A DNA stretch of 64,000 nt from Mycoplasma suis str. Illinois. Lineage in GTDB: Bacteria; Bacillota_I; Bacilli_A; Mycoplasmatales; Mycoplasmoidaceae. The stretch covers positions 496,001-560,000 of the forward strand of contig NC_015155.1 in assembly GCF_000179035.2 (NCBI RefSeq), read 5' to 3'. Of this stretch, positions 1 to 64,000 are shown in pieces. The notes under the pieces were generated by a model. It had not been told where the DNA came from. It did not search any database and saw only the letters and a list, made by a program, of their open reading frames with translations. Position 1 is the stretch's first letter, and every line of letters starts with the position of its first letter. The translations under genes and the position numbers were made by a program.

Positions 1-312
1 TTTCACAAGTTGTCTTTTGGATATCTCCGTTATAGTAACTAAAGATGATTTCTTGCTTATTGTCTTTTGTTTTTTCTACTTTTAAAGCTTCTTCTGTTGA
101 ATGTGTATCACTTCCTTGTGAACTGCCTTGAGAATCTGTACCACTATGTGATTGAGCGGAATGAGAAGTATTTCCATTTCTAGAAACTAATGAACTAGAG
201 GTAGATGAAACGGGCTTTTCACTCAAGTGATAGCCCCCCCAGCAGCTATTCCGATTGAACTAACAACCACCAAGGAAACAGGAAATACCTTACCAATACT
301 CAATAAAGCCAT
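1..312 (-). CDS. Family A exported protein, phase-OFF by poly-G, cut by window edge
   Basis: Start ATG at 312. An export segment of about 25 residues (MALLSIGKVFPVSLVVVSSI then GIAAGG) leads directly into a G tract (C7 on plus, 234-240). With 7 Gs the frame ends after about 18 residues; with 8 Gs it would continue into a long Ser/Thr/His/Gln-rich tail running past position 1 (contains SEKPVSSTSSS and ends near DIQKTTCE). The tract therefore decides whether an exported tail is made. Function unknown. The C-terminus lies outside the window. Confidence 0.7.
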
Positions 313-525
313 ACCAAAAGAATTTTATATTTGGCTTATACTCTTTTTTCTCTAGTTCTTAAATTACTTAGACTTTTTATACATTTTTGCTTTGATTGAA
401 ATTAATTACTTTTCTGTAACTCCCCTCTCTTTAGCTCAGAAAGTCAACTTAATTTGACTTTCTTAATTATTTATTTCTTAAAGTAAAAGCTCTTTTTTTC
501 CTTAGCTTTTAACTAAAAACTAAAT

Positions 526-792
526 TTATTTGTTTTTTGTCTTTTTGAATCAAGATTTTCAGATTCTAGAAATTTCTTTCTTAATGGGATTATCTTTGTC
601 TAAACGTCAAGGTCTTCAGAAAAACTTAACACTTGTTCCTCATTCATAATTAACTGTTGAATTTTCTTCCGCTTCTTCTGAAATTTGTTCTTCTTTTTCT
701 GAAATTATTTGTTGATTACTATTTTCATAATTTTCTAAAACTTCAATATCTGTCAGATCTTTTTCTAAAGACAAAGAATCAGCATTACTCAT
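526..792 (-). CDS. Small acidic, Trp-containing hypothetical protein
   Basis: ATG at 792, stop TAA, 88 aa. The first 55 residues are rich in Glu, Asn and Ser with no export segment; the last 30 are basic and aromatic (WGTSVKFFWRPWRLDKD, then a Lys-rich end), with five Trp encoded by UGA. It sits between two family A genes and may be a family member that lost its anchor. Nothing indicates a function. Confidence 0.55.
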
Positions 793-864
793 TATTTCTG
801 AACATTATTTAATTATGATGTTTTTTGACATTTCTATAAAAGTTCTTAAAAACTAAAAATATTG

Positions 865-1008
865 TTATGCTGCCGCTGCGGGAGCTCCCGCTCCACTACA
901 AGAGCTTTGTTGACCATTTTCTGTTGCTGGAGGCTTACCAACCAATAAATAAGTTGTGCCTATAAATGTTCCTCCTATTAAGAGATAAAACAAAACCTTA
1001 AGCTTCAA
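865..1008 (-). CDS. 47-aa small membrane peptide
   Basis: TTG start (MKLKVLFYLLIGGTFIGTTY), one membrane segment at residues 4-24, then a short Pro/Gln/Ser tail ending SCSGAGAPAAA. The single Cys lies in the tail, so this is not a classical lipobox. It resembles a family A anchor with a minimal tail. It could be non-functional; length and frame are the only support. Confidence 0.5.
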   Translation of the reverse strand: MKLKVLFYLLIGGTFIGTTYLLVGKPPATENGQQSSCSGAGAPAAAA

Positions 1009-1173
1009 GATATTTTATAAGTAACTTTTTTAGTTACTTAAGGAAAAATAAAAAACATTAAGTTTTTCTTTTTATTTCAGAATTCTTATATTTTCTTTCT
1101 TCTTTAATAACTTTTAAAACTTTTGATAATTAAGTTTTACTTTGGTTAATTTTTGTAATTTTATTTCCTCCTT

Positions 1174-1272
1174 CTAAGGACTTCCTATTTCCATTTCAGA
1201 ATCTTCTTCATTTGATTCTTGTTTAGTTTTCTTCGCCTCTTAATCTGTTTTTAATTTAGTCAGAAAAGTCAA
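1174..1272 (-). pseudogene. Family A relic with deleted anchor core
   Basis: TTG at 1272 begins the family A signature M-T-F-L-T-K, but the hydrophobic core is missing and a TAA follows four codons later. Beyond it, in the same frame, is a typical charged tail (EAKKTKQESNEEDSE...) ending in TAG. Best read as an internally deleted family A gene. Confidence 0.45.
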
Positions 1273-1277
1273 AATGA

Positions 1278-1493
1278 CTAATTGACTTTTTTGGAATAAT
1301 CTATTTCAAATTTCAAAGTCATAACATATTTTCCTGAAGCTCCATTTTTATGTTCCTTAGGGAGATTTACTTTAACAAGAATATCTCCTTGGTTACTGGA
1401 ATTTTGTGTATTAGACACATAACCTCCAGTAACTATGGAAATACTAGATCCTGCTAATAACAATCCCATAAGTATTTTTGACAAAAGAGTCAA
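1278..1493 (-). CDS. Family A small exported protein
   Basis: 71 aa. Anchor MTLLSKILMGLLLAGSSISI, then GGYVSNTQNSS. Unlike its neighbours the tail is not low complexity: it has a beta-like stretch (ILVKVNLPKEH...YVMTLKFEIDY) that could be a small folded extracellular domain. No Cys. Function unknown. Confidence 0.65.
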   Translation of the reverse strand: MTLLSKILMGLLLAGSSISIVTGGYVSNTQNSSNQGDILVKVNLPKEHKNGASGKYVMTLKFEIDYSKKVN

Positions 1494-1656
1494 GCTAAAT
1501 TAACTAAAAGTATGAAAGTTCCAAATTTTCACTACATAAATAACCAAAAAACTATTTATCAATTTCCTTTCTTTCATATAGCTGTTGGCAGCTATAGCTG
1601 AATATTTTTTTAAAAAATTCTTACAAAAACTACAAATGGATTAATTGATAGGTTTT

Positions 1657-1857
1657 TTAGAAATAACTATTTCAAACGCCAAAATCATTACCTATTTCTC
1701 CCAATAAAGATTTATTTGCGTTGAGAGAATGATTTTCATTTTTTTCTTTTAAAGGTTTTGTATGTTGTTGATTATTAGATAAGTAACTAACAGAAACCGC
1801 AGAACTTCCGGCACCGACTGTCAAGATTCCAAACAAAATCTTTGTTAAGAATTTCAA
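1657..1857 (-). CDS. Family A small exported protein
   Basis: 66 aa reading through one UGA. Anchor MKFLTKILFGILTVGAGSSA, then a polar tail with NNQQHTKPLKEKNENHS and a C-terminal NDFGVWNSYF. Ends TAA. Without UGA=Trp it would stop eight codons early, so the aromatic C-terminus depends on the alternative code. Confidence 0.65.
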
Positions 1858-1867
1858 CTTAATTTTT

Positions 1868-2067
1868 CTAAATATCTAGTGAAGTAATTATTTTGTAAAG
1901 TTCTTCATTTAATTGCTTATTTCTCTCCTCTTCGGGAGAATTTTTTATATTAACTGTTCGTGAATTATATTTATTTAAGTTATCTCTCAATAAATATCCT
2001 CCTAAGATTACTGTTCCGGAAAGAAAGCTGTTACTCCGAGAAAAATCATCTTTGATAAGAAAGTCAT
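1868..2067 (-). pseudogene. Family A gene with frameshift inside the anchor
   Basis: ATG at 2067 (MTFLSKMIFLGV) runs into a stop after about 18 codons, while the adjoining frame encodes SFLSGTVILGGYLLRDN and an acidic/Asn-rich tail ending IITSLDI. One extra base near 2030 would join the two into a 66-aa protein. No homopolymer of note lies at the break, so this looks like decay rather than phase switching. Confidence 0.55.
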
Positions 2068-2170
2068 TTAAAAATTATTTTCTTTCTCCTGCTTTTAGGG
2101 TTAAAAGAATGCTTTTAACCCGAAAAATCAAGTTAACTAATGTCTAATTTTTCAAATAATTTTTTTCATA

Positions 2171-2398
2171 TTAGATAACTCCAGCTCAAGTTTCTGGACT
2201 GAAATATAATTCCTCCTTCATCATTTGTTCTTCATTTTTTTGACTTGGTTTTCCTTGACATTTAGTTTCTTTCTTTAATAATTCTTGAACAGAAACTTTA
2301 CTTTCTGTTTCCCCCAAAAATGAATAACCGATTCAGGCTACAGAACCTCCAGCCCCAAGAGTTAACAATCCAATCATTATCTTTGCTGGGAAAGTAAT
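2171..2398 (-). CDS. Family A exported protein, probable ATT start
   Basis: 75 aa. The family signature x-T-F-P-A-K begins at an ATT where paralogues have ATG/TTG; the first ATG is eight codons later inside the anchor. The tail is charged (ESKVSVQELLKKETKCQGKP) and ends SPETWAGVI with a UGA Trp. The start call rests on family alignment. A lost start codon is the alternative. Confidence 0.55.
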
Positions 2399-2459
2399 TT
2401 TACTTTTTAACTATTGGGGTAACCAGTATTTTAGTTAAAGCAGTAAAAACTGCTTTTTA

Positions 2460-2648
2460 CTAAATACCTAGAGAGTAAAGAGTATCATAAAAACTTTGAT
2501 CCATTTCTTTAACTTCCGGAATTTGTGTCTTTTTCTGCTCTTGATTAGAAAAAATATTGTCTTTAGCTACATATCCTCCAATAGCTACTAAAGCTCCACT
2601 AGAGCCCATAACCAACATTCCTGTCAATATTTTTGACAGGAATGTCAT
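2460..2648 (-). CDS. Family A small exported protein
   Basis: 62 aa. Anchor MTFLSKILTGMLVMGSSGAL, GGYVAKDNIF, then a polar tail ending QSFYDTLYSLGI. The F-Y-x-x-L-x-x-I/L end is shared with the next three upstream paralogues, so the C-terminus is under some constraint in this sub-cluster. Eight bases separate it from the next gene upstream. Confidence 0.7.
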   Translation of the reverse strand: MTFLSKILTGMLVMGSSGALVAIGGYVAKDNIFSNQEQKKTQIPEVKEMDQSFYDTLYSLGI

Positions 2649-2655
2649 TTATTTT

Positions 2656-2832
2656 TTAAAGATCTATTCCAGTAAGTTGTTCGTAAAATCCCTGATAAAC
2701 TTCTTTTCCATAAAAATCTTTTGACTTTTCTTCATGTCTTGAAAAATAATTGACTTTTAAGTAAGTTCCAGCTGCAACTGCACTAGAACTAATAGTAAGA
2801 ATTCCGATAAGAACTTTAGTCAATAAAGTCAC
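2656..2832 (-). CDS. Family A small exported protein, GTG start
   Basis: 58 aa, GTG start (MTLLTKVLIGILTISSSAVA). Tail YLKVNYFSRHEEKSKDFYGK and C-terminus QGFYEQLTGIDL, matching the F-Y-E-x-L ending of its neighbours. It lies 2 bases from the upstream gene, suggesting cotranscription. Confidence 0.65.
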   Translation of the reverse strand: MTLLTKVLIGILTISSSAVAAGTYLKVNYFSRHEEKSKDFYGKEVYQGFYEQLTGIDL

Positions 2833-2834
2833 AG

Positions 2835-3041
2835 CTAAAGACCTATAGACATCAAAGTCTCATAGAATCCATCATGATTATTTGCGGAATCAGAAGAACC
2901 ATTATTGTTTTGGTTCTTTGGATTTTCTTGAGTTTTAGAGATTCTAAAAGGATTTATTCCCGTTAAATAACTTCCTGCAATTACAGCTGAACTAGAACTA
3001 ATTCCTAAAACTCCAATAATGAATTTCGATAAGAAAGTCAT
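2835..3041 (-). CDS. Family A small exported protein
   Basis: 68 aa. Anchor MTFLSKFIIGVLGISSSSAV, then a strongly Asn/Ser-rich tail (QENPKNQNNNGSSDSANNHD) and C-terminus GFYETLMSIGL. It abuts the next upstream gene with no spacer. Confidence 0.7.
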   Translation of the reverse strand: MTFLSKFIIGVLGISSSSAVIAGSYLTGINPFRISKTQENPKNQNNNGSSDSANNHDGFYETLMSIGL

Positions 3042-3218
3042 TTAAAAGTCCATTGAAGTGACGATTCTATAAAAATCGTCATATTTTTTATATTCTTCAT
3101 CATTAACTTTTTTCTCTTCAGAAACTCTATTTTTAGGAAAAATTCCAGTAGCAACTACTGCAGCTCCAGAAGCTCCCACTAACATCGCACAAACAAGACC
3201 TTTAATTCAAAAACTCAA
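3042..3218 (-). CDS. Family A small exported protein, TTG start
   Basis: 58 aa, TTG start; MSFWIKGLVCAMLVGASGAA with Trp4 encoded by UGA, a recurring feature of family A anchors (M-x-F-W-x-K-G). Tail is Lys/Glu/Tyr-rich and ends DDFYRIVTSMDF, again the F-Y ending. Function unknown. Confidence 0.65.
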
Positions 3219-3329
3219 TATCTACCTAATTAATGTATTGATTCTTTATTTTCGGAATAATTCTTTTTTTAAGTGATTATTTAACTAAATAGATTCCCGA
3301 AAATACTTTTTTAGGCACCTTCAATTCAA

Positions 3330-3557
3330 TTAGCAATAAGTTGTGGCTCTAGTAAAAGTATTTCCATTCCATCAATCAATCTTTGTTGAACATCACTTTT
3401 GTGATTGTTTCTGGCTGTTTGTTGGGGTGGTACTAGAAATTTGATTTCCCTTATTTTTCTCTCCCAAATAATTACTAAAAACATAACCTCCAGTTACGGC
3501 ACTTCCAGAACCAATCATTATTCCTAAAGTCAAAAGTCCCTTCATTAAAGAAGTCAA
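3330..3557 (-). CDS. Family A exported protein with Cys/Trp C-terminus
   Basis: 75 aa, TTG start, anchor MTSLMKGLLTLGIMIGSGSA, then GGYVFSNYLGEKNKG. The C-terminal 20 residues (KWCSTKIDWWNGNTFTRATT, then YC) carry two Cys and three Trp, two of them UGA. The two upstream genes at 3572 and 4310 share a W-C-x-T-K-x...C-F ending, so this is a sub-group with a possible disulfide loop. Confidence 0.65.
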
Positions 3558-3571
3558 TTTATTTAATTACC

Positions 3572-3844
3572 TTATTTTTCTAAAGGAAAACATTTAGTTG
3601 TTGATTTTTTAGTGAAATATTTTCCTTTAAGTCTTACAGTCTTCGTATAACATCATTCTTTAGCTTCTTGACTTGAAGTCCCCTGCTGGGAACTGTGATT
3701 ATTGGAGTCAGTGGAGCTTGAGCCACCATTTTCTGTTCTCTGACTTAATCCTGAAGAATTATTTAAGTAATAATTTCCAACTACAGCCCCTCCAGAAAGT
3801 CCAATTACCAAAAAACTAATAATTCCTTTAGCTAATAAATTCAT
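3572..3844 (-). CDS. Family A exported protein with Cys-loop C-terminus
   Basis: 90 aa with one UGA. Anchor to residue 24, GGAVVGNYYLNN, then a Ser/Asn/Gln-rich linker and a basic C-terminal module EWCYTKTVRLKGKYFTKKST ending KCFPLEK. The two Cys bracket a basic beta-like stretch, as in the gene at 4310. Function unknown; surface exposure is inferred from the anchor. Confidence 0.65.
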
Positions 3845-3942
3845 TGTCTATTTAGTTAATGTCTTGAATTAATAATTTTGGAATAAATTTTCTTCATTTC
3901 CCATAAAGAATCTAAAGATTCTTTATTGTAGTGGACATTTCC

Positions 3943-4296
3943 TTATGATTGTTTAGATGTTACTGGAGAACCGGAAATTGAAGAAAGAGATTCTCTACTA
4001 ATGTCAGTTGATGAGATATTTCCAGAACCACTATTTCCGCCACTTGAATTTTCTTGTTGTTCTTTCCCTTTACTAGACTTCTCTGCGGCATGTTCATTAC
4101 TGTTTCTGTTTCTGTCGGAATCCCCTTTACTTGCATCTTGAATGACCGTTTCAGCTTCAACACCAGAATTGGAATTTTCTCCTATTCTTTTATTGCCAAG
4201 TCCTAATTGCTCTTTGAAAAAATAACTTCCAGTTACTACTCCACCAGATCCAACTAATAATCCTAAAGTAAGAAGTCCTTTGAGAAAGATAGTCAA
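3943..4296 (-). CDS. Family A exported protein, long Ser/Asn tail
   Basis: 117 aa. Anchor MTIFLKGLLTLGLLVGSGGV, then almost 90 residues of Ser/Gly/Asn/Glu low-complexity sequence (KSSKGKEQQENSSGGNSGSG) ending SPVTSKQS. No Cys or Trp in the tail, so probably a disordered, surface-exposed brush. Confidence 0.7.
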   Translation of the reverse strand: MTIFLKGLLTLGLLVGSGGVVTGSYFFKEQLGLGNKRIGENSNSGVEAETVIQDASKGDSDRNRNSNEHAAEKSSKGKEQQENSSGGNSGSGNISSTDISRESLSSISGSPVTSKQS

Positions 4297-4309
4297 ATTA
4301 ACCTAACTT

Positions 4310-4558
4310 CTAAAAACAATACTTAGTTATTTTTTCATAGTGATACTTTCCTTTTCACTTAACTTTTGTTCAGCATCTCCCTTCTCTTTCTTCCTTAGTC
4401 ATAAGAGCATCAGAATTCTCAAAATTAGATCTTTCTTGTTCTTGATTCCTATTTTTAGTATTTGTTCCTCCCTTAACTAAATAATTACTTCCGACTACTG
4501 CGCCGCCAGAACCAATTATTGCCATTGCAAAAATAAGTCCTTTAACTCAGGCAGCCAT
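4310..4558 (-). CDS. Family A exported protein with Cys-loop C-terminus
   Basis: 82 aa. MAAWVKGLIFAMAIIGSGGA (Trp4 is UGA), polar linker, then GRCWTKVKWKGKYHYEKITK ending YCF. It closely parallels the C-terminal module of the gene at 3572 (C-x-T-K-x-x...K-G-K-Y...K-C-F), which argues that this 25-residue end is a real folded unit. Confidence 0.68.
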
Positions 4559-4617
4559 AACTAGCTAATTGATTTGAAAAACTTTCCCTGCAGGACCTCC
4601 TCCCTTTTACTAGAGAT

Positions 4618-5079
4618 CTAAAAATATGATCAAATATCGAAATTTAGATTCTGCAGTCAATCTCTATTTTCTTCATTTGTTTGAGTTATTGTCTTTGATT
4701 GTTCATTTTCTGATGTTTGTCTATTTCCGGACTCTTGAACCTTTAAATTTTCATCAGAAGAATCTACTCTAGTAGTTTTTGAAGAAGTATTTAGAGAGCT
4801 ATCAGAATGTTCTTGATTTTCTTCTAAATCATTTTTAACTTGTTGTGAAGAGACGGAAGAAACAACTGAACTCTCTTCACCTATTTTTTGATCTTGACTT
4901 ACGGAATTACCTTCCCCCAATTCTTGGCCACTTTCAGGAACATTTCTAGAATGTTCCTGATCTGATGTGCTATTTACTTCTTTATTACTTAATTCCTTTA
5001 AATAACCTCCACTAACTACTGCCCCTCCAGTACTAACAACTACTAAACCAGTTAATAGAGCTTTAACTCAAATAGTCAT
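4618..5079 (-). CDS. Family A exported protein, long Ser/Glu/Gln tail
   Basis: 153 aa, the longest in this cluster. Anchor MTIWVKALLTGLVVVSTGGA with UGA Trp4, then about 110 residues of Ser/Glu/Gln/Asn/Val sequence, ending RDWLQNLNFDIWSYF. The aromatic C-terminus after an in-frame UGA would be missed under the standard code. Confidence 0.68.
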
Positions 5080-5090
5080 TTATTTAAAGG

Positions 5091-5501
5091 CTAGAAAGAT
5101 GTTCAAGTATCGTAATCTCTTTCTGGAGAACTATCTGTTGTAGCGGAAAAACCAGATCTCTCGGCATTTGAATTAGGTGTTGTTTCTCGCGAAGGACTAG
5201 CCTCAGAATTATTTCCTGACTCCGAACTTCTTACAGCTGTATCTTGAGTATTATCTCCTTGGCCCAAAGAAGCTTCTGTAACATTCGATGAACTTGCATC
5301 TCTATTAGTTCCGAATGATGATCCTTCCTCAGGACTTTTAGTAGTTGCGGAAGTTCCCGTTTCACCATTATTTTCGGGTTGTTGAATGTTGGGAGCTTGA
5401 TCTTTTTTATTTAAGTTACTTAAATAATTTCCTCCCAATACAACTCCGCCAGAAGCTCCTAACACTAAAAATCCAAGAATACCTTTAACTAGAATTGTCA
5501 T
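5091..5501 (-). CDS. Family A exported protein, Ser/Thr/Glu tail
   Basis: 136 aa. Anchor MTILVKGILGFLVLGASGGV, GGNYLSNLNKK, then a tail dominated by Ser, Thr, Glu and Asn, ending RDYDTWTSF with a UGA Trp. Spacing to the next upstream gene is 32 bases. Confidence 0.68.
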
Positions 5502-5533
5502 CTAAATTTCTTGACAATTCATGAGAACTAGAA

Positions 5534-5755
5534 CTAAAAAGAAACCAAATCTTTTAGTGAAACTATTTGTTTTTCAATTTCTGAAATTCTTTCCTCACTT
5601 GAACTTTTTCCCATAATACTTTTCTTTGAACTTTCTTTAGAAGCTGTCTTTACCTCTCTTCCATTAAATATTGAGTCACGGAACAAATAAGTAGTTGTTC
5701 CGCCAACTCCAAGAGTTGTTACTCCCAACAATACTGTCTTAATTAAAAGAGTCAT
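5534..5755 (-). CDS. Family A exported protein with short helical tail
   Basis: 73 aa. Anchor MTLLIKTVLLGVTTLGVGGT, YLFRDSIFNG, then a Lys/Ser-rich linker and a helical C-terminus SEERISEIEKQIVSLKDLVS. The last 20 residues have heptad-like hydrophobics, unlike the disordered tails around it. Confidence 0.65.
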   Translation of the reverse strand: MTLLIKTVLLGVTTLGVGGTTTYLFRDSIFNGREVKTASKESSKKSIMGKSSSEERISEIEKQIVSLKDLVSF

Positions 5756-5764
5756 TCTAAATGA

Positions 5765-6163
5765 CTAAAGAGAGAATCAAAAATCTTCATATGTGTTATT
5801 TCCCATCTCTACTCTTCCTTTAGATTCTTTTTCAATAGAAGTGGAAATATTTCCTTCTTGAAGGGATTGGGCTTGAACTTCAACTTTTGAGGAATCAGAA
5901 CCATTTTCTGAAGTCTCTTCACTTTCTTGGGTGTGTTTTTCAGAATTTGTCTGCCCCCTGCCTTCTTGATTATCCCCTTGTAACTCCTGATTTCCCTTTT
6001 CGGAATGAGAAGCAGAGATTGAACCTCCTTCTACATCACTATCGGAATTATTAACTAATTCTTTGCTTTGATTCGGAGAATTAATCATTAAATATCCTCC
6101 AGCAATACCTGCAGAACTTATTACAGTAAGGCCAAAAAGTAAGGGCTTAATTCAGAAGGCCAT
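5765..6163 (-). CDS. Family A exported protein, long Ser/Glu/Gln tail
   Basis: 132 aa. MAFWIKPLLFGLTVISSAGI (UGA Trp4), GGYLMINSPNQ, then about 95 low-complexity residues, ending YEDFWFSL with UGA Trp. The D-F-W-F end recurs in the gene at 6180. Confidence 0.68.
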
Positions 6164-6179
6164 AACTACTTAATGTTGT

Positions 6180-6530
6180 CTAAAGGTGAAATCAAAAGTC
6201 TTCTTGACTAGTTTGATCGGAATTTACTTGTCCGGAGGAAATTCCTCTTGAATCTAAGGAATCACTTCTAGTTGAATCGTTCCCATCTCTACTTGTTATT
6301 TGAGAATCACGATTTTCATGCGAATTATTTTCCAAATCTCTATTTTGTTGTTCATCCCCGCTACCTGCATCTTGAGAGCCTCTATCTCCCCCTGAACTAG
6401 AGATTGATTCCCCTAAATTTTTAGAACTTACACCATTTCTAATACTTTGTAAATATCCACTACCAATCAAAGCCCCACCAGCACTAACTGCTGCAAATCC
6501 AAGAAGTAAAGACTTAACTAAAACTGTCAA
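6180..6530 (-). CDS. Family A exported protein, Ser/Asn/Asp tail
   Basis: 116 aa, TTG start. Anchor MTVLVKSLLLGFAAVSAGGA, GSGYLQSIRNG, then a Ser/Gly/Asp/Arg/Asn tail ending SQEDFWFHL. It shares the D-F-W-F end with the gene at 5765. No Cys. Confidence 0.68.
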
Positions 6531-6539
6531 ATTATTTAA

Positions 6540-6962
6540 CTAAAGAGAAAATAAGAAATCAAATTCTCCCGATGGATATGGATCCTTGTCTTCATTTCCT
6601 CCTTGGGAACTTGTAGTATTCCCTAATTGTCGAACATTGGTATTGCGAGATCTGGAAGATTGTGATTCCGAATCAGTTCCTTGATTGTGAACTTCAGAAT
6701 TTGAACTTAAAGAACTAGATTGTAATGAAGAAGAAATTGGTGAAGATCCTTCGCTCCCTTTTTGCTCTTGAGTTCCTGTCCCTGAACTATTTTGATTTGA
6801 GTGATTATCAGCTGTCTGTCCCGCCTCACTACTTTCTACTCCTAAAGATGTAGGTGTCTCGGGAATATTAACTGAAGGATTAATTACCAAATAACTTCCC
6901 GCAACCCCACCAGCACTAAAAAGTGTTAACGCACTAACTAAACCTTTAACTCAGAAAGTCAT
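6540..6962 (-). CDS. Family A exported protein, Ser/Gln/Gly tail
   Basis: 140 aa. MTFWVKGLVSALTLFSAGGV (UGA Trp4), then VINPSVNIPETPTS and about 90 residues rich in Ser, Gln, Asn and Gly, ending SGEFDFLFSL. It is the last of the long-tailed run; the upstream gene at 7051 changes to family B. Confidence 0.7.
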
Positions 6963-7050
6963 TCTTAAACTCCCTTAATTGAAGAAACTAAGGATTTTTA
7001 GATCCTTGTTTCCCGAAACATGTTATTAAATCACTTCTTTAATGAACTTT

Positions 7051-7781
7051 TTATTTTCAAATGATTTCTATTTTCTCTTTTCCCTGCAATTCTGTAACTC
7101 TACAAAAATCTCTTAATTTCCCAATTCCTCCTTCCTTAGATCTGTTGTACCAATCTACTCCATCAAAAGCTCCATAATTCGAAAATCAATCACTTAACAT
7201 TTCCTCTACCTTTTCAGTTTTTCCCTTAACTCATAATTCAAGTCTTCCGCTTCTTTCAGAACTTATAGCTTTTTGAGCTCATTCGGTATTACACATACCT
7301 TTTATTTCTCTATTACCTTCAAGTCTCTCGCAATTCCTAGAAATATTTCCATTACTTTTAGAAGAGTCAGTTGAAATGTATTCTCATAATATTTCTCCTT
7401 CATTTGGAGAAATAATTTCTTCTCCGAACTCTAAATAATCTTCATTATGTTGTTGATTAGTTGGATCTAATGATTGTTGAGGTCTCTCTTCCTCTGGAGA
7501 AATAACTTTCTCTTGTTTTTCTTGCGGATTCTGTAAAGAAACTTCAGGAGAATCTTGTCGAATAATTAATTCTGCTTCTTGTCTCGGAAGCTCTTGTTGA
7601 TTTTCTTGAATATTGTCATCTATTTTTTGTCCAGAATCTCCGGTATTTACCGGAGTATTCTTTTCTTTTAAGTTTTCATTATTTTTTCAAAGACCTAACG
7701 AATGCCCCCCCCCCCAGCAATTCCTCCACTAACTGAAGCTACTGAAAAGAAAGATAAAAGTAATCCTTTTAACTTGGTCAC
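7051..7781 (-). CDS. Family B exported protein, phase-OFF by poly-G (C11)
   Basis: GTG start at 7781. Export segment to residue 26, then an 11-G tract (plus 7705-7715) encoding the Gly run. With 11 Gs the frame stops three codons later; 12 or 9 would join it to a 215-residue remainder. That remainder has a Gln/Glu/Pro-rich linker of about 100 residues and a family B domain: ILWEYIST, CERLEG, MCNTEWAQKA, LELWVKGK, then FCRVTELQGK. Length 731 bp, one base short of a whole number of codons, which fits a single missing G. Function unknown; probably a surface antigen. Confidence 0.72.
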
Positions 7782-7871
7782 CTAATTAAACTTTTTTAAG
7801 TTTTTCGAAAGTTTCTCTTTATTATACATTCTTTTTTAAAAAAATGAATGACCACTCTTTAAAGCTTTTAA

Positions 7872-8066
7872 CTAAAGACCTCAACTGTTTTCTTCACAAG
7901 CCACAAATCTCTTCCCAACTCTAGAGGGAGAGAAGTCATCTTCTTCTCCACCTAATTTTTTAATTGCACTAATTATTGATTCTTTGAATACGTATCCTCC
8001 AGTTGCTGCTGTTCCAGCTCCAACTAATAAAGATCCATAAAGAAGTCCTTTTAATCAAAAAGCCAT
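7872..8066 (-). CDS. Family A small exported protein
   Basis: 64 aa. MAFWLKGLLYGSLLVGAGTA (UGA Trp4), GGYVFKESIISAIKKLG, an acidic patch EEDDFSPS, then GKRFVACEENSWGL. The S-W-G-L end with UGA Trp is shared by the two downstream paralogues at 8079 and 8284. Confidence 0.65.
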
Positions 8067-8078
8067 ACCTTTATTTAC

Positions 8079-8274
8079 TTAAAGTCCTCAACTTTCATAT
8101 GGATTAGGTTGATATCTAGTTTTTGCTCTCGCAGAAGAAAACTCAGGCTCTTCTTCCAAAGATTTCTTTAAAAATTTTTTTAAAGAAATCTTTAAATATA
8201 TATCCTCCTGTAACAATTCCTCCCGAACCAATTAAAGCTGTACCAAATAGAATGCCTTTCAATAAGAAAGTCAT
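8079..8274 (-). pseudogene. Family A gene with +1 in an A/T-rich run
   Basis: ATG at 8274, MTFLLKGILFGTALIGSGGI and GGYIFKDFFKKIFK. The frame then leaves the family tail; the adjoining frame gives SLEEEPEFSSARAKTRY and ends YESWGL like its neighbours. Removing one A around 8180 restores a 64-aa protein. Slippage, decay and sequencing error cannot be told apart here. Confidence 0.5.
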
Positions 8275-8283
8275 TATATTTTT

Positions 8284-8454
8284 CTATAAACCTCAATTAT
8301 TTTCTGGATTTATATTGTCTATTTTCTCTTGAACTCCCTTAGATTTTCGAAATATTTTTGACAAGTTATCTCTAAAAATATAACCTCCAGCCATTACTCC
8401 TCCAGATCCTACTAAAAGTATTCCAGAAAGAATACCTTTAAGTAAGAAAGACAA
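8284..8454 (-). CDS. Family A small exported protein, TTG start
   Basis: 56 aa. MSFLLKGILSGILLVGSGGV, GGYIFRDNLSKIFRKSKG, ending INPENNWGL with UGA Trp. It is intact and closely related to the two genes just upstream, forming a three-gene sub-cluster with the W-G-L ending. Confidence 0.65.
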
Positions 8455-8459
8455 TTTTC

Positions 8460-8630
8460 TTAGTTAGTCCCTGAAAGGGACTTAACAAAAACTTTTGCAT
8501 TATTTAATAAATTACTAAATTTTTCGGCAAAAGCCGAAAAACTTTTATTCTTTAAATTTGTTCTATTTTGATAATTTGTATGTTGAATTCCCCCCCCGCT
8601 AACAAAAAATTCAACTGACATAAAAAACAT
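8460..8630 (-). CDS. 56-aa ORF with in-frame poly-G tract and internal hairpins
   Basis: ATG at 8630, MFFMSVEFFVSGGGIQHTNY, crossing a C8 tract (8590-8597) in frame, then reading through both hairpins at 8521-8540 and 8466-8482. Coding through two terminator-like hairpins is odd, so this may instead be a non-coding leader or terminator region carrying a poly-G tract, or the fossil N-terminus of a larger switch gene. It is one of two such tiny ORFs (compare 14094-14192). Confidence 0.35.
   Translation of the reverse strand: MFFMSVEFFVSGGGIQHTNYQNRTNLKNKSFSAFAEKFSNLLNNAKVFVKSLSGTN
8466..8482. terminator. Hairpin AGTCCCT-GAA-AGGGACT
   Basis: Perfect 7-bp stem with a 3-base loop just upstream (minus sense) of the gene ending at 8284. 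Terminator-like, but the T-run is poor on both strands. Confidence 0.4.
8521..8540. terminator. Perfect 8-bp hairpin TTTTCGGC/GCCGAAAA
   Basis: Perfect inverted repeat with an AAAA loop, GC-rich in the stem core and flanked by A/T. It looks like an intrinsic terminator in either direction and lies downstream of the exported gene at 8645-8926 on minus. Confidence 0.5.
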
Positions 8631-8644
8631 ATGAACTAGTTTAA

Positions 8645-8926
8645 CTATTTTTTATGCTGACTACTTGTAGTTTCGGTTCTTCACATATTCTTACATGTAA
8701 AGTAATAGGAATTTCCTCCTCCCTTTGTCTTTGTACATTGAATAACGAATGAAGGGGTTCCTTCATACTTAACTTCAATATTTTGAGTTTGCTCTTCTTT
8801 TCTTTCTATGGCTTTCTCAGCCATAGAAGTTATTCGATTACTTAATTCGACACTTCCGCCCACAACACCTAAAGTTGAAGTAACAATCACTAAGACAGAA
8901 GAAATATATTTAGAAGCTTTAGTCAT
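8645..8926 (-). CDS. Small exported protein with Cys pair (short family B-like)
   Basis: 93 aa with one UGA. Export segment MTKASKYISSVLVIVTSTLG, a charged helical stretch (ITSMAEKAIERKEEQTQNIE), then a compact domain with FVIQCTKTKGGGNSYYFTCK. The two Cys about 16 residues apart resemble the last Cys pair of family B. Could be a truncated family B member. Confidence 0.6.
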
Positions 8927-9003
8927 TCTCCAGAAAGAGCTTTAATTTCCCAGTTTACAGAAAATTGGTTTTTTGATTTTACAAAAATTAAACAAAAACC
9001 AAT

Positions 9004-10070
9004 TTATTGAGAATTGGGAGCACAAGAACTCTCTGAATCCTTATATTGAGAGTTCTTGCACATTGAGTTTTTTACCTTTCCAACATAATGATTAAAGTTA
9101 ACTACTTGTTCTTTTACTTCCTCTAATTCTTTATAGGTTGTTCTTAGAGATTCGTAGGATTTATTTAATTCATCGACTGTATTTTTTGCTTCTTCGGCCT
9201 TTTCTTTCATCTTTTTTTGTAATTTTTCAATTAACTGATTCAAAAGTTCAACATCAGTTTTCAAAATAATTTGCATTGTCTCTAATTGCTTTTCTAACTT
9301 TTCAGATTTTTTTCAGAAAAGAATTCCTTCAATAAGTTTTTCTCTAATCTTTACCTGATTATCTAGAAATTCCCCTTTAACTTCTTGTAATTTTTGTGAA
9401 GCTATTTTTCCCTGACTATCATCACTATTCCCTTCTTGACTTTGATTTTTATCCTGCTTTCCTTTCTCTATATTTTCCTTACTTTTAAGTCAGCTATCTT
9501 CCACATTTTTACATTTCTCATCGCCTTTTCCTTCACTATTTATGTGGCAAATTATTTTTTCTAAAAAGCCTCCTCAAGAATAAAGCATTCTATTAAATCT
9601 ATGAATTGATTCGCCAACTCTTTTCATTTGTTCCTCTTTAGACTGAGTATCTAATTTATTTTTTAGGACAGAAGTTAAGTTTTTGTTTTGTTTCTTTAAA
9701 TCTTCTAAATCTTTTTGATTTTCTTCATAAGATTTTTTCAATTTTTCTTCTTGTTGAGAAATTTTTTGAAAAGTTTCTTCAATAGATTGAAACTTTTCTA
9801 ATTTATTTTTTAAGAAATTTTGGAGAATTTCATTTAAATTCTTAAATAATTTTTCAAGAATTTCGAGAGCCTCTTTTTCATTTCCATCAAATTTTTCTAA
9901 ACCTTTCTCCCCTGAAAGGAAGTTAGATTTAGAAAAAAGAAAATCTAAATTATTTTTGGAATCGCCCCCCCCAAGTGGCTGTAAAGCTTATATGTGGCAA
10001 AATATGATGAAATACCTAATGCTCCTGCAACTGCGGCAACTAAACTGGAAATCTTAGCTAGCGGGAACAT
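9004..10070 (-). CDS. Family D coiled-coil protein, phase-OFF by poly-G (C8)
   Basis: ATG at 10070 (MFPLAKISSLVAAVAGALGI), anchor of about 35 residues, then a G8 tract (plus 9965-9972) right after it. The frame stops soon after; 9 Gs would join a 320-residue charged coiled coil rich in Lys/Glu/Leu, ending NFNHYVGKVKNSMCKNSQYK. Length 1067 bp is one short of 356 codons. Divergent member: the tract is at the anchor, not mid-gene as in other family D genes. The start overlaps the upstream gene's stop by 17 bases, suggesting translational coupling. Confidence 0.72.
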
Positions 10071-10635
10071 CTGGAAGACTTTCTAGTTGTCCCGAAACTT
10101 CTGTTCTTTTGACATCCTGCGTTTCTTCTTGTTTTAAGCATTTTATTTTTACTTTTTCACTTTCTGATGTCTTTTGACATTTATAAGTAAATTGCTTTAA
10201 TTTTTCTGCACTATAACTTTTTACAGTTCATGAATCTTTTTCAGTGCTGTAGGAAGAATCTACTCCTTTTAAGTCTCAATTCTGAAGAACTAAATCAACT
10301 TTGTCTTTTTTAGTAATTATTCAAATTCCTGTTTGATTATTTTCTGAATCGCTTAATTTTCAAAAATCATCTTGACAATCTATTTTTTCTTCTGTTGCAG
10401 CATCATCAGAACTTTTTTGAACTTGCTTATAACAAGATTTACTATTTTGCCCTTCTAAATTCAAAAGCATATATTTTTGGACAAAACCTTCTTCCTCTAC
10501 TGTTTTAGGGAAATTATTAACTACACCAGAATTTGTTGATTGTTGTTCTGGAAAAACAAAAGTTTTTAAGCCATAACCAACTCCAGTAAGCCCTCCTAAA
10601 GAACCTACAACAAGAGAAGGTATTAAAAATTTCAT
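10054..10635 (-). CDS. Family B exported protein
   Basis: 193 aa. Anchor MKFLIPSLVVGSLGGLTGVG, then SCYKQVQ near residue 66, IDCQDDFWKL (UGA Trp), GIWIITKKDKVDLVLQNW and KCQKTSESEKVKIKCLKQ. This is the family order of Cys, W-I, Cys-x-Cys. A 20-residue extension follows the last Cys and overlaps the next gene. No homopolymer tract. Confidence 0.72.
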
Positions 10636-10638
10636 ACT

Positions 10639-11708
10639 CTAATGAAAATTAGAAATTACTCTTTTCATACCTTTCATCAAACTTTCTCCAATTCTCAACT
10701 CCAAGCTTTTCTTAGCATTTTTAATTTTTTGCTTTAAGGATTCTTGCTCCGTATAACAAGAACCTATCATTAGTAATCCGCAAAATCTTCTTCATCCGTT
10801 ATTAACATATTCGTCATGTTCCTTTTGCGCTTCTTCTACAGTCTTCAATCATTCTTTCCAAATCATTTCACTCTCTAATAATGGATAGAAAAGATTTTCT
10901 TCATTTCAATTTTTAGAACTTCAATTTTTGTGAAGTGAATCTCAATTAATTTCTTCATCTCACTTTATTTGCTCTAGAGCTTTCAAAACTTTTTTATTTT
11001 TTGAGTCGAGAACTACACTTACTTCTCTCCTTCTTCTGGATCTTTGAGATTCAGAAGAAATATTTTGAACTTTTTTCAATTTATTTCCTAATTCTTCTCT
11101 TTTATCTCCTAAGTCAGTGTATTCAGAATAAAAACTTTTTAGTGCTTTTCTTTTTGTTTATCTAAAGAAAATCTTTCTGAAGTATTTGTTTCTATATTTT
11201 TCTTTTTCTTAATTTCTTTTAAAGTTGGAGATTCACTAGAAAATCTAACTAATGATATTGTTGCATCTTTGAAGTCTTGCGATGATTCAGTTAGTTTTTC
11301 TTTAGAAGTTTTTAGATTTTTTTCATATTCTCCTTTAATTGAATCGGCTTCTTCCTCCCTTTTTATTTCAGTGAAAATTCCTTGAACAGATTCAATAGAT
11401 TCTTCTTGCCTTTCTTCTTCCATTTCATTAAGTGGAAGAGATAAATCTTCTTTATTGACATTTACTGTTTCGGGAGTCTCAAGACTCCCTACAGAATTTA
11501 CATCTGTTTTTTGTACATTTTCAACTTTTACTCTAATTTGTTGATTTTTCCTGGATCCAAAAATATTTACAAAAAGATTATTTACAGATCCTTTAGAAAT
11601 TAAAGAATCAAATAAGCGAGAAGAACTATCTAGAGAAAGAAACGAAGTTGAACTCCCTCCTAAGGCAATTAATCCCAGAACTGGGAGATAAATTTTTAAA
11701 TTTTTCAC
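10639..11708 (-). pseudogene. Family C protein, frameshifted at a 5-A run
   Basis: N-terminal part 11708-11139: anchor MKNLKIYLPVLGLIALGGSS, then VNSVGSLETPE, GIFTEIKREEEAD and a helical body. The frame ends near 11140 where C-A5-G-A4-G would need six As. The adjoining frame carries the rest: a Tyr/Leu helix, polybasic QRSRRRREVS, an N-W-x-x-L segment and ERI/LRIGESLMKGM. One added A gives 357 codons, the family length. The neighbouring paralogue at 12451 is intact. Confidence 0.65.
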
Positions 11709-11855
11709 AAAAAAGAACTCTAGGTTAGAATTTCCAAAAGAAAAAGATGCATAAAAATTATTTTGAAATTCTTAAGCATTTACCATTTTATAGAAAAAAC
11801 AAAAACCTTAAATTTTAGAAATCTAATTAACTAATCTAAGGGAAATAGCAACAAG

Positions 11856-11871
11856 AAGCCCATAAGGGCTT
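11856..11871. terminator. Hairpin AAGCCC-ATAA-GGGCTT followed by T-run on plus
   Basis: Six-base perfect stem, TTTTTT immediately after on plus. It lies just downstream of the minus gene ending at 11890 and is the likely terminator there, although the best T-run is on the plus side. Confidence 0.5.
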
Positions 11872-11889
11872 TTTTCTGCTTTTACCTAA

Positions 11890-12416
11890 CTATTTATTAT
11901 GCCTCGAACTTTGTTGATTATCGTTCCCTTCAGAAATTGAAAAGCACTTTATATTTTTGTTGTTATTTTCTTTTTCTTCCATTTGACATTCAAACTTAAA
12001 GCTTTTTAATTTTTCGTGATAGCCTCTAGAAGTTCATTTTTTAGATGTGAATGGATTTCCTTCCCCAATTATTTCTCATCTTCTCAATATTTCCTTTATT
12101 CTTTCTTCTGTGTCATTAATTTTTATTAGTAATCCCGATTTTGATTTATTTTCTTCCTCTATTCTTCAGAAAAAGTTATCACAATTTATTTTTTCTGAAT
12201 GTTTCTCAAAATTCTCATTTTCTTTCTTAATGTGCCTGTAACAAACTTTGTCTTCTCCATTTTCTAATTTTCAAAGCATATATTCATAGCCTCCTCGTTC
12301 TAATCCCTTAACTTTTTTCAAAATATCAAAATTCAAAAATTGATAACCAGTCCCTCTACAATAGCTCCAGAAGCTCCTAAAAGAGTTACAAGAACTCCTT
12401 TTAATCAGAAAGTCAA
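11890..12416 (-). pseudogene. Family B gene with frameshift at a broken G run
   Basis: TTG start, MTFWLKGVLVTLLGASGAIV (UGA Trp4). The minus sequence then reads GTAGAGGGACTGG; one more base there would give a Gly-Gly-Thr joint and open a 150-residue family B domain (CYRHIKKENE, INCDNFFWRI, ILRRWEIIGEGN, FECQMEEKEN, IKCFSISEG). The site matches where paralogues carry poly-G, so this looks like an eroded tract now fixed out of frame. Confidence 0.6.
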
Positions 12417-12450
12417 TTTATTTGTTTATTGAAAAATTAATGGGCATAAA

Positions 12451-13539
12451 TTAATTTTGAACACTAGGTGTTTTAATTACTCTCCCCATATCTCCCATTA
12501 ATTTTTCTCCAATACGTAATTCCAAACTACTTTTAGCTTTAGCAACTTTTTCTTTATATTTTCCCAAATCTTTATAGCAATTACTCATCATGGCTAAACC
12601 ACAAAGTCTTCTTCACCCATTACTTAAATAATTATCTTGTTCATTTTGTGCATCTTGAACCTTCTTTAATCACTGTTTTCATACTTCTTCACTTTCTAAT
12701 AGTGCGCGAAATAAATTCTTTTCTCCCCATTCAACATTCTTCCACCTATTGTAAAGTGAATCTCAATTAATATTTTTGTCTCAATTTATTTGTTCTAGAG
12801 CACTTAAAACTTTTTGATTGTAAGGATTAGAAAAAGGGCTTTCGGAATTTCTTCTCCTTCTGGCTCTAGAAGATTCACTTTCTATAGAAATTACTTTTTG
12901 TAATTGACTATTTAATTCCCCTTTCTTTTCTCCCAATTCTGAATATTGATGGAAAAAATTTTTTAAAGCTTGCCTATTTCCCTGCGACAGGGAAAATCTT
13001 TCTTCTGGATTTACTTGAATTCCAGATTTTTCACTTATTCCTTGCAAAACAGGAGATTCTGAAGAATATCTAACTAGAGAAATTGTTGCTTCCTGAAACC
13101 CTTCAGAAGAATCTCTTAATTTTTCCTTAGAAGACTTTAAGTCTCTTTCATAACCTCTTTTTACTTTTTCAGCACCATCTTCTCTTTTTATTTCCGTGAA
13201 AATACCATCAATAGATTCTGATGGTTCTCTTTCCTGCTCTTCAGTAATTTCTTCAGCGACAGGGAAGAAAACTAAATTTTCCTTACTAACTTCTACACTA
13301 GAGGTAGTTTCTAAACTACCTAAAGAATTTATATCTGTTTTTTCAACTTTTTGAGAATCAACACTAATCTGTTGAATTAACTTATTTCTAAATAAATCTT
13401 TTACCGAAGATCCTCTCTCAATAAGAGATCTGCCAAATAACTTATTTAATTGATCTCCTGAGAATAAGAGAGAAAGGGAAGCTCCGTTAGCTCCTAAAAA
13501 TATAAGGAAAGATATAAGTATCTTTCCCCTGAAATTCAA
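12451..13539 (-). CDS. Family C exported protein, intact
   Basis: 362 aa with several UGA Trp. Anchor MNFRGKILISFLIFLGANGA, then NSLGSLETTSS, GIFTEIKREDG, a helical body with RYSSESP, the polybasic SSRARRRRNSE near residue 225, VLSALEQINWDKNINWDSLY, RALLESEEVWKQWLKKVQ, and a Cys pair around GWRRLCGLAMMSNCYK, ending in a charged helix. It is the reference copy for the frameshifted gene at 10639. The R-x-R-R-R-R stretch could be a proteolytic processing site. Function unknown. Confidence 0.75.
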
Positions 13540-13650
13540 GGGTTATTTATATTTTTCCTTAATAAGAGAAACTATTTGCTTCTTTTTCTGAAAAATCTTT
13601 TAGTTTTTGGTTTAGTTGGAAAAATTAAGTGGTTATTAAACGAGCAATTT

Positions 13651-13854
13651 TTACATTAAATCAAGTCATGGACATGGCTCACATTCACCTACTTGATTTT
13701 CTTCTTGAATTATTTCTTTACAAACTTCTTCCTCCAATTCTTCTAAAGTTTTGGGAATAGCCTTGGGAGGTTTCTTAAAAAATACATAACTTCCGGCAGC
13801 TCCCGCAGAACCAATTAAAGAAAAAAATAGTAAACCTTTTGCCCAGAAAGCCAT
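13651..13854 (-). CDS. Family A small exported protein with acidic Cys tail
   Basis: 67 aa. Anchor MAFWAKGLLFFSLIGSAGAA, where Trp4 is TGG rather than UGA, then KKPPKAIPKTLEELEEEVCK and a Cys-rich end GECEPCPWLDLM (three Cys in total). The Pro/Glu-rich tail differs from the Ser/Asn tails of 1-7 kb. Confidence 0.65.
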
Positions 13855-13861
13855 TCTTTAA

Positions 13862-14044
13862 TTAAAGATCAAATAATCCGCAATCATCATCTTCCTCATC
13901 ATTTTCTTGACTATTTTCATTTTCTGATTGTTGTTGCTGAGTTTTAGGTAGAAAAGAATCTCGTAATATATAGCCTCCCCCAACTATTCCTCCCGAAGCC
14001 ATTACAGCCAAGGAAGTGAAAAGACTTTTTAATCAAAAAGTCAT
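13862..14044 (-). CDS. Family A small exported protein, acidic tail
   Basis: 60 aa. MTFWLKSLFTSLAVMASGGI, GGGYILRDSFLPK, then a Gln/Glu/Asn run and a strongly acidic end (NDEEDDDCGLFDL). The three-Gly joint after the anchor is encoded GGG GGA GGC, a mixed run not prone to slippage. Confidence 0.65.
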
Positions 14045-14069
14045 TCTACTTTAATAAAAAATATTTATA

Positions 14070-14089
14070 TTTCCGGCATTTGCCGGAAA
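14070..14089. terminator. Perfect hairpin TTTCCGGC-ATTT-GCCGGAAA
   Basis: Eight-base perfect stem, placed immediately after the tiny poly-G ORF at 14094-14192 on minus, mirroring the hairpin/tract pair at 8521-8597. Confidence 0.5.
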
Positions 14090-14093
14090 ATAA

Positions 14094-14192
14094 TTAACCT
14101 TTAAGGGTTTCTTTTGTGCTTAACACAAAATTTCAAGTGCCCCCCCCAATTAGCAATATGAATTTCTTGACTCTCTCTTTCAACCTTCTCAC
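14094..14192 (-). CDS. Tiny ORF (32 aa) spanning a C8 tract
   Basis: GTG start at 14192: MRRLKERVKKFILLIGGGTW and a short tail. The tract (14140-14147) is in frame. A basic N-terminus followed by a short hydrophobic stretch and G-G-G-T-W resembles a minimal export segment with a poly-G joint. Possibly the remnant of a phase-variable gene; protein expression is unproven. Confidence 0.3.
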
Positions 14193-14280
14193 TTGTAAAT
14201 TTAATTATCTGGTTTTTTCAATTTTTTATTTCTATTAGTTTTTCTGGAGTTTATCCAGAAAAACTTTTGTGTTTGGAAAA

Positions 14281-15366
14281 CTAATGCAATCTTTTCATTT
14301 TTTTAAGTAAGTGTTCACCAATTTTTAAGCCTATACTAGCTTTAGTGTCCGCAATAGTTTTTTCATATTTAGGCAATTCTCCATAGCATCACTCCTTACT
14401 ACTAGTTGATCAAAACGTAAGAAGTCCACAACCTCTATTTGAGATAACATAATTGTCTTTGGCCTGTATTGATTCCTTAACTTCTTTTATTCATTCTTGT
14501 CTTTCCTCATCACTCTCTAATAAAAAATAAAGAGGATTTTGTGCATCCCATTTTGTTTCTCTCTTTATTTGTTGTTGATACAAATTATTTCAGTTAACTT
14601 CTCTATTCTTTCATCCTATTTGTTGCAGAGAATTAAGAATTTCTTCTCTAGTGGGAGAAGTTTTCCGCAAACTTCTTCTTTTTCGACTTATGGTTTCGCT
14701 AGAAAGAGTTTTTGCCTCTGTTAGATCTTTGGTTAATTCTTTCTTTTTATTTCCTAATTGAGAATATTCTTCATAAAAGTTTTGAAGAGCTTCTCTTTTT
14801 TGCTGATTTAGTGAAAATTTTTCTTCAATGCTTTGCCCAGAAGCTTTATTTCTTTTTTCCCTACTTATCCCTCCTAAAACTTTTTTCTCATCTTGATATC
14901 TAGCTAAATCTGCAGCAGAACTCTTATAACCTTCTGAATGATCTTTCAATTTATTTCTTGAAGTTTTTAAATTTTCTTCATATTTTCCTTGTATTTCTTC
15001 TACTCGCTCTTCTCTTTGAATTTCTGTGAAAATTTCTTGAATTGAAGAAATAGATTCTTCTTTCTTGGAACTTTTTAGTTCAGAAGAAAAATTTGCTTCT
15101 TCTTTAGTTAGTTTTATTTCTGCAGGATCTTTTAAGCTCCCTACAGAATCTACAGTTGTTTTTTCAGCCTTCTCAGAATCGAGTGAAATTAATTTACTAC
15201 TTTTATTTCCAAAAAGATTTTTTAAGGGTTGGGTAACGCCCCACCCCGCAAAGGGGAAGCTAAATAAGTTAGAAAGTTGATTTATTGAAAGAAAAATAGG
15301 GAAGGATGCTCCATTGGCTCCCAGAAGCAGAATAAAAGAAATGAGTAATTTTGCTTTTATTTGCAA
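14281..15366 (-). CDS. Family C exported protein, intact
   Basis: 361 aa, TTG start. Anchor MQIKAKLLISFILLLGANGA, a Phe-rich segment, VDSVGSLKDPAEI, QEIFTEIQREER, helical body, basic SRKRRSLRKTS near residue 230, then NSLQQIGWKNREVNWNNLY, PLYFLLESDEERQEWIKEV and a Cys pair (RGCGLLTFWSTSSKEWCYG). The same module order as the gene at 12451, with a weaker polybasic stretch. Function unknown. Confidence 0.75.
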
Positions 15367-15392
15367 CTCTTATTTCTTGTCTAACTATATTT

Positions 15393-15815
15393 CTAACTCT
15401 TTTTCTTCTTTTTATCTTTCATCATATTATTGAATTTTTCAATAAGAACTTTTTTATCCTCTCCTATTTCTCTTATTCCTTCCCCTTCTTCTTCGTCATC
15501 ATTCTCCATATCTTCCTCATAATCTTCTTCATCCTCCATACTCAATTCTTCTTTAGAGAGAGGTTTTCTTCCAATCATCTCTTCTTCTTGTCTTTCTAAT
15601 ATTTCTTCTATTCTCTGTAAGGTTTTATCTATAGTTTCGTAAAAAACATTAGATTCTTCAGGAACTTCTGACTCAGAAGTTCCTTCTTTATCTTTAGATT
15701 TTGATTTAATTTTTTCTTTTTTTAATTCTTTTTGTTTATTTCAGTTCTTTTCTAGCTCATCTAATTCTTTTAGTATTCTTTCAACAGGAGTAGTTTCTAA
15801 CTTTTTCTTCTTCAT
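15393..15815 (-). CDS. Charged cytoplasmic-type coiled-coil protein
   Basis: 140 aa, ATG start, no export segment. Lys/Glu-rich throughout: KKKKLETTPVERILKELDEL, FYETIDKTLQRIEEILERQE, then an acidic block (EDEEDYEEDMENDDEEEGEG) and a Lys-rich end. Probable coiled coil. It stands out as a non-exported gene between exported families; it might be an intracellular partner, but that is a guess. Confidence 0.6.
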
Positions 15816-15891
15816 TTGTGAAGCTATTTTACTCTTCTAAAAAATTCTAATTATTTAAGGCTTTATAGGATTTTGTAGTTTTCTAATTTGA

Positions 15892-15915
15892 AACTTTCCC
15901 GTGTTAGGGAAAGTT
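15892..15915. terminator. Hairpin AACTTTCCC/GGGAAAGTT
   Basis: Nine-base perfect stem with a six-base loop, just past the stop of the minus gene ending at 15925; a T-run follows on plus. Confidence 0.5.
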
Positions 15916-15924
15916 TTTTACAAA

Positions 15925-16425
15925 TTATCTAGATTTATCGAAAAAAGGGAATAATTTAAGATTTTCTTCCTCAAATTTACAGAATACAGTCACCTTTCCT
16001 TCTTCATTTTGAACAGCTCTTTCCACTTGTATGCAAGTTTCTTTAGTTTCTGTAGTTCATTCACTTTCTTTTATGGACTCTCCGTAATTAAGTAAGTTTT
16101 CTTCCTTTAATCTTTTTACAACTTCATCTTCTTTCCCTCTAATTCACATTTCAAAATATGAATTCGCTTGACTTCTTGATTTAGTTTTCATAAAGTATGT
16201 GTCATCGCATCACGGACTTTCAATATCTTCTTGACCGCCTATTTCTCTATATAGGCAAGCAGCTTTTGGTTGGTTTCCACCAAATCCTTTACTGTGAACA
16301 GTTACTATTTCCAAATCAGTTTCTCTTCAATTGTTATTGAAGTAATAGCCACCTCCTAAAAGAGCCCCGCCCGAAAGGGTGGCAGCCACTGGAACTCAAA
16401 AAACTAAACCTTTACCAAACAACAT
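15925..16425 (-). CDS. Family B exported protein, tract interrupted (locked ON)
   Basis: 166 aa. Anchor MLFGKGLVFWVPVAATLSGG, where the coding strand reads TCG GGC GGG GCT: the same place as the pure G8 of the downstream paralogue at 16436, but broken by a C. Domain: KAACLYREIGG, ESPWCDD, FEMWIRGKEDEVVKRL, ESEWTTETKETC, VTVFCKFEEEN. The interruption should stop slippage, so this looks like a fixed-expression twin of the switchable copy. Confidence 0.73.
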
Positions 16426-16435
16426 ATCTAGACTA

Positions 16436-16930
16436 TTAAGCTATCTCCAAATTGTATGAATTGATATCTTTTTCTTCAAATCTGCAAGAAACTACTACTT
16501 TTTCATTATTATCCCCATAAGTTTCTTCTTTTTTACAAATTTCTTTAGTTTCTGTAGTCCACTCACTTTCTCTTAGTCCTTTGTAATTTTTCTCCAAAAG
16601 ATTTTCTTGTTTTAATTTATCGATGACAGAATCTTTGTAACCTCTTAACCAAACTTCAAAATGTGAATTTGTTTGTTTTGAAGATTTTTCTTTCATGAAA
16701 GCAGTTTGGTCACATACTGGACTTTCAACATCTTCAGAATAACCTCTTAATTTATAAGAACAAGCAGTTAAACGTTGTTTCTCTGTAAATCCTCCTTTAT
16801 GAATAGTTACAAGTTCTCACTCTATATCTCTCAAATAATTAATTAAAGAATTACTTGCCCCATAAATTGCCCCCCCCGAAAGGGTGGCAACTACTGGAGC
16901 TCACAAAATAACTCCTTTACTCAACAACAT
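16436..16930 (-). CDS. Family B exported protein, phase-ON poly-G (C8)
   Basis: 164 aa. Anchor MLLSKGVILWAPVVATLSGG with a pure G8 (plus 16870-16877) in frame, so currently ON. Domain: TACSYKLRG, ESPVCDQTAF, FEVWLRGYKDSVIDKL, ESEWTTETKEIC, VVVSCRFEEKD. About half identical by eye to the gene at 15925. Gain or loss of one G would truncate it right after the export segment. Confidence 0.75.
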
Positions 16931-16956
16931 ATTTACTTCTTAACAAATTTAAAAAA

Positions 16957-17481
16957 TTAAAAATCTTGACATTTAATTTCTATTTTTGGATTATTGTCTA
17001 TTTTTGAAATTTCACAACCTCAATTATTAAGCGTTGAAACACTTGGAAGCTGAGTTGGCCAATTATCTCTAGTCAAATCGGAAAAGATTCTATTTAAGTG
17101 AGAAGTTGAATCTTTCAATTCTTTATCAATAATTCCCTTTTCTCCCTTAATTAATAATTTGTAACTTTCTTCTTGATCTGACTTTGAACTAGTTCAATCA
17201 GCAAAACAGCCTTGTCCATTTTTCCCCTTTTGTTTATCGAATCAATGACATAATTTATTTTTCTTATCTTTCCCATAACTTAAGACGAATTCTCAAGAAA
17301 TATTTTCGTCATGAAGTACTTTTATTTTTTGTCCATTAATTTCTTTGAAATTAGATTCTTCTTGACCTAAATTCCCATTTGATTGACCTCTATCGAGCAA
17401 AAAATTTCTTGCAACATATCCAGTTCCTGCTAATCCTGCAATTGAACTAATGACAATAGAGCTCAAAGCTAAATAATTCAT
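16957..17481 (-). CDS. Family B exported protein
   Basis: 174 aa. Anchor MNYLALSSIVISSIAGLAGT, GYVARNFLLDR. Domain elements: NISWEFVLSYGKD, LCHWFDKQKGKNGQGCFADW, YKLLIKGEKGIIDKEL, WGCEISKIDNN, IEIKCQDF. First of six consecutive genes with an M-x-Y/H-L...G-Y-F-A/S-x-T-F-type N-terminus. Confidence 0.7.
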
Positions 17482-17490
17482 ATTTAGTTA

Positions 17491-18018
17491 TTAATCGAAA
17501 ACTTGACAATTGAGATTTATTTTCTTTCCCTCATTCTCTTCAGTAAGATTACATCCTCACTTATCTAATTCATTTAATTTTTTTGACTTTCCAGTCCACT
17601 CTCCCGAAAGACTATTGAAAGATAAGTTATTGATTAAAGAATCAGTATTTCCCATTATTTCTTCTAATTTATCTTTATCTCCCATTATTCAAAGTCCCTT
17701 TTTTCCCTTATTTCTTTCAACAATTGATTTAGCTCAAGTAGTTTGACAAATTACAGGAATTTCTTGAAAAATGCCTTCTTTACTTTCTTTGTCGCTTTTT
17801 GATTGCCCAACTTCTTGAAAATCACACATTGCTCCACCTCCATATAACAAAACATATTCTCATAAATTTGGATTTTCTCTCTTTTCATTTAAGTGAACCT
17901 CTCCTCCTTCTTGTCTTCGAGGTTTATCGCCATTAAAGAAAGTGCTGGCAAAATAACCTGCTCCCGAAAAACCTGCTGTAGCTCCCAACAATACTGTTCC
18001 TCAAGTCAAATAACTCAT
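17491..18018 (-). CDS. Family B exported protein
   Basis: 175 aa. MSYLTWGTVLLGATAGFSGA, GYFASTFFNGD; then NLWEYVLLYGGGAMCDFQEV, ICQTTWAKSIVE, GLWIMGDKDKLEEIM, KWGCNLTEEN, INLNCQVFD. Intact close relative of the gene at 20185, useful for reconstructing that frameshifted copy. Confidence 0.72.
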
Positions 18019-18033
18019 TGTTATTTAATTTCT

Positions 18034-18528
18034 TTAATTTTTGCAGAATATTTTTATTCTTTCACCTTCGGAAGGTTCTTTAGTACATTCTCTTTGCAAA
18101 CCCTCAATTCCTTTATTTTCCGATTTCTCATCTGCTCTAGGAAGTTGAAAGTCTGTTAATTCCCCTTCCTTCAATAACTTATCTACTTTTTCTCTTTCCC
18201 CTTCCATTCAGAAAAAAGTTTTTCCTTCTTTCTCTAGAAGAATTTCTGAAGGCAATAATTCTTGACAATTAATTGAATTTTCTTCGAATGATACTCTTCT
18301 TCTTTCGACTTCTCTTTGAGTTTTTCCTACTTCCAAAAAATCACATACATGAGATCCGTCTCCAGAAGAAACATACCTTCACACAAATTTCTTTTCTTCT
18401 GGTTTTTTGTCAAGAATTTCTTTTGCATCTTCTTTATCACTTTTGAAATAAGTTGTAGCAAAATAACCGGCCCCAGATAATCCCGCAGTTGCGCCCAATA
18501 GTATGGAACCCAAAGTTAAATAATTCAT
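18034..18528 (-). CDS. Family B exported protein
   Basis: 164 aa. MNYLTLGSILLGATAGLSGA, GYFATTYFKSD; FVWRYVSSGDGSHVCDFLEV, INCQELLPSE, FFWMEGEREKVDKLL, LQRECTKEPS, IKIFCKN. The F-F-W-M-E-G motif replaces the more common L-W-I-x-G and is shared with the next two upstream genes, a sub-group. Confidence 0.72.
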
Positions 18529-18550
18529 TATTACTTAATTACTTAAATCT

Positions 18551-19074
18551 TTAATTTTGGCATAATATTGTTATGTTTTTTCCTTCACTATTTTTTTCCT
18601 TCTTACATTTTTCACCTAATTTTTCAAATTCATTATTTTGGGCAATACTTCCCAATTCTTTTTTTGAAACTCCAACAAAATTAATTCTTCACTTTTTAAT
18701 ATTTTTTCAACTTCTCGCTCGATACCCTCTATCCAGAAAAAAGTTTTTGCATAATTTCCCCTAACTTTTATTTCTGGAAAAACTTCTTCACAATTAATTT
18801 CATCTAATTCAAAATATTCTTTCTTCCTATCCGATTCACTTTTTTCTGCATCTTGTTTAAAGAAATCACATTTTTTAGAACTTTCATTTACAAAAATATA
18901 TCTTCAAAGAAATTCACTCGAATTTCCTTTTGTTTTGGGAGTATGAAGATTAATAACTTCTTTACTTCCTTTATTTTTTGACTTACTTGTAAAGGTATTT
19001 GCTAATAAATATCCCGTCCCAGAAAGTCACGCAATAGATCCTAAAAATATAAATCCACGAGTTAAATGGTTCAT
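18551..19074 (-). pseudogene. Family B gene, frameshifted at a 5-A run
   Basis: ATG at 19074, MNHLTRGFIFLGSIAWLSGT; FLWRYIFVNESSKKCDFFKQ, INCEEVFPE, FFWIEGIEREVEKI. The frame then departs at TTA5G; adding one A continues into the family end (GEKCKKEKNSEGKN, ITILCQN). 524 bp plus one base gives 175 codons. Slippage, decay or sequencing error are all possible. Confidence 0.6.
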
Positions 19075-19110
19075 ATCTTATATGGGAGGTAAATGGCCAA
19101 AACTAATTTT

Positions 19111-19608
19111 TTAGTTTTGACAAAGTATTTTCATTACTTTCTTCTTTCCTTTTTTGAAAGTTTTGGAACAACTATTTAATAATTTTTGAATTCTTTTATG
19201 ATCTTTAACTACTTTTTTATTAAGTTTCTGGAAATTAGAAAACTCTAATATTCCAGATTTCAATAATTTATCTATATATTCTTCTTTCTTCTCGCCCCAA
19301 AAGAAAGATTTTTCTTTCTTTTTTAAATTAATGGATTCAGAAAATAATTTTTCGCAATCAATGGATTTTTTCTTTTTGCCTCTCTCTTCACTCTTTATTC
19401 AAAAATCACAGATATAAGAAGAAGTATTATCGGAAGAAATATATTTTCAGAGAAACTCTCTTTCTTCCCTTTCTTTATCTTCTGCTATTTTTTGCTCTAT
19501 TTCTTCCTGAACTTCTTTTCTAGTAGAGATTGTGTTAGCTATTTTTCCAGAACTTGGAATGCCTACTGCGGATCCCAAAATAATAGAACCTAAAGTTAAG
19601 TGACTCAT
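19111..19608 (-). CDS. Family B exported protein, Lys-rich variant
   Basis: 165 aa. MSHLTLGSIILGSAVGIPSS, charged linker (EEIEQKIAEDKEREER), FLWKYISSDNTSSYICDFWI, IDCEKLFSE, FFWGEKKEEYIDKLL, NSCSKTFKKGRKK, MKILCQN. The anchor is shorter and less hydrophobic than in its neighbours. Intact. Confidence 0.7.
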
Positions 19609-19622
19609 ATTAAATAAAGTGC

Positions 19623-20174
19623 CTAATTAACTTGACAAAATATTTCGACTTTATTGTTCAATTCTTTTTCAAAATTACAAATATTTCTTAATTGATCAAT
19701 ACTTTTAAATTTCTCTATTTCTTCTCATTTGGTCTCTTTTATTTGAAAAGGAAAACTCTTTAATGAAGAATTATGTTCCGACAATAATCTCTCATTTATT
19801 GAATCAATATTCCCTTTAATTCACAAACCTTTTTGATTTTGGTTCTTAGAGATTATTTCTTTTGCTCAAGAGGTTTTACAAATATCTGGGGTTTCTTCAG
19901 ATACTATGATCTCTCTTCTTTCTTCGCTGTCAGTTTGCCCTCCCTCACTACTTAAGAAATCGCAAGTTTGATTATTTTCTGAAAACTTCAAAACATATTC
20001 TCACACTTTTTCTTCTGCGGACCCTTTAATTCTCGTTTCAACTTTCAAAGGTAACTTTTCGGTAATTTCTTTATTTTTTCTCTCAGTAAGAAATCTATTT
20101 ACTGTTAAAAAGCTAGCTCCCGAAAGGGTTCCAATAGAACCCAACAATACAATACCTTTAACTAAGTAATTCAT
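19623..20174 (-). CDS. Family B exported protein
   Basis: 183 aa. MNYLVKGIVLLGSIGTLSGA, SFLTVNRFLTER; KVWEYVLKFSENNQTCDFLS, DICKTSWAKEII, GLWIKGNIDSINERLL, IRNICNFEKELNN, VEIFCQVN. Complete family architecture with G-L-W-I-K-G at the centre; UGA supplies most Trp. Confidence 0.72.
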
Positions 20175-20184
20175 ATAAAGTTAC

Positions 20185-20723
20185 TTAGTTAACTGGACAA
20201 TTAATTATTATCTTTCCTTCTTGTCCTTCTTCATTTGTTACCTTACATCCCCAAGAAGATTCCAAACTATCTAAGTTTTTGTCTGTCCCGTTCAACTACC
20301 TTTTTGATTGTCAAAAGACAAATTGTTAACTAAAGACTCTGAATTTTCCAATAACTCTTTAATCTTTTCTGAATTTCCTGAAATTCAAAAACCTTTTTTA
20401 TCTTTATTTGTTCCTATAATTTCTTGAGCCCAAGTAGTTTGGCAAACTTTTGGGGTTTCTCCAAATTTCCATTTTCTACTTTCTTCATAACTTTGTTCTT
20501 GTCCTTCTTCTAAAAAGTCACACATCTGAGCTCCATCCCCATACTTCAAAACATATTCCCAAACTTTAGGTTTTTTATTGATTTGTTCCTCGGAAGTATT
20601 TTCTTCCTGTTCTGTTTTTAAATTATTTGAATCTCTATTGAAAAAGGTACTGGCAAAATAGCCAGTACCCGAAATGCCAACGGTAGCTCCCAATAATATG
20701 GATCCTCAAGTTAAATAACCCAT
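20185..20723 (-). pseudogene. Family B gene, frameshifted near the C-terminus at a 5-A run
   Basis: ATG at 20723, MGYLTWGSILLGATVGISGT; WEYVLKYGDGAQMCDFLEEG, VCQTTWAQEIIG, GFWISGNSEKIKELL. The frame ends at ACA5CT near 20292; one more A opens SSWGCKVTNEEGQ and IIINCPVN, the expected family end. About 145 of 179 residues would still be made in the present state, including the central W-I-S-G. Confidence 0.62.
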
Positions 20724-20923
20724 ACTAATTAGGTCCCTTAATTATAGGCTTTTAAGATTTCATTAATTTTTGACAAATTAAAAAGAGCTTTAATGGCCTA
20801 TTTATTTCCTGAAATCATAAAAATTAAATTTTACATTAATCTCTAAATAAAGTTTTGGAGAGAAGAGAAAACAATCGACCTCCTTCTCCCTCAAATTTTT
20901 CTCCCAAAAACGACTTAAAAAAG

Positions 20924-20949
20924 AGTAAAGGGGGGCTTAGCCCCTTACT
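20924..20949. terminator. Hairpin with AGTAA/TTACT and GGGG/CCCC stem
   Basis: GC-rich hairpin with an A-rich 5' flank and TTTTTT 3' flank on plus, 23 bases past the stop of the family D gene at 20972 (minus). The rest of 20724-20971 holds nothing I recognise. Confidence 0.6.
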
Positions 20950-20971
20950 TTTTTAGTAGTGGGTTATTTTG

Positions 20972-21984
20972 TTAAGCCTTTAGATTAGCTTCAGAATTAA
21001 GCTCACATTTTTGTTTTTCGTTATTTTCAGAATTTTTACAAATGGAATTTCTTATTTTTCCTTCATAATTTGCCAATTCCAATAAAAAATCTTTTAATTC
21101 TTCCCACTCTTTATTTACCTTTTGTAAATCAATTCTTAAAGAATTCAAACGATCTATTGTCCTGTTTGAGTTTTGATGTAGAGCTGTTCCGCTAGATTTC
21201 AACATTTCAAATAATTTTGAAAAAGAATTAATATTTGACTTTAATTTAGAAAGTTGAGATTTAAGAGGCCCTCCTTCTTTAGTTAGTATTTCCAAAATTT
21301 GGGAATGACCTTGCCCTTCGGCAAGTATTTCCTTAATTTTTTTATTTAGGGAAGAAAATTTACTTTTAACATCGTCTAATGTTTTCTTAGCTTTTTCTCC
21401 TTCTGACTGTTGATCTCCCCCCCTCCAGAATTATTTTCGCTGGAGCTTCTTTGCTCCTTATCTCCCTTCTCTATAGCATTAATAACTGCCTCTAATGCTT
21501 CTTTTCCTTTCTTGAATAGTTTTTCATTTAATTCTTCTCAAATTTTCTTTTGAGAAGAAAGCTCCTGAATTTTTACCAAAATGTTCATTTTTTCTTCTTT
21601 TTGTTTTGAATCTTCCTCAGATACTTTAGATAATTCTTTTATTATTTCGGAATGTTTTTTATAGAAATCTTTTAATTTATTTTCTAAGTCCAAAATGGAC
21701 TTCAAAAATTTTTCCAATTTTTCATATTTAAGTTTTTTAAATTCTTCGGAATTTTTAATAATTTTTGACCAATCTTCAAGCAAAATATTTAATTCTCTTA
21801 ATTTCTCCTTTTCTTTTTCCGAAAATTTAGAAATATTATCTTCTTTTCCGGAAGAATCTTTCTCTTCCAGAAGTAATTTTTTATTTCATTGACTTAATCC
21901 ATAGGGAACTAAATAGGCCGAAAGGCCTGTTGTAGTTCCTGTGACTAAAAGACTTAGGGTTGCTAGTTTAGAAAATAGAAAAAT
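20972..21984 (-). CDS. Family D coiled-coil protein, phase-OFF by poly-G (C7), ATT start
   Basis: The only plausible start is ATT at 21984 (a stop lies two codons upstream): x-FLFSKLATLSLLVTGTTT, GLSAYLVPYGLSQW. First coiled-coil half to about residue 185, then SSSENNSGG and a G7 tract (plus 21417-21423). Eight Gs would restore DQQSEGEKAKKTLDD and the second half ending EEWEELKDFLLEL, NYEGKIRNSICKNSE. 1013 bp is one short of 338 codons. Without the extra G the product ends about 12 residues after the tract. Confidence 0.7.
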
Positions 21985-22032
21985 TTTCTACTAAAGTTCT
22001 TCGTTTTCTTAACTACCTTTTTAAATTTTCGC

Positions 22033-23156
22033 TTATTTAGTTTGCACTTGTGAATTCAGAAAAGAAGACAACTTTACTTCTTCCTTAATCATCTGCATGT
22101 CAAAAAGTAATTTAGAGCTAATTTTTAAATCTAAGAACTTTTCAACCATTAACTTATTATTTTCCAATTTTGTTGTGTCTGATCCGCAACTATAAAAGAA
22201 GGGCATAAATACTAAAGAGCAAAACTTGATTCAAGTATTTTCTCTTTTCTCTTTTATTGATTTCTGAATATTTGAATGAGATTCTTCAAATATTTTTCAT
22301 TCATTTTCATCCATGAAATAGGTATATGGTTTTTCTTGCTCTTGACCCTCTTTTAATTGATTTATCTTTGTTTCGGAAGAATCTCCTCATTTAATTTTTT
22401 GCAAGAAACTTAATATTTTTTGACCTTTATTTTGTTCTTCTATCGCTTTTCTTTCGGAAGAGCTCACTTTAGTAAGTTGATCATTTAAATTTTTCTATCT
22501 TTCTTCAATTGAAGAAATTGTTCATAAAAGGACAAGATACTTTTCTTTTCATTTTTTTCTATATTAGAAGTTTTTTCAGTCTTCAATTTTGAAAAATCTT
22601 GTTGACCATCTGAACTTTTCAATTTACTCAAAACCTCTTTAACTGTTTTCATGCTGTCTGCTCAACCTTTCACATTCTTATAAGATTTTTTGAAATTTTC
22701 TAAATGGCTCGAGAGGGTTCCATTTGATTTGGAAATTTTTTCAATCATTTCATTATCAATTCCTGTAACTCCTTTTTCTTTTTGAATTTCCGAGAAAAGT
22801 CCATTAACAAAGCCAGAAGGAGAGGATTGTTTATTTTCTAAATTCACTCCTTCAAAAACTAATTGATTTAAAGAATCTTCTGTCTGTATATTTAGTTCTT
22901 TGTTTGTGGAAAAATCAGAGACTTTTGTCTCTGACTCTTTTTTCTCTACCTTATTGTCTGAAAAACTTAAAGAACTATTACTTTGTTTCCCTGAACTAGA
23001 AAATAAATCGGAGAATAGGCTTGCAATCCTATTACCTACTAATTTTTCGGATGAACCAGAAAAATCATTTTCTGAAATTCCATTAGAAAATACAAGCCCT
23101 CCAGCCCCTAATAGGGGTAAGGAAAGTAAAAGAGTCTTACCTCTAAGTCGGCCCAA
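22033..23156 (-). pseudogene. Family C-type protein, frameshifted at a 5-A run
   Basis: TTG start, MGRLRGKTLLLSLPLLGAGG, SESETKVSDFS-like motif (ETKVSDFSTNKELN), GLFSEIQKEKGV, then helices to QFLQLKKDRK. The frame stops at GA5TTTAA; six As would give NLNDQLTKVSSSERK and an end similar to the intact gene at 25765 (YFMDENEWKIFEES, NKLMVEKFLDLKISS). Adding one base gives 375 codons. Confidence 0.62.
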
Positions 23157-23214
23157 ACTCTACTTATTAACTTTTTGATAGGGCTTTTAATTATACATAA
23201 GTAAGTTTTTCTAA

Positions 23215-23243
23215 AATAGAGGGGATTTATAATCCCCTCTATT
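23215..23243. terminator. Strong 13-bp hairpin AATAGAGGGGATT/AATCCCCTCTATT
   Basis: Perfect stem with a 3-base loop, followed by GTTTTTT on plus. It sits between the end of hsdS (23344, minus) and the start of the family C gene at 23156, so it likely terminates hsdS. A near copy lies at 26922-26948 in the matching position. Confidence 0.7.
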
Positions 23244-23343
23244 GTTTTTTGGCTATTTAGTAATTTTGAAAAATTTTTATTTTTTGAAATTAAAAGTTAA
23301 GAGAAAATAAAAAGATCCGCAGAGGCTCTTTCTCATTTATTAA

Positions 23344-24533
23344 CTAATAGACTTGAATTTCTTGAGAGAAAAGAGAATCCAAAAGTTTCTTTTTAATTTC
23401 TTCATATTTTTGCATTTTTAATTCCAACTTTTTAATCTTGGAATGAATATTTTTCCAAAAATTATTGAATTTTTCAAGAATTTTTTGGTCTGGAATTAGG
23501 ATTTCTATTTCTTTAAGTTTTTGGGGAGATAAATGTTTTAAAAAAGTAGTTGCGCAGGTAACCCAATTAATTTGTGGGAGGTAAATGATATTTAAAAATT
23601 CAAGCATTAAATATATAAAGTCAGTGGTACCTAGTTTAACAATGAAAGTATCTGTGCTGGCTTGAAATTTTCCAAAGAAAACTTTTGCGTGAAATTTGCT
23701 TCCCCCAGAAGAAACCAAAAGGGCTGGAAAATCATATGAATATGTATAAGATTTTTTGGTCTCAAAAGAACATGTAAAAAATGGATATTTTCCATTCCCT
23801 TCTAACAAATTAGCATAGTTTGCTGGTTTAGTTCCTTTAAGAATTCTTGAAATTTCTCCTATTTTGACTCTCTTCCAGCCTTCAGGTAGCCCCCCCGAAT
23901 AGAGTGACTTTCATAATCAGGAAACCTTAACTTAACAAATCATTCCTTAAAAAGTGATACTTTTAAATTCTTCAATAATTCAATTTGTCTTTCATGATTG
24001 TCAAGAATTAAATCGTATCTAGAAAGAATTTCTCCTATTTTTTGTTGAATTTCTAAGGGGGGTTTGGGGAATTTAATAAAACAAAGTTTATGAAGAGGTA
24101 AGGCATTTCTCTTTGTGGTGGTAAAAGAAAATGAATTTATTTGTTTTTTTACTTCTGCAAAATCGAAAGAATATTTAATGAACTTAGGGTCTGAAATTTT
24201 TTCTAGAGAATTAAATCCGTAAATGTTATTGGAGATGCAGGACTCATCTTTAGTGATAGAAGATTGCCCAGGAAAACTTCCGACATTAACAAAGCAAACT
24301 GTGTTTTTTGGAAAAATTTTTATTATAGGTAGGTTTTTAATCTTTCTTTTATGGTAGTATCTTTGAGTTTGTTTTATGTATAAAAAGTTTTTAATTGCGT
24401 TTCCGTCTACGAAAAAAATTCGATCTTGAATTTTTTCTATTGTCGGAAAATAACTATATTTATTTTCGAAATTTTTTCCTGTGCTAAATGTTCCCAACTT
24501 ATCCAAAGTAACTCATTCTCAGTTAGACCCCAT
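23344..24533 (-). CDS. hsdS: Type I restriction-modification specificity subunit, phase-OFF between its two recognition domains
   Basis: HsdS sets the DNA target of type I R-M enzymes. ATG at 24533 (MGSNWEWVTLDKLGTF). First target-recognition domain to about residue 150, then the central conserved region PPLEIQQKIGEILSRYDLIL and LFKEWFVKLRFPDYES. Next comes G7 (plus 23890-23896), exactly where the Gly before LPEGWKRVKIGEISRILKG, the canonical start of the second domain, should be. With 7 Gs translation ends after YLKAGRESK (TAG at 23859), a 224-aa half subunit; 8 Gs give about 396 aa with the distal helix ILEKFNNFWKNIHSKIKKLE. 1190 bp is one short of 397 codons. No hsdM or hsdR in the window. 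Family recognition is firm; the switch is inferred. Confidence 0.88.
23890..23896 (-). repeat. Phase-variable G7 tract inside hsdS
   Basis: Seven Gs on the coding strand at the junction of the central conserved region and the second recognition domain. In-frame lengths would be 8 or 5. Confidence 0.8.
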
Positions 24534-24672
24534 AAAGTTAATTAATTAAATGGTTCAAAAAATTCCTTAAAAAAATTTAAGTTTTTAGAAATTAGATAAC
24601 TTAATAAAAATTTCAAAATGATTAATCACTAATTATTTCCAGAAGTAACTTCTAAATAAATTAGAGAAAAAA

Positions 24673-24696
24673 TAAGGGCAATTTAAATTGCCCTTA
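24673..24696. terminator. 24-bp perfect palindrome, core AAGGGCAATTTAAATTGCCC
   Basis: Perfectly self-complementary over 24 bases, 28 bases past the stop of the family D gene at 24724 (minus). It can fold as a GC-capped hairpin and fits an intrinsic terminator. The rest of 24534-24723 holds no gene. Confidence 0.55.
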
Positions 24697-24723
24697 ATCC
24701 TTTTCCTGTATTAAATTAGATAC

Positions 24724-25728
24724 TTATTTTTTGACTGACTCTAAATTAATTTCACATTTTCGCTGCTCTTTATTTTGAGAATTACTACACATAAAATTTC
24801 TTACTTTTCCTTCGTAATTTTTCAAAGAAGACATAAATCCCTTTATGTCTTGTCACTCTTCATTAACTTTTTGTAAGTTTTTTCTAAGTTCATTTAATTG
24901 ATCTATTACTTTATTTGATTCCTTGTGCAAAATATCTGCACTAGACTTCAGAATATTAAATAATTTCTCTAAAGCAACCATATTACCTGTAGTTTTTATA
25001 AGTAAGTCGTACAAAACTCCCTCTTGAACTAGCATAGATATTTCATATTTATTCAATTTGTAAATTATTTGTTCTATTTCTCTATTCTTATTAGAGAAAT
25101 CTTTTCTAATCTCTTCTAGTGTTTTCTTAGCTTTTTGACCTTCAGTTTCTTGTTGTTCTCCAGTGCCCCCCCCCGAGGAGGCTGAGGAAGAACTTTCAGA
25201 AATTTTATGTTCTTTCTCTCCTTTTTCTATTGCCTGAACAATGGAATCTAATATTTCGCTACTCTTTTTAAATAATTTTTCATTCATCTCTTGTAATGCC
25301 TTTTTCCTTACTGAAAGTTCTTTTAGTTGGACATAAATCTTTAATTTCTCTTCTTTTTGCTCGGAATCTAAAGAAGAAATTTGTCCGAGTCTTTTTATTA
25401 TTTCTTCATGATTTGAATAAAAATCTTTCAAAGTTTGTTCAGAGCTAACAATTGAACTAAGAAATTTATTTATTTCCTCTTTCTTTATGTCTCTTAATTC
25501 TCTAGATTTTTCTAGAGAATTAACTAAATCTCGCAACAAAAGTTTTAAGTCCTCTAATTGTTTACTTTCTTCTTCTTTGAATTTAGAAATATCTTTCTCA
25601 AGTGAAGAAGATTTTCCTTCTTCTGAATTTCAAACTCCTAAGCTGTAGGGAATAATATAGGCTGAAAGGCCTGTAGTTGCTCCCGCAACTAAAAGGCCTA
25701 AAGTAGAAAGCTTAGAAAAAAGAAAAAT
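24724..25728 (-). CDS. Family D coiled-coil protein, phase-ON poly-G (C9), ATT start
   Basis: 334 aa, intact. Start must be ATT (stop TAA seven codons upstream, no ATG before residue 70): x-FLFSKLSTLGLLVAGATT, GLSAYIIPYSLGVW. First half coiled coil (RDLVNSLEKSRELRDIKKEE), then SSSASSGGGTGEQQETEG where G9 (plus 25166-25174) is in frame. Second half ends VNEEWQDIKGFMSSLKNYEG, KVRNFMCSNSQ. This copy shows the full-length form the OFF paralogues would make. Confidence 0.78.
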
Positions 25729-25764
25729 TTCTCTTAAATCTTCTGATTATCTATTTTTTAATTT

Positions 25765-26862
25765 TTATTTATTTTCTGGAATAAACATCTTAGTCTCTCC
25801 CTGAATAATTCCCATTTTATGTAACAATCTGGAAGCAATTCTTAAGTCTAAAAATTTTTCGACAATTAATTTGTTACTTTCAATTGTTTTTTCTGGTCGC
25901 GAATAACACGCGAAATTAAAAGGGAATATACATAATTTTTCGAAAAAAGTTAATTTAGACTCTTCTTCTTTGATTTTTTGTATATTTTCTGAAGATTTTT
26001 TAAATAATTCTCATTCTTGTTTATCCATGAAATAAGAATATGGTTCTTTAGAATCTCCTTCTCCTCCGGAAAATTGATCTAAATTAGTTTTCACATTATT
26101 CCCTCAATCGATTCTTTTCAAAAATTGAACGATACTTTTTTCTTGATTATCTGTTGTCTCTCTAGCATTTCTTCTTTTTGTTCCCTTTTCAGAGAGTTGA
26201 TCGTTCAATTTTTCACTTTCTTCCTTCAATTCAAGAAATTTTTCATAAAAAGAAAGCAAACCTTTTTTGCCTTCAATTGTTAAGGATTCTAAGGATTTGG
26301 TTTGCAAATTCGAAAAATCTTTTTCTTTTATTTTTCTTTCCATATCTTTTAGCAATTTCATATTTTCTCCTCAATTTTTAATTTCGGACATTACACCTTT
26401 AAAACCGTTAGCGAATTCTTTCAGCCCTTCTTCAACTTTTAATAACTTTTCCGACATTTTTTGATTAACTTCCCGGGTTTTCCCTTCTTTTTGAATTTCT
26501 GTAAAGATTCCTTTAACAGAAATATCTGAATCTTGATCTTTCTGAATTTTTAATTCTTCAAAAATGTCTAGACTTCTTGTTTTTTCTTCATTCTGAATTT
26601 CTAAATTACTAGAAGAAAAATCAGAGACTTTTGTCTCTGATTTTGTTCTTTCTACTTTGTTTTCATAAAAACTTAAAAAGTTTTCTTGTTTTTCTTTTTC
26701 ATGAAAAAGAGAAGAAATTAAATTAGAAAATTTTTGGCCCAATAAAGTTTTGGGATGGATGGAGGAGTTGTTATTTGCAATTCCATTAGATAAAACAACT
26801 CCTCCAGAACCAGCAGCTACAGGTAATGAAAATAAAAGAGCCTTAACCCTCGAATGGCCCAA
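25765..26862 (-). CDS. Family C-type exported protein, intact
   Basis: 365 aa, TTG start. Anchor MGHSRVKALLFSLPVAAGSG, KSETKVSDFSSSNLE, KGIFTEIQKEGKT, a long helical body, basic KGTKRRNARETTD, FLKRIDWGNN, YSYFMDKQEWELFKKSSE, two Cys in FEKLCIFPFNFACYS, then NKLIVEKFLDLRIASRLLHK. Intact partner of the frameshifted gene at 22033; with it forms a sub-group lacking the strong R-x-R-R-R-R stretch of 12451. Confidence 0.75.
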
Positions 26863-26921
26863 GCTCTAGTTTTTAGTTTGTAAATAGAGCTTCTAATTAT
26901 AGAAAAGTAACTTTCCGCAAA

Positions 26922-26948
26922 AATAGAGGGACATTAAATCCCTCTATT
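26922..26948. terminator. 10-bp hairpin AATAGAGGGA/TCCCTCTATT
   Basis: Near copy of the hairpin at 23215-23243, here between the family D gene ending at 27027 and the family C start at 26862. The hairpin was duplicated together with the D-C or hsdS-C junction. Confidence 0.6.
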
Positions 26949-27026
26949 CGTTTACTTTTATTTTTTTAAGTTTGCGAAAATAACGACCCCTTAGGGTCGA
27001 CTTTTTGAAAATTACTTAGAAATTTT

Positions 27027-28032
27027 TTAAGTTACTTGGCTCGTTGAAGTTTCACATTTTTGAATCTCTGAATATTGAGTATTTTTACAAAGAGAGTTTT
27101 GTATTTTTCCCTCAAAATTTTGAAAATAAGATAATTTGATTTTCAGTTCTTCTCACAATTTAAGAGTTTCTTTTAATTGTTTTCTGAACTCATTCAGTTT
27201 ATTTATTGCCTCATTAATTTCCTCTCTTTTATCCAACGATTCAGCATTTAAAACTTCAGAATATTCTCTCATTTTCTCTATAAATTCTTCCAATCTTAAA
27301 AGAAATCTTCTTGAATTTATTGTGTAATTAGTTAATCTACTTTCTTCTTGTCAAATACTTAATTGTTTATTTTGTATTTTTTCGCTAATAGAAGAAAAAT
27401 GTTTTTTAACTTCTTCTAAAGAGTTTTTGGCCTCTTTGCTTGCGCTCTGCTTTCCTTCTTGAGTGCCCCCCCCCCGCAGAGGAAGAATTGGAGTTAGATG
27501 ATTGACTACTTTCATTTTTTTCTATTTCGGAGACAACAGAATCTAATAAATTTTTTCTAGCTTTCAAAAATTTATCAATTTCATTCAATAAATTTCTTCA
27601 ATAAATCGATTTTGAAAGAAAAGATTGAAATTTCATTCTATTTTCATTAATATCAGTTATTCTTTTCAAATTTTCAGATAATTTTTGTAGTATTGAGGAG
27701 CTCTCTTCATAAAGTTGGGTTAATTTATTTTCTGATTGAGAAATAGACTGAAATAGCTTTATCATTTCTTGATTTTTTAGATCTCTGAAAGTTTCTGAAT
27801 TTTTAACAGCTTCTTCTAACTTTTCCAATAAAGGTTTAAGGATCTTTAATTTTTGATCTTCTTCTTCCTTAAATTCTTTTGAATTTTTATTTTCGGCAAA
27901 AGGATTGGAATTAGAAAATAAAGTGTCTTGAGCTGCAGTACTTCCCATTTCATAAGGAATTAAATATGCTGAAAGGCCGGAAGTTCCAGCTAATAAAACC
28001 CCTAAAGTTATTACTTTTGAGAAAGTAAACAT
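27027..28032 (-). CDS. Family D coiled-coil protein, phase-OFF by poly-G (C10)
   Basis: MFTFSKVITLGVLLAGTSGL, SAYLIPYEMG; coiled-coil half one (PLLEKLEEAVKNSETFRDLK), then SSNSNSSSAGGG and G10 (plus 27466-27475). Nine Gs would give GTQEGKQSASKEAKNSLEEV and half two ending KLWEELKIKLSYFQNFEGK, IQNSLCKNTQYS. The present frame stops about 20 residues after the tract. 1006 bp is one over 335 codons, consistent with one extra G. Confidence 0.75.
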
Positions 28033-28073
28033 TTAATTACTTAAGAAAATTTATATATAAAAAACTAAAGAAA

Positions 28074-28088
28074 CCGCTTCTAGAGCGG
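28074..28088. terminator. Family D intergenic hairpin CCGCT/AGCGG
   Basis: Hairpin followed on minus by a T-rich stretch (TTCTTTAGTTTTTTATATAT), 14 bases upstream (plus left end at 28074) of nothing but spacer, between the gene ending at 28114 and the start at 28032. One of at least five similar elements between family D genes. Confidence 0.6.
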
Positions 28089-28113
28089 ATTCTAAACTCA
28101 AAATTTGTAATTT

Positions 28114-29106
28114 TTACTTAGAAACTTTTAGTAATTGGTCAGAACATTTTTCTAAATTTTCGAATTGAGTATTTTTGCAAACTGAATTTTTTATTTTTCC
28201 CTCAAAGTTTCTGAAATAAGATAACTTATCTTTTAATTCTTCTCAATTTTTTAAAGTTTTTCTCAATTGCTCTTTCAAATTATTTAGATTGTTTATGACC
28301 TGATTTATTTCAGACTCTGTCTCTTTAGAATCGATTTGCAAATCAGAAGAAAGAGATTCTAAGAAACTGATAGTTTCTCCCAATTCAAAAAGAAGTAATT
28401 TCAACTTAATTTCATAATTAGATAAATCTTTCTGAGAGATTCAAATTTTTAATAACTTTTGCTGAATATTTAAATTAACAGTTAAAAATTCTCTTTCTAC
28501 GTCACTTAATACTCTTTTAGCTTCTGCGCTAGCTCCTTTTCCATTACTGGAAGATCCAACAGTTTCCTGAGAATTAGAAGAATTTTCATTTTTGTTTATT
28601 TCTGAAATTACTGCTTGCAAAGCATTTTCCTTAGATCTGAAAAATTCATCTAATTTACTAAACAATTTTTTGTAATAGTTTGCTCCCAAAATATTTGCTT
28701 GAACTTTATTTTTGTTTTCATATTGTTTAATTGTTTCTTCCAGAGACTTAGATAATTTCTCCATAATTTCTTTATTTTTCTTGTAAAGTTCTGACAATTT
28801 ATTTTCAGTTTCAAGAATTGTTTCAAAAGATCTTTTCATACTATCATTCTGAAGATTTTTAAATTCTTCAGAATTTTTAACTGCTTTATTTAACTCCGCT
28901 AATAAAGGATCTAATGTCTTAAGCTTTTCTTTCTCATTTTCAATAAATTCTTTTGAATTTTTTCCCCCAACTAAAGAATTTGAAAGGCTAAATAAAGTAT
29001 TTTGAGCTGTAGCGTTTCCAAACTTATAAGGAATTAAGTAGGCTGAAAGGCCGGAACCTCCGGCCAAAAGAGTCCCTAAAGTTATTGCTTTAGAAAAAAG
29101 AAACAT
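28114..29106 (-). CDS. Family D coiled-coil protein, intact, no poly-G tract
   Basis: 330 aa. MFLFSKAITLGTLLAGGSGL, SAYLIPYKFG; half one with LLAELNKAVKNSEEFKNLQN. At the usual tract position it reads VGSSSNGKGASAEAKRVL with mixed codons, so it cannot slip. Half two ends NWEELKDKLSYFRNFEGKIK, NSVCKNTQFEN. A constitutively full-length member flanked by switchable ones. Confidence 0.77.
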
Positions 29107-29185
29107 TTTTTAGGCTAACAAAAGGTTTTATATAAGGTTGAGAAATCCACTCCAGGAGAGGACTTCATTTATAAAATTTGTGATT

Positions 29186-30162
29186 TTATTTAGAAATTTT
29201 TAATGACTGTTCAGAACATTTCTCAAACTCCTTAAATTGAATATTCTTGCAAATTAAATTTTTTATTTTTCCTTCAAAATTTTGAAATAAATAAATTTTT
29301 TCTTTTATTTGTTCTCACTCTTCATAAATGCTATTTGACTTTCTTCTCAATTCATTTAATTGAGAAATTACATTATTCGATTTTTCTTGAAGTAAGGTTC
29401 CTTCAAGAGCTAAAGCTTCAATAATTTTTTCTAAAGAAGTTATGCTGACAGTTATCTTAAAAAGATTTGAATCTATCAATTCTTTTTCCTTTTCGAGAGA
29501 ATTTCTCTCTAACTTGTCACTTTTATCCAAAAGCTCTCTTATTCCTTTTCTTGAGGAAGATATTTCATTTTTAACTTGATTTAATGTTTCTTTTGCTTGA
29601 CTTCCAGCCGTAACTTCTTGTTGTTGGTTGCTGCCCCCCCCGCAGGATTATTTCTATTTCCTTCATTTATTGCATCTTCTATTGACTCAAAAACTCCTTC
29701 TCATTTTTCAAAAAATTCATTAAATTGTTTCAATAATTTTCTCTCGGAAGAAAGACTTTCCAAAACAGATAGAACTTTCAATTTTCTTTCTCTTTGATCT
29801 TTTAGTCAAGAGGAAACTTCGGATAAGTTACCCATGACATCGGAATGCTTTTTATAGTTTTCCTTTAATTCGCTCTCTTCGCTAGTAATGGAATTTAAAA
29901 ATTCTTCCAATCCTTTATTCTTTAAGTCTTTTAAATCTACTGAATTCTTAATTGCTTTAGTCAATTCTTCACTCAAAAGACTTAATGTCTTTAACTTTTC
30001 TCCTTCCTCTTTTAAAAATTTCTCTGAATCTTTATTGTCTGAAGAAGAGGCTCCAGAAAACAAAGAGAAATTTCCTAATCCATAAGGAATTAAGTAAGCT
30101 GAAAGGCCGGATGTTCCGGCCAATAAAATTCCTGCAGTTAATGTTTTGGAAAATAAAAACAT
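29186..30162 (-). CDS. Family D coiled-coil protein, phase-OFF by poly-G (C8)
   Basis: MFLFSKTLTAGILLAGTSGL, SAYLIPYGLG; half one to GNRNNPAGG, G8 (plus 29634-29641). Nine Gs would continue GSNQQQEVTAGSQAKETLNQ; the present frame ends about 18 residues later. Half two carries SLEKIIEALALEG and ends YEEWEQIKEKIYLFQNFEGK, IKNLICKNIQF. 977 bp, one short of 326 codons. Confidence 0.75.
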
Positions 30163-30310
30163 TTTTTATCTATTGAAAACTCTATATAAAAACTAAGAAA
30201 TCTGTTTCCAGAGCGGACTTCATAGTAAAAAAATTGATTTTTTAGTATTAAGAATTTCTAATAAAAAATTTAAATTCTCTCTTTTCGCATAGCAAATAGA
30301 TATGGTATTG

Positions 30311-30802
30311 TTAAGTTGTTTTTTCTTTATAGAAAGAACAACTAATTTCTACTCTGATTCTTTCCTCCACCACTTTACATTTCTTTCTTAAAGAAGGAAA
30401 TCCTTTGTCTAAATCCAAATTATCATTAATTTCTTTATTTTCTAAATCGTTTTGTTGAGTTTTTCAAGTTTTCAACATTTCATTAACTTGTTGTTTTTCT
30501 CCAGTTATTCACAAACCGATTATTTGTTCATTTTTATTTCTTTCATTAATCTCTTTAGTCCAGGGAGTATCACAATTTTCTAATATCTTTGCACCTTCTT
30601 CTTTGTTTTCCCTAGAAAGAGTTCCGCATTCTTGTTTTTTTCCATTTTTAAATAAATATTCTCAGGTAAATTCAGAATTTTTAGCTAATTCTGAAAGCTT
30701 TTCTCCATTTAATCTGTTATTCAATTCAAGACCTCCTATTGCTAAACCGCTACCAAGAATTCCAATAGCTAAAGATGTTAGGACTCCTTTAAGTCCTATC
30801 AC
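30311..30802 (-). CDS. Family B exported protein, GTG start
   Basis: 163 aa. MIGLKGVLTSLAIGILGSGL, then FTWEYLFKNGKKQECGTLS, NCDTPWTKEINE, IIGLWITGEKQQVNEMLKTW, RKKCKVVEERI, VEISCSFYK. Same order as other members but with an E-Y-L/V-F/L-K-N-G-K/D-K-x-x-C-G module shared with 30842, 38799 and 39552. It sits between two family D blocks. Confidence 0.72.
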
Positions 30803-30841
30803 TTAATTATTTAAAGAATATTTTTAAACCTTTTCTTTAAA

Positions 30842-31393
30842 TTATTGGTTATCTGACTGCGTCTCTGACGAGTCAGATGGTTTAGATTTTTTCTCAAATT
30901 TACAAATTATTTCCACATTTCCTTCCTTCTCTTTAATTTCACATTTACTTTCTGTTTTTAGAGAATTAATTCCTCCTTCCGTTTTTATTTGTTCGTTTAA
31001 TTCTTTATTGTCTATATCATTATTGGAATCTTTTCAAACATTCAGCATACTCTCAACAGATTCTTTATTTCCGGAAACCCACAATCCTAAGATATTCTCT
31101 CCAGAATTTTTATTTTTTATTTCTTTTGTTCAAGGGGTGACACATTTTTCTTCTCCAACTTGAGCGCCCTCTCCGTCATTTAATTTCAGACTACCACAGA
31201 TAACCTTCTTATCATTTTTCAAAACATATTCTCAAGAAAACTCTTCACCTATTTGAATATCTTGTTTTAAGTCTTTATTAGTTAAATTCTTTAAGCCCAT
31301 ATATTCTTTACCTGCATATACTGCTCCACTACCAGCAATTCCAACCAACAACATTCCTGAAAATATTTTTCCAATTAAAGCTAAACTTGCCAA
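30842..31393 (-). CDS. Family B exported protein, TTG start
   Basis: 183 aa. MASLALIGKIFSGMLLVGIA, GSGAVYAGKEYMG; FSWEYVLKNDKKVICGSLKL, KCVTPWTKEIKN, ILGLWVSGNKESVESMLNVW, ESKCEIKEKEGN, VEIICKFEKK, and a Ser/Asp tail. Closest to the gene at 30311. Upstream spacer holds one of the CCGCT hairpins (31422-31438). Confidence 0.72.
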
Positions 31394-31421
31394 TTTAGTT
31401 CTTTATATATAAATTAAAGAA

Positions 31422-31438
31422 GCCGCTCTGTAAGCGAC
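31422..31438. terminator. Family D-type intergenic hairpin GCCGCT/AGCGAC
   Basis: Imperfect copy of the CCGCTCT...AGCGG element, between the family D stop at 31462 and the family B start at 31393. T-rich on the minus side, so a terminator for the family D gene is likely. Confidence 0.5.
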
Positions 31439-31461
31439 TTCAAAAGTCAAAAATTGAAATT

Positions 31462-32449
31462 TTATTTATTTCTTTCCACCAAAGCATCACATTGATTTTT
31501 TTCTTTAAATTGGGAGTTTTTGCAGATAATGTTTTTTATTACTCCTTCATAATTTTGGAAAAAAATCATTTTTTCTTTTACTTCTAATCATTCTTTGTGA
31601 ATTTCCGATAATTTTTGCTTAGTTTCATTCAATTTCTTAATAATTTCATTGGATTTTTCTTGAAGTTCTTGCCCATCGAAATAAAGAGAAGAAAACAATC
31701 TTTCTAAAGAGAGAATATTTAAAGAAACATTAAGAAGTGATGAATCTATTAAATCTTTTTGTTTGGAAAGGGAGGTTCTTTCCAATTCATCACTTTTTTG
31801 AAAAATTTTTTTAATATTCTCTCTTTCTGAAGAAATTTGTTTGCGAACTTCTCTTAATGTTTCTTTAGCTCTTTTTCCCTCGGTTTCTTGTTTCCCCCCC
31901 ATTAGAATCTGAATTTTGAGCTCTTAATTCATTATTCTTATCTCCACTATCTATAGCTTCTAGGATTGAACTAAATAATTTTTCTCAATTTTCAAAAAAT
32001 TCATTAAATTTTTTCAGTAACTTTATTCCACTTGAAATATTCTCTAATTCTGCTAACACTTTCATTTTTCTATTTCTTTGATCTGAAATCAAAGAAGAAA
32101 TTCTGGAAAGATTTTTAATTACTCCTGAATGATTTTCGAAAACTTCAGACAATTTACTTTCTGTTTGAGAGATTGTCTTTAAAGCTTCTTCTATTCCTTG
32201 ATTTTTTATATCCTTAATACTCTCTGAATCTTTTATTGCTTTGGATAATTTTTCAAGTAAGGGTTTTAATATTTCCAACTTTTCTTCCTCTTCTTTTATG
32301 AATTTTTCTGAACTTCCATCCTTCAAAGAAATATTGTCCGTAGAAAATATGGAATTTTGTGCCAAGCTATAGGGGATTAAATAAGCTGAAAGTCCTGAAG
32401 TTCCTGCCAAAATAACTCCTAAAGTTATTACTTTTGAAAAAGTAAACAT
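31462..32449 (-). CDS. Family D coiled-coil protein, phase-OFF by poly-G (C7)
   Basis: MFTFSKVITLGVILAGTSGL, SAYLIPYSLAQ; half one with KLSKAIKDSESIKDIKNQ, then RAQNSDSNGG and G7 (plus 31894-31900). Six or nine Gs would give KQETEGKRAKETLREV and half two ending HKEWLEVKEKMIFFQNYEGV, IKNIICKNSQF. The present frame ends about 10 residues after the tract. 988 bp, one over 329 codons. Confidence 0.74.
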
Positions 32450-32512
32450 TCCTAAATATTCAAAGAAAATTTACACTTATTCCCCCTTAATGAGGATCTC
32501 AAGAATTTTTAA

Positions 32513-33524
32513 TTATTCTTTCGATAAAGTTAAACATTCATTCTCATCTGAATTTTGAAAATTCTGGCAGATTTTATTTTTAGTTTGTCCTTCATAATTT
32601 TGAAAAACAAGAATATCTTTTTTTATTTCTTCCCACTCCTCATTAACTCTCTTAATTTCTTTCTTCAAATTATTCAAACTATCTATTGTTTGATTAATTT
32701 GAATTTTCTTTCCAGAAGCTTCCGCACTTAAATAAGAAATTAAGACTTTTAGGGAAGTCATATTCAATTTCAGTTTGAAAATGAAATCAAACAATTCTAC
32801 CTCTTTTTTCACTAATTTCAATTCGAGTAAATCTTCTCCTTTGAGGAGGATGTTTTTTAATTCTTCGGAAATTGAAGAAAATTCTCTCTTAACACTTTCT
32901 AATGTTTCTTTAGCTTTTTCTGATTCTCTTTTTTCTTGACTTCCTGATTGCCCCCCCCCCAGCAGAACCGGAAGAGGAAGAAGAACTTTCTGACATTTGT
33001 GGTGTATTTTGTGAGCCTTTATTTATCTCTTCCACTATTTTTGTGGAAGATCCTTCTCAACTTTTAATAGCTTCATTCAATTTTTTCAATAATTTTTTTT
33101 GATAAGAAACATTTTCTAATTCAGATTGTTTTCAGAACGATTCTAGATTTAATCTATGCAATTCTTCCGACAACTTAAGAATTAAATTAATAATTTTTAA
33201 ATCTTTTTCGTAAAGATTAGTTAAGTTTCCCTCTTCTTTCGAGATAGAGGAGAAAAGTTTTTCTATTTTTTCTTGCTTAAGATTTCTCAATTCAAATAAA
33301 TTTTTTAGAGCTAAAAATAATTTTTCTTTCAAAGAATTAAGGAGATCTAAGTTTTCTTTTTCTGAGATAGAAAAATTTTCTAATGTTTTTTCTGAAGAGA
33401 TGGGGGAAGAAAACAAAAAATCTTTAGATTTTCCTCCCAAACCATAAGTAATTAAGTAACCTGAAAGTCCGGAACTTCCGGCCAATAAAGCACCTAAAGT
33501 TATTATTTTTGAGAAAGTAAACAT
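32513..33524 (-). CDS. Family D coiled-coil protein, phase-OFF by poly-G (C10)
   Basis: MFTFSKIITLGALLAGSSGL, SGYLITYGLGGK; half one helical; SSSSSGSAGGG then G10 (plus 32951-32960). Nine Gs would give QSGSQEKRESEKAKETLESV and half two ending NEEWEEIKKDILVFQNYEGQ, TKNKICQNFQN. 1012 bp is one over 337 codons. Confidence 0.75.
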
Positions 33525-33546
33525 TCTTTCTATAAAGTTAAAAGAT

Positions 33547-33561
33547 CCGCTCTCAGAGCGG
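33547..33561. terminator. Family D intergenic hairpin CCGCTCT-C-AGAGCGG
   Basis: Seven-base perfect stem, the best-formed copy of the element, between the stop at 33591 and the start at 33524. T-rich run follows on minus (CTTTTAACTTT). Confidence 0.6.
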
Positions 33562-33590
33562 GTTTAATGTTAAAAATTCATAATTTTTGA

Positions 33591-34591
33591 CTATTCTTTT
33601 TCATTTGAGACTAAACATTTATCTTTTTCTGAGAACTGAATATTCTTGCAAATAATTTTTTTAATTTTTCCTGCATAATTTTGGAAATAAATAATTTTTT
33701 CTTTCAGTTCTATTCATTCTTCGTGAACTTTTCTTAATTCCTCTTTCGAAATATTTAATTCAGAAATAGTTTTATTTATTTGCAATTGAAGCTCAATGGA
33801 AACCATATTTAGATCTACAGAAAAATCTTTAAGTATAGAAGCAGTTTCCTCTAATCTTTCCAAAAGTAATTTTTGTCTAACTTCAGACATTTGCAATTCA
33901 TTTTCTGTTTTTCAAAATTTTGCTAATTCTTGTTGCAAACTTACTTCCATTAAAGAAAAAGTTACTCTAACATCTTCTAATGCATTTTTTGCATTTCTGC
34001 TGGCTTCACTAGCTTCCTTATTATGTTCATTCTCAGTATTTTGTGCCCCCCCCGAGATTCTGAACTTTCAGAATTATTTCTATCTATTTCCTTAACCACA
34101 GAACTCAATAATTTTTCTTGCGCCTTAATGAACTTATCTAATTGATTCAATAAATTTTTCAAATAATTTATTGTTTTTAGATTTGATTGAATTTTTAACT
34201 TATTCTCGTTTTGATTAGAAATTTCTTTTAAAGTGGAAGATAATTTCTGAATTATCTTCAAATTTTTATTGTGAAAATCTATTAGTTTATTTTCTGTTTC
34301 CAGAATTTTTTGAAAAAATTCTTTCATTTTTCCATCTTTAATATCTTTTAGATTTATAGAATTTTTAACAGCTTTTTCTAATTCTTCCAGAAGAGGATTC
34401 AAAGTTTCTAACATTTTCTTTTCTTTTTCAGAAAAATCTTTAATATTTTCGGAAACATTGGAGTCGCTCTGAGAGGAAAATAAAAAATCTTTAGCTTTTT
34501 CTCCCAAACTATAAGGAATTAAATAGGTTGAAAGGCCGGTTGTTCCGGCCAATAAAACCCCTAAAGTTATTACTTTTGAGAAGGTAAACAT
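33591..34591 (-). CDS. Family D coiled-coil protein, phase-OFF by poly-G (C8)
   Basis: MFTFSKVITLGVLLAGTTGL, STYLIPYSLGEK; half one with LLEELEKAVKNSINLKDIKD; NNSESSESRGG then G8 (plus 34046-34053). Nine Gs would give AQNTENEHNKEASEASRNAK and half two ending HEEWIELKEKIIYFQNYAGK, IKKIICKNIQF. The present frame adds about 20 basic residues and stops. 1001 bp, one short of 334 codons. Confidence 0.75.
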
Positions 34592-34650
34592 TTAACTATT
34601 TTTAGAAATTACCACCCCAAAATTCAAGCCTTTCAATTGTTCTCTAACTA

Positions 34651-35670
34651 TTATTTTTGAAATAAATTTTTTGAAAAATCTTTGCAATTCACTGTTTCTT
34701 CTCGAGAATCACTTATATATTTATGTTCAGAATTTTTGCAAATAGCATTTTTCAAAATTCCTCCATAATTTTGAAAAGAAGCTATTTTCTTTTTAATCTC
34801 TTCTCAATCTTGATTTGCTTGTTTTAACTTTTCTCTTAATTGGTTCAATTCTTCTATTTTTTTATTAATTTCTTTTTGTTTTTCTAAAGATTTTTCTTGT
34901 AGGCCGGCAACCGATAAGTTTAGAAAAGCTATGCTGGTACGTAAATTCACGAAATAAAAAGTTAAACTAGTTTCTTCTTTCAATAATTCTCCTTCCTTTT
35001 TACTTTTTTCCAATAACAAAGAAGTTAGAGAGGCTTGAACTTTTTGAAAATTTTCATTAACTTCTTCTAATGTTTTCTTTGCTTGCGTTGAAGCGCTAGT
35101 GCCCCCCCCCGCAGAAGAAGTTGTGCTAGAAGTTTGATTTTCTTTATCTTTCTCTTCTATTAATTTCACAATCGGCTCTAAGTTGCCATATAAAGAATTA
35201 ATGGATTCTCCTATTTTTTTCATCAAATTTTGCAAGTACTCATTTCTTCTTAAATTTGCTTCAATCTCCATTTTTCTATTACTTTGTTGTTTAGCTTCTC
35301 CAAGCAATTTTTCTATATTTTCTATGAGCTCTTTATTTTTCTGATAAAGGGATGAAAGTAAGGAATCAGTGCTAGTTATAGATTGCATAAAGTTTTGCAT
35401 AGATTGATTAATTAAGTCCCGCAACTCAATAGATTTTTTTAGAGTTTTTGTTAATTCAGAGAACAAAATTCTTAATTGCTCTAGTATTTCTTTTTCTTCT
35501 TTCGAGAAATTTTCCCATTTTCCTGAAGAAGAAGAATATGAAGATTTAAAGAGGGCTTCATTGACTGAATTTTTTGAGCCACTCAAATAATAGGGAATTA
35601 AGTAGGCTGAAAGCCCAGAACCTCCAGCCAACACAACTCCTAGAGATATTACTTTAGAGAAAGTAAACAT
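34651..35670 (-). CDS. Family D coiled-coil protein, phase-ON poly-G (C9)
   Basis: 339 aa, intact. MFTFSKVISLGVVLAGGSGL, SAYLIPYYLSG; half one ELTKTLKKSIELRDLINQSM; TTSSAGGGTSASTQAKKTLE with G9 (plus 35102-35110) in frame; half two with long helices, NQLREKLKQANQDWEEIKKK, SFQNYGGILKNAICKNSEHK, then a 25-residue C-terminal extension with a further Cys. It heads the 34.6-37.8 kb sub-cluster sharing the Y-L-S/K-x-S/A start. Confidence 0.78.
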
Positions 35671-35697
35671 TTAGTTATTCATGTAAAACTAAAGAAA

Positions 35698-35713
35698 CCG
35701 CTCTAGAAGAGGG
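35698..35713. terminator. Family D intergenic hairpin CCGCTCT-AGA-AGAGGG
   Basis: Slightly imperfect copy of the repeated element, between the stop at 35727 and the start at 35670. Confidence 0.5.
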
Positions 35714-35726
35714 TTAAATTTAATTT

Positions 35727-36762
35727 TTATTCTTTCTTGTTGGGAGAATTTTCTTCTTCTTTTTCGCAATCTATTTTGAAATATTTCTCCGCTATTGAAA
35801 AATTTTTGAGTTGTGAATTTTGACAAATAGCATTTTTAAGAGAGCCTGAATAATTTTTAAAAACAGGTATTAAATCTTTTAAGTCTTCTCACTCATCATT
35901 AATTTCTTTAAGTTCTTTTCTATATTTGTTTAACTCATTTATTTGTTTATTAATTTCTTCTTGTTTTTCTTTTCTCTTCTCATTAAGTCCTGAAATTAAC
36001 AAATTCAAGAAAGCCATGTTAGCTTGTAAGTTGTAAATTGCGGAAGTAAATTTTGCTCTATTCAATAAAAATCCTGTAGTTAATTGACTTTGTTGAAGAG
36101 ACATAGAAGCTAAAAATAATTGAACTTCTTCAAATTTCTTTTTCACTTCTTCTAATGTTTCTTTAGCTTTTCTTGAGGCTTCGCTGCCAGAGCTTTTTGT
36201 TCCTGTGCCCCCCCCGAGGAATTATTTTTATTCATTTCTTCTTTATTTATTGCTTCTGTAGTTGTCTCGAAAATTTATTTAAATGATCAATTAATTCTTT
36301 TAGCTGGGACAATAATTTTCCATAATATTCGGATTCCTTCAATTTAGACTCATTATCCAACTTATTCTTAGTTTGCTTCTTTATCTCCTCATACAATCCC
36401 TCAACTCTACTCATTATTGTTTGACTTTCTTTATAAAGAGAAGATAACTTTGTATCTGAATTGAAAATTTTTTCCATAAGTTCTTTCATAGATTTATATT
36501 TCAAATCTCTTAATTGAATGGACTTTTTAACAATTTCTGCAAATTTTTCATATAAAGGATTCAAATCTTTAAGTTTTTGCTCTTCTTCTTTGGAGAATTC
36601 TCCCAAATCATCAAAAGGGTGTGGAAGATTTCTGTCCTCAAAGAAAGTTTTTCCGGCAGTATTTTCAGAATCTTTTAGATAAAAGGGGATTAAGTAAGCT
36701 GAAAGTCCGGAACCTCCGGCTAATAAAACTCCTAAAGTTATTACTTTTGAAAAAGTAAACAT
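35727..36762 (-). pseudogene. Family D protein with two -1 frameshifts (T run and C8 tract)
   Basis: MFTFSKVITLGVLLAGGSGL, SAYLIPFYLKD; half one to HLNKF. A T4 run near 36270 needs one more T, and G8 (plus 36208-36215) needs nine. With both, the protein is 345 aa, with GTGTKSSGSEASRKAKETLE at the joint and half two ending NDEWEDLKDLIPVFKNYSGS, LKNAICQNSQL. 1036 bp is two short of 346 codons. Two separate lesions suggest this copy is more than simply switched off, unless the T-run is a sequencing error. Confidence 0.62.
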
Positions 36763-36823
36763 TGATTAATTCAAAAAACTATATAAGATAGCTTAAAGAC
36801 TCTGTTTTTTTGGTCAAAAACTA

Positions 36824-37830
36824 TTATTGGGATGATTTTTCACAATTTATTTTTTCCTCATTTTCAATTAATTCATCTAATTGAAGTTCCGAATTCTTAC
36901 AGATAGCATTTCTAAGAACTCCTTCATAATTTTTGAAAAAAATAACTTTTTCCTTAATATCCTCTCATTCTTTGTTAATTTCTCTCAATTCTTTTCGCAA
37001 TTTATTTAATTCCTCTATCTTTTCATTTATTTTTTCTTGATTTTCTTTTGATTTCAAGTTAAGGGATGATACTAACAAATTAAGTAAAGAAATATCTGCC
37101 CTTAAAGAAGATAGATAAAGTAACAGGTCTGCTCTTTTATTCAAAACAATTGAAGTTAATTTTTCTTTTTGTGTTGACAAATCAATAAAAAATATTTGTT
37201 GTTTTTGGAAGTTCAATTTCACTTCCTCTAATGTTTCTTTTGCTCTTTTAGAAGCTTCGCTATTGGAATTTTCTTGATGTCCCCCCCCGAAGTAGAGGAG
37301 GATTCTTGTCCTTTCTCTATTGCCTCAATAGTTGTTTCGAAAAAACTAAGTAATTTTTCTATTGAGCTTCCCAGTTGTTTTAATCAACTTTCAGAACTTT
37401 TACTTTGAATTAATTCAGATTCGGCACTCAACTTACTTATTTCTTTTTTCTTAATAATTTCACTAAATTTTTCTAATTCTGAGATAATCTTTTCTCCATT
37501 CTCGTAAAGACTAGATATTTGTGAATCTGTATCTAAAGATGATTTAAAAAGCTCTTTCATTTTTTCATACTTAAGACCTCCGAGAACAAAAGATTTTTTC
37601 AAAATTTCAGATAATTTTTGGAAAAGAATTTTTAAATCTCCCAATAATTCTTTTTCTTTTGAGGAAAAATTTTCTAGATTGTCTGACTTATCGTAGGAAT
37701 TGGAAAACAATGTTTTGTTTACTCCTTCTGGCTTTGCTTCGCTTAAGTAATAAGGAATTAAATAGGCAGACAACCCAGAAGTTCCGGTCAATAAAACTCC
37801 TAAAGTTATTACTTTCGAGAAAGTGAACAA
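36824..37830 (-). CDS. Family D coiled-coil protein, phase-OFF by poly-G (C8)
   Basis: TTG start, MFTFSKVITLGVLLTGTSGL, SAYLIPYYLSEAK; half one helical; QESSSTSGG then G8 (plus 37281-37288). Nine Gs would give HQENSNSEASKRAKETLEEV and half two ending NKEWEDIKEKVIFFKNYEGV, LRNAICKNSEL. 1007 bp, one short of 336 codons. Confidence 0.75.
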
Positions 37831-37870
37831 TTTAGTTAGTTAAAAATTCTATATATAAAAACTAAAGAAT

Positions 37871-37885
37871 CCGCTCTGGAAGCGG
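37871..37885. terminator. Family D-type hairpin CCGCTCTGGAAGCGG
   Basis: Copy of the intergenic element upstream of the last gene in the block. There is no minus-strand gene immediately upstream to terminate, so this copy may be a leftover of a deleted family D gene or act on the leader of 37830. The rest of 37831-38109 shows nothing else recognisable. Confidence 0.5.
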
Positions 37886-38109
37886 TTTCAACATTCAAAA
37901 TTTTCATTTTTTTAATAAAAACTAATTCTGATTTTTCTTTAAATCTCTTTTATATATTTATTTCTTTATTTTCGAAAAAAGAATAATTCTCTGGTATTAC
38001 AAATGTTTATTAAAAATTATTTAAAGTTAAGTGGTTCTTCATAAGCCCTTTTATTATAAGGTTTTTTTAATAACATGAAATTGTATATTAGGTAATTACT
38101 GATAGTTAA

Positions 38110-38736
38110 TTGATATTTTTTAAATATCTATTAACAGCTATCATCTCCTTGACTGGAGGGGCTAACTCTATTATCTTTCTTACCCCTGCGGGGGGGGGCA
38201 TCACAAACCTAAGTTGACAAAAACTTAACAAAGATTTAGAAAAAGGGTTTGCCAAACAGGCAAACCAAATTGATGAACAAACCAAAAGAATTAAAAAAGA
38301 GGAACAAGAAAGTAAAAAGAATTTTGAAACACTAAGCAAAAAGAACGAAACAAATAAAAGAAAAAGAAGGGAAACTGAACAAAAAAGAGAAGAATTAGAG
38401 AAACAAAGTGAACAAACAGCTGAATCTATTAAGCAAAAAGAAAAAGAACTTAAGAGTAAAAAAGAAGAAATAACAAATAAATTGAAAGAGGAAAATAAAA
38501 AATTATTTGATAAGGCAAAAGAATCTGCCCAAAAATTTAATGCAAAAATACAAAAGGTCTATCAAGAAAATTCCAATAAATTAAAGAAAGCTCTAGAAGA
38601 TTTGAAAACTTCAAATGAACAATTAATTTCTGAATTAGCAGAAAAAATTAATGATTTACCAAATCAAATATTCAAATTTAACGAAAAAAACCAAGAAAAT
38701 GGCTCTTCCTCTTCTAAAAGCGAAAAACAAAAATAA
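38110..38736 (+). CDS. Plus-strand exported coiled-coil protein, phase-ON poly-G (G9)
   Basis: 208 aa, TTG start right after a stop. Anchor MIFFKYLLTAIISLTGGANS, IIFLTPAGGG with G9 (38190-38198) in frame, ITNLSWQKLNKDLEKGF, then a Lys/Glu/Gln coiled coil to the end (KLKKALEDLKTSNEQLISEL). The only complete plus-strand gene in the first 56 kb. The anchor lacks the family D signature, so the family is uncertain, but the anchor/tract/coiled-coil plan is the same as in the family D gene at 9004. Confidence 0.72.
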
Positions 38737-38757
38737 TTTTTAAGAAGTAATGAAGAA

Positions 38758-38779
38758 AAAAGAGGCTTACGCCTCTTTT
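38758..38779. terminator. Bidirectional terminator AAAAGAGGC-TTAC-GCCTCTTTT
   Basis: Nine-base perfect stem with A-run before and T-run after, placed between two converging genes (plus gene ending 38736, minus gene ending 38799). Confidence 0.8.
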
Positions 38780-38798
38780 CTTTTTTATCTAATTTCTC

Positions 38799-39272
38799 CT
38801 ACTCGTGTTCTTTTCCTCTTTCAAACTTACAAGCTATTTCAATTCTGTTATCTCCTTCTTTTCTATTTATTTGACATTTTTGACCCATCGACAAGTAGGA
38901 AGCACTTCTTGAAATAATTCTTAATTTATCACTTAATTCTTTATTATTCAAATCATTTCTTTGGTTTTCTCATCACTGAGAAAGCATAGAATCAATAATT
39001 TCTTCCTCCCCTATTATTCATCAACCTATTACATTATTTCCAATATTTTCTCTTCTAACTCTAGAAGATCAATGAGTGTCACATTTTGTTTCTTCATTTT
39101 CCTTACCAAATCTTTTAAACTCTTCTTTATTTCCAGTTTTTAAGTAGTATTCTCACTTAAAAGATTCTTCTGGAGAAATTACTTTCTTTAATTGATAACC
39201 ACCTACAGCTAATCCACTACTAGCTGCCCCAACAGCTAATAATCCTCCCACAACTTTAGCCAATAGAGTCAT
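38799..39272 (-). CDS. Family B exported protein
   Basis: 157 aa. MTLLAKVVGGLLAVGAASSG, GGYQLKKVISPEE; FKWEYYLKTGNKEEFKRFGK, TKCDTHWSSRV, VIGWWIIGEEEIIDSMLSQW, QKCQINRKEGDNR, IEIACKFERG. The first Cys of the family is replaced (E-E-F-K-R). Four of its Trp codons are paired UGA-UGA. Confidence 0.72.
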
Positions 39273-39317
39273 TATTTAATATTCTTTTTCCTTAATTAAA
39301 AATATTAAGGAAAAAAT

Positions 39318-39545
39318 AAAGAATTAATTAGTAAAAATGTCTTTTCAAAGATCTTTCAAATTTTCTTTCAATTCCAATAAATTTTCCCTTAAATAGAAAT
39401 TTTCAAAACCTTTTATATCATCTTTCTTTAACAAGCCTTATATCTCTTTCTCTAAAGAAAATCACTTTCGCTTATCAGCCTGAATTTTCTTTAGATATGA
39501 CAAAGCTCTAGTGGAAATTCAACTTTCATAAAAATGAGAGTTTAA
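39318..39545 (-). pseudogene. Degenerate helical gene remnant
   Basis: Between two family B genes one minus frame reads WISTRALSYLKKIQADKRKW, then a TAA, then GLLKKDDIKGFENFYLREN and LLELKENLKDLWKDIFTN with a terminal stop. No start codon is present. The helical K/L/E composition resembles family C/D C-termini. Likely the tail of a decayed gene. Confidence 0.35.
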
Positions 39546-39551
39546 ACATTA

Positions 39552-40022
39552 TTACTCGCAAAAAATTTCTACTTTTTTCAATTTCAAGTCTTCTTTAATG
39601 TGACATTTATTTTCCTTATCTTTTTTAAGAGAAGAAATTCCTTCTTTGGTTTTTCACTTATAGGTATTTTCTCCTTTAAAGGTTTCCCAACTTTTTAAGA
39701 AAAGATCAACTTTTTCCATATCTCCTATTATTCATCATCCAATCTCTTTCTTTATATTCTCTGAACTAACTTTTTTAGATCAAGGAGTTATACATTCGAC
39801 AACCTTACCTTCTTCATTTTCTAACCTACCACATTCTTTTTTATTCTTATTGCTTATTAAAAAATACTCTCAAGAATATTCTGATGTCTTAGCTAATTCA
39901 GAAATACTTTCATCTATAAATCTTTTCTTAAATTCATAACTTCCAAAAGTTAATCCTCCGCCAACAGTTCCTGCAAGAGCTATCCCTCCTACAACTTTAG
40001 TTAGAAGTGAAAGGGATGTCAT
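39552..40022 (-). CDS. Family B exported protein
   Basis: 156 aa. MTSLSLLTKVVGGIALAGTV, GGGLTFGSYEFKKRF; YSWEYFLISNKNKKECGRLE, ECITPWSKKVSS, EIGWWIIGDMEKVDLFLKSW, NKCHIKEDLKLKK, VEIFCE. Close relative of 38799 and 30311. Confidence 0.72.
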
Positions 40023-40041
40023 CCCTTACTTCTCTAAAGAC

Positions 40042-40590
40042 TTAATTTTCCAAACAAACTATTTCAACTCTATTGTTCTCATCTTTTATTTGACATTTAT
40101 TTCTAACCTCTAATTCTTTAATATCTGACTCTATCTTGTAACTTTTACTCTCTCCTCTTAAATCATTATCTTTTCATTCTGACAAAATTTCGGTCACTTT
40201 ATCTTTTCTACCTCTTATTCATAAACCTTTCTTATTTGGATTCTGTTCTTTAATTTGCTTGTATCACTGAGTAACACAAACATATTTCTTCTCAACTCTT
40301 TTTATTTCTAAATCTTCATGATATCCTGCAGCCTTAACTTCTATTTCCCATTGACATATATCCTGTTCATTTCCCTCAACAGATACAGTTTCCCATAATA
40401 AATCCTCTTCTTTTGGAGCTTCAACAACTTCTTCGATAATATCATCTCCCGAATTATCTACTCTTTCATTCTTTTGGTTTTGTTCCCCTTCAGGTTTTTC
40501 TAAAAACTTAAAAACACCATAACTACCACCAGCTAATCCAGCGAAAGATCCGCCTGCAATTAATAATATTTTGGAAATGCCTAAAGTCAT
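40042..40590 (-). CDS. Family B exported protein
   Basis: 182 aa. MTLGISKILLIAGGSFAGLA, GGSYGVFKFLEKPEG, an acidic linker, LLWETVSVEGNEQDICQWEI, KYVCVTQWYKQIKE, KGLWIRGRKDKVTEILSEWK, RNKCQIKDENNR, VEIVCLEN. The L-W-E-T-V motif links it to the 49-52 kb members. Confidence 0.73.
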
Positions 40591-40603
40591 TACTGGTTAA
40601 AAA

Positions 40604-40789
40604 CTAGCTTTTTAACTTTTTTCTCTTATCTTCTTCACCCTCAACTTCCATTTCTTGCTCAACATTTTGTTTATTCTCCCCCACCATAGCATCTCTTAGA
40701 AGAATGTTGTAAGATAAATAGCTTGAACCGAATATGCCTGCGGTTCCCACAATCATGGACATAATTTTGCACCTAAAACTTACCGACAT
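40604..40789 (-). CDS. Small exported protein with charged tail
   Basis: 61 aa. MSVSFRCKIMSMIVGTAGIF, GSSYLSYNILLRDAMVG, then an acidic/basic tail (EQEMEVEGEEDKRKKLKS). Its first ten bases overlap the 3' end of the upstream gene. Family A-like in size, with an unusual Cys at residue 7. Confidence 0.55.
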   Translation of the reverse strand: MSVSFRCKIMSMIVGTAGIFGSSYLSYNILLRDAMVGENKQNVEQEMEVEGEEDKRKKLKS

Positions 40790-41313
40790 TTATATTCGAT
40801 TAAACCATTACTTCCCTTCTCTTGCTTTTGACAAATTTGATCTAATCCCTTAACTCCTTCAACTTTTTTCTTAGCTTCTTCTGTTAAACCTTCCAAAAAT
40901 TTTTGGAAGGAACTATTAGATTCATTTATTGTTTCACTAATTATTTGTTCTTGTCCTCTTATTCACAATTTGTATTCACCTCCTCCTGAATTAAATTGAT
41001 GAGATCAATTGGTATTGCATCCAACTTTAATTACTTCGTTTTCTAATTGCGTTTCATTATCTTTAGTTTTTTCTCGTCTTACACAAATTTTTTGAATATC
41101 TTGTTTTCCCTCTAGATTTCCAGAAGTCATCACCATTTCCCACATTATTTGTTCATCTTTTACTGTGATTTTGTTTTCTTCTTCATATCGTTTTTTATCT
41201 GGAGAAACTATTTGAGTATCAGTTCTAAATCAAGTGTTAATTCCATAACCACTTATAGAAAGTCCCCCTAAAGATCCCATCAAAGCTAGTATTGCAGCTG
41301 TTTTAGGAAACAT
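40780..41313 (-). CDS. Family B exported protein
   Basis: 177 aa. MFPKTAAILALMGSLGGLSI, then IMWEMVMTSGNLEGKQDIQK, ICVRREKT, VGCNTNWSHQFN, EYKLWIRGQEQIISETINES, QICQKQEKGSN, IEYKCR. It overlaps the downstream start by 10 bases. The first Trp box is W-E-M-V. Confidence 0.72.
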
Positions 41314-41396
41314 TATTGTTTTTTTCTAATACTTAATTATTTATGAAAAGGAGAATAAAAACTCCCTTTTTCACAAGAAGAATTAAATAATTTTTT

Positions 41397-41780
41397 CTAT
41401 CAACCTCTTCTTTTTTTAATAATTAAACCACTTCTACCTATTTCCACATCTCTAAATCTAAGTTTCTTTATATTTTCTTTGATCAATGTATCAAATAAAC
41501 TAACTCTTCCAGTCCTTAAACTTCTTACTCTCAATCTATCAAAACTAAAGTCTTCAAGATCTGGAGACTTTAAGTGAAAAATTGAACTTCTACTTCTAAA
41601 TAAGAAATTTCTTCTAAGGAAAAAAGGTCTTGAAGTGAGCCTCCTGAAATATGGAATTTCACTCCTTCTTTTTCATAACTTGCTATTTTTAACAAATTCA
41701 ATTATTGGTCTCGCGCAGATCTCTATCCTTATTCTTATAGATTCCTTTAAGAGGTGCCTGCGCAACTCACTTGAGTCCAT
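41397..41780 (-). CDS. Arg-rich hypothetical protein (127 aa)
   Basis: ATG at 41780, stop TAG, two UGA Trp. Extremely basic, with Arg about one residue in five: MDSSELRRHLLKESIRIRIE, YFRRLTSRPFFLRRNFLFRS, LRVRSLRTGRVSLF and IGRSGLIIKKRRGW. No export segment. Composition is unlike any neighbour. Could bind nucleic acid or be ribosome-associated, or could be a chance open frame in an otherwise unassigned stretch. I recognise no family. Confidence 0.45.
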
Positions 41781-41850
41781 TTCTTTAACCACGTTAATTT
41801 TTTAAGACTGCTCCTCCTTAAAAATTTATACTTCTTTGCCTTTTTTATGT

Positions 41851-42057
41851 TTATGAACTAGATGGTGGGACAAAATTTTCTCCAGCCAATCAAATTTCTA
41901 TATTTTTAGATCTTTTATTTTTTCTTAGTCTTCCAGATTTTCTAGGAAGTCTAATCTTCAAGAAAGATTGTTCTTTTTCTCCATTAAGTTTTGGAGAATT
42001 CAAAAAACAATTTCCTTTCAAATAAGTTATTCCGGTATTCTTAATCCCTCCGAACAT
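41851..42057 (-). CDS. Small basic hypothetical protein
   Basis: 68 aa, ATG start: MFGGIKNTGITYLKGNCFLN, SFLKIRLPRKSGRLRKNKRS, then IEIWLAGENFVPPSSS with a UGA Trp. No export segment. It shares the basic character of the gene at 41397 and lies beside it, so the two may belong together. Function unknown. Confidence 0.42.
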
Positions 42058-42110
42058 TCTCTACTTACTTAATGTTTTGAATTTCCAAAAAGGAATAAAT
42101 AAATATTACT

Positions 42111-42653
42111 TTAATCTTTCGGGCATGTAATTTCAACTCTCTTTTTAAAGAAATTTCCATCTTGCACTTCGCATACTCCCCTTAAATCTTGAACAGTTAC
42201 TGGTTGTTTCTGAATTTCGTTATCTTGTTCTGAAGCACTTTGATTTCTACCTAACTTAGTAGCTAAATCTTCTCCCAACAAAATCTCGTATTTCAACATT
42301 TCATTAATTGTTTCTTCACTTCTACCTCTTATTCACCATCTATCTTTTTCGTCTTTTTTATTTTTGTAATCCTTTATTAGCTTCTGAAACCAATTAGAGT
42401 CACAGAAACCTTTTGTTTCACATTCTTGAGGCTCTGATTGTAAATTTTTATCTCTCTTTTTCTTATTGACAATTTCTTCAGGAAGTTCACAAATTATTCT
42501 TTTCTCAGAACCTTCTTTATCTTTCAAAATTCATAAGGATTGTCAGGGAAATTCTTCCCTTTCAAATAAATAAGTTGAACCATAAAGACTACCTCCAAAT
42601 GTAGCTGCAGTGAAGAAAGTTAGAGTTACAACTTTCGCGACTTCCCCAGACAA
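42111..42653 (-). CDS. Family B exported protein
   Basis: 180 aa, TTG start. MSGEVAKVVTLTFFTAATFG, GSLYGSTYLFEREEFPWQSL, RIICELPEEIVNKK, CDSNWFQKLIKD, RWWIRGRSEETINEMLKYE, RGVCEVQDGNFFKKR, VEITCPKD. First of five tandem genes sharing G-S-L-Y-G-S-T and the F-F-x-R/K-R/K-x-E-I-T/V-C end. Confidence 0.74.
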
Positions 42654-42689
42654 AAGTTTTTAAATTATCTCCCCAGAAGTATTAATTTT

Positions 42690-43220
42690 TTAGCTTTCTA
42701 GACAAACTATTTCTATTTTTCTTCTAAAGAAAGTTCTGTCTGTTACAGAACAAAACTTTCTTAAATCTTCAATTTTTAAATCAGGCTGTTCTTCTTGGGA
42801 GGGGGGTTCATTTTTTCTTCCTAATTTTTCAGGTATTTTTTCTCCAGCTAAAGGTTCTCCCTTTAGCATTTCACTAATTGTTTTTTCATCCCTACCCCTT
42901 AATCATCAACCATCTTTTTTCTTTTCCTTGTTATTTTTTATGATTTCTTGGAATCAAGGGGAAGAATTACAATAACTTTCTATTTCTCTATTTGTTTCGG
43001 AATCTTTTTTCAATTTGCTCTTCCGAACAAAATCATTAGGAAGATTGCAAATTGTTCTTCAATTTTCATTATTTTCTGCTTGTTTTTCTTTATATATTCA
43101 TAAAGACTGTCAGGGAATTTCTTCCTCCTTGAACAATATTGTTGAACCATAAAGACTACCTCCGAATGTAACTAAAGTCAAGCAAGAAAGTGTCGCAATC
43201 TTTGCAGTTCCTATTGACAA
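42690..43220 (-). CDS. Family B exported protein
   Basis: 176 aa, TTG start. MSIGTAKIATLSCLTLVTFG, GSLYGSTILFKEEEIPWQSL; TICNLPNDFVRKS, YCNSSPWFQEIIK, DGWWLRGRDEKTISEMLKGE, LRKFCSVTDRTFFRRK, IEIVCLES. Intact. Confidence 0.74.
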
Positions 43221-43234
43221 ATTAATTTACAAAC

Positions 43235-43769
43235 CTATTCTCCTGAGCACATTATTTCAATTCTTCTATTAAAGAAACTTCTCTCCTTAACTTGACAAGC
43301 ACCCCTTAATTCTTCTACTGTTAAATCTTTTTCTAGAGATTTTCCTCCAGTAGTTTCTGTTCCATTCTCTTCACTTCTTTTTAATTTCTTAGATATTCCT
43401 GCTCCCCATAAAGGTTCGTGCTTCAACATATCATTAATTGTTTTTTCATCTCGTCCTTTTATTCATCATCTATCTTTTCCTTGCCCCTCATCTTTATGTT
43501 TTCTAAGAATTTCTTGAAATCATTGCGATTCACAAGGACCTTCAATTTCTTTTTTCTCTGAAGGTTCTTGTGTAACTTTTTTGATTGGATTACTTTCTGG
43601 TAATTCACAAATTACTTTTCTTCCGTTTGAATTATCCTTTAGTATTCAAATGGATTTTCAAGGAATATCTTCCTCCTTGAACAATATTGTGGATCCATAA
43701 AGACTACCTCCAAATGTAGTTAATGCAAAAAAATGTAAGTGCTGTAACTTTTACAGCACTTACTGCCAA
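43235..43769 (-). pseudogene. Family B gene, frameshifted at a T7 run in the export segment
   Basis: TTG start, MAVSAVKVTALTFF, then the frame is lost at ACA-T7-GCA (plus A7 near 43726-43732); T6 would give LTTFGGSLYGSTILFKEEDI and a complete family domain: VICELPESNPIKK, CESQWFQEILRK, RWWIKGRDEKTINDMLKHE, RGACQVKERSFFNRR, IEIMCSGE. 535 bp is one over 178 codons. The T-run could itself act as a switch, or be a sequencing error. Confidence 0.62.
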
Positions 43770-43829
43770 AAGTCCTTAATCCATTACTTTAATGTCTTTA
43801 TTTCTAGAAAAGGAATAACTTAGCCATAA

Positions 43830-44396
43830 TTACTTTTCTAAACAAGTTATTTCAACCCTTCTCTTATATCAAGTTCTTTCTTTTACTTCACAATTTTTCT
43901 TTAAAACTTCAACAGTTAGTTGAGGTTGAGTAGATTCATCCGACTGTGTCTGTCTTTCTGGCTTTGTTTCTTTTCCTAACTTTTTAGGAATTCCATCTCC
44001 CAATAAAGTTTCATGCTCCAACATTTTGTTAATTGTTTCTTCATCTCTACCCCTAATCCATCAGCCATCCCCTTGTATGTTTTTATTCTTCTCAATTATT
44101 TCTTGAAATCATTTTGAAAATTTGCAATTATTTTCTAAATCAAAAATATTTGGCTCTTGCCCAGAAACAAGATCTCTTTTAGATCTTCCTTTTGGATCTT
44201 TATTTTTAGTTAATGAATCTGGGAGTTCACAAACTTTTCTTCAATTTTGATCTGAGTTTTTTTCTTTATATATTCATAAAGATTGTCAAGGAATACTTTC
44301 TTCCTTAAAAATTTGTGTCGAGCCATAAAAACTTCCTCCTAATGTAGACAAAGTTAAACAAGTAAGGGCTGTAACTTTTACAGCCCCTCCAACCAA
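43830..44396 (-). CDS. Family B exported protein
   Basis: 188 aa, TTG start. MVGGAVKVTALTCLTLSTLG, GSFYGSTQIFKEESIPWQSL; KVCELPDSLTKN, NNCKFSKWFQEIIE, DGWWIRGRDEETINKMLEHE, KKNCEVKERTWYKRR, VEITCLEK. Intact. Confidence 0.74.
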
Positions 44397-44401
44397 AGTA
44401 T

Positions 44402-44983
44402 TTAGTCTTTCTTTTTAATACTTTGTTGATCTTCCAAGCAAGTTATTTCTATTTTTCTACTAAAGAAAGTTCTCTCCTTAACTTCGCAATATTTTCTTAA
44501 ATCTTCAACTTTTAAAGAAGGCTTTTCTTCAACATTTTTAGGTGGATTCTCAACTTTTCTTTCTAATTTTTCTGGTATCTTATCTCCCAGTAAAGGTTCA
44601 TTTTCCAACATTTTGTTAATTGTCTCTTCATCTCTACCCTTAATTCACCAACCATCTTTCTGCTTACTTTTGTTATCTTTTATGATTTTTTGAAATCAAT
44701 CAGAAAGATTGCAGTGATTTTCTGCTTCTGGACTACTAGGTTCTTGTTGTGATCCCTGTAAATCTCTTTTTACTTTTTTGCTAGATTTATTCTTTTTGGT
44801 CAATTCTTCAGGAAGTTCGCAAACTTCTTTTCAAGTTCCTGAATCTTCTTGTGAATCTTTGTAGATTCATAAAGATTGTCAGGGAATTTCTTCCTCCTTA
44901 AAAATTTGTGTTGATCCATAAATACCACTCCCAAAAGCTGCCAAAGAAAAACAAGTTAAAGCTGTAACTTTTATAGCTCCCAA
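44402..44983 (-). CDS. Family B exported protein
   Basis: 193 aa, TTG start. MGAIKVTALTCFSLAAFG, SGIYGSTQIFKEEEIPWQSL; EVCELPEELTKKNK, HCNLSDWFQKIIKD, DGWWIKGRDEETINKMLENE, LRKYCEVKERTFFSRK, IEITCLEDQQ and a Lys-rich tail. Last of the five-gene sub-cluster. Confidence 0.74.
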
Positions 44984-45055
44984 AAAATTAATTACTTATT
45001 TTTCTTTCAGAAAGAAATTAATTTAACTTTTTATTATATTTAGAAATTTCAATTC

Positions 45056-45075
45056 CTTCTCCCTAAAGGGAGAAG
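45056..45075. terminator. Hairpin CTTCTCCCT-AA-AGGGAGAAG
   Basis: Nine-base perfect stem, 22 bases past the stop of the gene at 45098 (minus). Similar hairpins at 45689-45706 and 49717-49733 follow other family B genes. Confidence 0.6.
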
Positions 45076-45097
45076 TAGAAAAAGAAACTTTATTTAA

Positions 45098-45613
45098 TTA
45101 AGTGGTTGCTTGAGGCTTTGAACATTTTATGTTTATTCAACTATCTTTATCTGTTTTTTCTTTGTAATCGCATTTTTCTTTTAAAACCTGAAGGGTTATT
45201 TTCTCAGAATCATCATTGGAATTATCACTAACTGAAGAATCTCCTCTTCTTTTATTGAAAAAATCTTCATAAAAAGTTTCAGTTCCTAATATTCCTAAAA
45301 CTGAGTCTTCACTTCTAGCTCTAACAATCCATTCTGCTTTGGAACTTTCTTTATTCTTCTTGAGATTTTGCGCTCAAGAAGTAAAACAATTTCTTGTGAT
45401 TTGCCCTCGTTCATCAATATTGTTTTTGACTCCTTCTTTTCTGTGAGAAATACTGCAAATGTTTTGTTGACCTTCTCCCAAAATTCAAACAGATTCTCAC
45501 TCTACATCATTTTCCTCTAGATAATTGTCAGTAAGTAATCTATTTAATTCGAAGCCTCCTCCTAGGGAGGCTAAGGAAATAATAGAAATAGTGATAGCCT
45601 TTAAAGCTCTCAA
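45098..45613 (-). CDS. Family B exported protein
   Basis: 171 aa, TTG start. MRALKAITISIISLASLGGG, FELNRLLTDNY; VEWESVWILGEGQQNICSIS, NCFTSWAQNLKK, AEWIVRARSEDSVLGILGTE, KEKCDYKEKTDKDSW, INIKCSKPQ. First of the 45-51 kb sub-group with the A-S-L-G-G-G-(Y/F) anchor end and W-E-S-V-W-I box. Confidence 0.74.
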
Positions 45614-45688
45614 AAAATTAATTAGCTAATCTGTTTTGCATTCAAAAACACAAATTTAACTTTCTATTATATTTTGGGAACTTAAATC

Positions 45689-45706
45689 CTTCTCCTTTCG
45701 GAGAAG
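45689..45706. terminator. Hairpin CTTCTCC-TTTC-GGAGAAG
   Basis: Seven-base perfect stem, 12 bases past the stop of the minus gene at 45718. Confidence 0.6.
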
Positions 45707-45717
45707 AATTAATTTAA

Positions 45718-46254
45718 CTAAGTCGTTGGATTTTTAGGACAGTTCAAAAATACTCAACCGTTTTTTTCTTTTTCATCTTTATATTCGCATTTTTGTTTCA
45801 AAAATTCAAGATTTATATCTATAGAATCTTTCTCTTGTCTTTGAGAGTCATTAACTCGATTAATTACTCCTTCGGGCTTTACTGTTCCACCCTCAAAAAC
45901 ACTTCCATCATAAATAGCTTCTGAAGCCAACATCTTTTTTATAAATTCATCATTTCTAGCTCTTACTTTTCATTCAGTTTTATCTCCTTCTTGACTTTTC
46001 TTTAAATTTTTTGCTCAAGAGGTAAAGCAATCACTAGCCACTTCACCTTTGCTTCCTATATTACTTTTCACTCCTTCTGTTGAGTGAGAAATACTGCAAA
46101 TATTTTCATTTCTATCTTTAACTATTCAGACAGACTCTCACTCAATACCTTTTTCAAAGTCACTTTCATCAGTTAGAAATCTATTTAGCTCAAAGCCTCC
46201 ACCAAGGGAAGCTAAGGAAATAATTGCTATAGTGAGAGTTTTTAAAGCTCCCAA
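45718..46254 (-). CDS. Family B exported protein
   Basis: 178 aa, TTG start. MGALKTLTIAIISLASLGGG, FELNRFLTDES; IEWESVWIVKDRNENICSIS, DCFTSWAKNLKKS, TEWKVRARNDEFIKKMLASE, KQKCEYKDEKEKNGW, VFLNCPKN. Sister of 45098. Confidence 0.74.
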
Positions 46255-46303
46255 AATTTAATTTTTCACTTAATTAAATTTTCTGTTTCGCCCCATAAAA
46301 AGC

Positions 46304-46828
46304 TTAGATACTTTCTAATTGTTTAGGTTCTTCTTTTGGACACTTAATAACAATTAAACCATTTTGTCTTACTTTCTCGTTGTAATGGCAGTGATTTTTG
46401 AAAACATCCACACTTAATCCATTGGAGAATTGTGGATATTTTTGACTATCTCTTAATTCACCAGCCAATATTTCTCCATTAACTAAATCTTCTATAGATT
46501 TTTGATCTTTGGCTCTAATAAATAATTCAGTTTTTAACTTACTGTTTTCCTTCGGAACATTTTTAGATCAGTAAGTTAGACATTCTTCTGAATATTTATC
46601 ATTTTTTGATTTATGATTTGTTAACTTATCTTTTTCTTCTTTTTGTTTTTTAGTTAATAATTTACAGATTCTCTCTTTACCTCCTTCTAGAATTCACACA
46701 GACTCTCAGTAAACATTCTCATCTTTCTCATATCTATTCGATAATCAAAAACTAATTCCATAGCCTCCACCAAGAGAGGCTACAGTGAAAAAAGTTATTG
46801 TTGAGGCTTTTAAAGCTAAAACTCCCAA
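46304..46828 (-). CDS. Family B exported protein
   Basis: 174 aa, TTG start. MGVLALKASTITFFTVASLG, GGYGISFWLSNRYEKDE; VYWESVWILEGGKERICKLL, ECLTYWSKNVPKE, TELFIRAKDQKSIEDLVNGE, KNHCHYNEKVRQNG, IVIKCPKEEP. The central Trp is replaced by Phe (L-F-I-R-A). Confidence 0.73.
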
Positions 46829-46842
46829 AACTTATATTTAAT

Positions 46843-47333
46843 TTATTTCTCTGAAGCTGCAGGACAACTTATAACTATTCAATCTTCGACTTTGTCTTCT
46901 CCAGTGATATCACATTTACTTCTCAATAATTCCAAATTTATCTTGGCACTCGAGTTTTCTTTTCTTAAATAGTTTTCTATATTTTCACTCAATTGGGGTT
47001 CATTTTCCAAAAATTCATTTAAAGAATTCTTTTCTTTACCTCTAATTCATCATTCAGAATTCAACTTATTTGATTTTTGGAAAGATTTTTAGATCAAGAT
47101 GTAAAGCAGGATCTTGTTGGGTGTCCATCCATTCCCAAATTAGTTCATTCTTTTTTATCGACATCCACTAAATTACATATTCTTTTATTACCTCCTTCTA
47201 GAATTCATACGGATTCTAAAGTTACTTTCTCTTCCTCTATATTTTGAGGAATTATTAATTTACTTAAACCATAGCCTCCTTCTAGGGAGGCTATAGTAAA
47301 AGTTGCTAGAGCAGCAACCTTTAAAGTTTTCAA
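46843..47333 (-). pseudogene. Family B gene, frameshifted at a 5-A run
   Basis: TTG start, MKTLKVAALATFTIASLEGG, YGLSKLIIPQN; LESVWILEGGNKRICNLVDV, SCFTSWSKNLSKN. The frame is then lost at TCC-A5-TC near 47076; one more A gives SNKLNSEWWIRGKEKNSLNE and the full end (SKCDITGEDKVEDW, IVISCPAASEK). 491 bp plus one is 164 codons. Confidence 0.62.
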
Positions 47334-47336
47334 GAT

Positions 47337-47852
47337 CTATGACTTCGTGGGTTCAGTCGGAGGATTCTTTGGACATTTAACTATTATTCAAGATCCTTCA
47401 ACATTTTCATTGAACTCACAGTTCTCTTCAAAAAAAGAAGTATTTTTATTTTCTTGCGAAAACTGTGGATACTTTTGAATGTCCGATAAATCATCTAATA
47501 ATACTTCTTGAGTTAATACTTCTTTAACTACTTTTTCTTTTTCTCCCCCTCTCACTCATCACTCAGTTTTTAATTTTTTGTCTTTTATTCTGAGATTTTC
47601 TGCTCAAGAAGTAAAGCAAGGACCTTTAGACTTAATTCCTTCTGTTCCATTTTCAAAATTGTTAATTTCTTGATTATCTTTGGTTTTTAGTCAGCACAAC
47701 TTTTCCTTTCCACCTTCCAATAATCAGACAGACTCTCACAAAACCTTTTCTTCTGGAACATAGTTTTTAAAAATTAATTTACTAAGTCCGTAGCCTCCCC
47801 CAAGAGAGGCTACAGTAAAAGCGCTTAGTAAAGAAACTTTAAGAGCTTTCAA
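47337..47852 (-). CDS. Family B exported protein
   Basis: 171 aa, TTG start. MKALKVSLLSAFTVASLGGG, YGLSKLIFKNYVPEEK; VLWESVWLLEGGKEKLCWLK, PCFTSWAENLRIK, TEWWVRGGEKEKVVKEVLTQ, EENCEFNENVEGSW, IIVKCPKNPPT. Intact. Confidence 0.74.
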
Positions 47853-47855
47853 TCT

Positions 47856-48347
47856 CTAATGAAACTTTTTGGGACAACTAACTATTACCCACTTGTTTCC
47901 TTCTTCATTCCTAAAGTCACATTGTTTCTTCAGGAAATCTATATTCAATCCACTTGAAAGTTCAGGATTTTGAGATTCTCACAAATCTCCCATGATAGGT
48001 TCTTGACCTATCATATTTTTTATATTGTCCTCGCTCCTAGCCCTTATTCACAATTCAGTTTTCGATTGACCTTCTTTTTTCGCAATATTTTGCGATCAAG
48101 AAGTTAAACAATTTCCTGAATCATCCCCTACTCTACCTAAACTTTCTTCCTTCTTAAGCCCTTCTTTTTCTTTTTCAGAAATTCTACAAACCTTCTGCCC
48201 ACCATCCCCCAAAATCCACACAAGCTCCCAAAATACCCTCTCCTCTGCAACATAACTGGGAAGTAACAGCTTACTTAATCCATAACCTCCACCACCTAGG
48301 GTGGTTATGGATATAAAAGTTAAAGCTGTAACTTTAACAGCCTTCAG
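47856..48347 (-). CDS. Family B exported protein, probable CTG start
   Basis: 163 aa. The family start motif x-K-A-V-K-V-T-A-L-T-F is preceded by CTG where relatives have TTG. VFWELVWILGDGGQKVCRIS, NCLTSWSQNIAKK, TELWIRARSEDNIKNMIGQE, KKQCDFRNEEGNKW, VIVSCPKKFH. Four Trp codons are TGG rather than UGA (around 48190-48240), an unusual density here, and local GC is higher. Confidence 0.7.
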
Positions 48348-48415
48348 AGTTAATCCAATCTATTAATGTCTCAAATTCCAAAAAAGGAATAATTTAAACA
48401 TTTTGGAATAAAGAA

Positions 48416-48955
48416 TTAAGGAGAAGGTGCTTGTGACTGTAATGTTTTGGAAAGCTCTTTAGGGCATCTAACTATTACTCAATTACCTTCTCCTTTATCT
48501 CTGAACTCACAATTATCTTTCAGGAATTGAATATCCTTATTATCTGCTTGAGAAAACTTAGGATATTTAGATTCTTCTAGTAGATCTCCCATTAAGGGTT
48601 CTCCAGCTATTAAATCTTTAATAGCTTCTTCACTTTCTCCTCTCATTATTCATTCAGTGTCTAACCTACTGTCTTTTTTAGAAACATTCTCAGATCATTT
48701 AGTTAAACACTCTCCACTATCCTGTTCACCTTTAATTACTTTTTGCTTAAGGGAAGATTCCCTTAAGCTTTTTTCTTCTTTAGTTAATAATCTACAAAAT
48801 CTTTTATTTCCCTTATCGAGAATCCATACAGATTCTCAATATACCTTTTCTTCTGGAACATAATTTTTAAGTACTAATTTACTTAGTCCATAGCCTCCAC
48901 CGAGGGAGGCTATAGAGAAAGTAGTAATTAAGGAAACAACTTTTAAAGTCTTCAA
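48416..48955 (-). CDS. Family B exported protein
   Basis: 179 aa, TTG start. MKTLKVVSLITTFSIASLGG, GYGLSKLVLKNYVPEEK; VYWESVWILDKGNKRFCRLL, ECLTKWSENVSKK, TEWIMRGESEEAIKDLIAGE, KDNCEFRDKGEGNW, VIVRCPKELS. Intact. Confidence 0.74.
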
Positions 48956-48962
48956 ATACTAA

Positions 48963-49598
48963 TTATTGTTGTTTAGAAGTTAAAGAAGAATTTTTTAGAC
49001 ATTTAACTGTTATTCAGTTATTTTCTTCTTTAACTTCACAATAATTCTTTAGTTTTTCAACATCTATAGATTTGGAGTTAGTGCTGGAAGAAGGAGTTGT
49101 TTCATTAGGTTTTGGGTTTGGAGAGGACTCTTTATCCATCTCTTCAATTAACTTTTCTAATCCAATGACATCACCTAAAGGTTCATTGGAAAGTAACTTA
49201 TTAAAGTTATCTTTCCCTTGACCTCTTATTCATAGTTCTGTTTGGTGTTGCTGCTTTGCAACACTATCAGAATCAGTAGTAATTCCTTCTACTGATTTAT
49301 TGATATCTGTAGAGCCAATAATATTATTGGCTCAATAAGTAGAACAAGAATTTAAAAACTCTTGTGAATTATGACTACTTATTACTTTTTGAATAAAAGA
49401 ACTTATATCTACTTCTTTTTCAGGTTTCTCTAGAAGTTGACATTGTTTGGAACCATTTTTACTGTTAACTCTAACAGTTTCTCAGAGTACTTTTTCTTCC
49501 TTGACATAATTGGGGAAAACAAATTTACTTAAACCATAGCCTCCACCTAGGGAGGCTATAGTTACTAAGGAAAGAGTTACAACTCTTAAAGTCTTCAA
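48963..49598 (-). CDS. Family B exported protein, longer linker
   Basis: 211 aa, TTG start. MKTLRVVTLSLVTIASLGGG, YGLSKFVFPNYVKEEK; VLWETVRVNSKNGSKQCQLL, SCSTYWANNIIGS, TELWIRGQGKDNFNKLLSNE, a Pro/Ser/Thr linker, NYCEVKEENNW, ITVKCLKN. First of five genes with L-W-E-T-V-R-V and S-C-S-T-Y/S-W. Confidence 0.74.
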
Positions 49599-49716
49599 AA
49601 ATTATTTATCTTATAAATTCAATAATTTAGTGAAGACTTTAAGGGGAAAAGTAAGTAAAAAAATTAGCTCACTCTATTTTATTAATGAAATAAATTAAAC
49701 TTTTTTCTTTCCCTAA

Positions 49717-49733
49717 CTCTCCCATAGGGAGAG
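49717..49733. terminator. Hairpin CTCTCCC-ATA-GGGAGAG
   Basis: Seven-base perfect stem, 22 bases past the stop of the minus gene at 49755, flanked by TTTTTTCTTT on plus. Confidence 0.55.
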
Positions 49734-49754
49734 GAAAAATCTTTAATTAGTTAT

Positions 49755-50267
49755 TTATGAAATATTTTTCTTGGGGCACTTTACAGTTATTCAATTATTT
49801 TGTGATGCTTCTTCAACATCACAAAATTGCTTTAAAGATTCTGTGGTGGCACTTCCATCAAAACTATCTAATCCCAAAATATCTCCAAGACTTTCATTAG
49901 TTAATAACTTCTGAAAGTCTTCCTTTCCCTTACCTCTTATTCATAACTCTTTTTTCTCTTTATCTTGTTCTTTATTCCTTGTATTTGATCCAATAACACT
50001 ATTGGATCAATAAGTAGAACAGGTCTTCTTGACTTTGTTATTTTTATCTCAATTCTTGATTATTTCCTCTAAGTTATCTCCTTCTTTTAGTTGTTCTAGA
50101 AATTCACATTTTCTAGAACCATCTGCACCCACTCTAACAGTTTCTCATAGTACTTTATCTTCCTCAATATAGTCGGGGAAGATAAAGTCTTTAGAAAAAT
50201 AACCTCCACCAGCAAAAACAATTAAGGAGGTTAAAGATAAAGAAGCTAACTTAATTGTTTTTGTGAT
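49755..50267 (-). CDS. Family B exported protein, ATC start inferred
   Basis: 170 aa. The reading frame opens directly after the upstream gene's stop and has no ATG, GTG or TTG before the anchor; ATC at 50267 aligns with the family start (x-T-K-T-I-K-L-A-S-L). GGGYFSKDFIFPDYIEEDK, VLWETVRVGADGSRKCEFLE, TCSTYWSNSVIGS, KELWIRGKGKEDFQKLLTNE, FCDVEEASQNNW, ITVKCPKK. Either a rare start or a silenced copy; it may depend on coupling to the upstream gene. Confidence 0.65.
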
Positions 50268-50279
50268 GTTCCTTTTTTT

Positions 50280-50840
50280 CTAATTCCTTTTAGTGACGGA
50301 AGGACATTTAACAATTACTCAATTAGTTTGTGATGTTCCATCAACATCACAAACTTTTTTCAAATCTTCTATTGTGTAATTAGAAGACTCACTAGAAGAA
50401 TCAGGAACACCTGATTCTTTTTGGTTACCTAAATCTTCTAGTACTTGGATTCCCTGATAGTTTTCTCCTATTAGTAACTTATTAATTATTTCTTGAGTTC
50501 TTCCTCTTATTCAGAACTCAAGAACTTGTAAGGATTCTTGAATATTATTTCCTATATCTTTTCCTACCAATCCATTAGATCAAGAAGTAATACAGATATC
50601 CTGAATTACTTCTTCAGGCTTTTTAGAAACTTGTTCTAATAGATTGGGTATATCTTCTTCCTTTTCTGGTTTTCGCAATAATTGACATCTTTTAGTTCCG
50701 TTATTGTGGACTCTAACAGTTTCTCATAGTACTTTATCTTCCCCAACATAATTGGGGAATATTACCTTACTTAGTCCATAACCTCCTCCAAGGGAGGCTA
50801 TTGTGAAGGTAGTTAAAGTAACAATTTTTAAAGTTTTCAA
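50280..50840 (-). CDS. Family B exported protein
   Basis: 186 aa, TTG start. MKTLKIVTLTTFTIASLGGG, YGLSKVIFPNYVGEDK; VLWETVRVHNNGTKRCQLLR, DICITSWSNGLVG, LEFWIRGRTQEIINKLLIGE, KKVCDVDGTSQTNW, VIVKCPSVTKRN. Twelve bases upstream of the ATC-start gene, in the same frame. Confidence 0.74.
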
Positions 50841-50916
50841 GTTATTGCAACAAAAAGATAAATCTTGAAAGCTTTAAAGAAAAAAGAAAGATATTAGTTT
50901 ATTTTTTAGTATTTAT

Positions 50917-50936
50917 TGGGTTTTCAGTTGAAAACC
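50917..50936. terminator. Hairpin GGGTTTTC-AGTT-GAAAACCC
   Basis: Eight-base perfect stem in the spacer between the genes at 51017 and 50840. Confidence 0.5.
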
Positions 50937-50958
50937 CTATTAATCAGAAACTAAATTT

Positions 50959-51004
50959 ATATTCTTTTGATTGCCCCAATATAGGTAATTAATCAAAAGA
51001 ATAT
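50959..51004. repeat. 14-bp inverted repeat ATATTCTTTTGATT ... AATCAAAAGAATAT
   Basis: Perfect 14-base arms separated by 18 bases (contains GCCCC), close to the stop of the gene at 51017. AT-rich; may be a second terminator or a regulator-binding inverted repeat. Confidence 0.5.
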
Positions 51005-51016
51005 TTATAGATATTC

Positions 51017-51568
51017 TTAAGAAAGTGTTTGAGAGTTTTTAAGACATTTGATAGTTATTCAATCACTTTCTTCTTCTACTTGGCATTTATTTTTCAAACT
51101 ATCTACTGTAGTTTGAGGGTCAGTAGATGAAGAAAGTTCAGATAATGGAGATCTTGGGGAGGATTCCTCTTCAAAAACTTCAATTTGATTGAAGTCTTCT
51201 TGAGAAAGCATTCCATTAAGTATTTCTTTACTTTTTCCTCTTAACCAATACTCTACTATCTTGTCATCTTTACCTTGAACCTTTTTCCCATAAATACTAT
51301 GGGATCAAGAAGTAGAACAAGATTCATTAACTTTTTCTTGTTCTACTTGTTTCAAGGTAACTTGATGTAAATCTTTTTGTTCTTTGTTTTCTTGTTTTAA
51401 GAGTATTTGGCATTTTTTATTTCCATTACCAAATACTCTTACAGTTTCCCAGAGTACTTGCTTGTCATCAATATACTTGGGGGATATAAATTTATTCAAT
51501 GTATATCCCCCTCCAGCAACTACAACTAAAGAACTAAGTAAAAGAGTAGTTAACTTAATTACTTTCAA
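51017..51568 (-). CDS. Family B exported protein
   Basis: 183 aa, ATG start. MKVIKLTTLLLSSLVVVAGG, GYTLNKFISPKYIDDK; VLWETVRVFGNGNKKCQILL, ESCSTSWSHSIYG, VEYWLRGKSKEILNGMLSQE, KNKCQVEEESDW, ITIKCLKNS. Its start codon lies between the arms of the inverted repeat at 51541-51595, so translation could be affected by that hairpin. Confidence 0.74.
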
Positions 51569-51595
51569 AGTAATTTATTTAGTTAACTACTCTTT
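51541..51595. repeat. Nested inverted repeat around a start codon
   Basis: Outer arms AAAGAGTAGTTAACT and AGTTAACTACTCTTT are a perfect 15-base inverted repeat; an inner pair AATTACTTT/AAAGTAATT folds within it. One outer arm is the end of the gene at 51583, the other is codons 5-10 of the gene at 51017. It could act as terminator or translational attenuator. Confidence 0.5.
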
Positions 51596-52176
51596 TCTGC
51601 AGAAACTGAATTTTTCTTAGTTTCTTTAGAACATTTAAGAATTATTCATTGACTTCCATCTTTCTTATTGTCTACATGACAAATGTCTTGTAGACTATTT
51701 ACTGTATAGCCAGAATCTGTAGATTCTTTAGTACTAGGTTCTGGAGGATCTTGTTTTTTCTTTTGCAATTCATCATCTAATTCTTCGAATACTTCGACAT
51801 TTGCGAAGTATTCGTTTTTTAATACCTTATTAATAATGTCTTCTGTTCTACTTCTGATCCAGTATTCTAGAATCTTGTTCTTTTTATCTGGGACTGTTTT
51901 CCCAGATATATTACTTGATCAATAAGTAGCACAATACTTATTGATCTGGGAAGAAGATTCTCAAGTTTTAAGTATTTTCTCTAAATCTTCCTCTACCTTT
52001 AGTTGTTCCATATAGTTACATTCTTTAGTTCCATTACTATGGACCTTTACTGTTTCTCATAGTATTTTTGAATCTTCAACATATCTGTTGAAGATAAATT
52101 TATTGAGGCTGTAACCTCCTCCTAGAGTAACAACTAAAGAACCTAAAGTAAGTGAAAACAGTTTAGCTGTTTTCAA
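51583..52176 (-). CDS. Family B exported protein
   Basis: 197 aa, TTG start. MKTAKLFSLTLGSLVVTLGG, GYSLNKFIFNRYVEDSK; ILWETVKVHSNGTKECNYME, YCATYWSSNISG, LEYWIRSRTEDIINKVLKNE, QDICHVDNKKDGSQW, IILKCSKETK. Last gene of the 42-52 kb family B block. Confidence 0.74.
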
Positions 52177-52204
52177 ACTTACTCTATATTACTTTCTTAT
52201 ATAA

Positions 52205-52232
52205 GTTGGTTTCCACTAGCATGGAAACCAAC
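52205..52232. terminator. 11-bp hairpin GTTGGTTTCCA/TGGAAACCAAC
   Basis: Perfect stem with a 6-base loop, between the family D stop at 52257 and the family B start at 52176. Likely terminator of the family D gene. Confidence 0.65.
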
Positions 52233-52256
52233 TATATAGAAAAAACTAAATCAGTT

Positions 52257-53280
52257 CTATTGTGATTTTTGAAGTGAGACACATTTAGAGCTATCTGTGC
52301 TTTCTGTATTTCTACAGATAGCAGTATTTACTAATCCTTTGTAATTAGTAAATACAATAACTTGATTTTTTAGAGTTTCTCACTCTTTACTTAAAACTAC
52401 TAAAAATTTTTTTAGTTTATTTAATTGTTCTGTTTGATTTTTAGTATCTTCTTGAACATTATTAGATTTCTTCAGTAAATCTTTAGAAAGATAATCTAAG
52501 AAATTTATGTTTATTCCCAGAAAGGAAATAAATTTATTCAAATCTATTTTCCTTTCTGAAAGATCCATTCTCAAATACATATTTTGATTGAGAATTAAAT
52601 TTAACTTTTTTACTTCTTCTGAAAGTTTCCCTTTAATTTCTTCTAATGTTTTCTTTGCCTTGGCCCCTTCTTGGCCTTCAGCGCCCCCCCCTCGAGGACG
52701 AAGAAGATAATTCTTCACTAGTTCTTGAACCCTCAGAACAAGTTTGCCCTTTATTGTCTATTGCGCAAACAAAATTACTAAATGATTTTTTTCATGATTC
52801 AAAAACTTTTTGATCTAGTTGACTCAATAAGTTATCTAAATTACTTAATATTCCCTGCGCAGCAGTTCAATCCATTCTAGACTTATTCAATTTAGATAAC
52901 TTTTCGAAAGTTTCTGATAATTTACTCATAAGCTCAAGATGTTTTTTAAAAAGAGTCTTTAATTTTTCTTCTGAACTTGAAATGGAAGATAAAGTTTCTT
53001 CCATTTCTTTACTTTTAGATGTTTTGTTTTTATCAGTTTCTTCTGATACTTCTCCCAAAAGAAGAGAAAGAGGAGTCAATACTCCCAATCTTTCTTTTTC
53101 TTCTTTAGAGAAGTTATCTAACTTTTGTGAACTATCTAAAGATTCAGAAGAGGAAAAAAATAAATCATTTAATTTTTTTCCTGAAGAATCTTTAATACTT
53201 AGAGGTATTAAATAAGTAGATAATCCTATAACTCCAAAAGTGAGAGTGCTTAGAGTAAGTATCTTAGAAAATAAAAGAAT
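52257..53280 (-). CDS. Family D coiled-coil protein, phase-OFF by poly-G (C8), ATT start
   Basis: Start inferred at ATT (53280) by alignment: x-LLFSKILTLSTLTFGVIG, LSTYLIPLSIK. Half one coiled coil (LKTLFKKHLELMSKLSETFE), then two Cys in NFVCAIDNKGQTCSEG, unusual for the family, SSSSSRGG and G8 (plus 52684-52691). Seven or ten Gs would give AEGQEGAKAKKTLEEIKGKL and half two ending KEWETLKNQVIVFTNYKGLV, NTAICRNTEST. 1024 bp, one over 341 codons. Confidence 0.72.
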
Positions 53281-53323
53281 CTTAGTTAAGTATTACTTTT
53301 GGAGTTAAGTTAAATATTAAGAA

Positions 53324-53344
53324 AAAGGGCATCTTATGCCCTTT
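53324..53344. terminator. Hairpin AAAGGGCAT-CTT-ATGCCCTTT
   Basis: Nine-base perfect stem followed by ATCTTTTC on plus, just past the minus gene ending at 53356. Confidence 0.65.
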
Positions 53345-53355
53345 ATCTTTTCTAT

Positions 53356-53508
53356 TTACTTGGTTTCTTTTTCTTCTTCTTTTTGTCTTCTTTCTTCCTT
53401 CTTAAGTATTTCTTTAATAATTCTTTTTACATCTTTAGAAAACTTTTTATATGCTTCTTCATCTCTGGCAAAGTTTTCTAAAGAAGAATTATTTTGAATT
53501 AAAAGCAT
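53356..53508 (-). CDS. 50-aa charged helical protein
   Basis: ATG at 53508, MLLIQNNSSLENFARDEEAY, then Lys/Glu-rich helix (KKFSKDVKRIIKEILKKEER). No export segment. It lies 3 bases downstream of the gene at 53512, probably cotranscribed. Function unknown. Confidence 0.5.
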   Translation of the reverse strand: MLLIQNNSSLENFARDEEAYKKFSKDVKRIIKEILKKEERRQKEEEKETK

Positions 53509-53511
53509 ATC

Positions 53512-53778
53512 CTAAAAGAAAGAGTTAAAAAGTTTGAATGTGAATTCAAACTTATTTAGTAATTTTTTATCACTATCTTTTAAATCTTTAGTTACTTCAG
53601 TTAATTTAGAAGATACTTCTTCTAAATTCTTTGAGCCAGAAATAATATTTTCTTTTTCATTCTTTATTTCTGAAATTGAAGAACTCAAATTCTTATTTGA
53701 GTTACTGGAAGATACAAAAGTAGTTATTCCTGCTGTTCCAGTAGTTAAAGATAGTAAAGTTATTAACTTAAACAACAT
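53512..53778 (-). CDS. Small exported helical protein
   Basis: 88 aa. Export segment MLFKLITLLSLTTGTAGITT, then Ser/Asn/Lys-rich helix with heptad-like Leu (VSSKLTEVTKDLKDSDKKLL) ending FKLFNSFF. It looks like a short family D half-one without tract or second half. Confidence 0.6.
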   Translation of the reverse strand: MLFKLITLLSLTTGTAGITTFVSSSNSNKNLSSSISEIKNEKENIISGSKNLEEVSSKLTEVTKDLKDSDKKLLNKFEFTFKLFNSFF

Positions 53779-53843
53779 CTTTGACTACTGGTCTTCTTTT
53801 AAAAACCTATAAATTTCTAAAATATTTTAAACAAAAATAATTT

Positions 53844-54974
53844 TTATTTTGTCAACTCTTCAACCACTTCAGTTACTCCTAGTTGCTCCATTTTTTCTAA
53901 TAATTTAACAGCTACCAAAAGCTTAATTTCGTCATGAATCTTTTTTAAAGATTCTTTCAAACTCTTCTTCTTTTCTTCTTCTGCACCTTCTCTACTCTCT
54001 TTTTCATTCTCAATTATTCTGAACATATGAGCTTTTCATTCAACTTCATTATCAAAAAGTGCACTAAAAGGGTTTTCTTGTCAATTTTCTCCTCAACCAA
54101 AATTTCCTGATTCACTTTTCTTTTTATATTTGTAAAGAATGTCTTCATTTTCAATATCTCAATGTATTTCTTTTAATTTTTGAAGTATATTTTTAATTTC
54201 TGTTTTCTTTTCTTCATTTCTAGTTGCCTCTATATTTCTATTCCCTTTACCCAATTTCTCCACTAATTCTTCAGATCTTTCTTGCAACTCCAAATAACTT
54301 TTGAGGAAATCTTTCAAAGCTTTTCTTTCACTGTTATTTAATTCTGTCACTTTACTTGTTCTATCCTCAAAACAGTAGTATCCTCCTTTCTCGTTATTGA
54401 CACATCTTCCTAATGAATTTTCACTAATTTCATGTTCTTGTATTTCAGACACCATCGGAATAATATCCGTTCTATATTTTTTGACTTTTGAAACTGCTTT
54501 AACATAATCTTCTTTTAAATTATTCAAACTCTCCAAAGCTTCTCTAACTACTCTTATTTGTTTTTGTTCTACGCCTGAAGCTCCTCCTTCTCTCTTTATC
54601 TCTCTTCTGATTTGCTTTACTGCTACAGCAAAACCTGTTTGACTTAATTCAGAAGAGAGATCTGATAAAGCAGGAAGTTGTTCTTGATTATCTAGATGAA
54701 TATTGGTTAATTGAGAATTCAGCTGAGCTGAATTATTAACTAACTCTAAGTATTGAGAGTTATTTTCAGAGAACTGTATTCTTTCTTTAGGGTCAGTCCC
54801 TAAAGAAGTAGTAGAACTATTACTTAATGTATTTAAACTACTAAGACTTAAGTTATTTGGTGAAGGACTAAAGTAGTCCTGAACAATATTACTTTTAAGT
54901 ACAAATGGAATTGCTGTGGAGTTCGCTCCCGCAAAAGCAATTAGGGAGCCAATTAATTTGTACTTAAGTTGCAT
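53844..54974 (-). CDS. Family C exported protein
   Basis: 376 aa with UGA Trp. Anchor MQLKYKLIGSLIAFAGANST, a Ser/Asn stretch with TSLGTDPKER (compare S-V-G-S-L in paralogues), IRREIKREGGASG, a helical body, two Cys near GRCVNNEKGGYYCFEDR that other members lack, RKALKDFLKSYLELQERSEE, LKEIHWDIENEDILYKY, NPFSALFDNEVEWKAHMFRI, then a charged C-terminal helix. No polybasic stretch. Intact. Confidence 0.74.
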
Positions 54975-55465
54975 TAATACTTCTATGTAACTTAAGAGAA
55001 GTTATCAAAGTTAAAGATTTCAAAAACAAATAACTATATAGAGAGGGAATAATAAATCCCACAAAGGGATTTATATATTCTCTAAAGTTATTTATTTCTT
55101 TAACTTTTGAATATTTGTTTAGTAAGTTACTAATTGTTATTTGGTAAGTAATAAAAACTAGATTATAAACTATTGGATTTTGGGTTTTTAAGTTTTTAAT
55201 GGTTTTGGTATATGAAATGCCAAAACTTAAATTAAATTTTTGTATTTAAAAAATAATTTAGTTAATTTAAATTAGTCTTTACTTTCTTTAATGATTTAAG
55301 TGTGGTTAAAAAAGATTATTTTCTGGCTTTAGATTTTGAATAATCTTTTTTAACTAAAAAGAAATAAAAGTTATCTAACTATTGATTTTGTTGAAATTAA
55401 AAATACTATAAGAAATATTCCTTTGAGAGGGCTTTAAAAAGCCCTCTTAGGAAAGAACTACTAAA
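54975..55465. other. 491-bp gene-free stretch
   Basis: No open frame with family features on either strand. It holds an AT-rich hairpin around 55046-55066 (ATAAATCCC...GGGATTTAT), long runs of A/T, and the terminator of atpE at 55426-55447. This is the largest non-coding stretch on the minus-strand side and marks the border between the antigen blocks and atpE. Confidence 0.6.
55426..55447. terminator. 10-bp hairpin AGAGGGCTTT/AAAGCCCTCT
   Basis: Perfect stem with a 2-base loop, 18 bases past the atpE stop (minus). Intrinsic-terminator-like, with a weak T-run. Confidence 0.65.
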
Positions 55466-55756
55466 TTATCCTACTTTAAGAATGATAGCTATTATTAGAC
55501 CATAAATAGCTACTGATTCACAGATAGCTGCTCCTACAATAAATTGCTTAAAAATAAGTGTTTCTACTTCTGGGTTTCTAGCTAAAGCTTCTATAGCTTT
55601 ACCTCCCATATAACCTTGAGCTAGTGCAGCACCTAGACCTGCTAGTATAGCTATACCTGAACCTATATTTTTTCCAGTATCTTGATTAAAAAATAAATTA
55701 TCTTCTAAAAATCTATCGAAGATATCTCTTAAAGAAGTAATTCAGTGAGAAGACAA
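55466..55756 (-). CDS. atpE: F-type ATP synthase subunit c
   Basis: 96 aa. Subunit c forms the proton-translocating rotor ring in the membrane. Two hydrophobic helices: GSGIAILAGLGAALAQGYMG and FIVGAAICESVAIYGLIIAI, joined by the polar loop containing ARNPE; the Glu in ICESVA is at the place of the essential carboxylate. The start is uncertain: TTG at 55756 (MSSHWITSLRD, UGA Trp) is the first usable codon after a stop, giving a 30-residue N-terminal extension. No other ATP synthase subunit gene is adjacent, which is unusual. Confidence 0.92.
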
Positions 55757-55847
55757 AACTATTTTTGAATTACTTTATTTTTATATCTTTCTTTTTTATT
55801 TTCTAAAAAAGAAAGAAAAAGAGAATAATTTATTTACTTTTTAAAGA

Positions 55848-56198
55848 TTAGTTTTGATTAAAGATAGTTTTTGAAAGAGAATCAAATTTTTGAGGAGATA
55901 ATAACAAACTATTTTGGTTAAACAAAAACATAGTATTAGGTCTTATATAAACTGAAAACATTCTTTTGAAGAAGGAACTATAAGATCCTTCTTCTTTGAA
56001 ATTATTGTTTCCTAGGGAGTCATAATTAATAGCTCTATCTTGTAACTTAAATTTTTCAAATAGATTTTCTCCTTTAACTAAGAAAACTATATTAAGAGAA
56101 ACCAATAGTACTGTTATTAAGGCAAAAACAAACATTCTACTACTGGGTAGAGCCCAGTAATGATTGCTAAGTACTACTGGTTTCTTTGAGTGAAACAC
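55848..56198 (-). CDS. Hypothetical single-span membrane protein upstream of atpE
   Basis: 116 aa. MFHSKKPVVLSNHYWALPSS, then one clear membrane helix at about residues 22-42 (MFVFALITVLLVSLNIVFLV), followed by a polar region with SSFFKRMFSVYIRPN. Not recognisable as ATP synthase subunit a or b. It may be cotranscribed with atpE (91-base gap). Composition differs from the paralogous families. Confidence 0.6.
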   Translation of the reverse strand: MFHSKKPVVLSNHYWALPSSRMFVFALITVLLVSLNIVFLVKGENLFEKFKLQDRAINYDSLGNNNFKEEGSYSSFFKRMFSVYIRPNTMFLFNQNSLLLSPQKFDSLSKTIFNQN

Positions 56199-56236
56199 TT
56201 AAAGCCTAAAAACTTTTTAATAGATTATATATTAAC

Positions 56237-56276
56237 TTTTTATGCCATTTTTATGTTGCGAAAATGGCAATAAAAA
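56237..56276. promoter_or_regulatory. Inverted repeat between the minus block and cassette array
   Basis: Arms around TATGCCATTTT and AAAATGGCAATA form an imperfect stem of about 13 bases in the 142-bp spacer between the minus gene starting at 56198 and the first plus cassette. It may terminate or separate the two divergent regions. No clear promoter is visible. Confidence 0.35.
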
Positions 56277-56340
56277 GATTAGGGAGAAGAGAGTAAAAAT
56301 TCATGTGTTTTTTAGAAGTCAGTTGTAGTATTTAGCATTT

Positions 56341-57636
56341 TTGAAAATCGCTGCCACGCAGCGATTCAGCAATGATGGCGACGGGACCGGAACCAAGGCC
56401 ATGCTTGATTCCGAGAGTAAGTTTGAGAAAGTCCAAGGAATCTGGTTTGATGACATTGATTGGGGTGTTGATGTGAGTTACGACAAGGTGAATGAAGGTG
56501 AAAGTGCTGAAAGTGATTGTGTCTATTTGGATAGTAGTGGATATGCATATGGATGCAAGAAGGTAAATGGATGAAATGATGGAAATAATCAAGGTACAGC
56601 ATTTCAAAGGAGACTGGGTAAAGAAAAGATTGGGTTACAGAAAAATGGTTGAGGAATGATGGTTGGAAAGGTGTCTTTTGTTATGGGGTTGATTGAGATG
56701 GTTAAAGGGGATCGGAGTAATGGAGGAGGGGAGAGATTTGAGAATAAATGAAATGAGTGATTTGAAGAAGATAGTAGTGAAAAAAGTTGTTTGAAAGTTT
56801 CCGAAGAGGAGAAAAAGAGAGGGAGTAGTGAGAATCACAAATATGAGAAGAAGAAGTGCAAATGAAAGTTGAGGGAAGATAAGAGGAGAAGTGTTTTAAG
56901 TATCTTTAAAAAAGTATTTGCTGATGAAAAGACATGAGCTGAAAAGAGTTTCAAAAAGGAACATATAAGGGGGTTGTGTGAGGAAAAGAGTAAATGGCAG
57001 GAAAGTAATTTTGGAAGTAATGGAGGAAATGTTATGGAAAGAATAAAAGGAGAGCTCAAAAATACTCACTGTAATAAGTGGGAGAGTAATTATGGAGGTG
57101 GAGGAGGTGATTATGTAAAAGGATGAAGTGTTAATGGAGAAATCAAAGTTATTGAGGGTCAAGTATTTGAGTTTGGCGAAGGAAGTAGAGAGGGTGATAC
57201 GGAACTACTTGCTTTCGAAAAAGAAGGTAATGGATCAGATGTTTTTAAGGATGAAAAGGGGGAGGGAAGAACAAATGAAAAAGTTACTGCTGGTGACTGA
57301 CTTAAGTCAGCTCGCTGAGATGGTAAGCTAGGCGATCAAAGTTGTAGTAGCGTAGAACAATGAAGGACTAGGTTTGATTCAAAAGCAGGAGGGAGCAGTA
57401 ATGATTGCTTGAGTAGTAGCGGGAGTGGAAAGGAAGGGAAAATAAGTAATAATTGATTACATGATCAAGACTGAGAGAAAATTAAGAAAAAATTTGGATT
57501 TATGAAAAAGAGTGAAGAGAATAAATGTCAATGATTAATGAAAGAACCATTTACTGGTAGGGAACATAAAGATCTAAGACCAGAGCATACTATGGTAATG
57601 GGTTTCAGATTGGAAGGTTCTTTCATTAATTACTAG
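56341..57636 (+). CDS. Family E cassette 1, intact frame, TTG start only
   Basis: 432 codons including stop, with more than ten in-frame UGAs. A stop lies five codons before the only possible start TTG (56341); the next is ATG at 56401 inside the conserved block. No export segment: K-I-A-A-T-Q-R-F-S-N-D-G-D-G-T-G-T-K-A-M, then KVQGIWFDDIDWGVDVS, DCVYLDSSGYAYGCKK, GTAFQRRLGKEKIGL, SCLKV, KKCKWKL, IFKKVFADEKTWAEKSF, GDQSCSSVEQW, NKCQWLMKEPFTG, DLRPEHTMVMGFR. At least eight conserved Cys suggest a disulfide-bonded domain. Either a weakly started gene or a silent cassette. Confidence 0.68.
56347..56414 (+). repeat. Cassette 5' conserved block, copy 1
   Basis: 68 bp starting with the 19-base hairpin ATCGCTGCCACGCAGCGAT and ending CTTGATTCCGA. 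GC is near 57%, far above the surroundings. Identical at 60245-60312 and (inverted) at 63409-63476. Confidence 0.85.
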
Positions 57637-57659
57637 TAAAAGTATGTAAAGAAAGTAGA

Positions 57660-58925
57660 TTCGCTGCCACGCAGCGATTCAGCAATGATGGCGACGGGAC
57701 CGGAACCAAGGCGATGCTTGATTCCGAAAGTAAATTTGAAAAAGTTCAGGGTATTTGATTTGACGACATCGATTGGGGTGTAAATGTGAGTTATAGAAAG
57801 GTAGATGATGGAGAGGATGCAGATGATGATTGTGTTTATTTAGCTAGTGGTTACGCATATGGATGCAAAAAAATAGGGGTTAAGGAGAATGAAGGTACTT
57901 CATTTCAACAAAGAGTAGGTAAAGAGAAAGTTAAGTTGAACAAAAATGGATGAGGTTTGAAGATTGGTAAAGTGGCTTTCTCTATGGCGTTAGTTGAAAT
58001 GGTTAAGAAAGATGAGAGGAAAGGGGAATTTTCAAAAAAATGAAATGATTGATTTGAAGAAGATAATGAAGAGAGTTGCTTAGAGGTTACCGATAAGGGA
58101 GGCGGAAGAGAGCACAACTATAAAAAGAGGAAGTGTAAGTGAAAGTTGAAAGAAGGTAAGAAAAAAGAAGCTTTAGAAATTTTTAAAAAAGTATTTGCCG
58201 ATGAAAGTGGCTGAGCTAGAAAAAGTTTTAAAAAAGACACAATTGATGGTTTGTGTAAAGATAACAGGAAATGAATAGCAAATGATTTTGGAAAAGATGG
58301 AGAAAAGGTTATGAATGAGGTAAAGGAAAAGTTTAAGAAAGCTCACTGTAAGAGAAACGAAGGTGAAAGTAATTATGGAAAAGGAGGAGATTATGTAAAT
58401 GATTGAAGTGTAAACAGCAGCATAAAAGTAATTGAAGGTGAAGTATTTGAATTCGAAGGGGATAAAAGTAGAAGTGACAAAGAACTACTTGCTTTCGAAA
58501 AAATGGGCGAAGGACAAGATATTTTTGGGAAAGAAAAGGGAGGTAATAGAAAAATATCAGCAGGTGACTGATTAAAAGCTGCTAGATGAGATGGAACTTT
58601 AGGAGATCAGAGTTGTAATAGCGTTGAACAATGGGAATCGAGGAAATGAGGGGTGGGAGATGACCAAAATCAATGTGCAAAGGGGAGAGATGGAGGAGAT
58701 AAAAAATGAATACATGATCAACGATGGGAGAACATTAAGAGAAGGTTCGGACTAGGGAAGAGTAGTAATAAAGATAACTGTCAATGACTAATGAAAGAAC
58801 CATTCAAAGGAACAAGACATGAAGATCTAAGGCCAAAACACACTATAGTAGTGAAATTTCTTACTGATTTCTGAAAAATGTTTTATTTTGAGGAAACAAT
58901 AATTAATTCCCTCCCCATTAACTAA
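57660..58925 (+). CDS. Family E cassette 2, intact frame, no start before the block
   Basis: Frame open from just after a stop at about 57627 to TAA at 58923-58925. No ATG, GTG or TTG lies between that stop and the conserved block; the first ATG is 57714 inside it. Same domain order as cassette 1 (YGCKKIG, SCLEV, RKCKWKL, VFADESGWARKSF, GDQSCNSVEQW, NCQWLMKEPFKG), but the end diverges after DLRPKHTIVVKF and adds about 20 residues. Only 23 bases separate it from cassette 1. Looks like a silent donor copy. Confidence 0.65.
57661..57727 (+). repeat. Cassette 5' conserved block, copy 2
   Basis: Matches the 68-bp block except for the first base and one substitution (AAGGCG for AAGGCC). The hairpin core CGCTGCCACGCAGCG is intact. 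Confidence 0.82.
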
Positions 58926-58944
58926 CTTCTTCGCTTTATTAATA

Positions 58945-58961
58945 GGGCGGGCTTCCCGCCC
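58945..58961. terminator. GC-rich hairpin GGGCGGG-CTT-CCCGCCC with downstream T6
   Basis: Seven-base all-GC stem then CACGCCCGTTTTTT on plus, 20 bases after cassette 2. A convincing intrinsic terminator on plus, implying that transcription reaches or passes cassette 2. Confidence 0.75.
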
Positions 58962-59027
58962 CACGCCCGTTTTTTACTTCTTATTCATTTTTTAAAGAAA
59001 AAATTGTTAACTTAATTTCTTTTTTTA

Positions 59028-60217
59028 ATCGCTATTAAACAACGATTCAAAAATTAAAAAATGGAATTCTTGAGCATTGCTTGATTCCGAAAGTAAATTT
59101 GAAAAAGTCCAAGGTATTTGGTTTGATGACATTGATTGAGGTGTCAATGTTGGTTACAGAAAAATAAGTGAGGAAGGAAATGAGCAAGCTGAGAGTGATT
59201 GTGTATATCTAATGATTGGATATGCGAGTGGATGTAAAAAAGTAAATGGTGAAGTAGAAGGAAGGGAAAGGTACAGCCTTCCAAAGAAGGCTTGGTAAAG
59301 AAAAAGTGAAGTTAATAAAAACTGGATGAGGATTAATGATTAGTAAAGTAACTTTTTCTGTAGCTTTAATTGAGATGGTTAAAGGAGGAAGTAAGGAAAA
59401 TGAAAAGTTTAGTGAACAATGAAATAAATGGTTTGAAAGGGAGGAAAAGAACCAAAAGAGTTGTTTAGAAGTTACTAGAGATAAAAGTAAGGGAGATAGT
59501 GAAGAGGGAAAAGATAACTATAAATATGAAAAGAAAGAATGCAAATGAAAGTTAAGGAAAGATAAGAAAAAAGATGCAGTAAGTATTTTTAAGAAAGTTT
59601 TTGGGGATGAGAGATCGTGAGCCAAGAAAAGTTTTAAAAAGAATGAAATAGATGGGTTATGTAGTGGTGGTGGCAGTAAATGACAAAAAGATAAGTTTGG
59701 AAAAAATGAGGATGAAGTTGTAGAAAAAGTAAAAAATGCGTTTCAAGAAACGCATTGTGAGAACGGTAGAAATAAATATAGAGGGACGAGAAATGGAGAA
59801 CATGTTAATAACTGAGAGACAAGCAACAATATCAAAGTAATTGAAGGTGAAGTATTTGAATTTGGAGAGAAAGACAATAAAGAATTATTGGCTTTCGAAA
59901 AAGAAGGAGATGGTAAGGAGGTATTTGAAAAAACAGAAGAGACAAAAAGTAGAGAAGGAGTAACTGCGGGTGACTGACTAAAACTAGCTAGATGGGGAGG
60001 TAGTAGAGCTGATCAGAGTTGTCATAGTGTTGAACAATGAGAAACACGAAATGATGAGGGAGCTAATTCAGAGACCAATCAATGCTCTAAGAGCGAAGAT
60101 GGAGAGGGAGGTGGTAAGTGACTAAATGATCAAAACTGAGAAAACTTGAAAGGATGGTTTGGGCTAGGGAAAGAAAGTAACTGTCAATGACTAATGAAAG
60201 GATTATTTTTGGAATAA
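59028..60217 (+). pseudogene. Family E cassette 3, decayed 5' block and frameshift
   Basis: The 5' block is recognisable but degenerate: ATCGCTATTAAACAACGAT replaces the perfect hairpin, GC-rich bases have become A/T, and the internal ATG is TTG. A one-base shift near 59270 (extra A in GGGAAAGG) breaks the frame before GTAFQRRLGKEKVKL. The remainder matches cassettes 1 and 2 up to CQWLMKGLFLE, lacking the usual 3' block. A decayed member, useful as a baseline for what happens without maintenance. Confidence 0.7.
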
Positions 60218-60241
60218 CAAAAAATATGTAAATATATATTG

Positions 60242-61528
60242 TTGATCGCTGCCACGCAGCGATTCAGCAATGATGGCGACGGGACCGGAACCAAGGCCAT
60301 GCTTGATTCCGAGAGTAAATTTGAAAAAGTCCAAGGTATTTGATTTGATGACATTGATTGGGGTGTTGATGTAAGTTATGACAGGGTAGGGAATAATGAA
60401 AAAGCTGAAAATGATTGTGTCTATTTGGATAGCAGTGGGTATGCATATGGGTGCAAAAAAGTAAATGAAAGGAATGGAAACGGTAATCAGGGTACGGCAT
60501 TTCAGCGAAGAATAGGTAAGGAAAAAATTGCATTACAAGATAATGGTTGAGGGATAATGGTCGGTAAAGTGTCTTTTGTTGTAGGATTGATTGAAATGGT
60601 TAAGGGAGATGGGAATGGTGAGGAAAGCTTTAATAACAAATGAAAGGAATGGTTTGAAAAAGATAACGATGGAAAAGGGAAATGTTTGGAAGTTACTAGA
60701 AAAGATAAGAATAAGAGAGGGACAGGGGAAGGAGAGTATGAATATAAACCTAAGAAGTGTAAATGGAAATTAAAGGGGGAGAAAAAAGAGGCTGCAGTGA
60801 GCGTTTTTAAAAAAGTGTTTGCAGATGAACCTAGATGGGCTAAAAAGAGTTTCAAAAATGAACACATGAAAAATTTGTGTGGGGAGAAAAATTGAAATGC
60901 AGATAATTTTGGAGGGAATAAGGAGATGATGGGGGCGGTAAAACATAAGTTCATTAGTAATGTTTGCGAAGGAAAAAGTTGAAAGGAAGAGGGGTATGTT
61001 GAAAACTGAGATACTAATGGGAGCATAAAAATGATTGAAGGTCAGGTGTTTGAATTTGGGAGGGGAGGAAGTAATAATGGAGAACTATTAACTTTCGAAA
61101 GGGAAAGCGAAGGTCAAGATATTTTTGGAGGGGAAGAAAAAGGGGAAGCGGGAGGTAGAGGAGTATCACCAGGTGACTGACTTAAATCAGCTCGTTGAGA
61201 TGGTAAGATGAGTGATCAAAGCTGTAGCAGTGTAGAACAGTGAAATGCTAGATTTGATGCGGGAGCTGAGAATGGCAGGAATGATTGCTTGAGTAGCGAA
61301 GGAGGTAATGAGAAGAAGAGCAACAAATGATTACACGATCAGAGCTGAAAGGATATTAAGAAAAAATTTGGGTTCGGTAAAAAGAGCGAAAAGAATGAAT
61401 GTCAATGACTAATGAAAGAGCCATTTACTGGGAGAGGACATGAAGATCTAAGACCAGAACATACTATGGTAATGGGTTTCAGATGTGGGTCAAAGATCTT
61501 GCGGATCGATACCGAAGGTAAAAGTTAG
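60242..61528 (+). CDS. Family E cassette 4, intact frame
   Basis: 429 codons from TTG 60242 (a second TTG at 60239) or about 408 from ATG at 60299. Domain order as in cassette 1: DCVYLDSSGYAYGCKKV, GTAFQRRIGKEKIAL, KCLEVTR, KKCKWKL, VFADEPRWAKKSF, NLCGEKN, GDQSCSSVEQW, ECQWLMKEPFTGRG, DLRPEHTMVMGFRCGSKILR. No export segment. It follows cassette 3 after 24 bases, in the same frame as that cassette's stop. Confidence 0.7.
60245..60312 (+). repeat. Cassette 5' conserved block, copy 4
   Basis: Identical over 68 bp to copies 1 and 5, while flanking DNA on the upstream side is unrelated. Confidence 0.85.
61439..61502 (+). repeat. Cassette 3' conserved block, plus orientation
   Basis: Starts CATGAAGATCTAAG and ends GGTCAAAGATCTTG. 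It pairs with 62210-62273 on the opposite strand as an imperfect 64-bp inverted repeat (a few mismatches), joining the 3' ends of cassettes 4 and 5. Confidence 0.78.
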
Positions 61529-61862
61529 AAGGATCCTCAATCAAGGAACCATGATTAATGTGCGAGTCGTGTTTTCAATTTTTAGCAAAATTTTCCATTT
61601 TTAAACCCTTCGAAAGCCTTGATTTTCAGGGCTTTTGTTCATTTTTGACTACTAATTTTTTTCAACTACCCGACTTTTCAAAAATTAAATTCTTTTAAAA
61701 TCCTTTTTTAATGGCTGAATAATCAGCCATTCATCTTTTTTAAATACTTATTCTGGTAATTTCTTATACCAGAATCTTTAATTTTTACTGTTCTACAACA
61801 CTAATTAGTTAAATTTCTTCTTCTTAGAGAGCTGACCTAGGTCAGCTCCTTTCTTTGTGTAG

Positions 61863-62074
61863 CTATATATTTCTATTTATTTTTTCTCCAAAAATATTCT
61901 TTCTAGTATCTTCTTTCTCGAATACGAGTAACTTCAATGTCATTAAATTAGATTCCCTTATAGCTTTTTCGAATTTACCCCACCTCTTTTTCTTTAGAAC
62001 ACCTGTAACTCAAAAGGTTCCCCCCCCCCTTCTAGTCGTTGCAATTGCAACGACTAAAAAATAAAACTAAATTA
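61863..62074 (-). pseudogene. Chimeric relic: poly-G joint fused to a cassette fragment
   Basis: Minus frame without a start codon: FYFLVVAIATTRRGGGTFW then VTGVLKKKRWGKF and KLLVFEKEDTRKNIFGEKIN, stop TAG at 61863. The first part has a hydrophobic stretch and a C10 tract (62020-62029) as in phase-variable genes; the last part matches the family E segment E-L-L-A/T-F-E-K/R-E...D-I-F-G. It may mark an old join between an export segment and a cassette. Confidence 0.4.
62033..62056. repeat. 24-bp perfect palindrome next to a C10 tract
   Basis: Core GTCGTTGCAATTGCAACGAC plus two bases on each side, self-complementary without a loop, three bases from C10 (62020-62029) and inside the relic frame at 61863-62074. 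Could be a recombination or protein-binding site, or only a terminator. Confidence 0.6.
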
Positions 62075-62198
62075 CTTTAAAGAAAAAAATAACAAATAAC
62101 TATTTTTCGATGTAGTTAGAAATTAAATGAAAGAAAAAGTTAACTGAAATAAATAAGTGTATGTTAAATCAAATAAATTTAATTATTATTTTTTATTC

Positions 62199-63473
62199 TT
62201 ATAACTCTTTCAAGATCTTTGACCCACATCTGAAACCCATTACCATAGTATGCTCTGGCCTTAGATCTTCATGTCTTGTTCCTTTGAATGGTTCTTTCAT
62301 TAGTCATTGACAGTTACCTTCACTACTCTTTGTCCCTAATCCAAATCTCTTTTTGAGCTTGTCTCATTCCTGATCATTCAACCATTTACCACTTTTGCCT
62401 TTACCTTCTCCCTCATCTCCCACTACACAGTCATTACTTTTTCTGTTTGCCTCCGGATCATTTCTAGTATTTCACTGTTTTATACTACTACAGCTTTGAT
62501 CAGCTAATTTACCTTCTCATCGAGCAGCTTTTAGTCAATCACCTGCAGTTACTTGTCTTTTTCTTTCTCTAGCTTCCCCAAATATATCTGAACCATTACC
62601 CTCTTTTTCAAAAGCTAATAATTCTCCATTACCTCCTCCCCCAAATTCAAAGACCTGTCCTTCAATTACTTTGATATTCCCGCTAGTGCTTCATTCTCTT
62701 ACATAATCATTTCCCTCTTTTCCATATTTACTCCTTCCACTTTTACAATGAGCACTCTTAAACTCTTCTCTTACTTCCTTCATAACATTACTCCCATTTC
62801 TTCCAAAATTGTTCTCCTTTCACCTAGTCCCCTCTCCACACAAATCATCAATATTCTTTCTCTTAAAACTTTTTTCAGCCCATGTCTTCTCATCAGCAAA
62901 TACTTTCTTAAAGATACTTAAGGCATCTCCTTTCTTATCTTCTTTCAACTTTCATTTGCATTTTTTTCTCTTATAGTCGTAATTATCCTGTCCATTATTC
63001 TCTCCCACCCTCTCAGTAACTTCTAAACAACTTCCCTCTCCTCCATTATCTTTTTCAAATCATTTACTTCACTTACTTTTAAACTCTTCCTCTTTTCCAC
63101 TACTCCCATTTCCTTTAACCATTTCAATTAACGCCATAACAAAGCTAACCTTACCAACCATTATCCCTCAACCATTTTTCTGTAAACCAATCTTCTCCTT
63201 TCCTATTCTTCGTTGAAATGCTGTACCTTCACTTCCACCTTCTCCATTTCCTGTAACTTTTTTACATCCATATGCATATCCAGTGGTATCCAAATAGACA
63301 CAGTCCTTTTCAACTTTCCCATCACCTCCATTTCCATTCTCATAACTCACACTGACTCCCCAATCAATATCGTCAAATCAGATCCCTTGAACCTTCTCGA
63401 ACTTACTTTCGGAATCAAGCATGGCCTTGGTTCCGGTCCCGTCGCCATCATTGCTGAATCGCTGCGTGGCAGC
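62199..63473 (-). CDS. Family E cassette 5, intact frame, no start before the block
   Basis: The frame is open over 436 codons from after the stop at 63507-63509 to TAA at 62199; I checked every codon from 62221 to 63180 by eye and found no TAA/TAG. Between that stop and the conserved block there is no ATG, GTG or TTG. Domains as in cassette 1 (DCVYLDTTGYAYGCKKV, GTAFQRRIGKEKIGL, SCLEVTE, KKCKWKL, KVFADEKTWAEKSF, DQSCSSIKQW-type motif, NCQWLMKEPFKGTR, HTMVMGFRCGSKIL). Head-to-head 3' ends with cassette 4. Confidence 0.68.
62210..62273 (-). repeat. Cassette 3' conserved block, minus orientation
   Basis: Inverse of 61439-61502 with few differences. It extends the shared sequence past GGTTTCAGA by TGTGGGTCAAAGATCTTG, found only in cassettes 4 and 5. 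Confidence 0.78.
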
Positions 63474-63476
63474 GAT
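63409..63476 (-). repeat. Cassette 5' conserved block, copy 5 (inverted)
   Basis: Identical to copies 1 and 4 over 68 bp on the minus strand, including the hairpin ATCGCTGCCACGCAGCGAT. Confidence 0.85.
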
Positions 63477-63495
63477 TTCAACAATTACAAAAACT

Positions 63496-64000
63496 TTAGA
63501 TTTTTCTTAAGTGAGAAAAAAGAAAGAAGGGGTGTTGATTTCAAACAAATTTTTTAAAAAAGAACACATTTAATGTTTGCGGATAAAAATGGGTTTCATA
63601 TATTTTGAAACCCATTACCATAGTATGTTCTGGTCTTAGATCTTCATGATCTTTTCCATTAAATGGTTCTTTCATCAGTCATTGACAGTTTCCTTCCTTA
63701 CTATTTTTTCCAAATCCAAACTTCTTTTTAAGATCGTTTCAATCTTGATCATTCAATCATTTACCACCTTCTCCATTATCTCTATTCTTTACACATTGAT
63801 TATTGTCCTCATCTACTCCACTATTCCGAGTTTTTCACTGTTCAACACTACTACAACTTTGATCTGCTAACTTACCATCTCAGCGAGCCGACTTAAGTCA
63901 GTCGCTCGCTGATATTTGATTCCTTCCCACATCTCTCCCTCTTTCTCCGAAAATATCTTCTCCAGAACCCATTTTCTCGAAGGAAAGTAGTTCTGAATTC
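63496..64000 (-). CDS. Family E cassette 6, C-terminal part, cut by window edge
   Basis: Minus frame entering at 64000 with ELLSFEKMGSGEDIFGERGR, then SDWLKSARWDGKLADQSCSS, VEQWKTRNSG, GKWLNDQDWNDLKKKFGFGK, NCQWLMKEPFNG, DLRPEHTMVMGFK. It diverges after GGTTTC and runs on to TAG at 63496, 10 bases before the stop that bounds cassette 5's frame. The 5' part lies beyond the window. Confidence 0.65.

Follow-up and report, generated by a model that had tools for sequence, protein, structure and literature searches.

The closest described counterpart of the gene studied here is found in the NgoAV type I system of Neisseria gonorrhoeae. According to PMC9577141, a poly-G tract, seven Gs long in most strains, terminates HsdS after its N-terminal half (208 of 410 aa). 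Changing the tract by one base fuses the two halves, and the half and fused forms differ in specificity. In other mycoplasmas, hsdS genes bearing AG(n) repeats have been recorded (Atack et al. 2020, cited in PMC9465063), and these repeats are expected to make methyltransferase expression or specificity vary. For Mycoplasma suis itself, the 2011 genome paper noted scattered orphan hsd genes of unclear function, and a 2013 review counted 13 hsdS genes and supposed that such genes cycle on and off (PMC3874165). Phase variation was also proposed for hsdS genes with tandem repeats in the M. haemofelis paper (PMC3196708). Repeat-bearing hsdS genes are a known kind; their placement at a domain junction across paralogues and species, and the maintenance of the second halves, were not found stated in the accessible literature.

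The window analysed here is a 64,000-nucleotide stretch, bases 496001-560000 of the 742,431-bp single contig of M. suis str. Illinois, and all translations used code 4 (TGA = Trp). The hsdS gene under study, termed SW, lies on the minus strand. Its N-terminal half is an ORF of 224 aa at 23859-24533 (ATG start at 24533, stop at 23859), containing the first target-recognition domain (TRD1) and the whole of the central conserved helix CR1 (23925-24056, about residues 160-203), followed by a short out-of-frame tail past the tract, with RGGYLKAGRESK as the C-terminal end before the stop. The proposed slippage switch is a homopolymer of seven Gs on the coding strand (seven Cs on the plus strand) at 23890-23896, which starts 40 nt past the KEWF at the end of the central helix, at the junction of CR1 and TRD2. 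With seven Gs, TRD2 is out of frame; it is encoded together with the C-terminal conserved helix at 23344-23889 (minus strand; 181 aa plus stop, no internal stop). The distance from the ATG to the distal stop is 1190 nt, or 3 x 396 + 2, and eight Gs (or five) join the halves into 396 aa.

Both pieces match Methylase_S (PF01420) above the cut-off (E=6.9e-8 for the N half and 1.1e-8 for the C half), and the N half is a relative of the S subunit of PDB 1yf2 (E=2.8e-11). The two-TRD architecture of type I HsdS is present in these pieces, with the TRDs joined only after a change in the tract. The preliminary description, which had proposed a type I specificity subunit with a G7 between the central region and the second TRD, a 224-aa half at seven Gs and a two-TRD subunit at eight, is borne out on all these points. 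Its analogy with NgoAV likewise fits the architecture as given in PMC9577141, where the G tract lies at the end of hsdS1: the tract in SW ends the N half after the central region, and a one-base change gives one open frame. An AlphaFold2 model of the half protein, built on an alignment of only the window's two halves, is of low confidence (pLDDT 38), with helix 160-203 its best-predicted part. Together the observations support SW as an orphan type I hsdS with a tract at the domain junction, of half or full length according to frame.

A terminator-like hairpin with a T run (24673-24696, minus strand; a pattern match only) separates hsdS from the surface-type gene that lies upstream, which suggests that SW may be a single-gene unit. 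The promoter scan of the gene gave fewer matches than were obtained in shuffles.

At least seven consecutive Gs occurred anywhere in the gene in 43 of 2000 dinucleotide shuffles of SW (2%), and G or C tracts of at least seven are frequent genome-wide, with 401 overlapping matches. Given this abundance, the tract by itself is neither remarkable nor decisive; its position is. The codons used in it are disfavoured in the genome, CGG making up 1.1% of Arg and GGG 15% of Gly codons. An uninterrupted G7 was also found at the same place in the paralogue S4 (82% nucleotide identity to SW) and in P4 (70%), an hsdS of the 564-kb M. parvum-like genome G004.

The M. suis Illinois genome was sequenced by 454 GS-FLX at 38.6x, with Sanger reads for one gap only (PMC3091866), and 454 can miscount homopolymers. 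It could be argued from this that the G7 is a miscall and that SW is a fixed full-length hsdS. This explanation is improbable, as in S6, S8 and S9 the same type of interruption sits at (GA)n, a dinucleotide repeat and not a homopolymer, and P4, from another species, has G7 at the same site with the same frame break. A long run of Gs here would be mutable whether or not its length had been counted correctly. The neighbouring genes also argue against miscalling. In a surface-type paralogue family (minus strand, 20972-37839 and 52260-53292), a run of 7-10 Gs, read as C on the plus strand, lies in mid-gene; the two copies with nine (25166 and 35102) are in frame as single ORFs of about 340 codons, whereas those with seven, eight or ten are each broken into overlapping ORFs, one of about 150-170 codons and one of about 200. 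Together the copies form a clear series of slippage states. Each surface gene may be able to switch by itself, since it has its own tract that is in frame only at nine Gs, and the earlier suggestion that the SW switch coordinates the surface genes is not supported by these observations.

Tract lengths were read from one M. suis strain, and the length variation described here is between paralogues and related species, not within one gene; a scan of genome contigs for relatives returned a single distant match, and none from another M. suis strain. Twenty hsdS genes were compared, namely SW and its ten M. suis paralogues (S1-S10) and nine hsdS of the M. parvum-like genome (P1-P9), with each repeat placed by its distance from the KEWF, or its equivalent, that closes the central helix. 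Simple repeats of G, C, GA, TA or TC were found in all ten paralogues and in the hsdS genes of the M. parvum-like relative. In 13 of the 20 genes a repeat starts within one 18-nt stretch, 39-56 nt past CR1: G7 in 'RGG' at +40 (SW, S4 and P4), (GA)n in 'ERER' at +39 to +44 (S6, S8, S9, S10 and P9), and G8 or G10 in 'LISAGG' at +56 (S5, S7, P2, P3 and P5). These three junction repeats are unrelated sequence types, and the probability that three positions drawn at random lie within 18 nt of one another is about 5e-4. Further downstream are (TA)n at +87 in P6-P8 and G8 at +114 in S1, with tracts deep in TRD2 in S2 and S3. Upstream of the helix, C8 or C9 occurs at a PP motif in S1, S3, S8-S10, P1, P2, P5, P6 and P9; the homologous place in SW is a C6 on the coding strand (24057-24062). 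Repeat lengths differ between M. suis paralogues of one type: S5 has G8 and S7 has G10, the two requiring frame shifts in opposite directions, and the GA type is represented by (GA)7, 11, 11 and 12; such differences are what slippage would be expected to produce.

S10 (395 aa, GA type) is the only full-length hsdS in the assembly among the eleven of M. suis, and in the M. parvum-like genome P1 is full length and has no junction repeat. The break points in the assembly are at the junction in SW, S4, S5, S6, S7, S8 and S9, inside TRD2 in S1 and S2, and at the C8 tract in S3. It was also observed that S3 (genome 328897-330200) has two possible switches, the out-of-frame C8 at the PP motif and (TC)13 inside TRD2, and that a C5-cytosine DNA methyltransferase gene (PF00145; genome 332100-333080) adjoins S4. 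In each of the six hsdS genes inspected in a 757-kb relative (G001), a G8 lies within the central helix ('LLDAEGG'). All six share one split state, and the position of the tract is unlike that in M. suis, a point that counts against the half/full reading.

Comparison of C halves gave dN/dS of 0.16 for SW/S4 (190 codons), 0.25 for SW/P4 and 0.24 for S8/S10, and no internal stop interrupts these silent second halves. Being open and having such ratios, they appear to be maintained under purifying selection, with the proviso that the averages span each pair's history and leave room for very recent silencing. This bears on the proposal that SW has decayed and is retained solely to supply TRDs for recombination. 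Its orphan location is in keeping with that proposal, as are the unclear function assigned to the orphan hsd genes in 2011, the near-identical TRD2s of S8/S10, S6/S9 and P6/P8, and the extra frame breaks of S6 and S7. The latter genes (genome 662387-664000) are broken in or near TRD1/CR1 at places with no obvious repeat, which may reflect decay or sequencing error. SW, however, has no lesion besides the frame break at the tract, and its silent half is under apparent purifying selection. Extra lesions are instead found in P4, the SW-like gene of the M. parvum-like relative, which has an additional frame break, and in a fragment in L056. The closest match to HsdM1 in that relative is 51% at best (the counterpart of HsdM2 is 91%), so lesions there are as expected if an hsdS is kept only with its partner. 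The dead-copy proposal is accordingly quite improbable for SW.

The preliminary description would have been contradicted by a genome without hsdM. Two complete sets of hsdM and hsdR are present, neither of which adjoins SW: hsdM1 (genome 218829-220673) with hsdR1 (220675-223857), and a second hsdM, hsdM2 (660438-662279), with a second hsdR (672522-675686). They contain the HsdM_N, N6_Mtase, HSDR_N and SWI2/SNF2 domains, with intact NPPF, Walker A, DEAH and PD-ExK motifs. CR1 of SW shares 95% identity with the CR1 of S2, which lies beside hsdM1/hsdR1, and about 50% with those near hsdM2; on this ground the partner of SW is most likely the HsdM1/HsdR1 pair (218829-223857). A third hsdR (677542-680829) is in two pieces, one encoding HSDR_N and the other the helicase, and about 75 nt upstream there is a C9 tract.

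Whether the 224-aa protein would be active is the point on which the main reading differs from plain ON/OFF switching, under which the truncated product is inactive, seven Gs being OFF, eight ON, with one specificity. Several of the other repeats look like simple OFF switches. A frame shift at C8/C9 before CR1 leaves a TRD without a helix (S3, P2 and P6), and repeats there or inside TRD2 (S2 and S3) fit plain ON/OFF switching equally well; at some of these places truncation can only inactivate. CR1 and CR2 of SW are also poorly alike, their alignment being weak (score 27) and better in S10 (44). For this reason a CR1-CR1 contact between two SW halves, and the symmetric homodimer, are less certain than the preliminary description implied; homodimers were noted only in type IC systems in the 2013 review (PMC3874165). 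On the other hand, the commonest break point keeps one TRD and the whole of CR1, the same cut as in a half HsdS that is active in Staphylococcus aureus, and half-length HsdS exist as free-standing genes in related genomes. In the M. haemofelis-type genomes G010 (1,147,259 bp) and G019, hsdS arrays around hsdM consist of single-TRD ORFs of about 190-216 aa, and all six array ORFs tested had one Methylase_S match each. Half subunits would thus appear to be a normal form in the hemoplasma lineage. Plain ON/OFF switching of SW is on balance unlikely, while a serious competitor. The tandem arrays (G010 524501-541000 and G019 432001-445000) contain many half-length HsdS of two or three C-terminal classes and one hsdM; their sequences suggest that the array proteins may be obligate heterodimers.

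Half and full proteins could in principle be made from one sequence by programmed -1 ribosomal frameshifting at G GGG GGC, as CGG GGG GGC fits X XXY YYZ and TRD2 would be in frame after a -1 shift. No stimulatory RNA structure was found downstream of the SW tract (z=0.5). S4 shares the G7 but requires a shift in the other direction, and no heptamer of this kind is present in the genes of GA type. Frameshifting was therefore judged unlikely, and indeed very remote as an account of the tract.

The tract may also have a third phase. A third-frame ATG (23912-23914, minus strand) within GATTATGAA ('DYE') precedes the G7 by 18 nt in SW and S4 and occupies the same place in P4; in S6, S8, S9, S10 and P9 a comparable ATG is found 7-8 nt ahead of the (GA)n. 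It is already in frame with TRD2 in S4 (190-aa ORF) and S6 (184-aa ORF), and in SW and P4 it would be at six or nine Gs, a phase in which we infer that the C half could be read from this putative start of its own. EcoDXXI halves reassemble when co-expressed (PMC3874165). It is conceivable, though doubtful, that in such a three-state system N halves from some hsdS genes and C halves from others are made separately and pair in trans on one HsdM; more specificities would then be obtainable from the roughly eleven genes.

The best explanation, to which a probability of roughly 55% is given, is that the SW tract is an NgoAV-like half/full specificity switch. Replication slippage at the G7 would alternate the present half subunit (TRD1 plus CR1) with a two-TRD subunit. 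Either product would work with an HsdM/HsdR pair encoded elsewhere, probably HsdM1/HsdR1, and switching would change which DNA sites are methylated and restricted. SW is one of some eleven hsdS genes with a similar construction, and slippery repeats in nearly all of them would probably allow the DNA marks to be reshuffled at random. This reading is well supported rather than demonstrated, slippage, HsdM1 pairing, half-subunit activity and the change of specificity being the steps that we infer. Most orphan hsd genes of M. suis can now be read as two-domain specificity genes with slippery repeats, the majority at one domain boundary. If the switch is real, an uncultured blood parasite of pigs would be able to alter its methylation specificity at random and on a large scale, and half/full switching in the manner of NgoAV would be a strategy of the whole lineage instead of an isolated oddity. 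With switchable, fixed full-length and obligate half-length HsdS all represented among hemoplasmas, the origin of two-domain specificity subunits would become testable.

Like the AG(n) genes of Atack et al. (2020), the M. suis hsdS genes have simple repeats inside the gene, but here the repeats are of several kinds (G, C, GA, TA and TC) and are concentrated past CR1. The hsd loci of M. pulmonis are likewise Mycoplasma type I systems of varying specificity; their variation (cited in PMC3196708 and PMC9465063) is by DNA inversion and TRD shuffling, whereas slippage at the junction is proposed for M. suis. The arrays of M. haemofelis type share with the SW half a half-length HsdS of one TRD and helix, in many copies near hsdM, but there the halves are separate genes of fixed length with almost no repeats. 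NgoAV (hsdS1/hsdS2) resembles SW most closely, with a poly-G tract at the end of the N half and fusion by a one-base change. It is a single hsdM-hsdS1-hsdS2-hsdR locus in which a deletion fuses the halves, while SW is an orphan in which an added G (or the loss of two) would do so; and SW differs further in its complete and conserved C half and in having about ten paralogues that are built alike.
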